Assembly (NCBI GenBank): GCA_000309945.1
Contig: CM001633.1
Coordinates: 4,103,912 to 4,167,911, forward strand
DNA length: 64,000 nt
Direction of reading: 5' to 3'
Source of the DNA: Leptolyngbyaceae cyanobacterium JSC-12
Lineage (GTDB): Bacteria > Cyanobacteriota > Cyanobacteriia > Leptolyngbyales > Leptolyngbyaceae
Part shown: piece after piece, positions 1 to 64,000 of the stretch
Numbering within the stretch: position 1 is the stretch's first letter
Layout: each line of letters opens with the position of its first letter
Position numbers and translations under genes: made by a program
The notes under the pieces: generated by a model
Told to the model about the DNA's origin: nothing
The model's database searches: none
What the model saw: only the letters and a program-made list of their open reading frames with translations

Positions 1-204
1 TTTTGAAGAATGCTTAGGCACACTCTCAAGAAAACCTTACAGCTTTGTAGGTAGGTTTCATTGAAGCTTTACCCAATTGCCTGAAGCAAAAGTTACGGTT
101 GAATGGACTAGGTTGTGTGATGCTCAACCGATGTGAGGAACAGATCGAGACAGCAGCGAGGGGGCTTGTTGCTGTCTCTTTTGCTATTGATGATGTTGCA
201 ATTT
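1..204. other. Window-edge region upstream of a plus-strand terminator
   Basis: No complete gene is seen. One plus-strand frame is open from the window edge to a TGA at 62-64 (about 20 codons) and could be the end of a gene lying outside the window; nothing in it is recognisable. That idea is weakly supported by the plus-strand hairpin at 147-183. Confidence 0.3.
147..183 (+). terminator. Rho-independent terminator
   Basis: Nine-base arms GAGACAGCA and TGCTGTCTC enclose a G-rich loop and are followed on the plus strand by TTTTG. The T-run orientation suits a plus-strand gene ending left of the window. The stem could also stop gshB transcription coming from the right, but there is no T-run on that side. 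Confidence 0.6.
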
Positions 205-1197
205 TTACGTGGAAGCGATCGCGCCTACTTTTGCCGTTCTCGTTTGCACTACCCACTCAATGACCTGGTGTCCAAGACGAACGTTGTTCAAGCGATCAAT
301 TTCTCGAATTCCTGTTGGACTAGTAACATTGACTTCTGTTAGATAACCACCGATTACATCAATCCCGACAAAAATTAGCCCGTCTCGGCGCAGGACTGGC
401 GCAAGTTGAGCACAAATACCTTGCTCCCGGTCTGTAATGTCAGCCTGAGCAACTCTACCACCCACTGCCATGTTGCCGCGAAATTCTTTGCCCGTTGGGA
501 TGCGATTAACGGCACCAATCGGTTCACCATTCAGGAGAATAATCCGTTTATCGCCGAGTTTGGCTTCGGGCAGATACGTTTGCACCATGATGGGCACCTG
601 TCCCTGAAGGGTGCTGATTTCGACCAGGGAGTTGAAGTTGCGATCGCCTGGATCAAGAAACAAAATTCCTTCTCCTGCCTTTCCTCCCAATGGCTTTAGC
701 ACCGCCGCCCCTTTCCGTTCCAAAAACTCTCGAATTACTTGCTTGTTTTGACTGACGATTGTCTCAGGGATTGCTCCTGTGAACTGAAGTGAATACATCT
801 TTTCATTCGCCGCTCGAATGCCCTGCGGTGAATTGACGACTAAGGTTTTTGCTGGATCGATGTAATCAAGGATGTAAGTAGCATAGAGGTAAGGAACTGT
901 GACGGGTGGATCGGTTCGCATAAACACTGCATCCATCTCCTCCAGGAAGTGAGGCATTGCCTCACCCACCTCAAACCAAGGATTGGCCGCCAACCACCGC
1001 CCCTCTATCAACTGCACTGGCGTTAGCCGGACAGGTTGTAGTAAGGCAGTTGCTTTACCATCGATAATTCCCAACTGATTTGCCTGGGTTATCCAGACCT
1101 CATGGCCCAACTCCTGCGCCGCCTCCATAATTGCCACACTGGTGTCGTGTCCGGGATCAAGCTGCGCGATCGGATCAATGATGAATGCAAATTTCAC
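205..1197 (-). CDS. gshB: Glutathione synthetase
   Basis: This 330-residue ATP-grasp enzyme joins gamma-glutamylcysteine to glycine, the last step of glutathione synthesis, in the cytoplasm. The N-terminus (MKFAFIIDPIAQLDPGHDTS) is the classic prokaryotic GshB start. ATP-grasp segments follow (AAVLKPLGGKAGEGILFL, DKRIILLNGEPIGAVNRIP), and the C-terminus carries the metal/ligand motif VNVTSPTGIREI. Length is typical of the bacterial family. Glutaredoxin grxC lies just upstream on the same strand, about 75 bp away, so the two probably form a thiol-redox operon, a pairing also seen in other cyanobacteria. Nothing looks truncated. Confidence 0.96.
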   Translation of the reverse strand: MKFAFIIDPIAQLDPGHDTSVAIMEAAQELGHEVWITQANQLGIIDGKATALLQPVRLTPVQLIEGRWLAANPWFEVGEAMPHFLEEMDAVFMRTDPPVTVPYLYATYILDYIDPAKTLVVNSPQGIRAANEKMYSLQFTGAIPETIVSQNKQVIREFLERKGAAVLKPLGGKAGEGILFLDPGDRNFNSLVEISTLQGQVPIMVQTYLPEAKLGDKRIILLNGEPIGAVNRIPTGKEFRGNMAVGGRVAQADITDREQGICAQLAPVLRRDGLIFVGIDVIGGYLTEVNVTSPTGIREIDRLNNVRLGHQVIEWVVQTRTAKVGAIAST

Positions 1198-1272
1198 AGT
1201 GGAAGCCTTGAGAGAGGGAGATAGGGAAGGGGAGATGGGGAAGGTGGGGTGGAGAAGTGATGGGGGAGCGGT

Positions 1273-1530
1273 TTAAGTTAATAGCGGATCGAGTTTACCT
1301 TGTGCGTTCAGGGCATAGAGGTCATCGCTGCCACCAATATGCTGATTATTGATGAAGATTTGAGGCAGCGATCGCCGTCCATTTGCGCGTTCTGCCATTT
1401 CTGCCCGTGCGGCTTCGTCACCGTCAATGCAATATTCGGTAAACTCAACACCCTTCTTGGTTAATAGCGCTTTTGCCCGAATACAAAAAGGACACGTACT
1501 CCAGGTGTAAATTTCAACGTTGGCAGACAT
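1273..1530 (-). CDS. grxC: Glutaredoxin 3
   Basis: This 85-residue dithiol glutaredoxin reduces disulfides and glutathione-mixed disulfides using glutathione. The CPFC active site is near residues 14-17 (YTWSTCPFCIRAKALL). The cis-proline region SLPQIFIN and the GSH-binding GGSDDLYAL motif follow. It is the usual size for a single-domain GrxC. It shares strand with gshB directly downstream, so the enzyme that uses glutathione is probably co-expressed with the one that makes it. The 75-bp gap is strongly purine-rich on the plus strand and shows no terminator. Confidence 0.96.
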   Translation of the reverse strand: MSANVEIYTWSTCPFCIRAKALLTKKGVEFTEYCIDGDEAARAEMAERANGRRSLPQIFINNQHIGGSDDLYALNAQGKLDPLLT

Positions 1531-1591
1531 AGTTCTTTACATTCCAGCAACAATTCCATTCTAAACTGCGGTGCCAGTTTCTCTTGCATTT

Positions 1592-3415
1592 CTAGACAGT
1601 AATAATCTTGTTTCCATCCAATGGGCTGGTGGTACCAACTTCCAGCGGGAGGTAAACCGTCATCACTTCCCCTTGCTGCGGACGCTGTTTCACAATGAGT
1701 TTGCCGCCGATCGCCTGGAACAGGTTTTTGGTAACCGCCAGATTCAGGCTCAGGCTGCCAGTTTCAGGTTGAAAGGTTAGCATTTGCCCAATTGATTTAG
1801 CAGAATTTTTCCAGGAACTAAAGGGATGTTCTTTCTCGCTACTTCCCTCTGCTTCGTCAGGCTGAGATTGAAGCTGTACCTTGAGTTGGCTGCCTGCCAG
1901 AGTCACTTCGAGTTGAATGTGGCTGCCAGCAGGGAGGTTACGGGTGAAGCGTTCAATCAGGCTGGTGAGGGCCTGATCTAAAACGGTAGGATCGCTGACA
2001 ACCATGGGCATTTCCTGGGGAACATCAACATTCAGTGTCATTTGCCGTTGGGTTGCCTGCTGTTGCCAGCGGGGGATGCTTTGCCGGAAAACCTCTGTAA
2101 GGGATGTGCGAATTAATGCCATATGAGACTGAGTGGCAGACTCGATCTCCACTGCTTTGAAAATTAGCCCAAAGCGGTCAATTTGTTCACTGCATTCGCG
2201 GTCAATAATGCTGAGACGGCGCAATACGTCGGGAGCTAGATCACTACGTTTAAGCAGCGATCGCGTCAGGGTGCGGATCGTAGTCAGCGGGGTGCGAACT
2301 TCGTGGGCGATCGCTTTCACCAATTCCACATCAAAACTGCTGGAGTCAGAGAGGGGTGTGTAAGCCTCTACTCCTGCCACATCAAGGGACGGATGTATTT
2401 CTGAAACATGCCCTTTGCCATTGGAGCACAAAGGTTTTGGGGCATCAGGTGAAGTAGTGAATAATGGTTGTTGGGCTTTTTGTTGGGCAGGCTGCTCCAT
2501 CCGCCCAGTCGAGGATTGACTAGGATTGGCCTCTGCAATTGAACTACGATCATCCTCCGACGGTTCAGGTAAATGCTCTAGCATCAGGCGGCTAAACTGC
2601 ATCACTGTTTTGAAATCAGGTGTGATGGGTGGAAACTGCATCACCAACTCATCCAAAAAATCGACCTGATGCGAACTCATCAGTAGAATTCGAGGACGCA
2701 AGGCTTCCCATGCTCGTTGCACCACATCCGGCGCAAAGGAGAACATAAACGTAGGTTCTCCCATCAAGGATTCGCCTAATACGAGCACGGCACTAAACCA
2801 GGGTGTTAGCACTAAACAGAATTGCTCATCCGCAACTGGGTCTCCGGGTAATAAGGGCAAGATGGGATTGGTTAAATGATGATCTGCGATCGCCTTTTCC
2901 GCTGGTAGCAGTTGGAAGCCAAGCCAATGGGCTGCATGGGCTGAAGCTGAAGCCACTGTCCAGGTGGAAAGCCGTTTCACCACTTCCACGTGACTCAGCA
3001 CAGGCAAGGGACCAGATAAAAGAAACCCAATATGTGCGGGGGGATCGTTCAGGTCGATGGTTGGTGTTAGCGAATTGGCATGAGTCAGGTATTGATGTAG
3101 CAACTCATCCAGCGCCGCGATCGCCCCCGTCCACTCTCGATTTGCCCGAAGCTGGCGCTTAGCCAGTTGACTCGGTACCCGACGAACGTGCCCGTTGCCA
3201 GGAAGGGATGAGTCGGAGTGAGCAGCGTAACCCGGACGAAAGTCAGATTGAACCGATTCGTCAACTATCCACATCGGGTCGCTTAACGCCACAACTTCAC
3301 TGAGTGTGGGCAACAGCCACTTGGGCACAATCTCACCCCCTTCATTGCCAGATACTCTCGCTATTACGAGGTTATCTGGAATAACTGTCAAATGGTAGTC
3401 GCAGAACCGAACCAC
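1592..3415 (-). CDS. Soluble sensor histidine kinase, degenerate ATPase domain
   Basis: 607 residues from a GTG start, with no transmembrane segment, so probably cytoplasmic. Residues 1-280 form an unassigned sensory region and 285-355 a low-complexity Ser/Pro/Gln linker. A HisKA domain follows with the H-box AIAHEVRTPLTTIRTLTRSL (His371). The C-terminal HATPase_c region is poorly conserved: the N-box position reads DQALTSLIERFTRNLP without the usual asparagines, and the G2-like region is GSLSLNLAVTKNLFQAIGG. It may bind ATP weakly or act as a phosphotransfer or regulatory partner. It is 17 bp downstream of yajQ on the same strand. No response regulator gene is adjacent, so its target is unknown. 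Confidence 0.8.
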   Translation of the reverse strand: MVRFCDYHLTVIPDNLVIARVSGNEGGEIVPKWLLPTLSEVVALSDPMWIVDESVQSDFRPGYAAHSDSSLPGNGHVRRVPSQLAKRQLRANREWTGAIAALDELLHQYLTHANSLTPTIDLNDPPAHIGFLLSGPLPVLSHVEVVKRLSTWTVASASAHAAHWLGFQLLPAEKAIADHHLTNPILPLLPGDPVADEQFCLVLTPWFSAVLVLGESLMGEPTFMFSFAPDVVQRAWEALRPRILLMSSHQVDFLDELVMQFPPITPDFKTVMQFSRLMLEHLPEPSEDDRSSIAEANPSQSSTGRMEQPAQQKAQQPLFTTSPDAPKPLCSNGKGHVSEIHPSLDVAGVEAYTPLSDSSSFDVELVKAIAHEVRTPLTTIRTLTRSLLKRSDLAPDVLRRLSIIDRECSEQIDRFGLIFKAVEIESATQSHMALIRTSLTEVFRQSIPRWQQQATQRQMTLNVDVPQEMPMVVSDPTVLDQALTSLIERFTRNLPAGSHIQLEVTLAGSQLKVQLQSQPDEAEGSSEKEHPFSSWKNSAKSIGQMLTFQPETGSLSLNLAVTKNLFQAIGGKLIVKQRPQQGEVMTVYLPLEVGTTSPLDGNKIITV

Positions 3416-3432
3416 TCAGGTCGCAATTTCCG

Positions 3433-3924
3433 TTAGCGATAGTTCGTGAACTGCAATGCCATTGGGTAATCTTCTTGCTTTAAGCGCTGAATCACAGCTT
3501 GCAACTCATCTTTTGACTTGGCTGTGACCCGTACAGCATCCCCTTGAATGGACGCCTGCACCTTCTTAAATTCATCCCGAATCAGTTTAGAAATTTGTTT
3601 GCCAACTTCCTGACTAATTCCTTTCTTTAAGGTTATGATTTGCCGGATACGATTGCCGCCTGCCGCCTCCGGTTTGCCATAGTCAAATATTTTGAGTGAT
3701 AAATTTCGTTTGACAGCTTTTGTTTGAATCAAGCTGTTGACTGCATCCAGGGTAAATTCGCTGTCGGTGTTGATTGTAATGGTGTTATCTCCCAGTTCTA
3801 CGGTGGTTTTCGTATCTTTCAGGTCGTACCGACTTTGAATTTCTCGCGTTGCTTGGTCAAGCGCATTGACCAATTCCTGTCGATCAAACTCACTCACAAC
3901 ATCAAAAGAGAACGTAGAAGCCAT
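3433..3924 (-). CDS. YajQ family nucleotide-binding protein
   Basis: This 163-residue protein matches the YajQ/DUF520 family from end to end: [24 protein letters not shown] at the start, [14 protein letters not shown], and [20 protein letters not shown] near the end. Family members are small cytoplasmic proteins with two RNP-like folds that bind nucleotides; some are reported to bind cyclic di-GMP or act as transcription cofactors, but the role in cyanobacteria is not established. It precedes the histidine kinase with a 17-bp gap, so the two are probably co-transcribed. Confidence 0.93.
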
Positions 3925-4117
3925 AGGTGAATGGTGAAAATCAATTGCTAAACGGGCGATCGCTTTACTAGTGTAGGACAGTTACCCGACGCGATCGCTG
4001 AGATACCAGAGAGAAGTCAGAAGTCAGGAGTGATGAGGGAGGTAAACGAGATAGGGAAGATAGAGAAGAGTTAAGTCTTTTCGCTTCCCCATCTTTTTCC
4101 CTAGTGCGACTTTTCCT

Positions 4118-4171
4118 ATCACCCCATCACCCCATCACCCCATCACCTCATCACCCCATCACCCCATCACT
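4118..4171. repeat. 8-bp tandem repeat (ATCACCCC)
   Basis: Six consecutive 8-bp units (one with a C-to-T change) and a partial seventh lie just beyond the 3' end of the RTX gene, between it and yajQ. Such short tandem repeats are common between cyanobacterial genes and vary in copy number between strains. No coding or terminator function is visible. Confidence 0.85.
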
Positions 4172-4200
4172 GCTCTACTCCACCTTTCCCATTCCCCGCT

Positions 4201-6177
4201 TCAAGCTACTGAGCGGAAGGCTTGAGCCGTTAAGCCCGTGACATCCTGCACAACAGCAATTAACTCATTCGCACCATTTGCCGTGAGATAAATGGCGGTG
4301 TCTAAAGCGGATGAACCAGCATGGGCTTCTGATCGCAGAGTGTAGTTGCTTAAACTTCCCTTAATTTGAATCAGATCGCCTGTGCCAAAATCGGTGATCA
4401 GGGCAAAGTCATTTGCGCCTGCACTGCTGTAGAATACGTGGCTGTTGTTTTGTACGCCCAAAACAAACACATCATTGCCTGTGCCACCCGTGAGTGTGTC
4501 TTTTTCGTTTGCACCTGAATTTGAAGCAGTCGCATCCACTCCAATCAAGGTATCGTTGCCAGCCAAACCTTGAAGCAAGTTGTTGCTGTTGTTGCCGGTA
4601 ATCTGGTTATCTTTGCTGTTACCTGTGCCGTTGGTAGCAGTGCCAGTAAGTACCAGATTTTCGAAGGCGGTGCCCAGGGTGAAACTGCTATTGGAAAGAA
4701 CAGTGTCGATGCCGCCATTGTCGAGAATGATGTTGTCTCCAGAACCGATGATGAAGGTATCGTTGCCAGTGCCGCCAATTACCACGTCATCGCCTGCGCC
4801 GTCTTCTAAAATATCGCCGTTGTTGCTGCCAATAATGACATCATCCCCGTCACCGCCGGATAGGTGGAGTTTCAGCGCCCCTGCTACCACTCCCGTCGCA
4901 TCAATTACATCATCTCCAGCTAAAAGGTCTATTTTCAGCACATCCTGGACTTCTGCGCCAGCGATCGCGATGGTTGCTGCTAATCCCAATACTGTCACGC
5001 TGCTGGCATTGCCTTGCAGCAGTGCCACGTCATTGCTGTTGGTGCCTTTAGCCGTGATCGTATCGATTTGCCCATCTCCACCGGAACCAGCCGCGCTTAA
5101 GTTGAGGTTGATGCGATTGACATCGGTGCCAGACAGATTGTTGATGGTGATGGTATCGGCTCCCCCCAGCGCATTGAAATCGATGACTTCTACATCATTC
5201 AAATCCATCACGATATTGGCAATGTTGCGGAAGAAGCGCACCCGTCTGCCGTTGGCAGACACATCAATTACTTCGCCAATGTTTGCCCCGTTGAACAGCA
5301 TGGTATCAATGCCATCCTGCCCTTCTACAATGTCGCTACCGTCCCCTGGGTCCCAAATAAAGAGGTCATTGCCTGCACCCAGGAACGCCACATCATCTCC
5401 CTGATTGCCGTCAATTATGTCATCCCCGTCGCCACCCAATAGCAGATCATTGCCGTTACCCCCCAAAATGGTGTCGTTCCCAGCACCACCATCCACAGTG
5501 ATTTGAATCAGGGAAGCTAAATTGCCAGAAGCCGTGATCAGGTCGTCGCCACCGTTGGCATTTACAACTAAGTGTTCAGTGGTACCAATATCCAGGCTAA
5601 AGGGAGCAGGGTTAGTACGGTCAAAACGGACACGTGAACCGTTGGCAGTGATGGTAAAGACTTCTGCGCCGTTGCCGCCGTTGACTTCGGCAGTGTCGAT
5701 ACCAGCACCGCCTTCAAACAGGTCGCTGTCATCGCCTGGATTCCAGATCATGCGATCGTTGCCCGCTTCACCAAACACCTGATCATCGCCATCACCACCT
5801 ATGAGAACGTCGTTGCCTTCGCCCCCAAAGATGAAATCATTACCGCCCTTGCCCAGAATCGTGTCATTACCTGCCTGACCGAATAGCTGATCTGCGCTGG
5901 AACCGCCTGTAGTCGTGTCATTACCAGTACCGCCAAACAGGAATGCTCTAGGCAATGCGCCATTGCTTTCATTCAAGGTCAAGGTGTCGTTTCCACCTAG
6001 GCCAAACGCTTGAATGAAGCTAACGTTAGCAACGGTGGCAGTGCCTCCCCTAATGGCAACTGCACCCCCGTTAATCAAGATTTTACCTGCCGCATCACGG
6101 CTCACTTCTACCGTGTTTGCCAGGTTGTCCGCAAAGATAGATAGGTTTCCTGCTGAGAAGAATGCTGTGACAGCCAT
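4201..6177 (-). CDS. RTX-type calcium-binding repeat protein
   Basis: 658-residue acidic protein built from haemolysin-type nonapeptides (GGxGxDxUx), which form a calcium-bound parallel beta-roll. Clear blocks are LFGGTGNDT to VFGEAGNDR (about 78-145), GGAGNDTILGGNGNDLLLGG, GGDGDDVIIGSNNGD and LQGLAGNDTLIG. A larger unit is duplicated: DPGDDSDLFEGGAGIDT...ANGSRVRF and DPGDGSDIVEGQDGIDT...ANGRRVRF. The C-terminus (ITDFGTGDLIQIKG...) is the usual tail of cyanobacterial RTX proteins. There is no N-terminal signal peptide, as expected for type I secretion through a C-terminal signal, but no secretion ABC/HlyD genes are nearby. The role is unknown; structural or surface functions are typical guesses. 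The start has a clear AGGAGAAACC ribosome-binding site. Confidence 0.9.
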   Translation of the reverse strand: MAVTAFFSAGNLSIFADNLANTVEVSRDAAGKILINGGAVAIRGGTATVANVSFIQAFGLGGNDTLTLNESNGALPRAFLFGGTGNDTTTGGSSADQLFGQAGNDTILGKGGNDFIFGGEGNDVLIGGDGDDQVFGEAGNDRMIWNPGDDSDLFEGGAGIDTAEVNGGNGAEVFTITANGSRVRFDRTNPAPFSLDIGTTEHLVVNANGGDDLITASGNLASLIQITVDGGAGNDTILGGNGNDLLLGGDGDDIIDGNQGDDVAFLGAGNDLFIWDPGDGSDIVEGQDGIDTMLFNGANIGEVIDVSANGRRVRFFRNIANIVMDLNDVEVIDFNALGGADTITINNLSGTDVNRINLNLSAAGSGGDGQIDTITAKGTNSNDVALLQGNASSVTVLGLAATIAIAGAEVQDVLKIDLLAGDDVIDATGVVAGALKLHLSGGDGDDVIIGSNNGDILEDGAGDDVVIGGTGNDTFIIGSGDNIILDNGGIDTVLSNSSFTLGTAFENLVLTGTATNGTGNSKDNQITGNNSNNLLQGLAGNDTLIGVDATASNSGANEKDTLTGGTGNDVFVLGVQNNSHVFYSSAGANDFALITDFGTGDLIQIKGSLSNYTLRSEAHAGSSALDTAIYLTANGANELIAVVQDVTGLTAQAFRSVA

Positions 6178-6366
6178 TGGTTTCTCCTTTGAGTTAGAAC
6201 TGTAGCGGTTTTGCTACTTGCAATGGCTTACACGAGCGATCGCCTGACGTTATGCAATGGGTTGGTTGGTTCCCGAACCCACCACAATAGCAAAGTTGGC
6301 TTGGCAAGCTGGGGCATGACCATGCTGCGCCGTCGCCAATGCAAAGCTGAGTCGAACAAACATCTC

Positions 6367-6397
6367 CTCCTGTAAACTAAATGAGGACTTACAGGAG
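6367..6397 (+). promoter_or_regulatory. Hairpin masking the purH ribosome-binding site
   Basis: A perfect 9-bp inverted repeat, CTCCTGTAA (6367-6375) and TTACAGGAG (6389-6397), has a 13-nt loop. The right arm contains the purH Shine-Dalgarno AGGAG, nine bases before the ATG, so the folded mRNA would hide the ribosome-binding site. Translational control is inferred from geometry; the inverted repeat is seen directly. Confidence 0.55.
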
Positions 6398-6406
6398 TGA
6401 GACAAG

Positions 6407-7960
6407 ATGGCACCGCTGGCGTTGCTGAGTGTTTCTGATAAAACCGGACTGATCGAGTTTGCAAGCCAACTCGTGAATGAATTTGGCTATGACCTGATCA
6501 GCAGCGGCGGCACGGCAGCAGCGCTTAAAGAGGCTGGGCTTCCTGTGACTAAAGTTTCTGACTATACAGGTTCCCCCGAAATTTTGGGTGGACGAGTGAA
6601 AACGTTGCATCCCCGGATTCATGGCGGGATTTTGGCACGTCGAGATGTCCCCCAGGATGTGGCAGATTTGGAAACCCAGCAGATTCGCCCGATTGATCTA
6701 GTCGTGGTGAACCTTTATCCCTTTGAACATACGATCGCTCAGCCTGGGGTCTCTTTGGCAGACGCGATCGAGCAAATCGATATCGGTGGACCCGCAATGC
6801 TACGGGCATCTGCTAAGAATTTTGCTCATCTGACTGTGCTGTGCAACCCAGATCAGTACGATCCTTATCTGCAAGAACTGCGACAAAATCATGGACAAGC
6901 GTCCTTATCCTTTCGGCAGGCAGCAGCGTTGAAAGCGTTTCAGCATACCGGAGCCTATGATCGCGCGATCGCCCAATACCTGGAAGCCCAGGCATCAGAA
7001 GAAACCGCACTCCCTGCCAGCTTTACCCTGACTGGGCAGCAACTTCAAGCCCTTCGTTATGGCGAAAACCCGCATCAGCCTGCTGCCTGGTATCAAACTG
7101 GTGCATTGGCCAGCGGTTGGGCAGCCGCCGAAAAATTGCAGGGAAAAGAACTGAGCTATAACAACCTGGTAGATCTGGAAGCTGCTCGTTGCATTATTGC
7201 TGAGTTTGCCGATCCTCAAAGCCCTCCGGCTGCAGCCATTCTCAAACACACCAACCCCTGTGGCGCAGCCCTGGGAGCAACAATCGCCGAAGCTTACCAA
7301 AAAGCTTTTGATGCTGATTCTGTTTCTGCTTTTGGGGGCATCGTGGCATTAAACCGTGCCATTGATACAGCTACTGCCACTGCACTCACCAAAACATTTC
7401 TGGAATGTGTGGTTGCTCCAGGTTGTGACCCCGATGCACAAGAAATTTTGGCAGCCAAATCTAAGGTGCGAGTATTGCTGTTGCCCAATCTTCGGAATGG
7501 TCCTCAACACACGGTGAAAGCGATCGCGGGTGGGTTCCTGGTGCAAACGGCTGATGATAAGATTGCCGACCCCGCTAATTGGCAAGTCGTGACCGACAAA
7601 CAGCCCACTCCTGCCCAACTTGAGGAATTACTTTTCGCCTGGAAAATTTGCAAACACGTGAAATCCAATGCTATTGTTGTCACGCGCGATCGCACAACTC
7701 TTGGCGTTGGTGCCGGACAAATGAACCGCGTCGGCTCTGTCAAAATTGCTCTGGAACAAGCCGGAGAAAGATCGCAAGGTGCCATTCTCGCCAGCGATGG
7801 TTTCTTCCCTTTTGATGATTCAGTGCGTACTGCGGCGGCAGCAGGCATTAGCGCAATCGTCCAACCTGGTGGTAGTCTCCGCGATCAGGATTCCATTAAT
7901 GCCGCCAACGAACTCGGCATCGTCATGGTGCTAACTGGAATTCGCCACTTCTTGCACTAA
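6407..7960 (+). CDS. purH: Bifunctional AICAR formyltransferase/IMP cyclohydrolase
   Basis: 517 residues, typical for PurH, which catalyses the last two steps of de novo purine synthesis. The N-terminal IMP cyclohydrolase domain starts ALLSVSDKTGLIEFA and includes SSGGTAAALKEAGLPVTKVSDYTG and GGRVKTLHPRIHGGIL. The C-terminal formyltransferase domain carries LRYGENPHQPAAWY, the catalytic-lysine/histidine motif ILKHTNPCGAA, and the ending ASDGFFPFDDSVR...IVQPGGSLRDQDSI. The ATG is preceded by AGGAG at nine bases, within a possible regulatory hairpin. It is transcribed divergently from the RTX gene. purD lies 15 kb away, not in an operon with it. Confidence 0.97.
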   Translation: MAPLALLSVSDKTGLIEFASQLVNEFGYDLISSGGTAAALKEAGLPVTKVSDYTGSPEILGGRVKTLHPRIHGGILARRDVPQDVADLETQQIRPIDLVVVNLYPFEHTIAQPGVSLADAIEQIDIGGPAMLRASAKNFAHLTVLCNPDQYDPYLQELRQNHGQASLSFRQAAALKAFQHTGAYDRAIAQYLEAQASEETALPASFTLTGQQLQALRYGENPHQPAAWYQTGALASGWAAAEKLQGKELSYNNLVDLEAARCIIAEFADPQSPPAAAILKHTNPCGAALGATIAEAYQKAFDADSVSAFGGIVALNRAIDTATATALTKTFLECVVAPGCDPDAQEILAAKSKVRVLLLPNLRNGPQHTVKAIAGGFLVQTADDKIADPANWQVVTDKQPTPAQLEELLFAWKICKHVKSNAIVVTRDRTTLGVGAGQMNRVGSVKIALEQAGERSQGAILASDGFFPFDDSVRTAAAAGISAIVQPGGSLRDQDSINAANELGIVMVLTGIRHFLH

Positions 7961-8094
7961 TCTGCATTTGCCCTCATCCCCCAACCCCTGCTCCCAAACT
8001 TGGGAGCAGGGGAGTCGAAGCTTCAAGTCCCTCTCCCAAGCTTGGGAGAGGGATTTAGGGTGAGGGCACAAAAGTGACATACTCCCGATAACTG
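7961..8094. repeat. 134-bp direct repeat, copy 1
   Basis: Starts immediately after the purH stop. It is followed at an offset of 158 bp by a second copy differing at three positions that I can see. It contains two inverted repeats: CCCCTGCTCCCAA/TTGGGAGCAGGGG and TCCCTCTCCCAAGC/GCTTGGGAGAGGGA. The opening motif CCCTCATCCCCCAACCCCT is a widespread intergenic repeat of cyanobacteria. The strong stems could help end purH transcription or protect the mRNA. Confidence 0.9.
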
Positions 8095-8118
8095 GGGAGG
8101 ATGTTAGTTGTGCAAGTC

Positions 8119-8252
8119 TCTGCATTTGCCCTCATCCCCCAACCCCTGCTCCCAAACTTGGGAGCAGGGGAGTCGAAGCTTCAAGTCCCTCTCCCAAGCT
8201 TGGGAGAGAGATTTAGGGTGAGGGCACAAAGGTGACATGCTCCCGATAACTG
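8119..8252. repeat. 134-bp direct repeat, copy 2
   Basis: Second copy of the repeat that follows purH, with GAGAGAT for GAGGGAT, AAAGGTG for AAAAGTG, and ACATGCT for ACATACT. Both nested inverted repeats are intact. The 24-bp spacer between copies is unrelated apart from a short TTGCAC/TTGTGCA-like motif before each copy. The near-identity points to a recent local duplication. Confidence 0.9.
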
Positions 8253-8938
8253 CGGCTATTTTTGACGTTTGTAGTGATGGCTTTAGCCATCTCCACCCTG
8301 ATTGAATTTGGAAAAAGCGGGTTGAAGCGGTGAAAGCGATCGCTACGACCCATCCACCATTTCACTGCGCTGGCATAAATCCCACGATGACCGCCGAACA
8401 ATGACTGTCCCATACCAGGATCCGCAAATTTGAGAATTGTTATAGTTTGGTTGTTAGATTTTTCAAATCAAGTGGGTAAGATTTCTGCATCCTGTCGTGT
8501 TATCCCTGGAACAATCTAAAATCTCCTATTCAAGGCGCGATCGCCTTGTTACTCAGAACACCTACCCTTACTTACCCTGATCCGTACTTACCCTGAATGT
8601 CTAAAGCCCTGCCCAGGCTGATGTCAGTAAAATCTTCTCCGCTATATTCCAGAAGCTAGAATTTGAGAGCGATACCATGAACACGTATCTTTCCCGTTGA
8701 TGACGAACTCAGGCACTTGTTACCACATACATAAACCAGTCTCCCCGGGTATCGATCTGGAAAAAAACTCAATTCTTTATAAAGTCGTTCATAATGCACC
8801 TATTCATCAGGTCCCCCTGCTTATGAACCCGATTTTCATTCCCCATCATTGATTCCATCTTCTTAATCTCCTTTTCCCCCTCTAACTTTTCCCCCTCCCC
8901 ATTCTCAATTCCAACCCTTCTACCTCCTGAAAACAGCC
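8253..8938. other. Gene-free stretch upstream of hpsA
   Basis: About 690 bp without a convincing gene. It holds the dispersed hairpin at 8276-8291, an inverted repeat CAAGGC-GCGATC-GCCTTG (8531-8548) built on a HIP1 core, and two copies of ACTTACCCTGA near 8570-8596. The last 130 bp before hpsA are pyrimidine-rich (TTTTCCCCCTC-type). It presumably contains the hps promoter, but I could not identify -35/-10 boxes with confidence. Confidence 0.5.
8276..8291. repeat. Short dispersed hairpin element, copy A
   Basis: GATGGC-TTTA-GCCATC preceded by GTTTGTAGT. A second element with the same 5' flank and loop but a different, still perfectly paired stem is at 38020-38035, so the hairpin rather than the primary sequence seems to be conserved. 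The function is unknown. Confidence 0.7.
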
Positions 8939-11900
8939 ATGTCAAATCGCAAGCTAGCCAAAGCCATCCAGCGGCTCTTTAAGCAAATCTGGAAGCTATA
9001 CCGCAGCCTGTCAAAGGCATTTGTTACCTGGCTGTTAAGAGCCGCCCTTCTTCCCAATCGCCGTCGAGCAGCCGCTGGATTTGTCCTCCCCACCACTGTA
9101 TTTCTCATCCTGGTAGTGACCCTCACTGCAGGTGCCCTCAGCTACCGCGCCTTCAACAACAGTACCCGCGTCACTGCCAACGTGCAGAGCAAGGAAATAT
9201 ATAACGCGGCAACGCCTGCAATTGATCGCGCCCGTACCAAAATTGAATCACTCTTCGCTGATCCGCGCTATCCCGGTGGGGTACCGTCGGAAGGGTTTCT
9301 CACCTCCATGATGCTGAATGACAATCGGGAGATTAAGGGAACCAGAGCAACCATTCGACCAGGAATTGATGGAACCACCCAACCGGACGACCCTTACACA
9401 TTGCTGGATGAAGTCCGAGTTGATGTGAATGGTGACGGGCAATTAGACAATGCCTGGATTTATCACGACAATCAAAGCCGCTCCAGCATCATTTACTCTG
9501 TGACATTCTCAACCCCTCCAGATACTTCCACACTGGCAGGCTGGCAGCGGTTGTTGCAAATGAATGAGCAGGAAAAAGCCAACGGAGCCGATGAGCCGCT
9601 TGCTGGTCCCTTTGTGCGAACAGGTCCTTTAGAAAGCCAATCAGCCGTTGCCTGTCGCGTATCTGATGGTAGCCCAGTTGAACAAGGGTGGTATAAAGAC
9701 AAAAATTCTACTGCTCTATTGCGAAAGCGTTTCCAGGTCGATGCTTTTGTCGTCAAGGATGATTCTGTTGCAGCCGGAAGGCCTCCCAGCATTACAACGC
9801 TGGAATTTTCTCAAGACCGTCTGCTTGACCGCGGGAACAAGTGGGGAGCCTGGTTTCGTAATGATTTAGAAATTTACCCCGCTCCGCCCTTTAACTGGAA
9901 CGGAGCCATGCATACAGAAGGAAGTTTACTTCTGGGTGGTGCAAGCGATAGGTTTAGTGCCTACCTGATCAGTTCTCCTAACTCGTGTCTATTTTTGCCC
10001 GAAACAAACTCAGAGATTGAGGTAAGACGAAAAGGCACCGAGTTCACTGGAGTAATTGCAGCCGCAGAAAACCGCAGCAACTCAATCTCAGGCTCTCAGT
10101 TTCGGGTTCATACTTACAACGGTAATCAACCATATGAGGAAATTTTTAATTCAGCAAACCACTGGTTCACAGGCAATAAAAACCCGATTGATTTTTCGCT
10201 CGATCCAACAGTTGTTTTGACCCAGGATGGTTATCGAGCGCGGGGCGGCGACCCAACTAACTTTGATGCAGCGATATCAGAGGCTCAAGTTCAAGCAAGT
10301 GTTTTTACATCGGGTAAGCGCTTCAGGAACGACAACGAAGGCACTCGTCCTTATATTGATGACACCTATCGTGCAGATAATCGCTACGGTCCAAAACCTG
10401 TCTACACAGCAGGGATATCAGCACCCAGTGACAAATTGGGTGAACTCATTCCCAGTACTGACCCTAACTTCAATGCACTAACCCGTGAAGCTCCTGCCGG
10501 TTCAGATACGGCAACTGTAGGATTAGATGGTTATTGGGAACGTCGCTCGATTGTTGAAGGGTTGCGGATTCTTGTTGGTCAACGCCTGGAATTGGGGAAC
10601 CCGGCTGGCTGGGTCACACCCAAGAACCGACCAGATAGCCGACCTCCTGCAAACTATCTCCTACAAACTGGTCCCTATCTGGAGGGTGGGGATACGGGCA
10701 GTCAGGCGAACAACCAATCCGATGATCAGGTTGAAGATATCAGAGCTGAAGACTACACAAATGCAACCACGATCGCCAACGCAGACATTAAAAACAGCGA
10801 CATCGAAGGCGATCCGCTTTATCCGCCTTACCGCTTCAACGATACCACCCGTGCTCACGAAGAACGGCAGCGGCGGGCATTGCGAGATAATCTGGCGGCT
10901 GTTCAGGCAACCGCGATTTATCACCATTCCGTCAACGGTGGCACCTATCCCGTAGCCTGTCTTGCCTCCACGGCTCACCCTGGTACACCCTTTACGCTTC
11001 AACAATCCACCAACTTCTTGCCCAACCCCAACTTACCTAATTCAACTGCTCCCTGGGTTGACTTCTTCTACGGCAAAGGCACCAACGGTTGGGAATTTTC
11101 TCCTCCTGCTGCCACCGAGGCAGAGTTTGCAGACAAGATTGCCGCAGGGCAGCCATTAGGGAACGCCCTCCGCAACTTGGCAAACTTCTCGGGCGACCCC
11201 AATGGAGCCTTTCCGTTCACCCCAGCCGATATCACTGCTGCTACCACCGCGTCAAGAGCATTGCCCGATCCGACCCTGACCATGTGGGGCAATTTCTCTA
11301 ACCTGCGGAGAACACTGGCTCAACTGGATGCAGGGACAAGTTACAGCAACCTCAGCCCAGCTGATAAAACCTACCTGCATACAGCCGCCTGCACCCTGGG
11401 AATGTTGGCATACAACATCAACCAGGTGCAACAATTCAACCCCTCTACTACTGATGAAAACCTGATGGGGGATTTGGCAGCAGATATTTTTGCTTTGATG
11501 GATGGAAATGTTGACAACGGGGAAGTTCTGCCGAAAGCACAGCTAAGTACCTACGATTACAACTCAGGTGCTCCCGATTATGACCCAGTTGAAAGTCCGA
11601 AGAAGTACAATCCTCGCGATTACGACAATGCAACACCAGCAATGTTCTTGTCAGCGTTGAAGCGAAGATACGAAGATATCGTTTTTGGTGTCCCAGTACA
11701 AAGCGATCCAACAGCTTCCCAACGGTATCAGCTTGCTCTGCTAATTCATGAGCATTTTCAAATTCGGCGCGATCGCACGTTCGGATTCCGCCCCTCTCCT
11801 GCCTCAAATACCTGGAACTACAATCCCTTTGTGGTTCAACTTGGTTCATCGATTGCTAAGGCTCCTGATGCTAAACCAAACCCAGATGAAACAGGCGCTC

Positions 11901-14176
11901 AGGTAACGCTGTGGTCATCTGCTTGCAACCCAAACATTTTTAACGTACCAGGTGCAACTGCATCCAGCGGGAGTGATTCTACTGCTGTCAACACATTTAT
12001 CACAAGTCAAGTAAATTTAAATCGTTTGGCATTGTCTAGACTTTGCGGTGCGGTTATTCCTCCAGGTGGCGTTCATGATGGAGTTGGCGATGGGTATTTT
12101 CCTGCTCGTGACAACAACTTTGCTACTCCTCCCACCCTCTACACTCCAGAACCAGAGCTTCCCTATTATCAATCCGCCTCACCCAATACCCAGTTCACCA
12201 GCACAACTCTGGATGCTTCCCCGGCCAATTTACGTGCTCAGGTGGCACCAGAATTCCCCTCATTGTATTACCTGTTTCCAGAATTTAATCATGACCACGA
12301 TGGAGATAACTCTCCCATAGATCACCGTCAGCCTGGAAATGCTGATCTATACACTGGTTTGAATGTTGCTTTTCAACCATGGCGAGAGCCGTACATCACC
12401 AACCCAGCTGTTCCAGCTGCGAACACAACAGCAGGAGCCTATCAGGTTGTTAATAGTGGAACAGTAGCAGGTAGCGAAGTTGCGGACTATGCAGCACCAG
12501 TAGCAATTCCAGCAACCACTGGCTCCAGTACTCCTCGGCTTAGCGCTTTCAATTACATTGCCTTTTCTCCTTTTTCAACGGGCACAACTCCCGTTTCCGA
12601 TTTCGTAGTTGATTTGGAGGTTACCCCAAAGGCGCTAGGTTCATGGGCACTTCCCACCACTGCTGGAGCTTTGCCCGCTGTTAACCAAATACGCACCGCG
12701 AGCGGCAATGTGGCAGTTCCCTTCTTGGATAAGGTCTTATTCAACGGACGGGAAATGCAACCCAGCCGGGTGTTAGATATTGACCTTGATATGCTGCGGA
12801 GAAACTCGCCTGCTGCTGGAGATGCCTGGTTACCAGAAAGTGGAATTGTTTATGCTTTCCGAGAAGATGCAGTGCGAGAAGATGCAATTCTTCGCCCTGC
12901 CAGAACTCTACAACAAACCGATGCCAGAACCCCTGGGGCTGAGGCCGACCCGCCGCTGCAAAATGGAGCGTCTGTTAAAGCGGTGGATTATGTTCCTGAT
13001 CCTGATCGCCGGGTGCACGGCTTCCGACTCCGCAATGGCGAACGGCTGAAACGCATTGCGGGCGGCATCCCCGATAACCGAAACATTCGCGGCTTGTCCT
13101 TCTTCACTGATGACTTGGCTTACATCATGGGTGACTTTAACAAGCACCAAACCGATGGAGGCACTGAGCTGCAAGAGTTTGCAGAAACACTGGACGGCAT
13201 TTACACCTACGATCAGTTTTATGGTCGTACTACTCGCGACACCAATTTTGCCAAAGCATCCACCGATGAATGGCGACCTTCTGAAGTGCTAGCTGATGCG
13301 ATTTACGTACTCTCTAACAATTTTTGCGACGGCAGTTTAGAAGACGTTTTTGCAACGGCTGGTAATGGTGGCATAGGTGCCAGAGACAATGTAAGAGTGA
13401 GTGCTTGTGGAGGTAACGTCGCAACTTCTTACCTGAACCAGAACCGACCTGCTGTAGCTTTGCAAACTGGCTGGCAATGGGTGCGTGAGCTACCGGATGA
13501 TCGCAACTCCCCAGTCAAAATTTCCCGCAACGGTAACCCGTTAATGAAACCCCCCGTAACAGGACAAGCAACCCAGTATCCTGGTGAGTATGCGGGTGTA
13601 TATAACAATGGGGCAACTGTAGAGACGGGTGGATTTTACAATTCCTGGGGTGGGACCACGGCTTCTCCGGGGGTTCCCAGCAGTGGGCAACAGTCTAGAG
13701 CCATCAATAATGCTCAACAGACTACCGTGAATACCATCATGATTAGCGGCATCACTCCCAGTCGCCAGAACCAGGCATACGGAGGATTGCAAAACTTCCC
13801 TCGCTTCCTGGAGTGGTGGGAAGGTGTTCCATTAAAGTTTTCTGGCTCTTTCATTCAGTTAAATTTCAGCAACTACGGCACAGCTCCCTTTGACTTGGAT
13901 GCGTGGGAGCCAGGCGCAACTCCCAATGGTTCTGAGGTTTTGGACTATTTCGGCTTTGCCCCTCAACGGGTTTGGGGGTATGATGTCGGTCTGCAAATTG
14001 CCCCGGCAGGGCCTGCAGCAAACCGCTTTGTGCAACTCAGCAGTACCCGCAACGAGTTTTACAATGAGCCTCCTGCTAACGATTTCTATATGCAAAATCT
14101 GTGTCGTTCTTTGAGAACAAATTCGGCAAGTGCACCTGGTGGTGTTAACCTGAATGCCTTAACCTGTCCAACTTAA
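8939..14176 (+). CDS. hpsA: Hormogonium polysaccharide protein HpsA
   Basis: 1745 residues. HpsA is required in Nostoc punctiforme for surface polysaccharide linked to gliding of hormogonia; its biochemical role is not known. A basic cytoplasmic leader ends in RRRAAAG-FVLPTTVFLILVVTLTAGAL (Gly47/Phe48), a prepilin-like hydrophobic segment whose fifth residue is Thr52 instead of the usual Glu. This also occurs in the type II secretion tip protein GspK. The rest is a very large extracytoplasmic region starting SYRAFNNSTRVTANVQSKEIYNAATPAIDRARTKIE, with Asp/Asn-rich stretches such as NHDHDGDNSP that could bind calcium. Three pseudopilin genes follow on the same strand. The assignment rests on the N-terminal signature, size and context. 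Confidence 0.88.
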   Translation: MSNRKLAKAIQRLFKQIWKLYRSLSKAFVTWLLRAALLPNRRRAAAGFVLPTTVFLILVVTLTAGALSYRAFNNSTRVTANVQSKEIYNAATPAIDRARTKIESLFADPRYPGGVPSEGFLTSMMLNDNREIKGTRATIRPGIDGTTQPDDPYTLLDEVRVDVNGDGQLDNAWIYHDNQSRSSIIYSVTFSTPPDTSTLAGWQRLLQMNEQEKANGADEPLAGPFVRTGPLESQSAVACRVSDGSPVEQGWYKDKNSTALLRKRFQVDAFVVKDDSVAAGRPPSITTLEFSQDRLLDRGNKWGAWFRNDLEIYPAPPFNWNGAMHTEGSLLLGGASDRFSAYLISSPNSCLFLPETNSEIEVRRKGTEFTGVIAAAENRSNSISGSQFRVHTYNGNQPYEEIFNSANHWFTGNKNPIDFSLDPTVVLTQDGYRARGGDPTNFDAAISEAQVQASVFTSGKRFRNDNEGTRPYIDDTYRADNRYGPKPVYTAGISAPSDKLGELIPSTDPNFNALTREAPAGSDTATVGLDGYWERRSIVEGLRILVGQRLELGNPAGWVTPKNRPDSRPPANYLLQTGPYLEGGDTGSQANNQSDDQVEDIRAEDYTNATTIANADIKNSDIEGDPLYPPYRFNDTTRAHEERQRRALRDNLAAVQATAIYHHSVNGGTYPVACLASTAHPGTPFTLQQSTNFLPNPNLPNSTAPWVDFFYGKGTNGWEFSPPAATEAEFADKIAAGQPLGNALRNLANFSGDPNGAFPFTPADITAATTASRALPDPTLTMWGNFSNLRRTLAQLDAGTSYSNLSPADKTYLHTAACTLGMLAYNINQVQQFNPSTTDENLMGDLAADIFALMDGNVDNGEVLPKAQLSTYDYNSGAPDYDPVESPKKYNPRDYDNATPAMFLSALKRRYEDIVFGVPVQSDPTASQRYQLALLIHEHFQIRRDRTFGFRPSPASNTWNYNPFVVQLGSSIAKAPDAKPNPDETGAQVTLWSSACNPNIFNVPGATASSGSDSTAVNTFITSQVNLNRLALSRLCGAVIPPGGVHDGVGDGYFPARDNNFATPPTLYTPEPELPYYQSASPNTQFTSTTLDASPANLRAQVAPEFPSLYYLFPEFNHDHDGDNSPIDHRQPGNADLYTGLNVAFQPWREPYITNPAVPAANTTAGAYQVVNSGTVAGSEVADYAAPVAIPATTGSSTPRLSAFNYIAFSPFSTGTTPVSDFVVDLEVTPKALGSWALPTTAGALPAVNQIRTASGNVAVPFLDKVLFNGREMQPSRVLDIDLDMLRRNSPAAGDAWLPESGIVYAFREDAVREDAILRPARTLQQTDARTPGAEADPPLQNGASVKAVDYVPDPDRRVHGFRLRNGERLKRIAGGIPDNRNIRGLSFFTDDLAYIMGDFNKHQTDGGTELQEFAETLDGIYTYDQFYGRTTRDTNFAKASTDEWRPSEVLADAIYVLSNNFCDGSLEDVFATAGNGGIGARDNVRVSACGGNVATSYLNQNRPAVALQTGWQWVRELPDDRNSPVKISRNGNPLMKPPVTGQATQYPGEYAGVYNNGATVETGGFYNSWGGTTASPGVPSSGQQSRAINNAQQTTVNTIMISGITPSRQNQAYGGLQNFPRFLEWWEGVPLKFSGSFIQLNFSNYGTAPFDLDAWEPGATPNGSEVLDYFGFAPQRVWGYDVGLQIAPAGPAANRFVQLSSTRNEFYNEPPANDFYMQNLCRSLRTNSASAPGGVNLNALTCPT

Positions 14177-14188
14177 TTTGGGAGGGAT

Positions 14189-14206
14189 GGTAAAAATTGC
14201 TTTACC
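14189..14206 (+). other. Intercistronic hairpin between hpsA and hpsB
   Basis: GGTAAA-AATTGC-TTTACC within GGAGGGAT...ACCCCTTCC, 12 bases after the hpsA stop. No T-run follows, so it is more likely an mRNA processing or stability element that sets hpsA and hpsB levels apart than a full terminator. Confidence 0.45.
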
Positions 14207-14286
14207 ACCCCTTCCTGGTCTACCCCTGAGTTCTAGTTGATTGATTTAGGTCTTTACAAGCTCATCTTCCTGATTGGGAAAAAACT

Positions 14287-15105
14287 ATGTCAGCCCGTCG
14301 CCTACCTCCTCCAGTTGTTCCTTTGGTTACAAAGTGGCTCTTAGTTGCTTCTAAATCGTCGCAGCCATCTCGTGTTGCTGGTTCCTCAGAGGCAGGGCTA
14401 TCTCTGATTGAGTGTTTGGTGGCAATTTTGGTGATTGCAGTGACAGTTGTGGCAATTACACCGCCTGTTTTCCTGGCAACTGCCAGCCGGATTCAGGCGC
14501 GTCGAGCAGACCAGGCAAACCAAATTGCTCAGGCAGAGGTGGATCGGATTCGCGGCATTGTGGAGCGAGGTGCCTATGTTGAAGCTGCATTGCCTCCCAT
14601 TGGCAATGCGACAAGCGTTAAAGATACAACTGCGGCAACCAGTGTGAATACCACCCTGCTTCTCTCTCCTGGAACTTGCACGGTTGGGAGGTATCCTCCA
14701 GTCCTTGCCAGTCCGCCTCCTGCAACTAGCCCTCTTGGCTCGAATCAATTGATTCCAGTGGATATAGATGGCGATTGTCAGGCAGAGTACGCGATGCAAG
14801 TTTTTCGGACTCAGGGGTGTGTGCCTGCCAATAAGCCAGCCGATACTCCTCCTTATTCGTTCTCGGTTGGAGTACGGGTATATTCCTATAATCCGCAAGA
14901 TGGGGCAACAGTTCCGACATTAGGAACCGAGCGCGCTAACTTGGCGATGACAACTGGACGACGAGATAAAGGGACTGAATTTCGAAGACCTTTGCAAGTT
15001 GTGTACTCCCGAGCTAGCCGCAACACGAATGCAGATTCTTTCCAGTGTGTGGCGCGTGATCAATCTCCTCCGGCTCCTACGCCCTCCCCTTCTCCGTCTC
15101 CTTAA
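14287..15105 (+). CDS. hpsB: Pseudopilin HpsB (GspI-like)
   Basis: 272 residues. The type III signal is SEAG-LSLIECLVAILVIAVTVVAI with Gly37 before the cleavage point and Glu42 at mature position 5. It is followed by the usual N-terminal helix (RRADQANQIAQAEVDRIR). The C-terminus is a Pro/Ser tail (APTPSPSPSP). It is a minor pseudopilin, processed by prepilin peptidase and inserted in the inner membrane; the type II secretion counterpart would be GspI. It lies 110 bp after hpsA and 53 bp before hpsC, so it is in the same operon. The leader is unusually long (37 residues), so a downstream start cannot be excluded, although the ATG is at a natural position. Confidence 0.85.
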   Translation: MSARRLPPPVVPLVTKWLLVASKSSQPSRVAGSSEAGLSLIECLVAILVIAVTVVAITPPVFLATASRIQARRADQANQIAQAEVDRIRGIVERGAYVEAALPPIGNATSVKDTTAATSVNTTLLLSPGTCTVGRYPPVLASPPPATSPLGSNQLIPVDIDGDCQAEYAMQVFRTQGCVPANKPADTPPYSFSVGVRVYSYNPQDGATVPTLGTERANLAMTTGRRDKGTEFRRPLQVVYSRASRNTNADSFQCVARDQSPPAPTPSPSPSP

Positions 15106-15158
15106 CTGAATCATTCATCTCAATCCAGCTTGCTAATCTACTTCGCCTTTAACTCCTT

Positions 15159-16268
15159 ATGGCTAGAATGCTCACTGCCAAACGCTTAAAACGTCTCTGG
15201 TTCAATCTCAAACGAGGTCGAAGCAAAGGCTTCACGCTGACTGAGTTGTTAGTCTCAATGATTGTCGGGGCGCTGATTACTTTTCTCCTATTGGCGCTTG
15301 TTGTGGAGTTGACTCAAACTAATCAACAAGATGCGGCTCGGAGTCAGGTGCAGCAGGATATGCAAGCTGCTATGGATTACATGGTGCAAGACTTACGAGA
15401 AGCTGTTTTTGTCTATAACGGTGAATGCTTGGAGGGGAATGATACTCCCAGTAGCCAGGCGGAGAGCGCCAGCAGGTGTCCGGGGGTTCGCAATCATATT
15501 CCAGCTAGTGTGGGACAAGATGCAACAAATAAAACACCAGTATTGGCATTTTGGCGAACAAAACCTCTGCCACAGTCGATTCAAGCTGCTTGTAATGCAG
15601 GTGCAGGGAGTTTGGCAGATGCGGATTTAAGCACTAATCCATTGGTATTAAACGAAGTCCCCTGTGTGCCTGGGAATATGTATGCGCTGGTGGTATATGC
15701 CCTGGATAAATCAAATCCTAACGGTATCTGGAAAGGGAAAGCTCGTCTAATCCGATATGAATTGAGTCAGTATCCAGATAATCCTACTGGTGTAGCGGAC
15801 CGCACGCCTGGGTTTGTAAATCCTTTGAGCGACCCGACGTATACTTTTCAGCAGTGGCCCTATGGCAGGGTAAACAATGCGTTTGGCAATCGGCAGACGG
15901 TTCTTCCAACCAATCCGGCGTTTACGGTTGTGGACTTTGTTGATGACGGAGTAGCAGTTACTCCCTCATGTGAGGAATTTGCCCCTTTCACCAAGGGAAA
16001 CCCTGCCAATGACAAAGATCAAGCAGCGATCGAAAATGCTTTGAGTCCTAAAAATCGCCCTCCTCGTGGTTTTTATGCTTGTGTGCGTAATGGTGGTTTG
16101 GGAGACGCAACTGGAGGTGGACAGAACCAGGATGTGTTGTTAACTTTAGTCGGTAATGTTACCGGACAGGGTGGCTTCTCGGATCGAAACGGCAATAAGA
16201 ATCGTTTGTCTCCTTTACAAACGCGAGTCTTGATTCGGGGCGTAATTAGGAAGGTTGATCAATCCTGA
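15159..16268 (+). CDS. hpsC: Pseudopilin HpsC (GspJ-like)
   Basis: 369 residues. The prepilin signal is SKG-FTLTELLVSMIVGALITFLLLALV (Gly24, Glu29 at mature position 5). The helix QQDAARSQVQQDMQAAMDYMVQDLREAVF is typical of the PilW/GspJ group. The extracellular part is larger than in ordinary GspJ. As a minor pseudopilin it would cooperate with HpsB and the next protein. The gene is 53 bp after hpsB and 35 bp before the GspH-like gene. A second in-frame ATG three codons in is also possible as the start. Confidence 0.86.
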   Translation: MARMLTAKRLKRLWFNLKRGRSKGFTLTELLVSMIVGALITFLLLALVVELTQTNQQDAARSQVQQDMQAAMDYMVQDLREAVFVYNGECLEGNDTPSSQAESASRCPGVRNHIPASVGQDATNKTPVLAFWRTKPLPQSIQAACNAGAGSLADADLSTNPLVLNEVPCVPGNMYALVVYALDKSNPNGIWKGKARLIRYELSQYPDNPTGVADRTPGFVNPLSDPTYTFQQWPYGRVNNAFGNRQTVLPTNPAFTVVDFVDDGVAVTPSCEEFAPFTKGNPANDKDQAAIENALSPKNRPPRGFYACVRNGGLGDATGGGQNQDVLLTLVGNVTGQGGFSDRNGNKNRLSPLQTRVLIRGVIRKVDQS

Positions 16269-16303
16269 GTTTTAGCTGGAACTGTTCATTGGGAGGCAGA
16301 ACG

Positions 16304-16921
16304 ATGAAATTGGGAATTCCTGAACTTCGGCGCAAACGAGCGATCGCAGGGTTTACCTTGCTAGAAACGCTAGTCGTGATTGTGATTATTGCAATTTTGT
16401 TTGCGATCGCGGCTCCCAGTTGGGATGCGTTGATGAATCGTCAGCGTGTCAACGTGATTCGAGATCAGGCACTTCAGATTGTTCGCAAAGCGCAAAACGA
16501 CGCTCGGACAACGCGTGTTCCTAAAGTTGTTATTTTCGATCCAACTGCAACAGTTCCCAGAGCTGCAATTTTGAGCGTTGAACGGAACAACCTTGGTCAA
16601 ACGGTGAATAATATCAACCCGGCTAACATCACGAATTGGCAGACCTTAGGCAATGGTGATATCAAGGAGGGGTTTGTAGAATTCTCAACAACACCAGCGA
16701 ATGGTCAACTCGTTTTTAACAGCAGTGGTTTTGTAGATTCGCTCTCCCTCAACCAGGTTGATCCAAACCTAGGAAGAAACCCTGAAACTGCAACTTCTCG
16801 TGTGTTTGCCTTCAAAGTTAAACAGCGAAATACGAGTGATGCAACGTATCGCTGTGTGATTGTGAAAACGATTTTGGGTGCGGTTGATGTTGCTGAGGGC
16901 GATCGCTGTGCGGGGGTCTAG
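16304..16921 (+). CDS. GspH/FimT-like pseudopilin of the hps cluster
   Basis: 205 residues starting at the ATG that has GGGAGG upstream. The prepilin signal is AIAG-FTLLETLVVIVIIAILFAIAAPSW with Glu at mature position 5. The segment NVIRDQALQIVRKAQNDARTTRVP is typical of the GspH/FimT group, which includes minor pilins at the pilus tip. It is the last of four genes in line after hpsA. Position suggests hpsD, but I recognise it as a GspH-like pseudopilin rather than as a proven HpsD orthologue. Confidence 0.82.
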   Translation: MKLGIPELRRKRAIAGFTLLETLVVIVIIAILFAIAAPSWDALMNRQRVNVIRDQALQIVRKAQNDARTTRVPKVVIFDPTATVPRAAILSVERNNLGQTVNNINPANITNWQTLGNGDIKEGFVEFSTTPANGQLVFNSSGFVDSLSLNQVDPNLGRNPETATSRVFAFKVKQRNTSDATYRCVIVKTILGAVDVAEGDRCAGV

Positions 16922-17093
16922 ATTCTGAATTAATTGGTTGCAAAGGAGAAAAAAGATGGGTAGGCAAGCTTGATGGTTATTGGGAGGATGGATGAGGGCG
17001 AGGCGAAACCCGTGTGGATGTTGGGGTTTATTTTCAACCTCACCTATGCTGTTTCTAACTCGATGACGTCCACCTACTTGTATCAGAAAGACC

Positions 17094-17429
17094 ATGAAGT
17101 TTGTGTCCCTTTCGGAATTAGCAACTGAGTGTGTTTCTCATAATCCAGCCATTCAGAAAAAAGTGATGCTGCGCTCAGGTGACTTACCTCACCTGACTAA
17201 TTTTTCGCAAGCTTGGCTGGCTCCTGGGCAAATAGCCGCTGGGCACCAACATACGGATATGTATGAGGTGTTTTTTGTGGAAGCAGGCGAAGGGATTATC
17301 AAGATTGATGAGACTATGTATCAACTGCACCCTGGTGTTTGTGTGGCGGTTGAACCAGGAGAACGACACGAGGTGAGCAATACTGGAACTGAAGAATTGG
17401 TGCTAACTTATTTTGGTGTTTTGGCATGA
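17094..17429 (+). CDS. Cupin domain protein
   Basis: 111 residues forming one small beta-barrel cupin. The metal-binding motif 1 is GHQHTDMYEVFFVEAGEG (His, His, Glu spaced as usual) and motif 2 is LHPGVCVAVEPGERHEVSN. Single-domain cupins bind a metal and range from isomerases and dioxygenases to sensors; the substrate cannot be told from sequence. It faces cysE tail-to-tail, with an imperfect AAGGGG/CCCCTT hairpin between them. Confidence 0.85.
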   Translation: MKFVSLSELATECVSHNPAIQKKVMLRSGDLPHLTNFSQAWLAPGQIAAGHQHTDMYEVFFVEAGEGIIKIDETMYQLHPGVCVAVEPGERHEVSNTGTEELVLTYFGVLA

Positions 17430-17458
17430 AAAGGGGATAGATTCTACACCTACCCCTT
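17429..17458 (-). terminator. Possible terminator between the cupin gene and cysE
   Basis: AAGGGG and CCCCTT arms enclose an AT-rich loop in the gap between two convergent genes. On the minus strand the right arm runs into CCCCTTTTC, a short T-run, which fits the end of cysE better than the end of the cupin gene. Confidence 0.4.
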
Positions 17459-17507
17459 GCAATCAAGATTTGGATGTTGTTTGAGTGTTGTTTAGATGCC
17501 GGGTTGT

Positions 17508-18332
17508 TTAGATGCCGGAGCCGTCGAGAAACTCTTCAATGATGCGATCGCTCAGGCGGCAAGTTCCTTTCTCAGAGGTCGTTGCAGAGGTTGCACGAGG
17601 GATTTCCCAGCAATCTGCTAAGTGATGGTTTTCGTTAGACTCAGGCATCAACGATGCACTGACCGGAACTTTAGCCAGAGCTTGAAGCGATTGGATCTGT
17701 TGCTCTAATGCTTCAATGCGATCGACCAATGCCCGGATCACCTGGGCTTCTGAATCTGGTAAACGTCCGTGTTCCAGGGGATCAACTCGTTCTCCAGAGC
17801 GATGCACAATCCGACCGGGCACCCCAACGACCGTGCAATCTGAGGGCACATCTCGCAACACAACTGAACCTGCCCCAATCCGAACATTGTTGCCAATCTG
17901 GATATTGCCCAAAACTTTTGCTCCGGCTCCTACTACCACATTTTCGCCCAGGGTGGGGTGGCGCTTGCCGCTTTCCTTCCCAGTTCCTCCCAGGGTAACC
18001 CCCTGGTAAATTAACGCGTAGTCCCCAATAATCGCAGTTTCACCGATCACAACCCCCATGCCGTGGTCAATAAAGACACCACATCCGATTTGTGCGCCTG
18101 GGTGGATTTCAATTCCTGTTAGAAATCGAGCGATGTGAGAGATTAAGCGGGGAATAAAAGGGAGACCTAGAACCTGTAACCAGTGGGCAAAGCGATGTAG
18201 CAGGATTGCTTGGAGGCCTGGATAGCAGAACAGAACTTCCAGCCAATTGCGGGCTGCTGGGTCCCGCTCGAAAATAATGCGAAAATCTGCGATGAGGGTA
18301 GATAACACAGCAGGTCTGCGGTTTGGTTGCAA
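17508..18332 (-). CDS. cysE: Serine O-acetyltransferase
   Basis: 274 residues. It acetylates serine with acetyl-CoA, the first committed step of cysteine synthesis. The N-terminal helical region ([35 protein letters not shown]) is followed by left-handed beta-helix hexapeptide repeats: [32 protein letters not shown] and [28 protein letters not shown]. The catalytic DHG histidine is present. The C-terminus is longer than in the minimal enzyme, with a coiled-coil-like [17 protein letters not shown] and a polar tail. The C-terminal peptide that binds cysteine synthase in some bacteria ends in Ile; this protein also ends in Ile (DGSGI). It is probably monocistronic. Confidence 0.95.
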
Positions 18333-18493
18333 TACTAGTCTATCTTAGCGTCCGAATGTTCCCTCGAAATACACCTGGTTGGGGAAAGAGGCAGAGAGCG
18401 AAGCATGGGGAGCGTTGAGATGGGTGCTAACCAGATTACTGTCGAATACGGTCGAAATTGATAAATAAGTCAAACAAAAGTTTGGTGAACAGT

Positions 18494-18528
18494 AAAAAGC
18501 GATCGCTCCTCGAAAGAAGCGATCGCTC
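18494..18528 (-). terminator. groEL terminator built on two HIP1 sites
   Basis: On the minus strand AGCGATCGCTTC pairs with GGAGCGATCGCT across a short loop and runs into TTTTTACTG. It lies about 100 bp past the groEL stop in the right orientation. Each stem arm is a HIP1 palindrome. Confidence 0.7.
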
Positions 18529-18623
18529 TCTTGGGTAACTAGTTGTGGGATAAAGTAGCAGTCAGGAAATCCCGATGCGCAATACCCCACTCCTTATCAC
18601 CTTGTTAGTAATTTGTGACTAAT

Positions 18624-20261
18624 TTAGTAGTCGAAGTCACCGCCCATGTTGCTGCCTGCGCCTGCAGGAGCTGCATCTTTGGGTTCGGGCTTGTCAACCA
18701 CAATACACTCGGTGGTCAGCACCATGGCTGCGATTGAAGCAGCGTTTTGCAGAGCGGAACGGGTTACCTTAGCAGGGTCAACGATACCTGCGTCAAACAT
18801 ATCCACGTATTCGTTGGTAGCAGCGTTGAAGCCAACGTTGAATTCCTTCTCTTTGACGCGCTCAGCAATCACAGCGCCGTTGTGACCTGCGTTTTCAGCA
18901 ATTCGCTTCAGGGGAGCTGCCAGCGCACGAGCCACAATTTGAGCTCCGGTCAGTTCTTCACCAGTCAGGTTGTTGTTTGCCCACTCTTCCAGTTGAGGAG
19001 CCAGGTGAGCCAGCGTGGTGCCACCACCAGGAACGATCCCTTCTTCAACGGCTGCTTTGGTAGCGTTGATTGCATCTTCTAGGCGCAGCTTGCGGTCTTT
19101 CATTTCAGTTTCAGTCGCTGCACCGACTTTGATTACTGCAACACCGCCAGCCAGTTTTGCCAGACGCTCTTGCAGTTTTTCCTTGTCGTAGGAAGAATCG
19201 GTTTCTTCGATCTGGCGACGAATTTGCTCAATCCGTGCCTTCACGGCTGATTCATTCCCTTCAGCAACGATGGTGGTATTGTCCTTCGTAATTGTGACAC
19301 GACGAGCCTTACCGAGACTGTCAATCTTGGTTGCATCCAGCTTCAGTCCAGCGTCTTCTGTGATCACTTGACCACCCGTGAGTACTGCGATATCTTCCAA
19401 CATCGCTTTACGGCGATCGCCAAAGCCAGGAGCTTTCACAGCCGCTACGTTGAGTACGCCACGCAAGCGGTTCACAACCAGGGTTGCCAGAGCTTCTTTC
19501 TCAATGTCTTCCGCAATGATCACCAGTGGACGACCTGCACGAGCCACTTGCTCCAGGATAGGTACCAGGTCTTGTACCAGGGTGATTTTCTTGTCCGTCA
19601 ATAGGATGAACGGCTCATCCAAAACGGCTTCCATCCGCTCGGTGTCAGTTGCGAAGTAGGGAGAGATGTACCCTTTATCAAAGCGCATCCCTTCAGTGAC
19701 TTCCAACTCGGTGGTCATGGACTTGCCTTCTTCCAGAGAGATCACACCCTCTTTACCCACTTTGTCCATGGCGTTGGCAATCATTTGACCAACTTCATCA
19801 TCGTTTCCGGCAGAGATTGCACCGACTTGTGCGATCGCTTTCGAGTCTTCCACGGGACGAGCGTGTTCAGCAATCTTATCAACCAGGAAGTTTGTTGCCT
19901 TATCGATACCGCGCTTGAGTTGAATCGCATTTGCGCCAGCCGCAACATTTCGCAGACCTTCCTTGACCATCGCATGTGCCAATACGGTTGCAGTGGTAGT
20001 CCCGTCTCCGGCAGCATCGTTCGTCTTAGAAGCGGCTTGACGAATCAAAGAAACGCCCGTGTTCTCAACGTGATCTTCCAATTCAATTTCTTTCGCGATA
20101 GTCACACCATCATTGATGATCTGGGGTGCGCCAAATTTCTTCTCCAGTACAACGTTGCGACCTTTTGGTCCGAGGGTAACAGCAACTGCCTCAGCCAAGA
20201 TATCCATGCCGCGTTCCAGTGCACGACGAGCGTTTTCGTTGTAGATGATGCGTTTAGCCAT
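18624..20261 (-). CDS. groEL: 60-kDa chaperonin GroEL
   Basis: 545 residues, full length. It forms the tetradecameric cage that folds proteins with GroES and ATP. Diagnostic stretches are [24 protein letters not shown], the ATP site [15 protein letters not shown], and [16 protein letters not shown]. The C-terminus ([12 protein letters not shown]) lacks the long GGM repeat of E. coli GroEL, as in the cyanobacterial copy that sits with groES. It is downstream of groES with a 117-bp gap carrying a long inverted repeat, and the operon is under a CIRCE element. Confidence 0.98.
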
Positions 20262-20293
20262 AGTTCCTCGATGATTATAGATTTGCGATTTGG

Positions 20294-20366
20294 GATTTTG
20301 GATTTCAAGTTGAAAGGTAGGGAAACTTCAGATTTGGACATTAGAGAAAATCTAAAATCCAAAATC
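20294..20366. repeat. Long inverted repeat in the groES-groEL gap
   Basis: GATTTTGGATTT (20294-20305) and AAATCCAAAATC (20355-20366) are perfect 12-bp arms about 50 nt apart. Further TCTAAAATCCAAAA units are repeated next to the right arm. The motif is a common cyanobacterial intergenic repeat. In the bicistronic mRNA it would fold between the two reading frames and may influence the groES:groEL ratio. Confidence 0.7.
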
Positions 20367-20378
20367 TAAAATCCAAAA

Positions 20379-20690
20379 CTAGGAAACGATCGCCAGAATG
20401 TCTTTCTCAGATAGCAGCACGTACTCATCAGTCCCCAGCTTGATATCAGTGCCAGCGTACTTAGAGTACAGAACCTTTTGACCAACTTTGACTTCGGGTT
20501 CTTGACGAGAACCATCGTCGCTGCGCTTGCCAGGACCTACAGAAACTACTTCACCAACCTGGGGCTTTTCCTTTGCCGTGTCAGGCAGCAGGATACCACC
20601 AGCAGTTTTCTCTTCAGACGCACTGACTTTTACGAAAACGCGATCACCCAGCGGTTGCAGGGTAGAAACGCTCAAAGAAACAGCAGCCAT
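20379..20690 (-). CDS. groES: 10-kDa co-chaperonin GroES
   Basis: 103 residues from the ATG giving [22 protein letters not shown], the usual cyanobacterial start; an in-frame start two codons upstream is less likely. The mobile loop [20 protein letters not shown] and the roof segment [11 protein letters not shown] are present. It caps the GroEL cavity. It is the first gene of the groESL operon, about 190 bp downstream of the CIRCE operator. Confidence 0.97.
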
Positions 20691-20879
20691 ACGCAATTCT
20701 CCAAACTAGCAACAAGCTATGTGGACAAAAATTTTCAGATCAATATCGCCCGAATAGCTATTTACCAGAGACAAGTAAAATAACTAAAGCGAGCTACGTC
20801 AGCACTCAGCAGTATAGAATCACAATCCAACCAGCTGAGCACTACGACTTCTACAAGTCTAGCGGAGTTGAACTAGCTT

Positions 20880-20906
20880 TTAGCACTCTCAACTCTTGAG
20901 TGCTAA
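20880..20906 (-). promoter_or_regulatory. CIRCE operator (HrcA-binding site)
   Basis: TTAGCACTC, nine bases, then GAGTGCTAA: an exact match to the consensus. It is the binding site of the repressor HrcA, which keeps groESL low until heat or light stress. It lies 190 bp upstream of groES, so the transcript probably starts close to it and has a long leader. Confidence 0.95.
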
Positions 20907-21018
20907 TTTAGCCAACTGAGGGATGCAATTGCAATCATCTGGAATGTACGGGTTACCGAACGGAAAAAGGGAAAGGGGTGCGGGTGAAGAAGGGGTGTAA
21001 AATCTCTAATCTCAACCC

Positions 21019-22452
21019 TCATCTTTTAACTTCTGGCTCTTGACTGCCGTTGTCTGCTTGAGCCGCTTGCTGAATTTGGGTCGTGAAATAGTCTTCGCGG
21101 ATTTTCAGTTGACGGGCGATCGCAAGTCCGTTTTGGAAGGCAGCGATCGCCTCCGGATAGTTCTTTTGCAGAAGATGAACTTGCCCGAGTTGATCATAGG
21201 CATTCATTATTCCGTAAGCATTGTATGCCTGTTGCTCGATCCCAACCAGAAACGCATAGATTCGTTGGGCAGAGTCTAAACGATGGTTCACTCGATACAT
21301 GTCGCCAAGCTTTTTTAGGGCATCACCTGCATCCGCAAATTGAAGCTGGGGCTGAGCAGTTTTGTAGGCAAGTTGATAGTTGGCTTCTGCCAGGTCAAGC
21401 CGCCCTAAAAGCCGCTGATTATCAGCAATTTGCGTAATCAATTTGGGGACGGGTTTGGGGTCATTCACTTTCTGATAAAACTGAACAAGTTGCTGCTGGT
21501 AAGGAATGGCTTGAGATGGTTGTTTTGCCTGTTCGTGAATGAAGATGAGTTGGGTCAAATAAATGGGTTCATTGAACAGGTCTTTTCGCGCCTGTGCTCG
21601 TTTCAGCAGTTCCTGATAAACTTTGGCAGCATTAGCGTAATCAAACCAGCCGAGATGTAACTGACCCAACGCAATCAGTGTTGCTTCGATTTTGAGCGAG
21701 TCGTTACGCTGACGAGCATCTGTTAGCACTTGTTCGTAGAGGCTGGCAGCGATTTTGGGTAATCGGACTTGTTGATAGGCTAACCCTAACGCTTCTATTA
21801 CTTGCAAACGCTTTGTTAAATTTAGTAATTCAGGGGGCGAGTTACGATCGCGCTCCAACTCGGCAGGTGTTTTCTCGGTTTGTAAACGAATTTCATCTAA
21901 TCGCCGGGTAATATAGCGCAGTTGCAGATTGTTATTTTGTGCCCAGGCAATGTCTCCAACCCGTCCTAAGGTCTGCACTTCTTGAATAAGGAAACCGAGC
22001 AACCGCCGATAGCGTAACTCCTGGTTCCAGGCTTCAAATGCTCCAACTGCGTCTTTTGCCTGTAAACGTTTAGCACCAATCAACGTCAGTCGGTCTGCCG
22101 CGGCGGAAATTTCTTGTTGTTCATCAGTGGTTAAAGGACGATTTTTGTAATCATAAGGAACCAGGGGATCAGTAGTAGTGATTTCTAATGGGTTTGGTGG
22201 AAACTGGTCTGGAGGGGGTTGTTTCCGCTTTGCTTTAGGTTTCTGCTGGTTCGATGGGTTGGATGGAATAGGCTGAGTGGTTGGTTGAGGTTTGGGAAGT
22301 AAGTTGGGTTGATTGCTCGTAGGCTCTGCTGGTTGGGGCGATTGAATCATGGGTGGTGAATCAGGTTGGGCGATCGCGCGATCACTGATTATCCCTAAAC
22401 TGCCAACGATCACTCCGATCCCAGCGTGCCACATCCTCCAACGCCGCATCAT
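21019..22452 (-). CDS. Secreted/periplasmic TPR protein
   Basis: 477 residues. An N-terminal hydrophobic segment (GIGVIVGSLGIISDRAIAQ) looks like a signal peptide, cleaved after AIA. A Pro/Gln/Asn-rich linker follows to about residue 90. The rest is helical with several tetratricopeptide repeats (for example ALGQLHLGWFDYANAAKVYQELL, LGRLDLAEANYQLAY, YDQLGQVHLLQKNYPEAIAAFQNGLAI). TPRs mediate protein contacts; no catalytic domain is seen. It is transcribed divergently from purD. Two start ATGs lie in tandem (MM). Confidence 0.8.
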   Translation of the reverse strand: MMRRWRMWHAGIGVIVGSLGIISDRAIAQPDSPPMIQSPQPAEPTSNQPNLLPKPQPTTQPIPSNPSNQQKPKAKRKQPPPDQFPPNPLEITTTDPLVPYDYKNRPLTTDEQQEISAAADRLTLIGAKRLQAKDAVGAFEAWNQELRYRRLLGFLIQEVQTLGRVGDIAWAQNNNLQLRYITRRLDEIRLQTEKTPAELERDRNSPPELLNLTKRLQVIEALGLAYQQVRLPKIAASLYEQVLTDARQRNDSLKIEATLIALGQLHLGWFDYANAAKVYQELLKRAQARKDLFNEPIYLTQLIFIHEQAKQPSQAIPYQQQLVQFYQKVNDPKPVPKLITQIADNQRLLGRLDLAEANYQLAYKTAQPQLQFADAGDALKKLGDMYRVNHRLDSAQRIYAFLVGIEQQAYNAYGIMNAYDQLGQVHLLQKNYPEAIAAFQNGLAIARQLKIREDYFTTQIQQAAQADNGSQEPEVKR

Positions 22453-22721
22453 GTTGTTCCTCCGATTCCGGATCTACCAATTCACGCCCATTTAAGGTAG
22501 CTCGAATTCAACCTGATATGAACGACCATTCCCCAATTTCCAAGACGACTTTTCTGGAAAACGGTTCCTCTAACCTGTGCCCCATTCCATTCCCTGATTT
22601 TCCTCCCTGCGCTTTTTTCCCTTGAAGTGCGGAATTCCGAGCAAGAGCATGACATAATCTTGGATGCATTGGACTGAGGGTGTCAGCACACAGAGTTTGA
22701 TTCAGCGAAGGATGGAGAAGC

Positions 22722-24023
22722 GTGAAGGTTTTGGTGATTGGTAATGGTGGGCGGGAACACGCGATCGCGTGGAAGCTGCTGCAATCTAGCAAAGTACAGC
22801 AAGTGATTTGCGTGCCTGGAAATGGGGGAACTGCTTCCACTCCACGCTGTATGAATCTAGCAATGAATGTTTTGGATTTTGAAGGAATTGCCCGGTTTGC
22901 CTTAGTGAATGGGGTGGAGTTAATTGTGGTTGGACCGGAAGCTCCGCTTGCGGCTGGAGTGACGGATTATTTGCAAAAACAGGGATTGAGAGTATTTGGA
23001 CCCACTCGACTGGGTGCCCAAATTGAAGCCAGCAAGGCCTGGGCTAAAGCCCTAATGCAAGAAGCAACCATTCCCACGGCTGAGGCAGTTGTCTTTACTC
23101 AGGCATCCCCAGCCATTTCCTATGTGCGCCAACAAGGAGCACCGATTGTGATCAAGGCGGATGGGCTGGCAGCCGGGAAAGGAGTAACAGTAGCAGAAAC
23201 CGTAGAAGCTGCAGAAGCCGCGATCGCAGACGTATTTGGCGGTAAATTTGGCGAGGCGGGGGAGCGAGTAGTGATTGAAGAGTGCCTGACGGGGGAAGAA
23301 GTATCCGTTTTGGCACTGACAGATGGGTTAACGATTCGTCCGCTGGTACCAGCTCAGGACCACAAACGCATTGGCGAAGGTGATACTGGCGCAAATACAG
23401 GAGGCATGGGAGCTTATGCCCCAGCACCAATCGCAACGCCAGCATTGATAGAGCGAATTCAGCAAGAAATTCTAGAACCCGCGATCGCCACCCTGCGCAA
23501 ACGCAACATTGACTACCGGGGAGTTCTCTACGCTGGTTTAATGATTACTCCCAATGGCAGCCCTAAAGTGATTGAGTTCAATTGCCGCTTTGGTGATCCA
23601 GAAACACAGGTAGTATTACCTTTACTAGAAACGCCACTTCATGAATTGCTACTAGCCTGTGTTGAGCAAAAATTAGAATCTTTGCCAGCAATTGAATGGA
23701 AAGCTGGTGCGGCTGCGTGTGTTGTTTTGGCTGCCGGTGGCTATCCAGATTCTTACCCAAAAGGCAATACCATCACCGGAATTGACCAGGCGGAAGAGCA
23801 GGGAGCCTTTGTGTTTCATGCAGGAACACAGCGTCGCGGACAAAATTTGGTGACCGATGGAGGACGAGTACTGGGGGTGACTGCGCTGGGAGAAAATTTT
23901 GAAACTGCTATTGCCAATGCCTATGCCGCGATCGCACCTATCCATTTTGATGGAATGTATTATCGACGCGACATTGGTCATCGAGTGAGAAAAATAAAGC
24001 CATCCCTTAACATAGAGTTGTAA
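22722..24023 (+). CDS. purD: Phosphoribosylamine-glycine ligase
   Basis: 433 residues from a GTG start (AAGGATGGAG upstream). It is an ATP-grasp enzyme that makes glycinamide ribonucleotide, the second step of purine synthesis. It shows MKVLVIGNGGREHAIAWKL, the ATP-binding run PIVIKADGLAAGKGVTVA, and the GARS motif DHKRIGEGDTGANTGGMGAY. The C-terminal domain (GTQRRGQNLVTDGGRVLGVTALG) is complete. nblS follows 87 bp downstream on the same strand, a frequent cyanobacterial arrangement. Confidence 0.97.
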   Translation: MKVLVIGNGGREHAIAWKLLQSSKVQQVICVPGNGGTASTPRCMNLAMNVLDFEGIARFALVNGVELIVVGPEAPLAAGVTDYLQKQGLRVFGPTRLGAQIEASKAWAKALMQEATIPTAEAVVFTQASPAISYVRQQGAPIVIKADGLAAGKGVTVAETVEAAEAAIADVFGGKFGEAGERVVIEECLTGEEVSVLALTDGLTIRPLVPAQDHKRIGEGDTGANTGGMGAYAPAPIATPALIERIQQEILEPAIATLRKRNIDYRGVLYAGLMITPNGSPKVIEFNCRFGDPETQVVLPLLETPLHELLLACVEQKLESLPAIEWKAGAAACVVLAAGGYPDSYPKGNTITGIDQAEEQGAFVFHAGTQRRGQNLVTDGGRVLGVTALGENFETAIANAYAAIAPIHFDGMYYRRDIGHRVRKIKPSLNIEL

Positions 24024-24077
24024 ACAACAGTTGTGAGTTTGTGTGAACTTGTTAGAAAATTGGTAACTAATCACACT

Positions 24078-24091
24078 GTTTGCTAGCAAAC
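24078..24091. promoter_or_regulatory. Perfect palindrome upstream of nblS
   Basis: GTTTGCTAGCAAAC is a perfect 14-bp palindrome 19 bases before the proposed TTG start, between purD and nblS. It could be an operator or a small hairpin over the translation start region. No regulator can be named. Confidence 0.4.
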
Positions 24092-24110
24092 TACGGGACA
24101 CTAATCGGCT

Positions 24111-26156
24111 TTGATCGCTTTTCTAAAACAAATTCAAGACGCGCTTTCCCACTGGTGGTCTGAGTTTACCCTCCAGACAAAGCTGATGGCGGTAGCAACC
24201 CTTGTTGTGTCGTTACTGATGAGCGGTCTAACGTTTTGGGCAGTGAATACTATCCAGCAAGATGCTCGGATTAACGACACTCGATTTGGTCGGGATTTAG
24301 GATTGCTTCTAGCTGCTAATGTCACTCCATTAATTGGCGAAAACAACCTGACAGAACTTGCTCGCTTTTCTCATCGCTTTTACAGCAGCACATCCAGTGT
24401 TCGCTACATGCTGTATGCCGATGAAGAAGGTGCCATTTATCTAGGAATTCCCTTTTCAGAATCTGAAGTGCAAAACTCGCTGACAATTCGACGCAAGATT
24501 CACCTGCCAGATGACTACGCTGCTAATACAGAGGTGCCAATGGTGCGGCAGCACCTCACCCCTGATGGTGAGGTGACAGATGTGTTCGTGCCAATTATTT
24601 ACGAAGGAAAGTACAAGGGGGTATTGGCGATCGGTACCAATCCAAACCCCACAGTTGTTACTTCTTCACACCTGACTCGCGATGTGACAATCGCTGTTTT
24701 TGTTTCCATCTGGGTCATGGTGATCTTGGGTGCAGTGTTCAACGCCCTGACTATTACCAAACCCATTAAAGAATTATTAGTCGGTGTTAAAAACATCACC
24801 TCTGGTAATTTCAAACAGCGAGTTGACTTACCCTTTGGTGGCGAACTGGGCGAACTCATTGTCAGTTTCAACGAAATGGCAGAGCGGTTAGAGCGCTACG
24901 AGGAGCAGAATATTGAAGAACTTACGGCTGAGAAGGCGAAGCTCGAAACGCTCGTCTCTACCATTGCAGATGGAGCTGTTCTGCTCGACACAAACCTAAA
25001 TGTTGTGCTAGTAAACCCGACTGCCCGTCGGTTGTTTGCTTGGGAAGGGCAAGTAATTGAGGGTAGTAACGTCTTATACCTCTTACCGCCAGCCGTTCAA
25101 ACGGAAATTACCCGCCCGCTCTATCGCATGGCAAAGGGTGAAATGCGAGAAGGTGGCGAATTTCGCGTTACCTTAAAAGACCCGGTTGATCGCACCATTC
25201 GGATTCTTCTCACCAGTGTGCTCGATTTATATCGGGAAACTGTCAAAGGGGTTGCGATTACGGTTCAAGACATTACCCGCGAAGCTGAACTCAACGAGGC
25301 AAAAAGTCAATTTATCAGCAATGTGTCTCATGAACTGAGGACGCCATTATTCAATATCAAATCATTTATCGAAACGCTGTATGAATATGGTGAAGATTTG
25401 AGCTTTGATGAGCGGCGCGAGTTTTTAGAGACGGCAAACCGCGAAACTGATCGGCTGACTCGGTTAGTGAATGATGTGCTGGATTTGTCTCGATTAGAGT
25501 CTTGCAAGCTCTACAATTTTGAAGCCGTTGATCTGGCACAACCGATTGAGCAAATCCTGCGCACCTACCAGCTTAATGCTCGTGATAAAGGTATTGAACT
25601 CAGTCAGGAAATTCAACCGGATCTTCCTCCTGTTCTGGGACACTATGATCTGTTGTTGCAAGTTTTCACCAATCTGGTTGGCAATTCTCTCAAATTTACT
25701 GAATCGGGCGGCAAGATTGTCATTCGAGCTTATGCTTTAGATCCTCAACTTGAAACCTCAAACAATGGCTCTCAGTCTTCAGAACAACAAGATGTGGCTC
25801 GAAAAGTGCGAGTGGAAGTTTCCGACACGGGCATTGGTATTGCGCCAGAAGATCAGCAGGCTATTTTCGATCGCTTCTTCCGAGTTGAAAATCGGGTTCA
25901 TACTCTGGAAGGAACTGGATTAGGCTTATCGATCGTCCGCAATATTGTGGAGAAGCACCGAAGTCGAGTTCATTTAGTGAGCGAGGTTGGGGTTGGAACC
26001 ACGTTTTGGTTTGATCTTGCCGTTTATCAAGATGTCAAGCCGGAGGCGTTAGAACCTGATACCGGACTGGTATTTCCAGATGCTCTGGTGGAGTCAAATG
26101 CTGGCTTAGCGATCGCAGGTGCACCCCTAAACCTGGCTCAATCCGAGCTTACCTAA
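24111..26156 (+). CDS. nblS: Sensor histidine kinase NblS (Hik33/DspA type)
   Basis: 681 residues from a TTG start. NblS/Hik33 is the conserved cyanobacterial kinase that acts with RpaB and NblR-type regulators on high light, cold and nutrient stress. Order of domains: TM1 (about 25-48), extracellular sensor (50-185), TM2 (190-212), HAMP (KPIKELLVGVKNITSGNFKQR), PAS (280-390), HisKA with FISNVSHELRTPLFNIKSF (His407) and HATPase with LLLQVFTNLVGNSLKFTESG, VEVSDTGIGIAPED, GTGLGLSIVRNIVEKH. All ATPase motifs are intact. It converges with the zinc-ribbon gene, with only five bases between stop codons. Confidence 0.94.
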   Translation: MIAFLKQIQDALSHWWSEFTLQTKLMAVATLVVSLLMSGLTFWAVNTIQQDARINDTRFGRDLGLLLAANVTPLIGENNLTELARFSHRFYSSTSSVRYMLYADEEGAIYLGIPFSESEVQNSLTIRRKIHLPDDYAANTEVPMVRQHLTPDGEVTDVFVPIIYEGKYKGVLAIGTNPNPTVVTSSHLTRDVTIAVFVSIWVMVILGAVFNALTITKPIKELLVGVKNITSGNFKQRVDLPFGGELGELIVSFNEMAERLERYEEQNIEELTAEKAKLETLVSTIADGAVLLDTNLNVVLVNPTARRLFAWEGQVIEGSNVLYLLPPAVQTEITRPLYRMAKGEMREGGEFRVTLKDPVDRTIRILLTSVLDLYRETVKGVAITVQDITREAELNEAKSQFISNVSHELRTPLFNIKSFIETLYEYGEDLSFDERREFLETANRETDRLTRLVNDVLDLSRLESCKLYNFEAVDLAQPIEQILRTYQLNARDKGIELSQEIQPDLPPVLGHYDLLLQVFTNLVGNSLKFTESGGKIVIRAYALDPQLETSNNGSQSSEQQDVARKVRVEVSDTGIGIAPEDQQAIFDRFFRVENRVHTLEGTGLGLSIVRNIVEKHRSRVHLVSEVGVGTTFWFDLAVYQDVKPEALEPDTGLVFPDALVESNAGLAIAGAPLNLAQSELT

Positions 26157-26161
26157 CGAGC

Positions 26162-26515
26162 TTACCTAACTAGGGCAATCAACAGACTGAGCAGAACCAA
26201 TCCAAGCAATATAAGCCATACCAGATTGCGAGACAGCCAGATTTTCAGTTGCATATTGGGCGCATAACCCGAAGTAGGAACGGCAATTGGTTGGGCGCGA
26301 TCGCGATACAACGTGCAATCCATCGCATAAGGGCGCTTAGGGAAATTGCATGTATCATCTTCGTGATACGCACACGTTGTACATAACGGTTCACCATCGG
26401 TTGCCCGGTAAAGCTTCATTCCTGGGTGCCCATGGGCTTTCAGCAGAGTGCGGCAATAAGGACACTCCAATGCTTGCGAATCAACAGGTTGGTGACACTT
26501 AGGGCAATCTGGCAT
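26162..26515 (-). CDS. Zinc-ribbon membrane protein
   Basis: 117 residues. The N-terminal ribbon is CPKCHQPVDSQALECPYC (two CxxC pairs). A second cysteine cluster follows, CTTCAYHEDDTCNFPKRPYAMDC. The C-terminus is one membrane helix (LVWLILLGLVLLSLLIALV). The protein would be anchored with the metal-binding part in the cytoplasm. Similar proteins are common in cyanobacteria without known function. It lies between nblS (convergent) and mtnP (same strand, upstream). Confidence 0.75.
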   Translation of the reverse strand: MPDCPKCHQPVDSQALECPYCRTLLKAHGHPGMKLYRATDGEPLCTTCAYHEDDTCNFPKRPYAMDCTLYRDRAQPIAVPTSGYAPNMQLKIWLSRNLVWLILLGLVLLSLLIALVR

Positions 26516-26588
26516 GAGATGGGGGATGGAAGATGAGAGAGATGCGAAAGAAGGTCCAGGGGTTTTGGGAAACCTGCAATCTCATATC

Positions 26589-27461
26589 CTAAAGATATTT
26601 CTCCAGCAACAAACTCAATCGCTGTTTGGTTTCTGGCGGTATCTTATCAAGCGGGGTGAGAATGGCGTATTTCAGAGCAGAGAAGGCGTCAGATTCAGGA
26701 GGAGCTTCCATCAAGCGACGCACAGTTGCTTGAATCACTTTTTGAGCATTAATTGCGTTACGCTGCAGGTTGGCAATCACCATGTCTACGGTAACGCTGT
26801 CGTGGTCGGGATGCCAACAATCATAATCGGTGACTAGGGCAAGAGTCGCATAGGCAATTTCAGCTTCTCGCGCCAATTTGGCTTCGGGCAAGTTGGTCAT
26901 ACCGATGATGGTGGCTCCCCAACTGCGATACAGGTTGGACTCGGCTTTGGTTGAAAAGGCTGGTCCTTCCATACAGATATACGTACCACCTCGATGCAGG
27001 GTGACATCCGTTAGGTTTGACTGTTCAACAGCATCAGCCAAAACTTGGGCAAGTTTGGGACATACCGGATCACCAAAAGCAATATGGGCGACGATGCCGT
27101 TGCCAAAGAAGGTTGATATACGATTTTTGGTGCGATCAATGAATTGATCTGGTACCACCATGTCAAGTGGTTTGGCTTCCTCCTTTAATGAACCCACTGC
27201 CGAGGCCGAAATCAGATACTTCACTCCCAGGCTTTTCATGGCGTAAATGTTTGCCCGAAAAGGCAACTCAGAGGGTAAGAGATGGTGATTGCGGCCATGG
27301 CGTGCCAGAAAGGCTACACGAACTCCCTCTAAAGTTCCTAAAATCAGGGAATCAGATGGGCTGCCAAAGGGTGTATCGACTTGAACTTCTTCTACATCTT
27401 TGAGAGCTTCCATTTTATAAAGCCCACTACCGCCAATGATGCCAACTGTAACCTCAGCCAT
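26589..27461 (-). CDS. mtnP: S-methyl-5'-thioadenosine phosphorylase
   Basis: 290 residues starting at [20 protein letters not shown]; the frame stays open further upstream but that part is unrelated to the family. It cleaves methylthioadenosine, the by-product of polyamine synthesis, into adenine and methylthioribose-1-phosphate. Phosphate-site GGSGLY and [21 protein letters not shown], and substrate-site [28 protein letters not shown], fit the MTAP branch of nucleoside phosphorylases. No other methionine-salvage gene is adjacent. Confidence 0.93.
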
Positions 27462-27542
27462 GATGCTGCTATGCCCGCTAACAAATTGCCCTAGCATTCT
27501 ACGATGTTCTGCTCTTGGTTCGCCGCCTCTTCGTCCCTTTCC

Positions 27543-27645
27543 TTTATTCCCCATGGGCACGGCTACTTATGGCACTCTGGTCTGGCTGTATGTGGTGTCA
27601 GATACTCTAATTGCGATCGCCTGCTATTCCGATTTACCTGGCTGA
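27543..27645 (+). pseudogene. Remnant of an ethylene-receptor-like histidine kinase (N-terminus)
   Basis: One plus frame reads [14 protein letters not shown] and the next reads LVWLYVVSDTLIAIACYS before a stop. Joined, they match the start of the three-helix module found in plant ETR1-type ethylene receptors and in many cyanobacterial kinases (PHGHCYLW...LVWLHVVSD.LIALAYYSIP). A frameshift separates the halves, the conserved Cys of HGHCYLW is Gly, and nothing of the kinase follows. It is a short, dead fragment antisense to the flanking mtnP and pilT genes. Recognised by eye; not verified by search. Confidence 0.6.
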
Positions 27646-27736
27646 AACACCCGAAAGTTGCGATCGCAGCCAGTTAAATCGCTTTAAACATGGACAAGAT
27701 TTGTCAGCAAAAACAGGATTGTAAATTATCCGATTG

Positions 27737-28939
27737 CTAGGCATTTTGCAAAAACTCTCGGTTCGACGAACGAGACGGATCAAAGCCTTCATTTCGAACC
27801 CGACGACGCAAATCGCCAGGATCTGGAGAGGCTTTCACCGCTTCATCCGGGCTGATCTTGCCTAACAGCACCAGGTCACACAATACCTGATTCATGACCT
27901 GCATTCCTTCGTTTGCGCCTGTTTCCATTAGTTGAAACGCTTCCGGTTCATTACCTTTTAACAGGTAGTCTGCCATGGCTGGTGTGTTGATCAGAACCTC
28001 ATGCGCTGCCGTCCGCCGTCCATCCGTTGTGGGAATTAGCAACTGAGCAATGACTGCAATCAACGACTCAGTGATTTGTACCCGCATGGCTGGTTGTTCA
28101 TCGGGGTTGTAGATATTGAGCAACCGATTTAGGGCATTAATTGCGTTGCGAGTGTGCAAGGTTCCTAGTACCAGGTGTCCGGTTTGGGCTGCTTTGAGGG
28201 CTGTATCTACTGTGATGCGATCGCGCATTTCCCCAATCAGAATCACATCCGGATCTTCCCGCAACACCGCTCTTAGTGCATGTTGAAACTCCAACGTATG
28301 CAGCCCAACTTCCCGCTGACTGATCAAGCACTTTTGCGACGTGTGCACATATTCAATCGGGTCTTCGATCGTTACAACGTGGCGATTGCTAGTCTCATTC
28401 ATGTGGCGAATCATAGCAGCCAGGGTTGTAGATTTCCCAGACCCAGTGGGACCTGTCACCAGAATTAGTCCTTGAGAAAAGGTTGAAAGATACTTCAGTA
28501 CTTCGGGAAGCCCTAACCCATCAATTGATGGAACCTCCAGCGAAATCAGCCGGAGCACGATCGCCCCCCCCGTGAGCGAGTCGAAACAGTTCACCCGACA
28601 ACGCACCAACCCTGGGTAAAAAATCGCCGTATCCAGTTCCTTATTTTGGGCAAACATCTGCCGTTGATGGGGCGTCAGGATTTCAGACAAATACTGTTCA
28701 AAAATCTGCGGCGTCACCTTCACCTGATCCCGCAATACCACCATTTGTCCCTGAATTCGAAAGCGAGGCAACTCTCCCACCCGGATGTGAATATCCGATG
28801 CCTGACGAGCATGGGCATCGCGAACCATCTGCTCAATTAGATTCTTGGACTTGATGGTTGCTGAAGACGCTGGAGCAGGGGGCGGTGGTGGTAGTGGAGA
28901 TGAACCTTCGTTGTGGCGAGGGGTCATGGAACTGTTCAT
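27737..28939 (-). CDS. pilT: Type IV pilus retraction ATPase PilT-like
   Basis: 400 residues. It is a hexameric secretion-superfamily ATPase that retracts type IV pili for twitching or phototaxis. A Pro-rich N-terminus (SSPLPPPPPAPASSA) precedes the PilT N-domain (IEQMVRDAHARQASDIHIRVGELPRFR). The ATPase shows Walker A GPTGSGKSTTLAAM, Asp-box EDPIEYVH, Walker B REDPDVILIGEMRD and the His-box LVLGTLHTRNAINALNRLL. Cyanobacteria often carry two pilT genes; which one this is cannot be decided. It may also supply motor function to Hps pseudopilins, which is inference. Confidence 0.9.
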   Translation of the reverse strand: MNSSMTPRHNEGSSPLPPPPPAPASSATIKSKNLIEQMVRDAHARQASDIHIRVGELPRFRIQGQMVVLRDQVKVTPQIFEQYLSEILTPHQRQMFAQNKELDTAIFYPGLVRCRVNCFDSLTGGAIVLRLISLEVPSIDGLGLPEVLKYLSTFSQGLILVTGPTGSGKSTTLAAMIRHMNETSNRHVVTIEDPIEYVHTSQKCLISQREVGLHTLEFQHALRAVLREDPDVILIGEMRDRITVDTALKAAQTGHLVLGTLHTRNAINALNRLLNIYNPDEQPAMRVQITESLIAVIAQLLIPTTDGRRTAAHEVLINTPAMADYLLKGNEPEAFQLMETGANEGMQVMNQVLCDLVLLGKISPDEAVKASPDPGDLRRRVRNEGFDPSRSSNREFLQNA

Positions 28940-28994
28940 GAACGTCTCCCAAGTAAATGATTTATCAGGAAAAACTCATCAAGCCGTCAAGCCA

Positions 28995-29027
28995 GGTTAG
29001 TTTCGTAGAACCCCGGGTAAACTAGCC
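28995..29027 (-). other. Hairpin in the pilT/DUF58 divergent region
   Basis: GGTTAGTTT and AAACTAGCC pair with one G-T wobble around a 15-nt loop, about 55-90 bp upstream of the pilT start. It may be part of the pilT leader. No T-run is present. Confidence 0.35.
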
Positions 29028-29167
29028 TGAAGGAGATATAACGCGGTAAGCAAACCGTAAATCTGCTGACACAAGATTTTTCAATACTCCTCATTGTATC
29101 GATTATCTCTGTAGGAGTCCGGATTTTTAGATTCTCGTCACTTAACCTCTTTCTGCTGCTCCTCATA

Positions 29168-30373
29168 ATGATGCATCTGAGCCGACGGATTACTGACTGG
29201 TTAGAATCTCACTGGGTAACTCCTGCCTACAGTGGCTGGCTGCTGGGTGGCTTGTCGGTGTTCTTTTTTATCGCCGGAATGAACACGTTATCGGGTTGGC
29301 TCTATGTCATCAGCGGCATTGGGTTAGCGCTCTTGGCGATCGCCGCTCTTCTATCAAGGCGAACCCTACGGAAATTGCAGGTTTCACGCCCTCCCATTCA
29401 TCCCGTGAGTGCAGGAGATTTGCTCACGGTTGAACTGGTTGTTGAAAACCATAGCCATCAGCCCAAAGCCCTGATTCAGGTTCAAGACGAATTACCATCT
29501 GCTCTAGGCAATTCCATCAGCAAATCGATTGAATTGATTCCGGGTCATCGCTCTCATCATTGGATACAGGTTTACCCTACCCAGCGACGTGGTGTTTACC
29601 GCTGGCATACCGTCCAACTACGGACAGCAAATCCCCTGGGCTTATTCTGGTGCCGTCGAGATTATGCTGTAAAAGCTTATGCAGTTGTTTATCCTACGGT
29701 GTTGCCACTGGTGCAGTGTCCTTTAATTGATGAGATGGGACAGGATGCCAGTTTGTTATTCAACAGCGATCGCCGCGCTCAAGCAGCTACCGAAGGGCTG
29801 ACCCGCTCTCTGCGTCCTTACCGTTGGGGAGACCCAATTCGGTTTGTGCATTGGCGTTCCAGTGCCCGTTATGGGGAATTGCGAGTCCGAGAACTGGAGG
29901 TATTTACGGGGGGGCAAGAATTGGTTATTTGCCTGGATAGTCATCATCCCTGGACTGTAGACTCGTTAGACTCCTTGGAGCGAACGGGTGATCCGTTTGA
30001 AGCAGCGGTGATTGCGGCAGCGTCCCTTTATTTTTATGCGTGTCATCGCAATTTAAATGTCAAATTATGGACAGCCGCCACAGGGCTGATTCAGGGAAAT
30101 CAGGTGGTGTTAGAAGCTCTGGCAGAAACGCAAGCGGGCGAGGCAGTTCGTGCTCCCAATCTTCCCCAAGTGCCAATTGTTTGGTTAACTCAAAACCCAG
30201 GTAGTTTGAAAACCCTGCCGCCAGGAAGCCGCTGGATTTTATGGTCTAAACCTCCAGCCGATTCCAGGAGTGGCGATCGCAGTCAGGGGATTGCCAGTCA
30301 GCATCCTGGTATTCTCATCCAGCGTGAGTATTCCTTGCAGCAACAGCTTCAAAGTCCAGCGAGTCGGCTTTGA
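29168..30373 (+). CDS. DUF58 domain protein
   Basis: 401 residues. Two membrane helices (about 18-60: WLLGGLSVFFFIAGM, GWLYVISGIGLALLAIAALL) are followed by an immunoglobulin-like stretch and the DUF58 signature LRPYRWGDPIRFVHWRSSARYGELRVRELE, then a von Willebrand A-like part beginning LVICLDSH. DUF58 proteins usually sit beside MoxR ATPases and transglutaminase-like proteins, but neither is next to this gene; only DUF309 is. The function is unknown; a membrane-linked chaperone or assembly role is usually proposed. The start may be either of two consecutive ATG codons. Confidence 0.9.
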   Translation: MMHLSRRITDWLESHWVTPAYSGWLLGGLSVFFFIAGMNTLSGWLYVISGIGLALLAIAALLSRRTLRKLQVSRPPIHPVSAGDLLTVELVVENHSHQPKALIQVQDELPSALGNSISKSIELIPGHRSHHWIQVYPTQRRGVYRWHTVQLRTANPLGLFWCRRDYAVKAYAVVYPTVLPLVQCPLIDEMGQDASLLFNSDRRAQAATEGLTRSLRPYRWGDPIRFVHWRSSARYGELRVRELEVFTGGQELVICLDSHHPWTVDSLDSLERTGDPFEAAVIAAASLYFYACHRNLNVKLWTAATGLIQGNQVVLEALAETQAGEAVRAPNLPQVPIVWLTQNPGSLKTLPPGSRWILWSKPPADSRSGDRSQGIASQHPGILIQREYSLQQQLQSPASRL

Positions 30374-30390
30374 GGTACACTCACTCTGTG

Positions 30391-30831
30391 ATGTATGAGA
30401 AACTAATGGACGAGAACTTGGCAGCGTTGTGGCAGGGAATTGAACAGTTTAACCAGCAGGAGTTTTATGCCTGTCACGATACGCTAGAAGCGATCTGGAT
30501 GAATGCCCTCCCTGCGGAAAAAAATTTTTATCAAGGGATTTTGCAAATTGCTGTGGCGCTGCATCACCTGAGTAACCACAACTGGCGCGGCGCAGTGATT
30601 TTAATGGGAGAAGGAATCAACCGACTGCGCCCCTACCAGCCGACCTATGCTGGCATTGAGGTGGAACGTTTGGTAGATGAAACCGCAGCTCTACTGCAAG
30701 AACTTCAAGACTCAGGAGCTGATCGCGTTGCAGCGATCGCTCAACAGTTGGGGTTAACATCTGCTTCCGCTTCCGCAACAGACCTTTCTGTAAAACTTCC
30801 CACCATTCAACTTGTTTCTAGGAACGATTGA
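30391..30831 (+). CDS. DUF309 domain protein
   Basis: 146 residues from the ATG at 30391; a TTG seven codons upstream would overlap the DUF58 stop. The all-helical DUF309 core is clear: IEQFNQQEFYACHDTLEAIWM...EKNFYQGILQIAVALHHLSNHNWRGAVILMGEGINRLRPY, with the conserved His/Asp/Glu and FYQG motif. The biochemical function is unknown. The gene is 17 bp after DUF58 and probably co-transcribed with it. Confidence 0.88.
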   Translation: MYEKLMDENLAALWQGIEQFNQQEFYACHDTLEAIWMNALPAEKNFYQGILQIAVALHHLSNHNWRGAVILMGEGINRLRPYQPTYAGIEVERLVDETAALLQELQDSGADRVAAIAQQLGLTSASASATDLSVKLPTIQLVSRND

Positions 30832-30909
30832 CGACTGTTTTTTCAGAAACTTTGCGGAACAGTTTCGCGTCTCTATGTTATGACTGTTGTGGTGTAGTCC
30901 ATCAATTTG

Positions 30910-31506
30910 ATGTCCTCTCTCGTGCACCTCATGATGCATCGTCTCCTGCCTCCTCAATTTCCCCAACGCTGGCTAGCATTTGTTGCGATCGCCCCTCTTA
31001 CCCTATTGGCAGTTTTCCTCTCAAGCGGGTCTCTAAATTCATCCTCTAATCGGAGTCAGGTTGCGATCGCGCAAACTCCCCAGCCTACCGAGGGGCGTCC
31101 TCTAACGCTGCGATCGGATATCCAGGAGGCAAATGCAAAAACTGGCATCATCACCGCACGAGGAAATGTGCAAGTCTACTATCCCGCCAGACAAATTCAG
31201 GCAACCGCTGCCCAGGCCCAATACTTCAGCCGCGAACGACGCATTGTCCTCACAGGCGATGTGTATGTCCTACAGCAAGGAAATAGCTTGCGAGGCGAAA
31301 CAATTACCTACTTGATTGATGAAGGGCGCTTTGTGGCGTTACCACAACCACCAAAGCAAGTTGAAGCAATTTACATCCTTCAAGAAGCGCCATCCCCGTC
31401 TCCAACCCCTGCCGCCGCACCAATTCCGTCTCCGGTTGTTGAACCATTTGGACAACCTGAATTCTCATTTCCTGGTCGTTCAAATAATCCGGCTTCTACT
31501 CCTTAG
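30910..31506 (+). CDS. LptA/OstA-like periplasmic protein
   Basis: 198 residues. An N-terminal hydrophobic segment (WLAFVAIAPLTLLAVFLSSG) acts as signal peptide or anchor. The OstA core follows: LTLRSDIQEANAKTGIITARGNVQVYYPARQIQATAAQAQYFSRERRIVLTGDVYVLQQGNSLRGETITYLIDEGRFVA. The tail is Pro-rich. LptA bridges the periplasm in lipopolysaccharide export. Next come lptB and an LptF/G permease, so this is an Lpt export operon. Several Met codons near the 5' end make the exact start uncertain. Confidence 0.86.
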   Translation: MSSLVHLMMHRLLPPQFPQRWLAFVAIAPLTLLAVFLSSGSLNSSSNRSQVAIAQTPQPTEGRPLTLRSDIQEANAKTGIITARGNVQVYYPARQIQATAAQAQYFSRERRIVLTGDVYVLQQGNSLRGETITYLIDEGRFVALPQPPKQVEAIYILQEAPSPSPTPAAAPIPSPVVEPFGQPEFSFPGRSNNPASTP

Positions 31507-31589
31507 AGAGGGTAAAACCTGATTAGCCATCTACTTTGGTAAGATCATCTTTGCCAATCGCTGGAAGAAGCTTTGCTGGGAGCGGACTG

Positions 31590-32318
31590 TTGAAGATTGT
31601 ACTAGAGAATATTCACAAGTCCTACGGGCAACGCCAAATTGTTAGCCGTGTCAGTCTTTCGGTTGCACAGGGGGAAATCGTTGGCTTACTCGGTCCCAAC
31701 GGAGCAGGTAAAACAACGACATTTTACATCGCGACAGGGTTAGAAAAGCCGAATCATGGACAGGTTTGGCTTAACGATACTGAAATTACAACGATGCCAT
31801 TTCACAAGCGAGCACGGCTAGGAATTGGTTACCTCGCTCAAGAAGCCAGCATCTTTAGAAATTTAACTGTCCGGGAGAATATCCTGCTGGTAATGGAACA
31901 GACAAATGTTCCACGGTCTGAATGGGATAACCGGGTGAATTACTTGCTGAGTGAATTTCGCTTAGAGAAAGTCGCCAATACCTTGGGGATTCGAGTCTCG
32001 GGTGGAGAGCGCCGCCGGACGGAGTTAGCAAGAGCCTTAGCGGTGGGACGAGACGGTCCAAAATTTTTGTTACTGGATGAGCCATTTGCAGGCGTAGACC
32101 CGATCGCTGTTGCGGAAATTCAGCAAATTGTTTCTAACTTACGGGAGCGCAGATTAGGAATCCTGATTACTGATCACAATGTCCGCGAAACGCTGGCAAT
32201 TACAGAACGCTCCTACATCATGCGAGATGGACAAATTTTGGCGGCAGGCAGTTCTGAAGAACTTTACAACAACCCGTTGGTGAGACAGTATTACCTCGGC
32301 GATCGCTTCCAGGTTTAG
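31590..32318 (+). CDS. lptB: Lipopolysaccharide export ATPase
   Basis: 242 residues from a TTG giving (M)KIVLENIHKSYGQRQIV, with GGGAG upstream; the frame is open further but the added residues are not family-like. ABC ATPase with Walker A GPNGAGKTTTFYIATG, Q-loop YLAQEASIF, signature SGGERRRTELARAL, Walker B FLLLDEPFAGVDP and H-loop ITDHNVRETL. This is the LptB type by its short length and its GLEKPNHGQVWL region. It powers extraction of lipopolysaccharide by the LptF/G permease encoded next. Confidence 0.93.
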   Translation: MKIVLENIHKSYGQRQIVSRVSLSVAQGEIVGLLGPNGAGKTTTFYIATGLEKPNHGQVWLNDTEITTMPFHKRARLGIGYLAQEASIFRNLTVRENILLVMEQTNVPRSEWDNRVNYLLSEFRLEKVANTLGIRVSGGERRRTELARALAVGRDGPKFLLLDEPFAGVDPIAVAEIQQIVSNLRERRLGILITDHNVRETLAITERSYIMRDGQILAAGSSEELYNNPLVRQYYLGDRFQV

Positions 32319-32363
32319 TCTCATCCCTACCTTCTGTTATCGACGTTTATTGTTGAAATTGTA

Positions 32364-33551
32364 ATGGCTACTAGCGCTACTTCCGCCAACAGACCTTCTT
32401 TCAATCCATCGAAGGGGTTTAGTTTCGGTCTCACTATTATGGATCGCTACATTGCGACCGAGCTAATCATGCCATTCCTGTTTGGGGTGGTTGCCTTTAC
32501 CTCAATCGGGCTATCGATTGGTGTATTGCTAGACTTGCTACGGCGCGTGACTGAATCGGGGTTGCCGCTTTCCACTGCGCTCCAAATTTTGCTGTTGAAG
32601 CTCCCTTACTTCATCGGATTTGCCTTTCCCATGTCCATGCTGCTGTCGTGCTTGATGGTGTATGGGCGTTTATCCAGCGACAGCGAATTGATTGCTTTGC
32701 GAAGCTGTGGAGTGAGTGTGTATCGGCTGGTGGCGCCCGCGATCGCGATCGGGCTACTCGTAACAGCTATCAACTTTGCTTTTAACGAAGCGATCGTGCC
32801 TGCCGCCAATCGACAGGCTTCTGACGTTTTAGAGCAGGCAGTCAATAAAGCAAAGCCTGCTTTTCGAGAGCGCAATATTCTCTATCAGGAGTTTCGTAAA
32901 GTCCGCCAACCAGATGGACGTAGAGAAGAATTGCTCTCCCGCACCTTTTATGCGAGAGAGTTTGATGGTCAGCGGATGAAGGGCTTAACCATCCTGGATT
33001 TTTCCAAAGATGGTTTGAATCAAATTGTTGCCTCCGAGTCTGCTATGTGGAACCCAGAACAAAAATCCTGGGACTTTTTCAACGGCACAATTTACCTGGT
33101 TGCCCCAGATGGGTCTTACCGTAATATCGTTCGGTTTGAGCAGCAAGAGCTAAAATTGCCGCGCACCCCCCTGGATATTGCCCAAACCTCTCGCGATGCC
33201 GATGAAATGAATGTGGCTGAAATTAATCAGTACCTACAACTAATTGAACAAAGTGGCAACCAGCGAGAAATTCGCAAAATGCGCCTGCGATTACATCAAA
33301 AACTGTCGCTTCCCTTTGCTTGTCTGGCATTTGGCATTGTGGGGGCAACGATGGGAGTGCGTCCTCAGCGGACGAGCCGTGCGGCAGGCTTTGGACTTAG
33401 CCTGATTATTATCGTTTCGTACTACCTGCTGATTATTCTGGGACAGGCACTCTATCAATTTGGAGTGTTCAATGCTTTTTTTGCTGGTTGGTTACCCACG
33501 ATCGTCGCCATGGGATCTGGGATTTTTCTGCTATTTCGCTTAAATCGATAA
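32364..33551 (+). CDS. LptF/LptG family permease
   Basis: 395 residues. The N-terminal membrane helices begin MDRYIATELIMPFLFGVVAFTSIGLSIGVLLDLLRR, the usual LptF/G start. A periplasmic beta-jellyroll follows (about 155-275), then three more helices from LPFACLAFGIVGATMGVRPQRTSRAAGFGLS. Only one such permease is encoded here, whereas proteobacteria have LptF and LptG in tandem; the partner may be the same protein as a dimer or be elsewhere. The gene is 45 bp after lptB. Confidence 0.9.
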   Translation: MATSATSANRPSFNPSKGFSFGLTIMDRYIATELIMPFLFGVVAFTSIGLSIGVLLDLLRRVTESGLPLSTALQILLLKLPYFIGFAFPMSMLLSCLMVYGRLSSDSELIALRSCGVSVYRLVAPAIAIGLLVTAINFAFNEAIVPAANRQASDVLEQAVNKAKPAFRERNILYQEFRKVRQPDGRREELLSRTFYAREFDGQRMKGLTILDFSKDGLNQIVASESAMWNPEQKSWDFFNGTIYLVAPDGSYRNIVRFEQQELKLPRTPLDIAQTSRDADEMNVAEINQYLQLIEQSGNQREIRKMRLRLHQKLSLPFACLAFGIVGATMGVRPQRTSRAAGFGLSLIIIVSYYLLIILGQALYQFGVFNAFFAGWLPTIVAMGSGIFLLFRLNR

Positions 33552-33747
33552 ACTGGCTGCCGTTGTAAATTTAGTACTAAGTTTTACGTATATTCCGCAG
33601 TCATTCAAATTCCGTTCCGTGAGCAATGGACGCATGAAATTCTGTCACATATTTAACAGATTTTCATCGAAACCCCCTTACTTCTCAATTTTTCTTGGGG
33701 CAGGATAAGTCTAGTTCACCTCAAATCTCAATAAAGGCTAAACACGT

Positions 33748-34605
33748 ATGAAACGGAATTTGATGTTCGCAACGCTACTGGGTGGTGCAGTTACGTTGGG
33801 TGCAGTTGGTTTTATGAGCGAAAGCGCAACTGCCCAGTCGCTGGGTGCTGGCTGGACGTATCAATACGATGCCGTGGGTGATGGCTCTGGCGGCAACCAG
33901 TATGATATCCGGGGCATGGCAATGAGCATTCAAGGCAATCGCTTGTTTGTTGCTTTAACTGGGGGAACTCCTCTGGCTGGGGTTAAGGAAAATGGCGTAA
34001 CAAACGGAACAATTAGTTGGGGTGATCTATTTTTTAATTTCTCTGGCAAGAACTTCAGAGATGCAGCCTCATCAGGTCAGTTGTTCGGGGTGCGTTTTGC
34101 TGCTTCTAACGATTCTGCTGTTGGATTGGGCGTGTACTCTAACGTGAAGACGACCAGTGTTACGTCCCAAAATATGGGGTATAGCAGCCTGGAATCTTAC
34201 TATAATGCTGGCTTTGATAGAGCCAATACTCAAGGAACTGCGATCGCCACCAGGCAAGCTGCGTATGATTACTACGGCAGGGGCAGCATCCAAACCTCCA
34301 TTGCGTCTGGTGTCAAGTTGGGTGATGTGGCAATTCTAATGGGTGCAGATCTGAGCAAACTGGGCTTGAACTTTGGCGACAAAGCAGGCTCTAATACCTT
34401 TGGCTTCAGCTTTGACCGCAGCTTGCTGCCTGAAGGTAGCTTCTTGGCGAATGTGTTCCTGGAATGCGGTAACGATGCGATCGCATTTAAAGCAAGTGCT
34501 GTTCCTGAACCCACCACCATGGCTGGTGCAGCGATTGGGGCAGCCGCTTTGGCAGGCATGAAGCGCATGAAGCGCCGCAAGCAAGACAACACAGCTAAAG
34601 CATAA
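33748..34605 (+). CDS. PEP-CTERM exosortase-dependent surface protein
   Basis: 285 residues. The signal peptide MKRNLMFATLLGGAVTLGAVGFMSESATAQ is followed by a beta-rich extracellular region (Gly/Asn-rich, GWTYQYDAVGDGSGGNQYDIRGM). The C-terminal sorting tail is VPEPTTMAGAAIGAAALAG then basic residues (MKRMKRRKQ). VPEP is the exosortase recognition motif: the tail is cut and the protein released or anchored at the surface, usually in polysaccharide-producing bacteria. The exosortase gene is not in this window. It is monocistronic, with its own promoter region and a strong terminator. Confidence 0.88.
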   Translation: MKRNLMFATLLGGAVTLGAVGFMSESATAQSLGAGWTYQYDAVGDGSGGNQYDIRGMAMSIQGNRLFVALTGGTPLAGVKENGVTNGTISWGDLFFNFSGKNFRDAASSGQLFGVRFAASNDSAVGLGVYSNVKTTSVTSQNMGYSSLESYYNAGFDRANTQGTAIATRQAAYDYYGRGSIQTSIASGVKLGDVAILMGADLSKLGLNFGDKAGSNTFGFSFDRSLLPEGSFLANVFLECGNDAIAFKASAVPEPTTMAGAAIGAAALAGMKRMKRRKQDNTAKA

Positions 34606-34654
34606 TTGGAATCGAAAGTCCTTTAGATAAAACGCAGCCAATCTTAAGCTAATG

Positions 34655-34692
34655 CATCGCCAGATATACCTTGTATCCGGCGATGTTTTTTT
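34655..34692 (+). terminator. Rho-independent terminator of the PEP-CTERM gene
   Basis: CATCGCCAGATA pairs with TATCCGGCGATG (11 of 12 pairs) around a 7-nt loop and is followed directly by seven T residues. A textbook terminator, 50 bp after the stop codon. It also faces the end of icd. Confidence 0.93.
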
Positions 34693-34709
34693 GACAATGA
34701 ACACAAACG

Positions 34710-36134
34710 CTAGAAATGCTGAATGATCGCTTCGGCAAACTCCGAACATTTGAGCGGTGGCTCAACCGGAGGTTCCATCAACCGCGCCAGATCATAGGTC
34801 ACTTCCCGGTTTGAGATGGCATCCCCTAAGCCTTTTTTGATCAAGTCAGCGGCTTCCTGCCAACCCAGATATTCCAGCATCATCACACCGGAAAGGATGA
34901 GAGAGCCAGGGTTGACGCGATCAAGTCCGGCGTGTTTAGGAGCGGTACCGTGGGTGGCTTCGAAGATGGCACATGCATCGCCAATATTCGCTCCGGGTCC
35001 CATGCCCAGCCCCCCAACAATCGCTGCCGCTGCATCAGAAAGATAATCCCCATTCAGGTTCATAGTTGCCAGGATGGAATATTCATCTGGGCGGGTCTGG
35101 ATCTGCTGAAAGATGCTGTCAGCAATGCGATCGTTGACCATAATTTTGTCTTTCCATTTGCCGTTGCCGTGGGTGTCCCAAATCGCCTCCAGCACCTGCT
35201 TTACTTCTGCACAAACGGTTTCCCGTTTCTCCACGGTGAGAGCATCATAACCTGGTTCAATCATCCGAGCGTTATCTTCCAGTGATAAATCGGAATTTTT
35301 CTCCTTATTGCCTAAAATCCAGGATTCGCGCTCCGTCACGCATTCAGCTCGAAATTCTGTCGTTGCCAGTTCATAGCCCCAGTCGCGAAAGGCTCCTTCG
35401 GTGTACTTCATGATGTTGCCTTTATGTACCAGGGTCACCATTTGTTTATGTTTGGGCAGGCGCAGGGCGTGTTTCATGGCACGGCGCACTAATCGCTGCG
35501 AACCTGTTTTACTGATGGGTTTAATGCCGATGCCTGCATCCAACGGAATCCGTTTTTTGCCGTGTTCGGGCGTGCTGGGAATCAGATCTTCGTTCAGGAT
35601 TTTGAGCAAGCGATCGCACATTTCCGTTCCTTGCCGCCATTCAATTCCTAAATAAATATCCTCAGTGTTCTCCCGGTACACAATCACGTCCAATTTTTCC
35701 GGTGTTTTGTGCGGCGAGGGAGTCCCTGCGTAGTATCGACAGGGACGAATGCAGGCATAAAGATCAAAGATTTGGCGGAGGGCAACATTAAGCGATCGAA
35801 TTCCACCACCAATGGGAGTGGTTAATGGACCTTTAATCGCAACGCCGTAAGTTTTAATGGCGGTGAGGGTGTCTTCTGGCAAGTATTGATAGGTGCCATA
35901 CAGTTCACAGGCTTCGTCTCCGGCATAAACCTTAAACCAGGAGATTTTGCGTTTGCCCCCATATGCCTTTTCTACGGCTGCATCGAACACTCGTTGAGAT
36001 GCGGGCCATAGGTCAATGCCCGTTCCATCTCCACGAATAAACGGAATGATGGGATTGTCGGGAACAATCGGTTCACCCTTTTGGAAGGTGATAGTCGCTC
36101 CAGTCTCAGGGGGAGCAATCTTTTCGTAGGTCAT
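34710..36134 (-). CDS. icd: NADP-dependent isocitrate dehydrogenase
   Basis: 474 residues from [17 protein letters not shown]; a start ten codons upstream is possible but not family-like. It converts isocitrate to 2-oxoglutarate, the carbon skeleton for ammonium assimilation and the nitrogen-status signal in cyanobacteria. Substrate-site residues lie in [22 protein letters not shown], catalytic regions in [14 protein letters not shown] and [14 protein letters not shown], and the NADP site in [21 protein letters not shown]. Cyanobacterial icd genes are often activated by NtcA; I found no GTA-N8-TAC site in the 200 bp upstream. Confidence 0.97.
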
Positions 36135-36337
36135 GTGGGGTTCAACTCCTGTATCATGCTGCAACAGCCACTAAGGGCACATCATACCTTGCCTAGTTTG
36201 AGTTTAATTGAGCGTGTACTGTGGGGTTAGGATATCGCAGTTAAGGTAGTTGAGTTGTGTTTTTTGATGTGTTTCCTTGATTTCTGTTCCTAGCCACCAA
36301 CTCCCAGCCCTTAGCTTGTCTCTCCGCCTGCTGTCTT

Positions 36338-37312
36338 CTAACTTCTGCTTTCTGAGCCTGGAATTCCGCCCATTAATTCCGTGCCTTCCCATTCCAGGGT
36401 GTCGCCGATCGCGTCACCTGTGTGATACGCCGCTAGCAGGACTTCACTGGTTTTACCCCAGGCGATCGCACCTGTTACATCTAGCCCAATTGCCCCCAAA
36501 TCTCGTTGATTGCGATGGGCTTCTTGCAGCGATCGCTCAAACGCATCTCGCAGCGATAGTCCATCTACTGTCCGGATTACAATCCGAGCCGCCAGACATT
36601 CATCAATAATGTCTTCCCCAATGCCAGTACAACTCACGGCCGCCCGAGCAGTGGCGTAAGTGCCTGCAGGCATGGCAGAATCACTCACTCGTCCAATCCG
36701 CTCAAACCCTTTGCCGCCTGTGGAAGTGCCAACGGCTAGTTGTCCTTGGTCATCTAGCACAACTACGCCAATGGTACCCCGTCCAGCGTTGTCTTCAACC
36801 AGTTCCTGTTCGGCAATAACGCCTGCCATCTGTTTCTCAAAATTGTCCTGGCGTTCTTGTATCCATTCTTGCAAGCGAATATCCGTCAGTGGATTGTAGG
36901 GAGGTAATTCTAGCTCACGTAATAATTCGATTGAGCCGCTATCGGACAAGACGCGATCGGGCGATTTTTGTAAGGCTAGTGCCAGTCGAATCGGGTTTTG
37001 CACACGGGAGACATTAATCACTCCGCTAAATCGTTGGGCAACCCCATTCATTAAAGCTGCACTCATGCGAATTTGCCCATCTGATTGCAACACTGACCCT
37101 GTACCTGCATTGAATCGAGGATCGTCTTCTAGCATTTGACAACCCTTGACTACGGCTTCTTGGGCAGTTGCACCAGATAACAGCAAGGGATACACTTCTT
37201 CCAATACTCTGTACAGCGATCGCCGCACGGCTTCAACACCACCCTTTCCCTTTAATGAACTTCCCGCGCCTCCATGAATAATCAACTTGGGTTGCACCCG
37301 TTGGGCAGCCAT
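36338..37312 (-). CDS. Isoaspartyl peptidase/L-asparaginase (plant type)
   Basis: 324 residues. An Ntn-hydrolase made as a precursor that cleaves itself before the nucleophile Thr180 in NAGRGTIGVVVLD. Substrate-binding motifs are GRVSDSAMPAGTYA and AAVSCTGIGEDIID. In cyanobacteria this family removes beta-aspartyl-arginine, the dipeptide left by cyanophycinase, so it completes use of the nitrogen store cyanophycin; it can also hydrolyse asparagine. No cyanophycin genes lie in this window. The C-terminal end EWEGTELMGGIPG is typical. Confidence 0.93.
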   Translation of the reverse strand: MAAQRVQPKLIIHGGAGSSLKGKGGVEAVRRSLYRVLEEVYPLLLSGATAQEAVVKGCQMLEDDPRFNAGTGSVLQSDGQIRMSAALMNGVAQRFSGVINVSRVQNPIRLALALQKSPDRVLSDSGSIELLRELELPPYNPLTDIRLQEWIQERQDNFEKQMAGVIAEQELVEDNAGRGTIGVVVLDDQGQLAVGTSTGGKGFERIGRVSDSAMPAGTYATARAAVSCTGIGEDIIDECLAARIVIRTVDGLSLRDAFERSLQEAHRNQRDLGAIGLDVTGAIAWGKTSEVLLAAYHTGDAIGDTLEWEGTELMGGIPGSESRS

Positions 37313-37351
37313 TCAATCAACCTCCACTAGAAAACAAATCAAATTTCTTGA

Positions 37352-37525
37352 TTAAGCCGTATCCCCATTGTCCTTCTTGACATTTAAGCGGCGTTTACGG
37401 CATCGATCTGAGCAGTATTTCACTTCATCCCAGCAATCTTCCCATTTCTTGCGCCATGTAAATGGGCGATCGCAGACGGGACAAATTTTGGTTGGTAAAT
37501 GAGATTTAGGAACTCCGCGAGGCAT
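37352..37525 (-). CDS. DUF2256 small zinc-binding-like protein
   Basis: 57 residues from [46 protein letters not shown]. The CPVC and CSDRC cysteines suggest a metal-binding knuckle. The family is widespread in cyanobacteria and proteobacteria and has no known function. The ORF extends 24 codons further upstream, but that part is intergenic DNA next to a transposase remnant. Confidence 0.9.
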
Positions 37526-37554
37526 GGGGATTAGGGAATAGGGGATCGGGTGTA

Positions 37555-37783
37555 CTAGCGCAGCAAGCTTAATTTGCTGGGGTGGGGGAAAAGGCAACGC
37601 AACTTAATTTTGGCAGCTTGAGTGGTAAAGCGCCAAACAACACCCACTTGTTCTGCATTGCGCTACTGCTGCCAAGTTGCTACTTCTTTGGCAAGTGTGA
37701 GCAGCTCACGAATACGCCGCTTAAGACACGGTTGGTGCAAAACACTCAACTCAATTTTGGTCACAACGAGCGTTGGGGTTATC
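37555..37783 (-). pseudogene. C-terminal remnant of an IS630-type transposase
   Basis: Minus-strand translation reads TPTLVVTKIELSVLHQPC, then LKRRIRELLTLAKEVATWQQ, an in-frame TAG, then [21 protein letters not shown] and RCLFP. This follows the family's end order: (L)NMAEIELSVL..QCLDRRI, EV..WQQQRN, then W.FTT..A..KL..LYP. The TAG replaces the Gln usual after WQQ. The segment holds the final DDE glutamate (in IEL) but nothing of the earlier catalytic region, and the start is scrambled. No clear terminal inverted repeat or TA duplication was found. It ends 30 bp before DUF2256. Confidence 0.75.
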
Positions 37784-38104
37784 GTCTAATGTCTTTGAGT
37801 GCCCCACGCTTACTTGCGCTGAGGTTGACGACACCCCTATCAGGATGGGTCATTACAAGATAAATCTTTGATCTTTACCCAATATTTTAGCCTTGCCGCG
37901 CTAGCGCATTTAATCCAGCCTGGCTACTTAGAGGGGGTTTGGAAAAGGGGAGACGGTTAAAACCATCACAACAAACCCCAAAAAACAGCCCCATTCATCC
38001 ATATTTTTAGGTTTGTAGTGACGACTTTAGTCGTCAAAATCACTGGAAACCGGATCTTTAAAACATCCTCTTAGATCGTTTGTTAGGTGAATGGAAGCGT
38101 TACA
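37784..38104. other. Gene-free stretch before the sigma operon
   Basis: About 320 bp after the transposase remnant. It contains the second dispersed hairpin (38020-38035) and, beyond it, the probable promoter of the small-protein/sigma/DUF1822 operon. I see no gene and no clear -10/-35 boxes. Confidence 0.4.
38020..38035. repeat. Short dispersed hairpin element, copy B
   Basis: GACGAC-TTTA-GTCGTC preceded by GTTTGTAGT. It shares flank and loop with the element at 8276-8291, while the stem differs by compensating changes on both sides. Confidence 0.7.
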
Positions 38105-38338
38105 ATGCTGGAGATGGATGCTTATGCGGTGTTGGGGGTGCCGGAGGAGCTATGGATTGATGCATCTGCAGCGTTATCGATTAACGTGTTACAGAGCGAT
38201 CGCTCTGTAGAATCTAGTACCAGTCCAACGTTTCCTAATGTGACGATCGCGGTAGGGATTCCAACGGTGATCCAATGGGCAATGGAGATTGGCACCAGTT
38301 TGGTGTTATTGGAGTTTGAAGATTGGTTGGATAGATAA
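38105..38338 (+). CDS. Small protein of the sigma factor operon, unrecognised
   Basis: 77 residues from the ATG with GGAAG seven bases upstream; a GTG six codons earlier is possible. The protein is acidic (MLEMDAYAVLGVPEELWIDA... ending LLEFEDWLDR), with no signal peptide and no cysteine. A HIP1 site falls within the codons for SDRS. I do not recognise a family. It ends 11 bp before the start of the SigI-like gene, so it is almost certainly co-transcribed. An accessory or regulatory role toward the sigma factor is inferred from position only. Confidence 0.6.
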   Translation: MLEMDAYAVLGVPEELWIDASAALSINVLQSDRSVESSTSPTFPNVTIAVGIPTVIQWAMEIGTSLVLLEFEDWLDR

Positions 38339-38349
38339 AATTGAGAGCT

Positions 38350-39558
38350 ATGCAACCGCGTCAAACCATCATTGAAGCCTTTTCTACCTTTATCCAATTT
38401 AAAGTGGATAACTTTGGTGGCTGGGTTACTGACCCTAGACTGCGGCGCAGTATGCAACAAACGATGCAGCAGGCGACTTCAGAAACCTGCGATCGCTTCT
38501 GGGCGCTTTATTGGCATAAGGCATGGCAGGTACAGCCTAACGAACTGGCAACAGGGCACTTGGCTGCCTATTTACAGGAAGTTTGTTTTTGGGTAGCACG
38601 AAAAATTAGCCTCCACACATCAGCCCGTCAGGCTCCAGTGGATTTGTTTCAAACAGCGATTGCTCACTTGCAACGTGTCCTCAAAAACTTTAATCCGCAA
38701 CTCAGCACCAATCTTAAAAGCTATGCTGAATTTGCTTTTAGTAACATTATTAAAGATACATTGCGGAAGCAACAAGAAGCAGATATTTGCACTGACTGGG
38801 CACTGCTGCAAAAAGTTACGCAGAAACGTCTGATAGACTCTTTAGAATACACGGGTATAGACCCAGTAGTGATCACCAATCATGTATTAGCATGGAAATG
38901 CTTTAAAGAACTTTACGCCCCAACAAAGACTCGAAACACGCGCAAGTTAAATAAGCCTGAACCTCAAACCTGGCAGGCGATCGCCGACCTGTATAACGCT
39001 GAACGTAAAAACCAATTCAATCAATCAGAAGCGTGTTCTCCAGAGCGAATAGAACGCTGGATCATAACCTGCGCCAAAGCAGTTCGTTCCTTCCTCTATC
39101 CAACACCCCTTTCCCTAAATGCACCCTCAACCAGCCATGAAGAATCCACCAGTTTGCTGAACCGCTTACCCAGTAGCGAACAGGACTCGCTACTAACGGA
39201 ACTCTTGCTGGAGGAAGAAACGGCAAAGCGCAATACTCAATTAGCTCAACTGACCGAAGTGCTGACGAGCGCGATCGCAGACCTGCCAGTCCAAACCCAA
39301 CAACTCCTAGAAGCCTATTACCAGCAGCAACTGACGCAACAGCAAATTACTCAGCAGCTAGGCATTCCGCAATACACTGTTTCACGTCGCCTCAGCAGTG
39401 TCCGCCAAACGTTGCTCAAAAAACTAGCGCAGTGGAGTCAAGAAACGTTGCATAGTTCCCTCTCATCAGACGTATTGGCAGGTATGAGCACCGTTCTGGA
39501 TGAATGGCTTACAGCTCATTATCACCAGTCTGCCTCCTCTTATCGGGAGTCCCTATGA
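38350..39558 (+). CDS. Sigma-70 family sigma factor, SigI-like
   Basis: 402 residues from the ATG with GAGAG upstream; a TTG three codons earlier is less likely. It directs RNA polymerase to a special set of promoters. A sigma-2-like part is NFNPQLSTNLKSYAEFAFSNIIKDTLRK (about 120-150). A long, cyanobacterium-specific middle follows. The sigma-4 helix-turn-helix is LPVQTQQLLEAYYQQQLTQQQITQQLGIPQYTVSRRLSSVRQTLLKKL. The divergent sigma-2 and the DUF1822 gene downstream resemble the SigI arrangement in other cyanobacteria. The stop overlaps the next start (ATGA), so translation is coupled. Confidence 0.82.
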   Translation: MQPRQTIIEAFSTFIQFKVDNFGGWVTDPRLRRSMQQTMQQATSETCDRFWALYWHKAWQVQPNELATGHLAAYLQEVCFWVARKISLHTSARQAPVDLFQTAIAHLQRVLKNFNPQLSTNLKSYAEFAFSNIIKDTLRKQQEADICTDWALLQKVTQKRLIDSLEYTGIDPVVITNHVLAWKCFKELYAPTKTRNTRKLNKPEPQTWQAIADLYNAERKNQFNQSEACSPERIERWIITCAKAVRSFLYPTPLSLNAPSTSHEESTSLLNRLPSSEQDSLLTELLLEEETAKRNTQLAQLTEVLTSAIADLPVQTQQLLEAYYQQQLTQQQITQQLGIPQYTVSRRLSSVRQTLLKKLAQWSQETLHSSLSSDVLAGMSTVLDEWLTAHYHQSASSYRESL

Positions 39559-40703
39559 TGTCCTTCAATTCTGCTTTATTTAAGCTTGACCAACTCTATC
39601 TGGAAATTCCTGAACGTGCTCATCAAATAGCCGCTTACTCAACTGCGGGTGCTCGTTGGCGGGCTTCGCTCAATCAATTCACCCTGGATGCCTTTTTGCC
39701 CTGGCTGCGGGAAGAATATGCTCCCGAAGCCCGCTCCTGGCTCAACCCTGCCACCCTGCCGACTGTGTGGGAGTTTGTGAATGGCACCGCGATCGCCTTT
39801 GACAATGTGCGAATGGTGCTAATTCCCTCTGATGCGATCGACACTGATGAATTGCGCGTTCCCCAAGAATGGCTGGATATTCCTGCCTGGGCAGCCGATT
39901 ACTACGTGGCAATGCAGATCAATCCAGATGAGGGCTGGATGCGGGTTTTGGGCTACACCACCCATCACCGCTTGAAAACCCAGGGCAATTACGATCCCAG
40001 CGATCGCGCCTATACCCTGTCGGAAGATAGCCTATTTCAAGATCTGAGCATACTCTGGCTTGCCCGTGAACTAGGTGCTAACGATGTGTTACGCGCCGAA
40101 GTTGCGGCATTACCCAGCCTACCTGCCACCCAAGCCACGAATTTGATTGAGCGACTCAGCGATCCAACAATAGTGTTTCCCCGGCAGGCAATCCCGTTTC
40201 CATTGTGGGGTGCATTGCTGGAGCATGGTGGTTGGCGCAAACGGCTTTATCAATGGCGGCAAGGAATGCCGGAGCAGTGGTCAATTTCTCAATGGCTACA
40301 ATCGGGCATTTCAATGCTGGCTGAACAAATTGGTTGGCACCAGGTAGAACGGCAACCCGCGATCGTCTTTCGTAGCTTACCCACCACGGTTCTTACTCGC
40401 CAACTCAGCATTGCAGGAAACTCCTACCAGCTCAACATCACGCCCCTACCCGAACACACAACTCCCGAAGCCTTTGCCTGGCGGTTTGAACTTCGTAGCA
40501 GTGATTCCACTGGTAGGATTCCATCTGGCTTTAAACTCCGCCTTTTAACTGAAGATCTTCAGCCCTTTGAACACAATCAGGATGAAGCTGTTGAGCCAGT
40601 TGAGGTGCTATCCGTAGAGGTTTTAATCACTCCCCATGAAGGGCTGGTTTGGGAGGTAGAACCAATGCCAGATGGGTGCGATCGCGAAATCCTTACCTTT
40701 TGA
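39555..40703 (+). CDS. DUF1822 family protein
   Basis: 382 residues starting at the ATG that overlaps the sigma stop by four bases. The DUF1822 start is clear: ELPERAHQ-like LEIPERAHQIAAYSTAGARWRASLNQFTLDAFLPWLREEY. The C-terminal half is beta-rich (LNITPLPEHTTPEAFAWRFEL...). The family is restricted mainly to cyanobacteria and is repeatedly placed after this kind of sigma factor. A role as regulator (for example anti-sigma or sensor) is plausible but unproven. There is no membrane segment, so it would act in the cytoplasm. Confidence 0.87.
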   Translation: MMSFNSALFKLDQLYLEIPERAHQIAAYSTAGARWRASLNQFTLDAFLPWLREEYAPEARSWLNPATLPTVWEFVNGTAIAFDNVRMVLIPSDAIDTDELRVPQEWLDIPAWAADYYVAMQINPDEGWMRVLGYTTHHRLKTQGNYDPSDRAYTLSEDSLFQDLSILWLARELGANDVLRAEVAALPSLPATQATNLIERLSDPTIVFPRQAIPFPLWGALLEHGGWRKRLYQWRQGMPEQWSISQWLQSGISMLAEQIGWHQVERQPAIVFRSLPTTVLTRQLSIAGNSYQLNITPLPEHTTPEAFAWRFELRSSDSTGRIPSGFKLRLLTEDLQPFEHNQDEAVEPVEVLSVEVLITPHEGLVWEVEPMPDGCDREILTF

Positions 40704-41099
40704 GTGGAATAAGTTCCGTCTAAATACAGATTGTTCAACCCCTGGCAAAGTGTGTTAGATTCTTGAGAACAATTTGAGTCAGTCAGCTTAATTCACTTTT
40801 TGTAGTCGTTTTTGGAACCAATGGGTTCTCGCATTACCAGGAAGTGAAACGGGGGAACCAAAGTTTGGGGCGAACCAGCGAGATTTGGGATTAAAGATTG
40901 GGGATTAGAGATTATTGCAATCTTGATTCAAAATTCTTGATCGCGGAATTTGTTGGAGAGCATCTCTCAGCTCTAGCCCGTCAGCTAACTCCGTCAGCAT
41001 TGAGAGAGGACTGGGAGCCAGTTTTTACAATTCGGGCTTCTCAGTGTCTCTTGCTAGGACTGCTCGCCTCGTGTACTGGCAAGATGTTGAGGTGCTGAT
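40704..41099. other. Gene-free stretch before the ABC transporter operon
   Basis: About 400 bp with no convincing gene. It contains a tight GGAACC-AAT-GGGTTC inverted repeat near 40815, a second GGAACC near 40855, and a GATTTGGGATTAAAGATTGGGGATTAGAGATT run of imperfect repeats. I looked for an NtcA site (GTA-N8-TAC) and found none. Confidence 0.4.
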
Positions 41100-41948
41100 A
41101 TGTCACTGATGAACGTGGCAACTGTCTTTGCTGCGATCGCCCAATCTACATGGAATCGTTCTAAGATTTTGCTTCTACGAGACACGGTAGTTTTGCCAGC
41201 TTTGGGCTTTTTAGGAATCATCGCGTTGTGGTGGATTGTGGCATTGTTTCGTCGGGATCTAATGCCCACTCCGCCCGAAGCCTTTGTCAATAATTTGGAC
41301 TTCATTCTCAATCCCTTTTACCAGCGAGGTCCAGGGGATCTGGGATTGGGCTGGTTGCTGATTGCCAGCTTACGCCGTGTGCTGTTGGGTTTCTTACTGG
41401 GTGCATTGGTCGCGATCCCGATTGGCTTTTTGATCGGGATGTCTCGCCCGATGCTATTAGCGTTAAACCCTCTGATTCAGATTTTCAAGCCCGTTTCACC
41501 TCTCGCCTGGTTACCGATCGCCCTGGCAATTTTCAATCTGGCAGACCCTTCTGCCATTTTCGTGATTTTCATTACCTCTTTGTGGCCCACCATCATCAAC
41601 ACCGCATTGGGCGTATCCAGCGTTTCTAAAGACTATTTGGATGTGGCGCAAGTGCTAGAAATGCCGAAGTGGCGGCAAATCTACAAAATCATTTTGCCTG
41701 CCAGTTTGCCTTATATCTTTACCGGATTGCGAATCAGTTTAGGGATCGCGTGGCTGGTCATCGTTGCTGTTGAGATGTTAACAGGCGGCATCGGCATTGG
41801 CTTCTTTGTGTGGGATGAGTGGAGCCGCTTAAACCTTAGTTCTGTATTTTTGGCGGTGCTAGTGATTGGCATAACCGGGTTGCTGCTGGATGTGGCAATC
41901 GCCCAATTGCAGCAACTCGTTACCCGTCGTCCAACCGCTGCAAGTTGA
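41100..41948 (+). CDS. ABC transporter permease, nitrate/cyanate/bicarbonate family
   Basis: 282 residues with about six membrane helices. The EAA motif that contacts the ATPase is EMPKWRQIYKIILPASLPYIFTGLRISLGIAW, characteristic of the NrtB/CmpB/CynB group. The N-terminal helix is LPALGFLGIIALWWIVALF. It is the first gene of a three-gene transporter (permease, binding protein, ATPase), each gene on the plus strand. The substrate is not certain: nitrate/nitrite, cyanate or bicarbonate are the family's usual anions. Confidence 0.9.
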   Translation: MSLMNVATVFAAIAQSTWNRSKILLLRDTVVLPALGFLGIIALWWIVALFRRDLMPTPPEAFVNNLDFILNPFYQRGPGDLGLGWLLIASLRRVLLGFLLGALVAIPIGFLIGMSRPMLLALNPLIQIFKPVSPLAWLPIALAIFNLADPSAIFVIFITSLWPTIINTALGVSSVSKDYLDVAQVLEMPKWRQIYKIILPASLPYIFTGLRISLGIAWLVIVAVEMLTGGIGIGFFVWDEWSRLNLSSVFLAVLVIGITGLLLDVAIAQLQQLVTRRPTAAS

Positions 41949-41963
41949 GGCAGGAGGCAAACT

Positions 41964-43382
41964 ATGAATCCGAATTGGACTCGCCGCGAGTTTGTGCTGG
42001 GTGCAAGTGCGGCAACGGCAGCAACAATCTTATCTTCCTGCAATATCAGTGGCGATCGCTCTGCCAGAGGACTCACCGAAGAAGCACTCGCCGTTGAACC
42101 CGTTGTGAAACCAGGTGAACTGGAAAAACCAGACATCGTTGTGGGTTACGTACCCGTGAATGATTGTGCGCCATTTGCGATCGCCTGGAAAAAGGGCTTT
42201 TTCCGCAAATACGGGCTAAACGTGCGGCTTAACCGAGAAGCCAGTTGGGCAACCTCCCGTGACGGGCTAATTTTTGGGCGGTTAGATGCCTCCCCGGTGG
42301 TATCGGGTGCTGTGACCAACGCCCGCATTGGGGCAGAAGGTGCCCGCCATGCGCCGCTCTGTGCCGGGATGACCATCCACCGTCACGGCAACGCGATGAC
42401 CATGAATAAAGCCATGTGGGACTACGGCTTGCGCCCCTGGTACGAATACAACGGCAACCTGGAAGAATTTGGCAACCAGTTTCGCGGCTTTTTTGAGAGT
42501 CAACCGCTGCAAAACCGAGTTTGGGCAGTGGTACTCAGTTCTGCCATTTATGAGTACTTCATTCGCTATCTGGCAGCAGCGGCTGGCGTAGAACCTGATA
42601 AGAAATTCCGGTTGATCATTGTGCCACCTCCACAAATGGTCACCAATATGCGAATTGGGGCAATGCAAGGCTACATGGTGGCAGAACCCTGGAATACTCG
42701 CGCCATTTCAGGCAATGCTGGAGTGGGCTTTACCTTTGCCCAGGGTAAGGAAATCTGGCAGGGACACCCGGATCGCTTACTGGGTGTGATGGAAGACTTC
42801 ATTGTGAAATACCCCAAAACCTATCGATCGCTGCTCAAAGCCATGATCGAAGCCTGCCAATACTGCGGCAAACCCGAAAACCGGGAAGAGGTTGCCAGAC
42901 TAATCACCGATCGCGCCTTCACCGGAGCCAAACCCAAAAAAGGTCCTGTTGATAAATTCACTCGTCCTGGCATTGTGGGCGAATACAACTACGGCGGCTT
43001 CGATGACAAAGACCGGATTATTAAATCCGTCGATACCACCATCTTTTTTGATATGCCAGAGAACTTGAAGACAGTGCCCGAAGAGCATTCCACCTTTTTG
43101 TGGCGATCGCGCAGCATCTGGATGATGACTCAAGCTGCCCGTTGGGGGCAAATCAAAGAATTTCCAAAAAATGCAGAAGAACTTGCCTCCAAAGGTTGGC
43201 GTACCGACATTTATCGCGAAGTTGCTCAAGAAATGGGTATCACCTGCCCCAAAGAAGACTTCAAAATCGAACCGCCGGAGGCATTTATCGATCAAAAAGG
43301 CTTCAACCCCAGCGATCCCGTCGGCTACCTCAACAGCTTTGAGATCCGCGCCAACCGCCCCACGCAAATCTATTTGTCCTAA
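41964..43382 (+). CDS. NrtA/CmpA/CynA-like ABC transporter binding lipoprotein
   Basis: 472 residues. The signal TRREFVLGASAATAATILSSC combines a twin-arginine-like start with a lipobox Cys, so the protein is exported and probably lipid-anchored. The binding domain begins DIVVGYVPVNDCAPFAIAWKKGFFRKYGLNV and has conserved pocket stretches such as RDGLIFGRLDASPVVSGAV and MRIGAMQGYMVAEPWN. It matches the large CmpA/NrtA-type family rather than small sulfonate-binding proteins. It is 15 bp after the permease, with AGGAGG before the ATG. Which anion it binds is not settled. Confidence 0.9.
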   Translation: MNPNWTRREFVLGASAATAATILSSCNISGDRSARGLTEEALAVEPVVKPGELEKPDIVVGYVPVNDCAPFAIAWKKGFFRKYGLNVRLNREASWATSRDGLIFGRLDASPVVSGAVTNARIGAEGARHAPLCAGMTIHRHGNAMTMNKAMWDYGLRPWYEYNGNLEEFGNQFRGFFESQPLQNRVWAVVLSSAIYEYFIRYLAAAAGVEPDKKFRLIIVPPPQMVTNMRIGAMQGYMVAEPWNTRAISGNAGVGFTFAQGKEIWQGHPDRLLGVMEDFIVKYPKTYRSLLKAMIEACQYCGKPENREEVARLITDRAFTGAKPKKGPVDKFTRPGIVGEYNYGGFDDKDRIIKSVDTTIFFDMPENLKTVPEEHSTFLWRSRSIWMMTQAARWGQIKEFPKNAEELASKGWRTDIYREVAQEMGITCPKEDFKIEPPEAFIDQKGFNPSDPVGYLNSFEIRANRPTQIYLS

Positions 43383-43579
43383 TAGCAGTTACCGTTTCAA
43401 TCAAACCTGGACAAACAGGGTATCGGGCTTTGGGTATCGGGGCTGAACTACCCAATTACCACATCGATTACCCTCATCAATCTCAATCTCAATCTCCAAT
43501 CTTTAACCTCCACTCGTTACCCCACCACTGCCTCAACCCTAAACTCCATCCCCTATTCCCTCGAAACAAGGAGCCACTC

Positions 43580-44416
43580 ATGGTTAAGTCAACCCTGCAA
43601 ACCAACGGTATCCAGTCTCAAGTATCCCAATCTGAGTTTCTGGTGATTGAAAACTTGGTGAAATCGTATCCCGCACCAACAGGTGATCCCTTTGTTGTGC
43701 TGGATGGCATTAACCTTACCCTGCACGAAAACGAGTTTGTTTCAGTGATTGGACACTCTGGCTGTGGCAAATCGACCCTGCTAAAAATGGTGGCAGGGCT
43801 GGAACGAGCCACCTCTGGTTTGATCACACTGGAGGGTAAAGAGATTCGCAAACCAGGAGCCGATCGCATGATGGTGTTCCAGCACTATGGACTGTTGCCC
43901 TGGCTTACTGTGCGCGAAAATGTGCGGTTGGCAGTGGATGAAGTGCTGGACGGTTTATCCCATGCGGAAAAGAAAGATCTGGTAAATGCACACCTGGCAA
44001 TGGTGAACCTGACTGCCTCTGCTAACAAATATCCTGATGAAATTTCTGGCGGGATGAAGCAACGAGTGGGGATTGCCCGCGCCTTAGCGATTCGTCCTAA
44101 GTTGCTGCTGATGGATGAACCCTTTGGGGCACTGGATGCCCTGACTCGTGGCAAGTTGCAACGGCAGGTGTTGGATATTTGGGAGAATAACCGTCAAACC
44201 GTGCTGATGGTAACCCATGATGTGGACGAAGCCCTGTATATGTCCGATCGCATTGTGATGTTAACCAATGGACCCCATGCCAACATCGGTGAAGTTCTGG
44301 AGGTACCGTTTGATCATCCCCGCGATCGCCATACCCTGCGAGAAGACCCTCGATATTACGATCTTCGCAACCATACTCTCGACTTTTTAGATCAGCACTT
44401 CAACTCAAACGAGTAA
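43580..44416 (+). CDS. ABC transporter ATPase, NrtD/CynD-like
   Basis: 278 residues from the ATG with AAGGAG upstream; the frame extends 50 codons earlier into repetitive intergenic DNA. Walker A is GHSGCGKSTLLKMVAG, the Q-loop is MVFQHYGLLPW, the signature is SGGMKQRVGIARAL, Walker B is LLMDEPFGALDALTRGKL and the H-loop is VTHDVDEALYMSDR. It lacks the C-terminal binding-protein domain of NrtC/CmpC, so the transporter has a single type of ATPase as in cyanate systems. It energises the permease encoded upstream. Confidence 0.9.
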   Translation: MVKSTLQTNGIQSQVSQSEFLVIENLVKSYPAPTGDPFVVLDGINLTLHENEFVSVIGHSGCGKSTLLKMVAGLERATSGLITLEGKEIRKPGADRMMVFQHYGLLPWLTVRENVRLAVDEVLDGLSHAEKKDLVNAHLAMVNLTASANKYPDEISGGMKQRVGIARALAIRPKLLLMDEPFGALDALTRGKLQRQVLDIWENNRQTVLMVTHDVDEALYMSDRIVMLTNGPHANIGEVLEVPFDHPRDRHTLREDPRYYDLRNHTLDFLDQHFNSNE

Positions 44417-44516
44417 GCCAATCACGTCTGTCTTTTTTACCCTGATATGATTATGCGGTTGTTGAAGTAAACACACATTCCCTCGGCACAAGGGCTGAAC
44501 AGGAGAAAAGATAAAT

Positions 44517-45854
44517 ATGGACTGGCAAGCGATTATCGCAGCAGGGATTTTTATCGGGGTGATTTTTCTGGTTATGACTGAGTGGTTGCATCTGATGATT
44601 GCAGCCATGCTGGGAGGGTTGCTGCTGATATTTTTGAATATTCTTACTTTGGATGAAGCGATCGCATATATTGCCAAAGGCCATGCCACCCTTGGTTTGT
44701 TCTTTGGTGTGATGGTGATGGTGCGTGCTTTTGAACCCACCAAAATATTTGAATATCTGGCAACCCAAATGGTATTACTGGCAAAAGGAAAAGGTAATCG
44801 GTTGCTGTTGGGAATTGTAGCAATTACCACACCGATTTGCGCCGTCTTGCCGAATGCCACCACAGTCATGCTGCTAGCTCCACTGATCCCACCCCTAGCA
44901 GAAGAGATTCAAGTAGACTTTGTGCCATTGCTAATTTTGATGGTGTTTGTCGCCAATAGTGCTGGGCTTTTGACCATTGTGGGTGATCCAGCCACATTCA
45001 TCGTGGGTAATTCCATCAACATGAGCTTTGTGGAGTATTTGCAAAAACTGAGTCTGGGAGGCGCGATCGCGGTTCTTACTGTAATCGCCACATTGCCGCT
45101 TCTGTTTAAGAAAGTATGGCGGAAAGAGTTAACCAGTTTAGATAATCTGCCATTGCCAGAAATCAACCATCCCCGGATGTTGACACTTGGAGCAGGGATT
45201 GTCGCTCTGGTACTGCTCTTCTTTGTGATTGGCGATAACTTGCCGATTCCGGTTTCTCCGGCAACCGTTGCCTTACTAGGTGCAGCACTGTGTTTGATGC
45301 TAGCGCATCACAGCAAAATTGATACAGTAAACAACATTTTGCGCGATGTGGACTGGAGTACGCTGATTTTCTTTATGAGCATTTTCGTGTTGATCGGCGG
45401 CTTGCAAAAAACAGGTATCGTCAGTGGCGCATCGAACATACTGGCAGTAATTTTGGGGAAAAACGTGGCATTCGGGGCAATTGCGCTGCTATTTTTCATA
45501 GGGTTACTTTCCAGTGTTGTTCCCAACATCCCCCTTGTTGTGGCAATGGTGCCTTTACTCAAGGAATACATTGTGAATGCCGGATTTGTAGGTAAAGAGA
45601 TTCTCGATCCTGGCTTCACAGGGCAACTTCCAGTGGATGTCTTGCCGCTGTTCTATGCCATGATGTTTGGAGCAACGCTAGGTGGTAATGGCACGCTTGT
45701 TGGCGCATCCTCTAACATTGTTGCTGCTGGAATTGCCGAGCAACATGGTAAGCGTATTTCCTTCCACACCTTCTTGCATTACGGTATCCCTATCATGCTA
45801 TTGCAATTAGCAACTGCCACTATCTATGTCAGTGTGGCCTTTCTAAGGGGCTAG
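44517..45854 (+). CDS. ArsB/NhaD-type ion transporter
   Basis: 445 residues, about 11-12 membrane helices, of the ion transporter superfamily (ArsB, NhaD, SLC13, mammalian P protein). Family motifs: AVLPNATTVMLLAPLIPPLAEE and its inverted-repeat counterpart SSVVPNIPLVVAMVPLL, and GATLGGNGTLVGASSNIVAAG. These place it nearer to the P-protein/NhaD branch than to true arsenite pumps; sodium/proton or anion transport are both possible. It lies 100 bp after the ABC ATPase on the same strand and may be part of the same anion-uptake group. AGGAG precedes the ATG. Confidence 0.85.
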   Translation: MDWQAIIAAGIFIGVIFLVMTEWLHLMIAAMLGGLLLIFLNILTLDEAIAYIAKGHATLGLFFGVMVMVRAFEPTKIFEYLATQMVLLAKGKGNRLLLGIVAITTPICAVLPNATTVMLLAPLIPPLAEEIQVDFVPLLILMVFVANSAGLLTIVGDPATFIVGNSINMSFVEYLQKLSLGGAIAVLTVIATLPLLFKKVWRKELTSLDNLPLPEINHPRMLTLGAGIVALVLLFFVIGDNLPIPVSPATVALLGAALCLMLAHHSKIDTVNNILRDVDWSTLIFFMSIFVLIGGLQKTGIVSGASNILAVILGKNVAFGAIALLFFIGLLSSVVPNIPLVVAMVPLLKEYIVNAGFVGKEILDPGFTGQLPVDVLPLFYAMMFGATLGGNGTLVGASSNIVAAGIAEQHGKRISFHTFLHYGIPIMLLQLATATIYVSVAFLRG

Positions 45855-45877
45855 GAGACGTTAGCAATCGATTAGTT

Positions 45878-46579
45878 TTAAGCTGTGGATTTTTGAGAAT
45901 TGAACGGTAGTGGGATCAGGCGTTCCAGTTCCAGGTTAGAAGCAGCTTTTGCTAGAGCATGCAGGTTAGTGCGATCGCTCAGGTAGGGTAACACCCCAAA
46001 CACCCGAACCCCAGTGAGAGACTGAATCATCGCAGCAGGTGCCCAATCTTCAACGGCTTGCTCTGAACAAGGTTGCACACAGTTCAAAACAATCCCTTTG
46101 AGATGAACGCGGAATTGACGAGCCAGTGCGACATTTGCCACGGTCTGCCCGATCGCCCCCAACTTCACTGGAACTACCAAAACCGTTGGTAATTGCCAAT
46201 CCCAGGCTAAGTCAGCCACTGTGGTTTCATAAGTCACTGGAGAACCCAGTCCACCCAGCCCCTCCACCAGCACAAAATCACTTGTTTGTCTCAATTGCTC
46301 AAAGGCCTGCCATGCTTTATCTAGCTCAATGGTACGCCCCTCTTTGGCTGCGGCTAAGGGTGGGGCAAGTGGAGCCTGGAAGCGGAGCGGAGTCACTTCT
46401 GCTACATCAAAACCAAACAACTGACTATATAATTCACAATCTCCCACCCCAGATTGCAAGGGTTTTAGCAGCTTCAAGCGGAGCGGAGCACAATATCGCT
46501 GCCAATACGCTATCAGTGCCGAAGTTAATACGGTTTTCCCCGCATCTGTGTCAGTTCCAGTAATCAGCAATGCGTTCAA
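45878..46579 (-). CDS. bioD: Dethiobiotin synthetase
   Basis: 233 residues from a TTG start. It closes the ureido ring of biotin, using ATP and CO2. The P-loop is LLITGTDTDAGKTVLTSALIAYW, followed by LKPLQSGVGD and the VEGLGGLGSPVTYETTVADLA segment. The TTG overlaps the kinase stop as TTGA, so translation is coupled to the upstream kinase gene. No other biotin gene lies in the window. Confidence 0.92.
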   Translation of the reverse strand: MNALLITGTDTDAGKTVLTSALIAYWQRYCAPLRLKLLKPLQSGVGDCELYSQLFGFDVAEVTPLRFQAPLAPPLAAAKEGRTIELDKAWQAFEQLRQTSDFVLVEGLGGLGSPVTYETTVADLAWDWQLPTVLVVPVKLGAIGQTVANVALARQFRVHLKGIVLNCVQPCSEQAVEDWAPAAMIQSLTGVRVFGVLPYLSDRTNLHALAKAASNLELERLIPLPFNSQKSTA

Positions 46580-48528
46580 CGAGCGCTCCTTTCTCGATCA
46601 ACACGACCCAGTTCCAGAGTGTAATCTGTACCCTTCGCCCCGAGAATATCAATTCGATAATCACCCGGTCGATAGCCACTATCGTAAGATACAACGGCTT
46701 GCCAGTAGCTGGCTCCACTTGCACTCACGACTTGACCAGACGGATCGAAAACTCGCAGCGTTGCCCCACCCCACACCTGAGCCGACAACACATCTCCCTC
46801 GTTCGCAGGCACAACATAACGGTTTATCACGTTTTGCCGAATGCGATCGCTAAATGATTGAGTAGTATCTCCGGGTGGAAAATTCACCGGAATTTCGTTG
46901 ATTCGGGGAGGAGTCGGTGGTGGGCTGGGAGGCGGACTGGGAGAGGGAGAGGGGCGAGATGGGCTAAGACTGATTGTGATACGATACCTGCCACTCTCTA
47001 ACCCTCGAACAGGCTTTAGTTCGATGAAATAGTCGCCATTGTAGGGCAATGTCCCCTGCCAGAAAGAAACTCGTCTGGCGTTATCGTCCACCGGACGATT
47101 GTCCGGGGCATAAATTGTCATCAAAGTGCCTTCTCCGCTGATAGCAGCTTGCAAGATTTCTCCCTGTCCAGCGTTGACAATGTAAGTCATGGTCTCGTTA
47201 GACCGCAACACGCCACTCTGAGTCACTGAGTCATTGGGGCTAAGATTCAAGCGTTTGGAATAATTGACGGGATCGGGAGGGGTGGTTGGAGTCACCGTAG
47301 GAGTGGGAGTTGCCGTGGAAGTCGGAGTGGGTGAAGGAGAGGGGGATACAGTTGGGGTAGCAATTGGGAGAGGGTCGGGTTGTTGGTTACTCAAAATTGT
47401 TCGCATAATTAACCAGGAACCCAAACCCGTTAGAATTACCAGCCCAATTCCGGCTGCAATAATTGCCAGCGGGTCATCCCAGATAGAACTGCGAGGATCT
47501 TCAATAGTCGGAACCGGTCGGCTGGGCGGGGGAGGAGTGGATTGAGCTGGTGCAGCGGGAGAGCGTCCCACTGCTAGTGTATGCATCTGGGAGAATTGGG
47601 TTGGGGTGGGTTGTTGCGGTTGGCTAGCCTGAACAGGCGGTGGTGCTATCGGTTGAGGGGGGCTGGCTGGCTGGTGGGGAACAGGAGCCGTTGCTGCATC
47701 AAGTGCCTGGACGACTTCACTAACTGATTGGTAGCGATCGCCCGGACGATAGCTCAACATCTTATTCAAGACCTGAGCGAACCTTGGATTCACCGTTACC
47801 CATCGCTGCCAATACCAGGTCATCATGGCATCATCAAACAACTCCTGTGGCTCTCGCCCCGTTAGCAATACGACCGCCGTGACTGCCAAAGAATACAAAT
47901 CACTACTGGGGTAAGCTTTCCCCGTTTGCATCTGTTCGCTGGGTGCATACCCTGGTTTGCCCACTGCTGTTGGCTGAGCAATCCCCGTGGTCATAGTTTG
48001 AAACCGGGTTGCCAGTTCCTTCACCACACCAAAATCGATGAGCACGGGTTTACTATCTTGTTGGCGCAAAATGATGTTGTCCGGTGCAATATCCCGATGC
48101 ACAATTCCTTTGCTGTGAATATGCGCTAACACTGGCAACAACTGTCGCATTAGTTGCATAACTTCCATTTCGGAAAATGCAATTCCCTGTGCCTTGCGTT
48201 GCTCCAGCAGTTGGCGATAGGTTTGTCCCTCTACATAATCCTGCACCAGGAACAGCCGCTGATCTTGCTCAAACGTAGCCCGGAACTGAGGAATTTGGGG
48301 GTGCTGAATCTGATAAAGAATTTGAGCCTCGCGCTGAAATAGTTCCTTTGACTTATCCAGTGCGTATTCTCCTCCCTGAGCAGGAGTCAGCTCCTTTAAA
48401 GCACATCGCTCACTAAACCGTCCCTGATCCTCTCCCAGGTAGGTACGACCAAAACCACCCTGACCTAAAACACCCAGAATTCGATAGCGATTTTGCAGAA
48501 TACTTCCTACTGGCAGCGGCGGGCGCAT
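46576..48528 (-). CDS. Membrane Ser/Thr protein kinase with two extracytoplasmic PPC-like domains
   Basis: 650 residues. The Hanks-type kinase domain (about 13-275) has the Gly loop LGQGGFGRTYLGED, Lys45, the catalytic HRDIAPDN (Asp146), DFG (Asp165) and GYAPSEQ; all residues for activity are present. A Pro/Gln linker leads to one membrane helix (about 350-375: LAIIAAGIGLVILTGLGSWLIM), followed by a Pro/Thr/Ser stalk. Two repeats of a bacterial pre-peptidase C-terminal-like beta domain then lie outside (YIVNAGQGEILQAAISGEGTLMTIYAPDN; YVVPANEGDVLSAQVWGGATLRVFDPSG). The architecture suggests a sensor of an extracellular signal. It overlaps bioD by four bases. Substrates are unknown. Confidence 0.9.
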   Translation of the reverse strand: MRPPLPVGSILQNRYRILGVLGQGGFGRTYLGEDQGRFSERCALKELTPAQGGEYALDKSKELFQREAQILYQIQHPQIPQFRATFEQDQRLFLVQDYVEGQTYRQLLEQRKAQGIAFSEMEVMQLMRQLLPVLAHIHSKGIVHRDIAPDNIILRQQDSKPVLIDFGVVKELATRFQTMTTGIAQPTAVGKPGYAPSEQMQTGKAYPSSDLYSLAVTAVVLLTGREPQELFDDAMMTWYWQRWVTVNPRFAQVLNKMLSYRPGDRYQSVSEVVQALDAATAPVPHQPASPPQPIAPPPVQASQPQQPTPTQFSQMHTLAVGRSPAAPAQSTPPPPSRPVPTIEDPRSSIWDDPLAIIAAGIGLVILTGLGSWLIMRTILSNQQPDPLPIATPTVSPSPSPTPTSTATPTPTVTPTTPPDPVNYSKRLNLSPNDSVTQSGVLRSNETMTYIVNAGQGEILQAAISGEGTLMTIYAPDNRPVDDNARRVSFWQGTLPYNGDYFIELKPVRGLESGRYRITISLSPSRPSPSPSPPPSPPPTPPRINEIPVNFPPGDTTQSFSDRIRQNVINRYVVPANEGDVLSAQVWGGATLRVFDPSGQVVSASGASYWQAVVSYDSGYRPGDYRIDILGAKGTDYTLELGRVDRERSAR

Positions 48529-48601
48529 AGTTGTTTGTTGGTTACTCCTGATTTCTTTCCAATCCTACAAAGTTCGAGGTGCTCTGGCGTAGTAACGCTA
48601 C

Positions 48602-49063
48602 TTAATTCCCCGATAGCTTCGCCTTAACGAATTCCTGCACTTTTTTGCCATCGGCTTTTCCTTTGAGTTGCTGCATGGCTGGGCCCATAACTTTGCCTAT
48701 ATCTCTGGCGGAAATCGCACCTACCTGCGCGATGATTTCATTAATCACTTGACTGACTTCTTCATCCGATAGCTGCTTCGGTAGATACTCTTCCAAAATG
48801 GCTAATTCCTGAGCTTCCTGCTGAGCCAGATCAGCGCGGTTTGCTTGCTCGTATTGGGCGATCGCATCCCGGCGCTGCTTCGCTAGCTGTACTAAAACCT
48901 CTATTTCATCAGCTTCTGTGAGGATATCTTGTCCAGTAGGGCGCAGGCTCACTTCTTTTTCCAAAATGGCTTTTTTAATACTACGAACTGTCTCTAATCG
49001 GACTTTATCCTGGGCTTTCATAGCAGTTTTGATATCTTCCGTAATGCGATCTTTTAAGTTCAT
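48602..49063 (-). CDS. GatB/YqeY domain protein
   Basis: 153 residues starting MNLKDRITEDIKTAMKAQDKVRLETVRSIKKAILEKEV; the frame extends 28 codons further upstream without family similarity. YqeY proteins resemble the tRNA-binding tail of GatB, the amidotransferase that makes Gln-tRNA, but their function is not established. The C-terminal DIGKVMGPAMQQLKGKADGKKVQEFVK is typical. It is transcribed away from prs. Confidence 0.93.
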   Translation of the reverse strand: MNLKDRITEDIKTAMKAQDKVRLETVRSIKKAILEKEVSLRPTGQDILTEADEIEVLVQLAKQRRDAIAQYEQANRADLAQQEAQELAILEEYLPKQLSDEEVSQVINEIIAQVGAISARDIGKVMGPAMQQLKGKADGKKVQEFVKAKLSGN

Positions 49064-49456
49064 GGCAATAGGCATCCTTTTTCCGTAACTGGCAAGGCAT
49101 ATTAACAGACAACAACCTTTTATGAAGATTAGGTAATCTAACCGCATTTTTACTGGATCGCAGAAAGATCTAAGCTTATTCTGCTGATGGTTGCGTGTTA
49201 ACTATCCTGACATCAGGATAAAATTGGTAAGTCTGGATCAGCATAATGATCACTCTACTTTCAGTCAGAATGATTACATAAAGAGTCATTTCTCCTTTGT
49301 AAAATCTTTCACGGTAGCATTTTCTTTAACCCCTTTATATTTGGACTGAGTTACTTAACACATTGTTGGAAAAGCATGGTTTTTTCTCAGGGAAATCCTG
49401 GGAGTCGTTTCCAAAACTGAATGGTAATATTGCCGTGATTGCGCTAGAGGTCTATT
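49064..49456. promoter_or_regulatory. Divergent yqeY/prs promoter region
   Basis: About 390 AT-rich bases carrying the promoters of yqeY (minus) and prs (plus). It contains an 18-base inverted repeat, TATCCTGA-CA-TCAGGATA (49203-49220), with perfect 8-bp arms and almost no loop, which looks more like an operator than a terminator. I could not assign promoter boxes or a regulator. Confidence 0.45.
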
Positions 49457-50449
49457 GTGATCCGCACTGCATCCCTCTCTCCCCAACTTACGCTTCCCTC
49501 TCTCAACGAGAATAATCGACTTCGATTACTTTCTGGTTCTGCCAACCTGGAGCTTTCCCAAGAGGTCGCTCGTTATCTGGGCGTTGACTTAGGACCGATG
49601 GTTCGTAAGCGCTTCGCCGATGGTGAATTGTATATTCAGATTCAAGAATCGATTCGCGGTTGTGATGTTTACTTGTTGCAGCCTACGTGTCGCCCAGTAA
49701 ACGACCACCTGATGGAACTCCTTACAATGATTGATGCCTGCCGCCGGGCATCAGCGAGACAGATCACAGCAGTCATTCCTTATTATGGATACGCCAGAGC
49801 TGATCGCAAAACGGCAGGACGTGAATCAATTACAGCCAAACTGGTCGCCAATCTGATTACGCAAGCCGGGGCCAGTCGAATCCTGGCAATGGATCTGCAC
49901 TCTGCCCAGATTCAGGGATATTTCGACATCCCAATGGATCATGTTTATGGGTCTCCAGTGGTTTTGGATTATCTCTCTAGCAAGCAGTTGCCAGATTTAG
50001 TCGTGGTATCGCCAGATGTTGGCGGTGTGGCACGGGCACGGGCTTTTGCTAAAAAGCTCAACGATGCGCCCCTAGCAATTATTGACAAACGCCGTCAAGC
50101 ACACAATGTGGCTGAAGTGTTGAATGTGATTGGGGATGTTCGCGGTAAAACAGCAGTTTTAGTTGATGACATGATCGATACGGCTGGCACAATTACAGAA
50201 GGGGCACGGTTGCTGAAGCAAGAAGGGGCGCGTCAGGTTTATGCCTGTGTTACTCACCCAGTTTTCTCGCCTCCTGCGATTGAGCGGCTTTCTAGTGGGA
50301 TTTTTGAAGAAGTCATTGTGACTAACACGATCCCGGTGTCAGAGGATCATCGGTTCCCTCAACTAACTGTTCTATCAGTGGCAAATCTTCTTGGAGAGGC
50401 CATTTGGCGGATTCATGAAGATAGCTCTGTGAGCAGTATGTTTCGCTAG
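49457..50449 (+). CDS. prs: Ribose-phosphate pyrophosphokinase
   Basis: 330 residues from a GTG. It makes PRPP from ribose-5-phosphate and ATP for purine, pyrimidine, histidine and tryptophan synthesis. Family motifs: RLLSGSANLELSQEVARYLGV, KRFADGELYIQIQESIRGCDVYLLQP, the ATP/ribose site YYGYARADRKTAGRESI, and the PRPP loop VLVDDMIDTAGTITEGA. Length matches class I enzymes with a short N-terminal extension. A HIP1-based terminator follows. Confidence 0.97.
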   Translation: MIRTASLSPQLTLPSLNENNRLRLLSGSANLELSQEVARYLGVDLGPMVRKRFADGELYIQIQESIRGCDVYLLQPTCRPVNDHLMELLTMIDACRRASARQITAVIPYYGYARADRKTAGRESITAKLVANLITQAGASRILAMDLHSAQIQGYFDIPMDHVYGSPVVLDYLSSKQLPDLVVVSPDVGGVARARAFAKKLNDAPLAIIDKRRQAHNVAEVLNVIGDVRGKTAVLVDDMIDTAGTITEGARLLKQEGARQVYACVTHPVFSPPAIERLSSGIFEEVIVTNTIPVSEDHRFPQLTVLSVANLLGEAIWRIHEDSSVSSMFR

Positions 50450-50497
50450 ATAAGCTTCAAGCATTCTTCTGGTACCAGCCAGAGTTCTCTCGATCTG

Positions 50498-50536
50498 AAG
50501 CGATCGCATTTTACCCATTGAGCTGCGATCGCTTTG
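50498..50536 (+). terminator. prs terminator built on two HIP1 sites
   Basis: AAGCGATCGCA (50498-50508) and TGCGATCGCTT (50524-50534) are perfect 11-bp arms; a short TTT follows. It lies 50 bp after the prs stop. The T-run is weak, but orientation and position fit. Confidence 0.65.
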
Positions 50537-50545
50537 TTGTTTCCA

Positions 50546-50689
50546 TCAAAAGTTGTTTCCATCAAGAAATACCACCTCTTGCAACTGATAAAACTGGGGG
50601 TCTACGAAATCGCAGCGATAAAGCTGAATGATTTCGTGTTTGGGTTGGTTCAGATGCGTGCAGCGATTTTCAATGCTTATTAGTTTGAG
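50546..50689 (-). pseudogene. Remnant of a NUDIX hydrolase C-terminus
   Basis: Minus-strand codons read LKLISIENRCTHLNQPKHE, then IIQLYRCDFVDPQFYQLQEV and VFLDGNNF before a stop. This matches the part after the Nudix box in the family whose members read G.LENIFTYEG.PGHEIVFVYEAEFVD..FYE. The Nudix box itself and the N-terminus are absent, and no start codon fits, so it is a fragment. Its beginning overlaps the end of the TPR gene in another frame. A 16-base tandem duplication (GTTTCCATCAA units, 50535-50566) sits at its 3' end. Confidence 0.6.
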
Positions 50690-51498
50690 GGCTGAATTAA
50701 GGCTCGAAATTGTGGATGGCTATGCAAGCGACTAAAATCAGAATCCACTCTGGCAAGGGCAGTGTATAGGGTTGGATTCAGCTTAATTGCTCGATGCAGA
50801 TAGCAAAGTGCCTGTTTGATATTACCTTGCAACGCGTAGCAGCGAGCTTTGTTGTACCAAGCATCGGAGTGATTAGGCTTGATGCGTAAGGAGTGGTCAA
50901 AACTAGCGATCGCATCTTCATAAGAACCTAGTTTTTTCAGCACGGTACCACGGTAACTCCAGGCATAGTAGCAATCAGGCTTAATGCTCAGTGCCTTCTC
51001 AAGACTGGCAAGAGCCGCATACAAATACCCAAGGTTAGTTAGTGTTTTACTGCGGTGATACCAGGCTTTGTAATCATCCGGAGTAAGTTCAATGGTTCGG
51101 TTAAAGCTGGTCAACGCCTCTTCAAAACGTTGCAGATGAATAAGCGCATTTCCCCGATTGTACCAGGCTTTTGGATCTTTCGGAGCGAGCTTCACCGTCT
51201 TATCCAAACACGTTAGCGCTTCGTCATAGTCTGAAAGCTTAGCAAAGACGATCCCTTTACCATGCCAGGCTAAAGCAAATTCAGAATTGACTTTGAGGGC
51301 TTGCTCAAAGTTTGCCAGTGCTTCACGAAGCTGTCCTAATTGCTCTAATGCATAGCCGCGATAGGTCCAGACTTCGTAAAGATCGGGTTGATTCGCGAGT
51401 AGTTGGTCATACTGAGCGATTGCCCCTTCATAAACGCCTTGTCCATAAAGTGAACTGCTGTGGCTATACCAGCTTGCTGAGTCAAGTTGTTGCACCAT
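50680..51498 (-). CDS. TPR repeat protein (7 repeats)
   Basis: 272 residues from the ATG; a GTG two codons upstream is also possible. It has no signal peptide, so it is cytoplasmic. About seven 34-residue tetratricopeptide repeats fill the protein, each starting with W (WYNRGNALIHLQRFEEALTSFNRTIELTP as an example). It ends in the capping motif DSDFSRLHSHPQFRALIQ seen at the end of many TPR proteins. TPRs bind partner proteins; no enzyme domain is present. The 3' end overlaps a NUDIX remnant. It sits 110 bp after a second TPR gene on the same strand. Confidence 0.87.
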   Translation of the reverse strand: MVQQLDSASWYSHSSSLYGQGVYEGAIAQYDQLLANQPDLYEVWTYRGYALEQLGQLREALANFEQALKVNSEFALAWHGKGIVFAKLSDYDEALTCLDKTVKLAPKDPKAWYNRGNALIHLQRFEEALTSFNRTIELTPDDYKAWYHRSKTLTNLGYLYAALASLEKALSIKPDCYYAWSYRGTVLKKLGSYEDAIASFDHSLRIKPNHSDAWYNKARCYALQGNIKQALCYLHRAIKLNPTLYTALARVDSDFSRLHSHPQFRALIQPSN

Positions 51499-51607
51499 AC
51501 GCACCCATCACTGCGGGAGTGTCTTCTCTTTAGAGTTGTCGCAAATCCGGGAAAACTATCTAAAGATTCGATAAAGGAAAATAGAAGAATCCAGCAGCTT
51601 TACTAGG

Positions 51608-53011
51608 TCAAGAATTATACGGTTCTGCCAGGATGTCAGTAGTAATATCACTGGAATCTGGTAAAAGCTCTAATTCGTTTTGAGGATCATCCTCTCGGTC
51701 TGCAGAAAGTTCAGGCTGGCTCGTATAATTCAGTGCCAGGTTGCGACGACTAACCGCTTCTGGGAAATTCGGATTAATTTGTAGTGCTTGGTCATAACTG
51801 GTAATTGCAGCGTCATAGTCACCTAAGTGACCCAGAGCTACTCCGCGACTATACCAGGCAGGGTAGAAATCTGGGTTGATGGCAACAGCGTGATCATAAC
51901 TTGCAACAGCGGCTTCATTGTGCCCTAAGTGCCCTAATGCAATACCTCGCCCATACCAGGCTTCATATAGATCGGGCTGATGCTGGACGGCTTTATCGTA
52001 ACTGATGATAGCCTCAGCATACATCCCCAATTTGCGAAAAGCCGTACCACGACTGCTCCAGGCTTTGGCAAATTTAGGATCGAGCCGAATTGCCTGGTCA
52101 TAGCTGGCGATCGCCTCTTCATACCGACTTGCCTTATATAACGTGCTACCCCAGTTGTACCAAGCTTCGCGCAAATTCGGTTTAATCTCTAGAGCACGTC
52201 GATAGCTTTCAATAGCCTCATCATATCGCCCCAAGGCGTCTAGCGCATTGCCTCGGTTGTACCAGGCTCCGTAAAACTTGGGTACGATTTTGAGGGCGCG
52301 ATTGTAACTAGCAACGGCTTCTTCGTGCCGACCTAACTTATGCAAAATGTTGCCCAAGTTGTACCAGGCTCCATGCCAATCAGGTTTGATTGAGAGAACT
52401 CGCTCGTAACTCTCTAAGGCTTCTGAGTAGCGTTTTTGCCTGTGCAGAATATTCGCACGATTATACCAGGCATTAGAGTAGTGAGGACGGAATTCAATCG
52501 CTTTATCATAACTGGCGATCGCGTCATCGTATCGTTCCAGTTTGCTCAAAGTGATGCCCCGGTTATACCAGGACTTGGAATAGTCTGGCTCAATTTCCAG
52601 AGATTTATCATAGCTTTCTAGAGCAGCCTCATAACATCCCAGCTTATCCAGCGCATTGCCCCGATTAAACCAGGCTTGGTGAAAGGTGGGGCGCAGTTTG
52701 ATTGCTTTGTCATAACTGGCGATCGCCGAATCGTAGCTGCCCAGATTAAATAACGCAATTCCTCGGCTGTTTAATGCCTCTGGATAATCTGCCCGTAAAT
52801 CAATCGCCTGGTTGAAACTTTGAACGGCTTCTTCATAACGTTGCAATTCGCACAGTGCCATGCCTTTGAAATACCAGGGTTCATGCCAAGTGGGGGAAGA
52901 CTGAAGCGCTCGCTCAAAGCTCATAATGGCATCCTCATAAGCACACCCATGGCTAAGCTGTATTCCCTGATGGAGATAAAATTCTGCTTCTGAATCCGGC
53001 TTACGGGACAT
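51608..53011 (-). CDS. TPR repeat protein (12 repeats)
   Basis: 467 residues, almost entirely twelve consecutive 34-residue TPRs with strong consensus (WYNRG..L..L.RYDEAI.SYD.AL.I.P.....A), followed by a partial repeat and an acidic tail (QPELSADREDDPQNELELLPDSSD). Twelve TPRs form about one and a half turns of a superhelix suited to hold a peptide or protein. No signal peptide or membrane segment is present. The gene lies upstream of the shorter TPR gene and probably shares its transcript. The function is unknown. Confidence 0.9.
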   Translation of the reverse strand: MSRKPDSEAEFYLHQGIQLSHGCAYEDAIMSFERALQSSPTWHEPWYFKGMALCELQRYEEAVQSFNQAIDLRADYPEALNSRGIALFNLGSYDSAIASYDKAIKLRPTFHQAWFNRGNALDKLGCYEAALESYDKSLEIEPDYSKSWYNRGITLSKLERYDDAIASYDKAIEFRPHYSNAWYNRANILHRQKRYSEALESYERVLSIKPDWHGAWYNLGNILHKLGRHEEAVASYNRALKIVPKFYGAWYNRGNALDALGRYDEAIESYRRALEIKPNLREAWYNWGSTLYKASRYEEAIASYDQAIRLDPKFAKAWSSRGTAFRKLGMYAEAIISYDKAVQHQPDLYEAWYGRGIALGHLGHNEAAVASYDHAVAINPDFYPAWYSRGVALGHLGDYDAAITSYDQALQINPNFPEAVSRRNLALNYTSQPELSADREDDPQNELELLPDSSDITTDILAEPYNS

Positions 53012-53673
53012 AGTTTGTCAGTCAACAGGCTACTAATCTTAAGTAAACAAGACCATACCGACCAGTAATTTGTCATCACTCAACTGAAGCAACAGTGGTT
53101 GAACGTAAACGTCTAGCCTGAACCACTCAACCAAAGCACGTAACCTTAGAGTACTACTCGTTTGTTCAATAGACTGTGATATTTCTATCAAGGCTTAGAG
53201 CGACCTCTACTCAAACCTAATGAGCCACTGCTACGCTCAAAATTCAACTATTGCTGCACAGTTCTCCATATTGCTCTTTCTGAAATTGACACTAACTTCT
53301 TCTACAATGCTGCAAGTAGACTATAAAGAAATATGTAATCGCTTGAAGGAGGACTACAAGCTTAAAAAATCCTTATCAAAAGTATAAGTCATTCAAACAA
53401 ATATTGTTAGCAGAAAAAATTTGTACTGTATGATAACCAACTGTACAGTTAGGAGCAATTAAGGCAATTCGCTAGTCTGCCTAACTAGGGGATTGGTTTG
53501 CCAAACAGCCTTTCAGGGCTGAAGCAGGCTGAAGTTTGTTGCTGAACAACGCTCAATCTTGGGATGGTTACGCCACTTTGGCTAGGCGGTAATCTGATAA
53601 GAATTTGGATCATACGCTGTGAATGCTTCTTCACACACTCCTCACTAGCCGCTAAACAAGAGATACAACGTCA
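53012..53673. other. Gene-free 660-bp divergent region
   Basis: It separates the TPR genes (minus) from the acyltransferase (plus). It contains ACTGTA...TACAGT arms (53425-53430 and 53444-53449), a TTGTT-GCTG-AACAA hairpin near 53538, and a 26-codon ORF (53306-53386, MLQVDYKEICNRL...) that lacks a ribosome-binding site. There is probably promoter DNA for both sides; no known RNA family was recognised. Confidence 0.4.
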
Positions 53674-55068
53674 ATGCTGAATCAAAGGGTAGATCGATCG
53701 CAGCGTCTAGCCTGGTTAGAGGGAATCCGAATTCTTGCTGTCGTAACCCTATTGCTTTATCAGGCTCAGTTGCGGTTTACAGCGTATGCTTATGCTCCCC
53801 AACCCACAGGGTTACAAGATAATTTCAATCAACTAATTTTTGTCACTCGCGACTTACCTGAACCCAGCTTGTTAATAAAGATACTGGGTTTACCAACCTG
53901 GTTCGGGTTTCAGTTTATTGATGTTTTTGTTTTAATCAGTGGGTTTAGTCTGGTTCTTTCCCTACGCGGCAACGAACTGGAAACTGGTAAATTCATGAAA
54001 CGTCGGCTGGGACGAGTTTTGTGGCCATTTTGGACGATCGCATGGCTCTCTTACCCCATCCTGTGGGCGATCTCAGTTGCCACCAAAACCTATTTGCCAA
54101 ATCCCTGGTTTATTTTTGCTGGGGTTAGCTTCCCACTGGTATACACCTACAATGGAGAACTCCTGATGAGCACCAGCGGTCCCTGGTGGCTGGTATCGCT
54201 GATCCTGAGTTTTACCCTCTTGTTTCCAGTTCTTTGGCACCTGTTGCACCGTTGGGGAGCCAGTAATTTGCTGGTCGTGAGTATCCTTGTCACTGTTGGC
54301 TACCGAGCCATGTCTGTTTACATATTTGGGGGACATCCCAGCTACGTCTTGTGGGATAGCCCAGCCCGCTGGCATCCGTTTGCCCTCTTTCTGGCAAAAC
54401 TTAGCACCTTCGTGTTGGGGATGGTGGTGGCTCAAGCTTTTTTGCAAGGTAAGGGGCCCCTGCGTTGGACCGCACAACGAACTTTGTTGGTTGGTATTCC
54501 GGTCTATGCTATAGGGTTTATTTGTCAGTTCTATCGTCTGGGATGGCTGTGCTCTGACTTGTTGTTGCCAGTAGGCTTAGGGTTGTGTTGTATGACCGTC
54601 GCCCGCTGGTTATGCCGCTGGGAGTGGTTAGCAACTGGCATGGTTAACTTAGGAGCACATACTTATAGCTACTTCTTACTTCATGGGTTAGTTGTGGATC
54701 GAATGCTCCAATTAATTGTTCATGGTGAACCAACACGCTATGCTTTGTCTTTACCAGTCATGGTAGGGGGAACATTGATTCTAGCGATGGTCGCAGATTA
54801 TGTGACTCCTTTAATCCGGCGAATTGTGGTGGGTTTAATCCGAGATATGGATTACGTATTATCGACTACACCCGATCTTCAACGGCGTGTTTGGGATCTA
54901 AGGGTTGGTGATGAGGTGTGTTATCGGGGTGAGGCAGGTTGGACTGTGCTAAAAGTTGAAAAATTGTGGGATGAACGGGAGTTTCTGCTGTGCCAGGTAA
55001 GTGATGGACAACGATCGCTGTGGGTGAATGAAGATGACCTGGAACCAACCGAACAATGCTTGCGATGA
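53674..55068 (+). CDS. Membrane acyltransferase (Acyltransferase_3) with extra C-terminal domain
   Basis: 464 residues. About ten membrane helices of the Acyltransferase_3/OafA type begin RLAWLEGIRILAVVTLLLYQAQ; the usual catalytic His after the first helix is not evident (YQAQ here), so activity should not be taken for granted. The motif KRRLGRVLWPFWTIAW is typical. After the last helix, residues about 405-464 form a soluble domain (VWDLRVGDEVCYRGEAGWTVLKVEKLWDEREFLLCQVSDG) that looks like a small SH3-like beta barrel, which is not usual in this family. The enzyme family acylates surface polysaccharides. A GT2 gene follows, so it probably modifies that product. Confidence 0.82.
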   Translation: MLNQRVDRSQRLAWLEGIRILAVVTLLLYQAQLRFTAYAYAPQPTGLQDNFNQLIFVTRDLPEPSLLIKILGLPTWFGFQFIDVFVLISGFSLVLSLRGNELETGKFMKRRLGRVLWPFWTIAWLSYPILWAISVATKTYLPNPWFIFAGVSFPLVYTYNGELLMSTSGPWWLVSLILSFTLLFPVLWHLLHRWGASNLLVVSILVTVGYRAMSVYIFGGHPSYVLWDSPARWHPFALFLAKLSTFVLGMVVAQAFLQGKGPLRWTAQRTLLVGIPVYAIGFICQFYRLGWLCSDLLLPVGLGLCCMTVARWLCRWEWLATGMVNLGAHTYSYFLLHGLVVDRMLQLIVHGEPTRYALSLPVMVGGTLILAMVADYVTPLIRRIVVGLIRDMDYVLSTTPDLQRRVWDLRVGDEVCYRGEAGWTVLKVEKLWDEREFLLCQVSDGQRSLWVNEDDLEPTEQCLR

Positions 55069-55155
55069 CAGGAAACTATTATCCAGGCTGGTTCACAACA
55101 AAGGTCTGGGTTTCCCCTTGCTAATCGGTCAACAATTCACCCTAACGATTGGAGG

Positions 55156-56643
55156 ATGGCTGAAGTGAAGAAGTGGTCAGTTGATCTGCATAAGCTGATC
55201 TACACCCATATCGTTATGATTGGGATTCCCACAATTTTCTATTACTGCTTACGGCTTGGTGGACTGACGCTAGTAGATATTCACGTCGCGATCGCAACCT
55301 TCTTCCTCGTTAGCTCCTTCATGATTATTTTGGAAGCGACCAGCTCGTTATTCCGTCGCTACGCCATCAAAACAGACAAACTACCCACCACCAACCGATT
55401 AGACAAACTGTTACACTCCATCAAAAAAGTTCTAGGGATAAGTGGCAGCAGACGGCATCCATCTCCTAGCCCCGTTCCCCGATGTTCAGTGTTGATCGCA
55501 GCTTATCTGCCAAACGAACAAGATATTATCCTGGAAACACTGCGCCATATCCTCAACACGATTCATCGTTCAACCGCAGGGCTAGAAATCATCCTGGCGT
55601 ACAACACTCCCCTTGATCTACCAATTGAAGATGACCTTAAGCTTTTGGCACAACTGAACCCAGAACTAAAACTACTTCGTGTGGAAGGAAGCCACTCTAA
55701 AGCAGAAAACCTCAACGCAGCGCTCGACCTTGTGACAGGTGAAATTGTTTGCATCCTTGATGCGGATCACCATCCCGCTCCTGACTGCTTTTTTCGAGCA
55801 TGGCGCTGGCTAGAACACGATTATGATGTAGTTCAGGGTCGCAATGTTATCCGCAACCATTCCCAAAACCTGCTCACCCAAAATATTGCCATTGAGTTTG
55901 AATCTCTCTACGGCGTTAGCCATCCAGCCAAATCCTTTCTGACCGATTCCACTATCTTTGGTGGCTCTAATGGGTACTGGCGAACTTCAGTGCTCAAGCA
56001 AATTCGCTTCAACCCAATCATGCTAACAGAAGACATTGATGCCACTATGCGAACACTGCTGAGTGGCTATCGTATTCTGCACGATCGCAGCATCATTGCC
56101 ACAGAATTAGCTCCGGCAGAAATCAACTCCTTCTGGTTTCAGCGCAAACGCTGGGCACAGGGATGGTTAGAAGTCAGCTTTAAGTACCAGCGACGTGTTT
56201 GGAAATCTAAACGATTTACTCTCTGGCAGAAACTCTATTGGACTTATTTGCTGTATTACTGCGTTGTTTACTCACTATTTGCTCTACAAATTCTGCCACT
56301 CATTCTCAGCCTGTTTTTGTATCATGGCTCGCTACCCCCATCTGAAAACCCCTATCTCTGGTTTTGTACACTCATTACCTTTTTTAGCGGGTTCTACCAG
56401 ACTGCAGTCACAATGAAGGTTGCTGCCAACCGTTACCCGACAATGTATTTCTTACAGCATGCAGTTCTCATTTTTGTCTACACTACATTCAAAAACATGA
56501 TTTCCACGGTGGCGCTATATGACCATTTGCATGGGTATAACCAATGGGTTGTGACGCCCCGTGGCAGACAAGGTTCACGTGTAGTTGCTCCTGACACGGC
56601 TCCAGTCCTTACAACCGCGGCAGGAGTGGCTTCAACTAAATAG
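55156..56643 (+). CDS. Family 2 glycosyltransferase, cellulose synthase-like
   Basis: 495 residues. Two N-terminal helices, then the GT2 domain with LIAAYLPNEQDIILETL, the DxD-type ILDADHHPA, the acidic TEDIDATMRTL and the QRKRW processive motif (QxxRW), then three to four C-terminal helices. This is the BcsA-like arrangement of enzymes that make and translocate a beta-linked glucan-type polymer; the sugar is unknown. A PilZ domain is absent. The ATG has GGAGG directly adjoining it, so the GTG three codons later, nine bases from that site, could be the true start. It follows the acyltransferase by 87 bp. Confidence 0.9.
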   Translation: MAEVKKWSVDLHKLIYTHIVMIGIPTIFYYCLRLGGLTLVDIHVAIATFFLVSSFMIILEATSSLFRRYAIKTDKLPTTNRLDKLLHSIKKVLGISGSRRHPSPSPVPRCSVLIAAYLPNEQDIILETLRHILNTIHRSTAGLEIILAYNTPLDLPIEDDLKLLAQLNPELKLLRVEGSHSKAENLNAALDLVTGEIVCILDADHHPAPDCFFRAWRWLEHDYDVVQGRNVIRNHSQNLLTQNIAIEFESLYGVSHPAKSFLTDSTIFGGSNGYWRTSVLKQIRFNPIMLTEDIDATMRTLLSGYRILHDRSIIATELAPAEINSFWFQRKRWAQGWLEVSFKYQRRVWKSKRFTLWQKLYWTYLLYYCVVYSLFALQILPLILSLFLYHGSLPPSENPYLWFCTLITFFSGFYQTAVTMKVAANRYPTMYFLQHAVLIFVYTTFKNMISTVALYDHLHGYNQWVVTPRGRQGSRVVAPDTAPVLTTAAGVASTK

Positions 56644-57547
56644 GGATTGTAAATATCCAATTCCGATAATGCTGATCTCGATTTTCAGTAATCGCTGTGA
56701 GCTTTTCACGGAGACGAGTGGTTATAGGACGTTCTTCAGGCAATTCATAGTACTCAATGCGGTTCACTGGGGCGATTTTAGCAGCAGTTCCACACAAAAA
56801 CACTTCATCGGCGATCAATAGTTCAGAGCGATCGATGGGGCGTTCTTGAACCGAGATCCCTAAGCCTCGGGCAATAGTCAGAATGCTGTCGCGGGTAATG
56901 CCTTCGAGAATGTCTTGCTCAAATCCAGGCGTAATCAACACCCCATTGCGAACTATAAATAGGTTCATACCAGAGGCTTCGCACACTTTGCCCTGAGTAT
57001 TCATCAAAATTGACTCATCAAAGCCCGACTCCACTGCTTCTGTTTTTGCTAGAGAGGAAGTGATATAGGCTGCACAAAGTTTGCCCCGGAGCGGCATACT
57101 CCGATCTTCTTGCCGATACCAGGAGCTAATCCGGCAGGAAACACCACCTGGAGGCAAATAGTCAGTCATTTCTAGACCGTAGATTAAGAAATCTTTTTCG
57201 ATGTTGTGGATGCGGGGTGAGACGCCTAAGCCGGAATTGTAGACCAGGGGGCGAATGTAAAAGGGGGTTGTGGGCTTATTTTTTTGGACAAAGTCAACAA
57301 TGGTTTGTTGAATGGTGTTGGCAGGGAGGTCATACATCAGCAATTTGGCACTGGCGCTGAGGCGTTGACAGTGGCGATCGAGCCGAAACAAGAGAATTTG
57401 ATTAGGGTTCTGGGGATCAGGAATGCCGCGCAAGCCTCCGATCGCACCTGTTCCGTAATGCAACGCATGGGTAGCAACAGAAATTTTGGCTTCTTCAAAC
57501 GGCAGGAAGCGATTTTGTAAGTAAGCGATCGGAAGAAAGGGCTGCAT
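56636..57547 (-). CDS. ilvE: Branched-chain amino acid aminotransferase
   Basis: 303 residues from MQPFLPIAYLQNRFLPFEEAKISVATHALHYGTGAIGGLRG. Class IV PLP aminotransferase for the last step of Val, Leu and Ile synthesis. The active-site Lys is in LRGKLCAAYITSSLAKTEAVESGFDESILM, and the PLP-phosphate motif is GKVCEASGMNLFIV. Its 3' end overlaps the GT2 3' end by eight bases in convergent orientation. The enzyme could also serve as a general class IV aminotransferase. Confidence 0.92.
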   Translation of the reverse strand: MQPFLPIAYLQNRFLPFEEAKISVATHALHYGTGAIGGLRGIPDPQNPNQILLFRLDRHCQRLSASAKLLMYDLPANTIQQTIVDFVQKNKPTTPFYIRPLVYNSGLGVSPRIHNIEKDFLIYGLEMTDYLPPGGVSCRISSWYRQEDRSMPLRGKLCAAYITSSLAKTEAVESGFDESILMNTQGKVCEASGMNLFIVRNGVLITPGFEQDILEGITRDSILTIARGLGISVQERPIDRSELLIADEVFLCGTAAKIAPVNRIEYYELPEERPITTRLREKLTAITENRDQHYRNWIFTIPI

Positions 57548-57683
57548 AGAACACTCCACAAAAAACGATGTGCTTCACGGATCTGGTTGGGAGTAGAGTA
57601 AGAATTCAATTAATAACGGGGTTTAATCATTTGAGCACACTTATAGTGGGCAGTGGCTTACTGGGCATCAACAGAATCAGTAT

Positions 57684-59324
57684 ATGGGTAAGAAAATGAG
57701 CGCAAAGGGGGGGCAAAACCTGAGCAAGAGATGGGAGCCGCTAGCGATGCCAACCCTGGTTTGGCTACTATTGGCAGGGTTATTAGTGCGTGGGATAATT
57801 GCAGCTTGGTTACCCCCCGGGTTTGATGAAGCGTACTACTACCTCTACACCCAAAACCTGGATTGGAGCTATTTTGATCATCCTGTGATGGTAGCGTTAA
57901 CCACGGGCTTTGGTCCATGGTTAACCGGCAATGTCTCTCAGTTTACGATTCGTCTGGGACCGTTGCTACTCTATACTGGCTCACTGTTGCTCCTGTATCT
58001 AACTAGTGTCCGGCTGTTTTCAACTAGAGCAGGTGTGCTGACTGTGGCGATCGCGTCGCTCATTCCCATATTTATCGTGGGGTTTGGCGTGCTCACGCTG
58101 CCAGACAGTCCGCTGATCTTTTTCTGGTCAGCAGCACTGTATGTATCCGTTGAAGAATTCTTTCGAGAATCTGATTACCATCCCAGTTATCGGTTCGCTG
58201 TGATTGGCTTACTGGTAGGACTAGCCTGCCTGAGTAAATATCATGGGCTGGCGATTGGGTTTGGTTTAATAATCTTTTGTCTCACCAGTCCTTGCCATCG
58301 CGTTGCACTGCGATCGCCCTGGATGTTACTGGCAGCAGGCTTGTTTCTTCTGGCTCTTTCTCCAATTGTTTACTGGAACATTCAGCACGACTGGGTTTCG
58401 CTGCGCTATCAATCTGGACGGGCAGTTCCTGATCGCGGCTATAGCTTGCTTGATCTACTGGTAACGTTTCTAGTTGGAGTAGCGTATTTGTTTCCCGCGT
58501 TTGGCTTTCCGCTGTGGTGGGTGAGTTTGCAGGAATGGGGCAATCAGTGGAGTCAGAAATTAGGAATCAGGAGTCAGAAGGAGCGGGCACGAGGGACTTG
58601 CCTGATTTTATGGGTGTCTTTGCCGCTGATGGTAGGGTTTACGCTGATGGGTGGCTATCGGCCAATTTTACCGACGTGGGCAATGCCAGGTTTTTGGGGA
58701 GTAACGCTGTTGTTAGGGGCGCAGGCAGCAGAGTGGCAGGGGCGATCGCCTCGGTTAGTAAAACGCTGGCTCTGGGGGTCAGGGTTGGTGATTGTAACAT
58801 TGTTGCTGGTGGCGCTGCTGCATTTATCATTAGGGACGTTACAAAAACCCAGTCGCTTTGCCTGGTTGGGTGGGCTGATTCCTGCCAGCGCGGATGCCTC
58901 TGTGCAACTGGTGGATATTCAACAGATTCGTCAGGGCTTTAAGGAATCGCCCACATTGCGAACGGCTCTGGAACAAGCCGACTTTGTGTTTACCAGTGAG
59001 ATTTTTTTAGCCGGACAGGTGGGGATGGCAATTGCCCCCCTCAATCCACCTCCTATTACCTGCTTCAATGACGATTTGCGTGGGTTTGCATTTTGGTCAT
59101 CGGCAGAGGAATGGGTGGGCAAGAACGGATTATATGTAACCTCTAGACGCTTACCAGGCGTGAGCCAGTATGAGTCTTATTTTCAGCAGATTCAGAACAT
59201 AGGGGAGATTCCAATTCAACGTGGGGGAGAAACTGTGGAAGTGATTCGCGTTTATAAAGCGCAAAACCTGCTGAAACCATTTCCTCGTCCCAATGATGTG
59301 AATCGCTCTACCCGTCTGAGATAG
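57684..59324 (+). CDS. ArnT/PMT-like glycosyltransferase family 39
   Basis: 546 residues with about eleven membrane helices. The first loop contains the catalytic acidic motif PPGFDEAYYYLYTQNLDWSYFDHPVMVA (Asp-Glu), typical of GT39/ArnT-type enzymes that use polyprenyl-phosphate sugars. A soluble C-terminal part (about 420-546) faces the periplasm. The acceptor is unknown: a lipid, glycan or protein is possible. It diverges from ilvE. A non-helical linker around residue 290 (SQKLGIRSQKERARG) contains the repetitive motif GAATCAGGAGTCAGAA often found between cyanobacterial genes. Confidence 0.88.
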   Translation: MGKKMSAKGGQNLSKRWEPLAMPTLVWLLLAGLLVRGIIAAWLPPGFDEAYYYLYTQNLDWSYFDHPVMVALTTGFGPWLTGNVSQFTIRLGPLLLYTGSLLLLYLTSVRLFSTRAGVLTVAIASLIPIFIVGFGVLTLPDSPLIFFWSAALYVSVEEFFRESDYHPSYRFAVIGLLVGLACLSKYHGLAIGFGLIIFCLTSPCHRVALRSPWMLLAAGLFLLALSPIVYWNIQHDWVSLRYQSGRAVPDRGYSLLDLLVTFLVGVAYLFPAFGFPLWWVSLQEWGNQWSQKLGIRSQKERARGTCLILWVSLPLMVGFTLMGGYRPILPTWAMPGFWGVTLLLGAQAAEWQGRSPRLVKRWLWGSGLVIVTLLLVALLHLSLGTLQKPSRFAWLGGLIPASADASVQLVDIQQIRQGFKESPTLRTALEQADFVFTSEIFLAGQVGMAIAPLNPPPITCFNDDLRGFAFWSSAEEWVGKNGLYVTSRRLPGVSQYESYFQQIQNIGEIPIQRGGETVEVIRVYKAQNLLKPFPRPNDVNRSTRLR

Positions 59325-59361
59325 GTTGAATATTCAATCCCTACAAACAGTATTCTGCTGG

Positions 59362-60387
59362 TTAACTAGGTGGAAGCTTAGGGACTGAACCACTGAATTC
59401 CAGCCCTTTGTAGACTAGCGCGGCAATATCGGCTCTAGTGGCAGGCCGATTGGGATGCAACAGTTGAGTATCCGGATCACCCGAAAAAATGCCTGCCTGA
59501 ATTGCTGCCGCCATGCGTCCCCGTGCCCAAACAGGCACCTGATTACGGTCTGAATATACCTGTAAAATTGCCTCTGGATCAGCAGGTTCTGCCAGTCCCA
59601 AGCCACGCACCATCGATGCAACCGCTTCTGTTCTAGAAACTTTTTGCTCTGGACGGAAATCGCCTTCGGGATAGCCACTCATAAAGTTGCCTTTCACTGC
59701 CTTGTCCACTGCATTTGACCACTGGCTGCCAGGAGGAACATCAGTAAACTGCTTAGGTGGTAAGCGATCAGGCTTGGTAAATGCTTTTTGAAGTTGAACA
59801 GCAAACTGGGCACGGGTTACAGGTTCATTTGGCTTAAACTTTCCATCTGGAAAGCCTCCAATAATCCCGCGGGCTGAGAGGGCTGCAATAAATGGGTACG
59901 CCCAATAGTTCTGAGGAACATCCGCGAAGGGGATAGGCTCTCCAGTTAGGGTGGGTGCAGGAGCAGGTCTGGTTGGTGTTGGGGAGGCAGGGACTACGCC
60001 AGTTTGCCCAGTAGGGGGAAAGGGGGAAACGGTAGGTGGGGCTTGGGCGATCGCGTCAGTAGTTGGCTGAGGGGAAGAACCTGAAGTAACATCTGTAGCT
60101 TCTTCTCCCTGAACAGTTCCTTGCCCTCTATTTCCTTGCCCTCTATTTTGAACAGGTGGAGATGAGGGCACGGTTGGCGTTGTGGTTGGTAGCGGAAACG
60201 ACGTAGCTGTGGGGGTGGGAGAACTGGTAACCCCTGGCAAAAAGCTGGAAAAATCCCATCCAGAGCGTCCCTGGCTCAATGCCCACCAAAAAATTGCACC
60301 GAACGCGAGAAGCGTGACAACTAATGCGATCGGTTCATCGTCTCTTAGCCGAGGAGGGCGTTGATCCGGTGGAATAGGGCTGGACAT
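59362..60387 (-). CDS. S-layer homology domain protein
   Basis: 341 residues. A short cytoplasmic start and one membrane helix (PIALVVTLLAFGAIFWWALS) anchor the protein. A long Pro/Thr/Ser linker runs from about 50 to 150. Three SLH repeats follow: FADVPQNYWAYPFIAALSARGIIGGFPDGKFKPNEPVTRAQFA, FTDVPPGSQWSNAVDKAVKGNFMSGYPEGDF and the last ending RPATRADIAALVYKGL. SLH domains bind cell-wall polysaccharide in the periplasm or at the surface. The anchor-linker-SLH layout is common in cyanobacteria. No porin domain is present. Confidence 0.9.
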   Translation of the reverse strand: MSSPIPPDQRPPRLRDDEPIALVVTLLAFGAIFWWALSQGRSGWDFSSFLPGVTSSPTPTATSFPLPTTTPTVPSSPPVQNRGQGNRGQGTVQGEEATDVTSGSSPQPTTDAIAQAPPTVSPFPPTGQTGVVPASPTPTRPAPAPTLTGEPIPFADVPQNYWAYPFIAALSARGIIGGFPDGKFKPNEPVTRAQFAVQLQKAFTKPDRLPPKQFTDVPPGSQWSNAVDKAVKGNFMSGYPEGDFRPEQKVSRTEAVASMVRGLGLAEPADPEAILQVYSDRNQVPVWARGRMAAAIQAGIFSGDPDTQLLHPNRPATRADIAALVYKGLEFSGSVPKLPPS

Positions 60388-60464
60388 GGGGCTACCCTGT
60401 TAAAAATTAAGTCTTCGTGATCTATTAAAGCTGTCCCAATCCTAAAGGGATGACCAATTTTGTC

Positions 60465-60478
60465 AATACTTCAGTATT
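60465..60478. promoter_or_regulatory. Inverted repeat in the SLH/BON divergent region
   Basis: AATACT-TC-AGTATT is a perfect 6-bp inverted repeat in the AT-rich part of the divergent region, next to TTGTCA. It could be an operator. No regulator is suggested. Confidence 0.35.
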
Positions 60479-60595
60479 CTAATCTCTGTTATACGTACAA
60501 CGATGTCTCTTTTCCCGCTTCTGGTAGAGTTTTAGAGAAGCAAACTCAGGGTAGCTTCATGACGTAATTGATTTTGATGTGGAGAACCGATAGTT

Positions 60596-60925
60596 ATGGG
60601 ATTTTTTGACAGAATTTTTGGTGGAAAAAAGGACGAACCCGCTCCTGCGCCCACCGATGCTCCTCAAGGGGATACCATCCCACCTGAGCGTGTGGGGCTT
60701 AATGGTGAATATGACCAGAGTGGCTTAGCCAAGCGGGTTGCCAAGGCATTTGACGATGATGCTAGCGTGACCGATATTGAGACATTGTGGGTCGCTCAAA
60801 CAGGTGGCACGGTGGTTCTGAAGGGCAAAGTTCCCAGCCAGGATATGCTCAATAAGTTTGTGGCGATCGCAGAAAGTGTGAATGGTGCAACCTCAGTTGA
60901 CACCAGTCAGGTAACGGTCGGTTAG
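60596..60925 (+). CDS. BON domain protein
   Basis: 109 residues. A short N-terminal stretch (MGFFDRIFGGKKDEPAPAPTDAPQG) leads to one BON domain (about 38-109: LAKRVAKAFDDDASVTDIETLWVAQTGGTVVLKGKVPSQDMLNKFVAIAESVNGATSVDTSQVTV). BON domains bind phospholipid or potassium in proteins such as Kbp (YgaU). No LysM domain and no signal peptide are present, so a cytoplasmic or membrane-surface role is likely. Function is unknown. A GC-rich inverted repeat follows. Confidence 0.86.
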   Translation: MGFFDRIFGGKKDEPAPAPTDAPQGDTIPPERVGLNGEYDQSGLAKRVAKAFDDDASVTDIETLWVAQTGGTVVLKGKVPSQDMLNKFVAIAESVNGATSVDTSQVTVG

Positions 60926-60977
60926 TTTGCAGCGCTGAGGACTGAGGAGTTTGCCAGCCTTAGTCCTCCCCTCTTGA

Positions 60978-60991
60978 GGGGGGATGAGGGT
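60978..60991. terminator. Possible bidirectional terminator
   Basis: CCCCTC-TT-GAGGGG in the short gap between the BON gene (plus) and the aminotransferase (minus), which converge. There is no clear T-run on either side, so it is a weak call. Confidence 0.4.
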
Positions 60992-61001
60992 GTTGGTGGT
61001 G

Positions 61002-62168
61002 CTATTGCACGAGGGTCTTTAAGCCTTTGACAAGTCGTTCGATGCCTGCCATCGCAGTGTCTTTCGGCAGGGCACCATAAGCCACGCGCAGGTAACAACC
61101 TTCAATCCCAAAGGTGCTTCCAGGCAAGGCAGCGACTCGGTGTTCTCGAATGAGCCGTTCAATCAATTGCATGGCATCCAGTGTCGAATGGATTTTGAGC
61201 AAGAAATAGAAAGCTCCGGCAGTGGGTGGAATGGAGCACAAATGACTGATCTGAGACAACTCGGTGAGCATGAGTTGACGGACTTCCGCGATCGCTCCCA
61301 GGCGGTCTTTGCAATATTTCACTCCTACCTGCAACGCTCCTAATGCTGCGTATTGCGACACAACAGCGGGGCAAATGATGTTAGTATCCTGGATTTTCAT
61401 GATTGGCATGAGTAGATGGGATGGAATCACCATGTAGCCAATGCGCCAACTGGCAAAACCATACGCTTTTGAGAGACTGAACAGGGAAATAGTGTGGTCG
61501 GCGCTAGCAGCGATCGCCCCCGGTGAGAAGTGGTTTGCGTTGTTGTAAGTAAAGTATTCGTAGGCTTCGTCATGGATGTGATAAATCCTGTAAAGGCGGC
61601 AGATATCATTGACTTCACGCAATACAGCTTCGGGGTAAACGGCTCCTGTGGGATTATTGGGTGAAATGGTGACGATGGCACGAGTGCGTTCAGTAATGGC
61701 TGCGCGAATAGCTTCTGGACGAAGCTGATAATTCTCGTCAGTATTGACTAAAACAGGATGGCATCCCGCGATCGCGATCGCCATCTCATGGTTGAAGTAG
61801 TAAGGCACTTGCAAAATCACCTCATCGCCCGGATTGGTAATTGCCAGGACAGCATTCAAAAAGCCCATGTTACTTCCAGCTGTGACTACTATTTCTCGCG
61901 TGTGGTCGATCACAATTCCGTTCTCCGTTTTCAGCTTGGCGGCGATTGCCTCTCGTAACGGTGGAATTCCTTGGAATGACTGGTATTTGTGGTTCTCAGG
62001 GTTAGACAAAAACTCACTAATTTGGGCGATCGCTTCAGCTGGTGGACCGTAAGATACCACTCCTTGCCCCAGCGAAATCGTTCCAGGGTGCTGTCGGATC
62101 ATTTCTCCGACGATAGGAATCACTGGAGTTTGCACTGCATCCATGCGACTAGGTCTGGCTGTCGTCAT
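61002..62168 (-). CDS. Class I/II pyridoxal-phosphate aminotransferase
   Basis: 388 residues from the ATG that overlaps the nrtS stop as TGATG. The fold I motifs are clear: ISLGQGVVSYGPPAEA, TAGSNMGFLNAVLAI, the PLP-aspartate/asparagine pair ISPNNPTGAVYPE with HDEAYEYFTY, and the PLP-lysine SLFSLSKAYGFASWRIGY. This group includes aspartate, alanine and aromatic aminotransferases and cannot be narrowed. Tight coupling with an NrtS-like transporter suggests that the two are made together. Confidence 0.9.
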   Translation of the reverse strand: MTTARPSRMDAVQTPVIPIVGEMIRQHPGTISLGQGVVSYGPPAEAIAQISEFLSNPENHKYQSFQGIPPLREAIAAKLKTENGIVIDHTREIVVTAGSNMGFLNAVLAITNPGDEVILQVPYYFNHEMAIAIAGCHPVLVNTDENYQLRPEAIRAAITERTRAIVTISPNNPTGAVYPEAVLREVNDICRLYRIYHIHDEAYEYFTYNNANHFSPGAIAASADHTISLFSLSKAYGFASWRIGYMVIPSHLLMPIMKIQDTNIICPAVVSQYAALGALQVGVKYCKDRLGAIAEVRQLMLTELSQISHLCSIPPTAGAFYFLLKIHSTLDAMQLIERLIREHRVAALPGSTFGIEGCYLRVAYGALPKDTAMAGIERLVKGLKTLVQ

Positions 62169-62416
62169 CAAGATTTCATACTCTTCATCCCCACTTTACT
62201 GCGATAGCTATATTGACCGTAGACACTCACCAGATATGGCATGAGATAAGTTAGTAATACCGAAACCCAGCGCTCCTGGCTCATCTCTCCCCGCCAAAAT
62301 GCCAGCCCGTGATTAATAACGAATAGAAGCGACCCCACTACAAATGCTGTTTTTAAGCCAGTAGGAATCAAGTCTCGATCAAACAAGCTGGCGAGATACC
62401 CTCGAATATTTTTCAT
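62168..62416 (-). CDS. nrtS: NrtS-like nitrate/nitrite transporter
   Basis: 82 residues with two membrane helices: LKTAFVVGSLLFVINHGLAF and VSVLLTYLMPYLVSVYGQY. The pattern (TALK-like TGLKTAFVVGSLLFVINHG, then LLTYLMPYLVSVYG) is that of the small NrtS family, which transports nitrate and nitrite in cyanobacteria and other bacteria. The stop codon overlaps the aminotransferase start (TGATG), so translation is coupled. Purine-rich AAAGGAG lies about 25 bases upstream of the start. No NtcA-type GTA-N8-TAC was found in the upstream gap. Confidence 0.75.
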   Translation of the reverse strand: MKNIRGYLASLFDRDLIPTGLKTAFVVGSLLFVINHGLAFWRGEMSQERWVSVLLTYLMPYLVSVYGQYSYRSKVGMKSMKS

Positions 62417-62565
62417 GCATAAACCCGGTAGTTTGCAATCATCTCCTTTCCGAGGATACGCCGCCCTTCGTACGAGAATAGTGAGTCAAGCAACAGTTCC
62501 CTCTAGAATCTCTAGACGTAGGGTGTCACAATGAGGGATACAAATTTTGGGACTTGAGACACATC

Positions 62566-63318
62566 ATGAGCATTCTTCTCACACTAAACACCGCCTTGGC
62601 GCAAGGACAGGCTTTGAAAGTCATTAGCGGCTTGAATAACTTTGATCGCGATCGTGTTGCCACAGTCATTAAAGCTGCCGATCAGGGTGGTGCAACATTT
62701 GTGGATATTGCTGCTGATACCAAGCTGGTGCACCTGGCAAAACAACTTACGGATCTGCCTATCTGTGTTTCTGCAGTTGAGCCAGAGAAGTTCGTCTCCT
62801 GTGTAGATGCAGGCGCAGACCTGATTGAAATTGGCAACTTCGATAGTTTCTATGCCCAAGGTCGCTGCTTTAAAGCCGAAGAAGTCTTAGCTTTGACCCA
62901 GGCGACTCGCCGCTTGTTACCCTCCATTTGCCTATCGGTAACCGTTCCACACATTTTGCCTCTGGATCAACAAGTGCAACTGGCAGAAGACCTGGTTCTT
63001 GCCGGAGCCGATATTATCCAAACTGAAGGTGGCACCAGCAGCAGCCCTGCTCATGCCGGAACTCTCGGCTTGATTGAAAAAGCCTCTCCCACCTTGGCAG
63101 CCGCTTACGAAATCTCTCGCGCTGTAACGGTGCCTGTGCTTTGTGCTTCGGGATTATCCACTGTGACTGCGCCCATGGCGATCGCAGCAGGAGCGTCTGG
63201 CATTGGTGTTGGTTCTGCCATCAACAAACTCAATAGCGAAATCGAAATGATCGCTGCTGTCCGTAGCCTGGTTGAAGCCCTGGCAACCGTGAGTCGCCCG
63301 GCAGTTCAGGTTCAGTAG
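62566..63318 (+). CDS. DUF561 family protein
   Basis: 250 residues from MSILLTLNTALAQGQALKVISGLNNFDRDRVATVIKAAD. A TIM-barrel-like pattern of GADLIEIGNFDSFY, GADIIQTEGGTSSSPAHAG and VPVLCASGLSTVTAPMAIAAGASGIGVGSAI, resembling phosphate-binding barrels. The family is nearly universal in cyanobacteria and plastid lineages; the enzyme activity is not established. It is divergent from nrtS. Confidence 0.9.
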   Translation: MSILLTLNTALAQGQALKVISGLNNFDRDRVATVIKAADQGGATFVDIAADTKLVHLAKQLTDLPICVSAVEPEKFVSCVDAGADLIEIGNFDSFYAQGRCFKAEEVLALTQATRRLLPSICLSVTVPHILPLDQQVQLAEDLVLAGADIIQTEGGTSSSPAHAGTLGLIEKASPTLAAAYEISRAVTVPVLCASGLSTVTAPMAIAAGASGIGVGSAINKLNSEIEMIAAVRSLVEALATVSRPAVQVQ

Positions 63319-63484
63319 TTGAGACAAGCAGTGAGCGATCTCGGATAGAGGGGGAAAGGGTAGGAAGTGTTGGGTTGTTGGGAAGCGATTTTAGATAAAG
63401 ATGTCATTCCTGCAGCACTCCGTCCCATCCCTCCCCAACCCCACCTTTTCGATCCTCACCTTCTCCTTCTCCCATTCCTCTTCT

Positions 63485-63676
63485 ATGTCCCAATTCACCC
63501 CCGAAGAACTGCATCAATGGCAATTGGCACTAGCGGAGGCGAACCGGAATAACATCTGGTGCCACTGCAAACAGTGCGATGCAGAATGGGTATCGTCAGA
63601 TGAGCAAGCAATTTGTCAACAGTGCGGTAGCGATCGCGTGGAACATATTCCTTGCTGGCAATTTCCAGATGATTAA
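63485..63676 (+). CDS. Small zinc-ribbon protein
   Basis: 63 residues from MSQFTPEELHQWQLALAEANRNN. Cysteines in WCHCKQCDAEW and AICQQCGSDR form two CxxC pairs, a probable zinc ribbon. The end is EHIPCWQFPDD. The frame is open further upstream but that part is low-complexity DNA. I do not recognise a named family; such short ribbons may bind nucleic acid or be assembly adaptors. Confidence 0.72.
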   Translation: MSQFTPEELHQWQLALAEANRNNIWCHCKQCDAEWVSSDEQAICQQCGSDRVEHIPCWQFPDD

Positions 63677-63838
63677 TTCCTGAATCAGGCAGAAAATAAT
63701 TACCTATAGACCCCTTTTTCCAGCCAGCAGTTCCTCAAATCCCTATCAGAATTTGCAATTACTCAGGTGAGAGGTTTTGTCCGGATTGAGCGGTGTTGAG
63801 CGAGTTCATGACGAAAGTAACCACCTCACACGCTCACA

Positions 63839-64000
63839 ATGAAAACACTCTCTTCTTTGCGATTTGCCATGCTGGCAGCGATCGCGCTGAGTCCGTTTGG
63901 CTTTGCTCAAGCAGCGATCGCTGCTCCAGGCTCCGTTGTGGTTCCCACGGTTCCCAGCACTGGCTCATTATCAAACTTCCCAACCACATCCCGTCCCTCC
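63839..64000 (+). CDS. Secreted protein, 5' end only
   Basis: The window ends after 54 codons. The start MKTLSSLRFAMLAAIALSPFGFAQAAIAA is a good signal peptide with a cleavage site after AIA. The following PGSVVVPTVPSTGSLSNFPTTS is a Pro/Thr/Ser-rich segment. Secreted or periplasmic; the family cannot be determined from this fragment. The upstream gap (63677-63838) shows no clear promoter boxes. Confidence 0.6.
   Translation, partial: MKTLSSLRFAMLAAIALSPFGFAQAAIAAPGSVVVPTVPSTGSLSNFPTTSRPS

Follow-up and report, generated by a model that had tools for sequence, protein, structure and literature searches.

A four-gene hps locus in a cyanobacterium of the Leptolyngbyaceae probably encodes a type IV pilus tip complex with giant HpsA as its ComZ-like capping subunit

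Which minor pilins of cyanobacteria make up a tip complex is difficult to decide, as noted in a 2025 review of cyanobacterial pili (PMC12288463). Lack of glutamate at mature position 5 (Glu5) is a mark of the capping subunit, both of HIJK sets and of PilX (PMC9934059, PMC7541494, PMC10191384). ComZ is a pilin that carries a beta-solenoid between its last two strands. The pilin domain of ComZ most resembles that of GspK, and a position at the pilus tip has been argued for this protein (PMC6561018). Two large cyanobacterial proteins are described in papers without a function: HpsA is listed as a hypothetical membrane protein or as functionally unknown (PMC6495340, PMC4284469), and Slr2018 is called unknown (PMC5924778) or just pilin-like (PMC7076178). 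Hormogonium polysaccharide (HPS) is thought to supply a surface for pilus attachment (PMC12288463).

The hps locus described here is located in a 64,000-nucleotide stretch of the genome of Leptolyngbyaceae cyanobacterium JSC-12 (the window), where positions 8939-16921 hold four consecutive, co-directional open reading frames on the plus strand, separated by 110, 53 and 35 bases. The hpsA gene (8939-14176) encodes a protein of 1745 amino acids that is assigned as a giant K-type (ComZ/PilX-like) minor pilin. It is followed by hpsB (14287-15105; 272 amino acids), assigned as I-type (PilV/GspI-like), and hpsC (15159-16268; 369 amino acids), assigned as J-type (GspJ/PilW/PpdB-like). The fourth gene (16304-16921) encodes a GspH-like prepilin assigned as H-type (GspH/FimU/PpdA-like), and starts at ATG 16304 or at an alternative TTG at 16289. 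The four adjoining prepilin-like genes proposed in an earlier, sequence-only reading of this DNA are thus present, although its name for the fourth product, HpsD, calls for caution. Leptolyngbya boryana has hpsA-B-C-H as its contiguous set and lacks hpsD (table, PMC10581220), so the fourth gene is probably hpsH.

The window HpsA scores 557 bits with the NCBIfam HpsA family model (NF038301), above the curated cut-off of 400. The HpsB and HpsC equivalog models (NF038303 and NF038304) are still the best family matches of their proteins, yet at 60.8 and 130.8 bits against cut-offs of 150 and 200 these are diverged members and not equivalogs by the curated rule. Judged by sequence, the immediate neighbors of the locus are purH upstream and genes for a cupin, a hexapeptide acetyltransferase and GroEL downstream; no glycosyltransferase gene was seen among them. 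In L. boryana, hpsA-B-C-H is likewise separate from hpsE-K (PMC10581220). These arrangements favor a role in the pilus over a dedicated polysaccharide machine. Scans for terminators and promoters around the operon gave results near chance level. Two genes upstream of hpsA, on the minus strand (4201-6177), is a gene for a protein with RTX calcium-binding repeats (PF00353).

Predicted cleavage sites place glutamate at mature position 5 of HpsB (G37/LSLIE, Glu42), HpsC (G24/FTLTE, Glu29) and the fourth protein (G/FTLLE), as the sequence-only reading had claimed. The corresponding site of HpsA, G47/FVLPTTVFLILVV (G47/FVLPT), has threonine at position 5 and proline at position 4, and the same reading had called this segment class III-like. 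One scan of bacterial genomes yielded 78 loci, and 71 full-length HpsA proteins were aligned. Gly0 and Pro4 are present in 71 of 71 and Phe1 in 69, and position 5 is threonine in 69, alanine in one, valine in one and glutamate in none, which agrees with the earlier description. This Glu5-less N-terminal pattern is not due to chance. Three or four Glu5 prepilins lie directly behind hpsA in 61 of the 66 loci with readable downstream sequence, and the usual order is the giant protein followed by proteins of about 250, 350 and 195 amino acids.

A hidden Markov model of the HpsA N-terminus ranks eight of nine E. coli pilins above six non-pilins. With this profile, PpdC and GspH outscore GspK and YgdB, and the similarity to these last two, compared by HMM and hhalign, is unspecific. 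The N-terminus of HpsA therefore appears to be pilin-like, but not specifically GspK-like. It is preceded by a leader (residues 1-46; 8939-9076) that is basic and predicted to form a helix ahead of the cleavage site; the median leader length among orthologues is 49 residues. HpsA is a putative substrate of prepilin peptidase, with a predicted cut after Gly47 at a conserved site. Because the leader is unusually long and moderately conserved, cleavage is not certain.

The three smaller proteins appear to take three different positions in a minor-pilin set. Among 30 orthologues of each that were scanned against NCBIfam, the PilV model matches HpsB in 19, the PpdB and GspJ models match HpsC in 23 and 17, respectively, and the GspH and PpdA models match the fourth protein in all 30; much of the signal is N-terminal and scores are below equivalog cut-offs, so these matches indicate relatedness only. 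They support assigning HpsB to the I position, HpsC to J and the fourth protein to H. As H, I and J are taken, the K position is left for HpsA, in agreement with its missing Glu5, a mark of GspK and PilX, and with the K-I-J-H order that had been proposed. In the three small proteins Pfam recognizes the N-methylation motif alone (above its threshold in two of them, but not in HpsB, where the score is lower), and in HpsA it finds no pilin family, GspK and PilX included. Most orthologues of HpsC and of the fourth protein also match NCBIfam "Verru_Chthon cassette" proteins C and D. This cassette comprises four genes, one of them for a giant protein A, and could represent a module of this type in Verrucomicrobia.

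Residues 1-830 of the window HpsA were modeled with AF2 (63 sequences, mean pLDDT 77, pTM 0.57). The model contains one long helix at residues 51-107, whose 57 residues match the length of pilin alpha1; the sequence-only reading had named the lack of such a helix as one result that would refute its proposal, which is not what the model shows. The cleavage site and helix together (residues 47-107) correspond to positions 9077-9259. The helix is followed by an antiparallel, pilin-like sheet (residues 151-297; 9389-9829) with strands at 151-160, 172-177, 182-189, 260-273 and 286-297, and then by short strands of solenoid type. At this pTM the assignment of a pilin head fold is provisional. Calcium-loop-like motifs occur in the putative heads of HpsA (DVNGDGQLD, residues 162-170; 9422-9448) and HpsB (DIDGDCQAE, residues 159-167), and in 48 of 71 HpsA and 12 of 30 HpsB orthologues.

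The remainder of HpsA is predicted to contain a beta-solenoid in two parts. The first part begins at residues 302-413 (9842-10177) in the AF2 models. A large insertion of about 840 residues, lies at approximately 414-1250 (10178-12688); it is partly helical, is poorly conserved in its second half, and is much reduced in the shorter Slr2018-type relatives discussed below. Homology to these relatives locates the second part at residues 1358-1663 (13010-13927), with the segments GLSFFTDDLAYIMGDFN, EVLADAIYVL, GGLQNFPRFLE and PLKFSGSFIQ. A C-terminal strand at 1700-1709 (14036-14065), placed by homology from the orthologue model described next, is inferred to rejoin the pilin sheet in the manner of ComZ.

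A second model covers residues 249-1448 of the Laspinema orthologue (L114), the shortest that was usable, with mean pLDDT 79 and pTM 0.88. Foldseek searches of the PDB with this model and with that of window HpsA 1-830 gave no significant match. When the Foldseek candidates for the Laspinema body were given a second look, ComZ (6qvi) was the top match, with Z 6.9 and rmsd 6.2 over 336 residues spanning ComZ 37-522; the match is moderate (Z below 8) and comes from an orthologue fragment and not from the window protein. Behind ComZ come an ice-binding beta-helix at Z 6.0 and the C-terminal domain of a tapirin at Z 5.2, and the next candidate has Z 3.6. Tapirins bind cellulose. The 830-residue model of the window protein itself matched pilins only weakly (Z 2.9 and 2.6). 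As modeled, the topology of HpsA is that of ComZ: a pair of long strands, then a solenoid that is split, and finally a strand at the C-terminus. In sequence searches of the PDB, neither HpsA nor Slr2018-type profiles had a relevant match, and no match to ComZ was detected. Another HpsA orthologue (L053) has an ice-binding-like domain near its C-terminal end (PF11999, residues 1448-1604, 8e-18), which belongs to a fold family with similarity to the ComZ solenoid as well. A literature search, with the terms used, returned no paper on the Verru_Chthon cassette or on tapirins.

Distant matches to the HpsA model in other genomes reveal a second cassette, in the order H-I-J-K, whose large protein has 785-853 amino acids and a prepilin-like N-terminus that lacks Glu5. 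In one such cassette (L048), the N-terminal region of the large gene matches the published slr2018 primer pair (PMC5924778) with three and two mismatches, which identifies the large member as Slr2018. The smaller proteins correspond as well: PilA9 matches GspH, PilA10 matches HpsB/PilV, and PilA11 matches HpsC. The Slr2018-type profile aligns with the window HpsA in collinear blocks at approximately 259-334 (E 1.2e-6), 1358-1465 (2.6e-8) and 1584-1700 (2.4e-11), and on this profile evidence HpsA is homologous to Slr2018 (PilA12) of Synechocystis. Of the 117 genomes sampled from the phylum, HpsA scores above its cut-off in 32 and a full-length Slr2018-type protein is present in 6; none has both. 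Because of the profile kinship, the matching H, I and J members and this mutual exclusion, the hps and pilA9-slr2018 cassettes are best interpreted as a single tip module that occurs in two gene orders.

Several other occurrences of hpsA were observed. Two hpsA genes are present in each of three genomes, and in two of these (G005 and G048, as distinct from G060) both are on the same contig, which suggests that second copies are alternative tip proteins. A metagenome-assembled genome labeled Candidatus Gracilibacteria contains an hps cassette, probably on a mis-binned cyanobacterial contig. In Deinobacterium chartae (Deinococcota), a control genome, the HpsA family model has a match below the cut-off that is consistent with kinship to ComZ. 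No relatives were found in the viral contigs searched.

The genome, a single contig of 5.53 Mb, encodes one secretin, which follows pilM/N/O-like genes in a pilMNOQ-like cluster, along with one prepilin peptidase and one platform protein with two domain copies. Outside the quartet, its prepilins comprise two PilA-like proteins and one isolated FimT/GspH-like protein, and no second H-I-J(-K) set was found among them. A search for PilY1 in the genome gave no match. Elimination thus leaves the quartet as the sole H-I-J-K set, and it belongs to the sole type IV filament in this genome. Because there is a single secretin, platform and peptidase, no PilY1 match and no second set, the quartet is most likely the tip of the type IV pilus and not a type II secretion pseudopilus.

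An alternative is that the quartet forms just such a pseudopilus, a dedicated type II secretion-like piston that pushes out hormogonium polysaccharide, as was first suggested for the Hps pseudopilins. The annotation of its genes names pseudopilins for polysaccharide secretion, mutants in pilB and pilQ lose HPS, an early hypothesis had HPS exported through PilQ (PMC12288463), and a pilus and a piston could share one machine. However, HPS has a known exporter of the Wza type (PMC12288463), the genome has no secretin distinct from PilQ, and the quartet has no adjacent glycosyltransferase gene. Also, the GspK family (T2SSK, PF03934) has no match in HpsA or its relatives, and its matches elsewhere in the genome are all below the cut-off and away from the quartet. 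We therefore regard a dedicated piston as unlikely. Less likely still is that the pilus incorporates HpsB, HpsC and the GspH-like protein alone, and that HpsA is no pilin but a large polysaccharide-binding protein of the surface or periplasm, held by a membrane anchor at its uncleaved N-terminus. Its description as a hypothetical membrane protein (PMC6495340), the long leader, and the lack of both Glu5 and a Pfam pilin match would fit such a protein. Against it stand invariant Gly0 and Pro4, near-invariant Phe1, a pilin-length helix, a pilin-like sheet, ComZ as the top structural match, and the close linkage of its gene to those for H, I and J in both gene orders.

We conclude that the four genes probably encode the K-I-J-H minor-pilin complex, for priming and tip formation, of a single type IVa pilus, in which HpsA is the giant K capping subunit. 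The data behind this reading are the gene order, with one of four adjoining prepilin-like genes lacking Glu5; the placement of H, I and J by relatedness to known models; the AF2 model of a K subunit with an alpha1 helix and head (pTM 0.57); the pilin sheet with a beta-solenoid before its last strand in the Laspinema body, at moderate Z; the kinship to Slr2018; and the single machine. The physical complex that we infer would begin with HpsB and HpsC, which may prime assembly in the membrane. HpsB, HpsC and the H protein, with their Glu5 residues, would stack beneath HpsA, and the H protein would link this stack to PilA. HpsA would be the cap, because it lacks Glu5 and would be too bulky to be succeeded by another subunit, so that no pilin docks above it.

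Extension of this predicted tip would push the HpsA body outward, such that the ComZ-like solenoid and the insertion crown the pilus. In the absence of PilY1, HpsA would be both capping pilin and tip effector, and would most likely contact surfaces or extracellular polysaccharide. Polysaccharide is a plausible ligand, which we suggest with reserve, because of the proposed role of HPS as a surface for pilus attachment and because tapirins are cellulose binders. The need for HpsA in HPS production and motility would follow from lost pilus assembly or tip function. Perhaps, with somewhat less than an even chance, HpsA replaces PilX and PilY1 together, as one ComZ-type pilin that caps the pilus, carries the adhesin and binds hormogonium polysaccharide laid on the surface. 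Retraction would then pull against the cell's own slime, and the hps and pilA9-slr2018 cassettes would be interchangeable cyanobacterial tip sets.

The proposed complex offers a concrete four-subunit answer to what makes up a cyanobacterial tip, and makes its composition testable. It assigns a role to HpsA and Slr2018, joins the literature on hormogonium polysaccharide with that on flocculation and motility in Synechocystis, and suggests a route by which a pilus could manage without PilY1.

Compared with known systems, the quartet resembles GspH-I-J-K of type II secretion in having four minor pilins in one operon, of which K lacks Glu5. GspK, however, has an alpha-helical insert domain where HpsA is predicted to have a beta-solenoid, and the sole secretin of the host is PilQ-like. 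The earlier proposal of a giant GspK-like tip protein thus stands as regards a giant capping subunit without Glu5, but not as regards GspK as its analogue, since the genome has a single secretin in a pilMNOQ-like cluster and the comparison of HpsA with the GspK family model found no match. FimU, PilV, PilW and PilX of Myxococcus and Pseudomonas are likewise four minor pilins that prime a type IVa pilus, with PilX lacking Glu5 (PMC7541494); PilX is small and is capped by a separate PilY1, whereas here the K pilin is itself giant. In Streptococcus sanguinis, functional modules are grafted onto the tip pilins PilB and PilC, and PilA shares with HpsA the lack of Glu5 and the presence of Pro4 (PMC9934059), but in that species the subunit without Glu5 is small, and it is other subunits that bear the modules.

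Another close system is Slr2018 of the Synechocystis pilA9-slr2019 operon, which shares three collinear profile blocks and the lack of Glu5 and adjoins H, I and J prepilins; it differs in its smaller size, its much smaller insertion, the order H-I-J-K instead of K-I-J-H, and its absence from every HpsA-bearing genome among the 117 sampled. ComZ of the Thermus thermophilus competence pilus also has a solenoid near the end of the pilin sheet, lacks Glu5, is encoded next to small minor pilins and is argued to be at the tip (PMC6561018). HpsA is about three times larger, has its extra insertion within the solenoid and has no detectable sequence match to ComZ, whose ligand is DNA. The better analogue of the quartet is not type II secretion GspK but the type IVa tip set FimU/PilV/PilW/PilX together with ComZ of Thermus.
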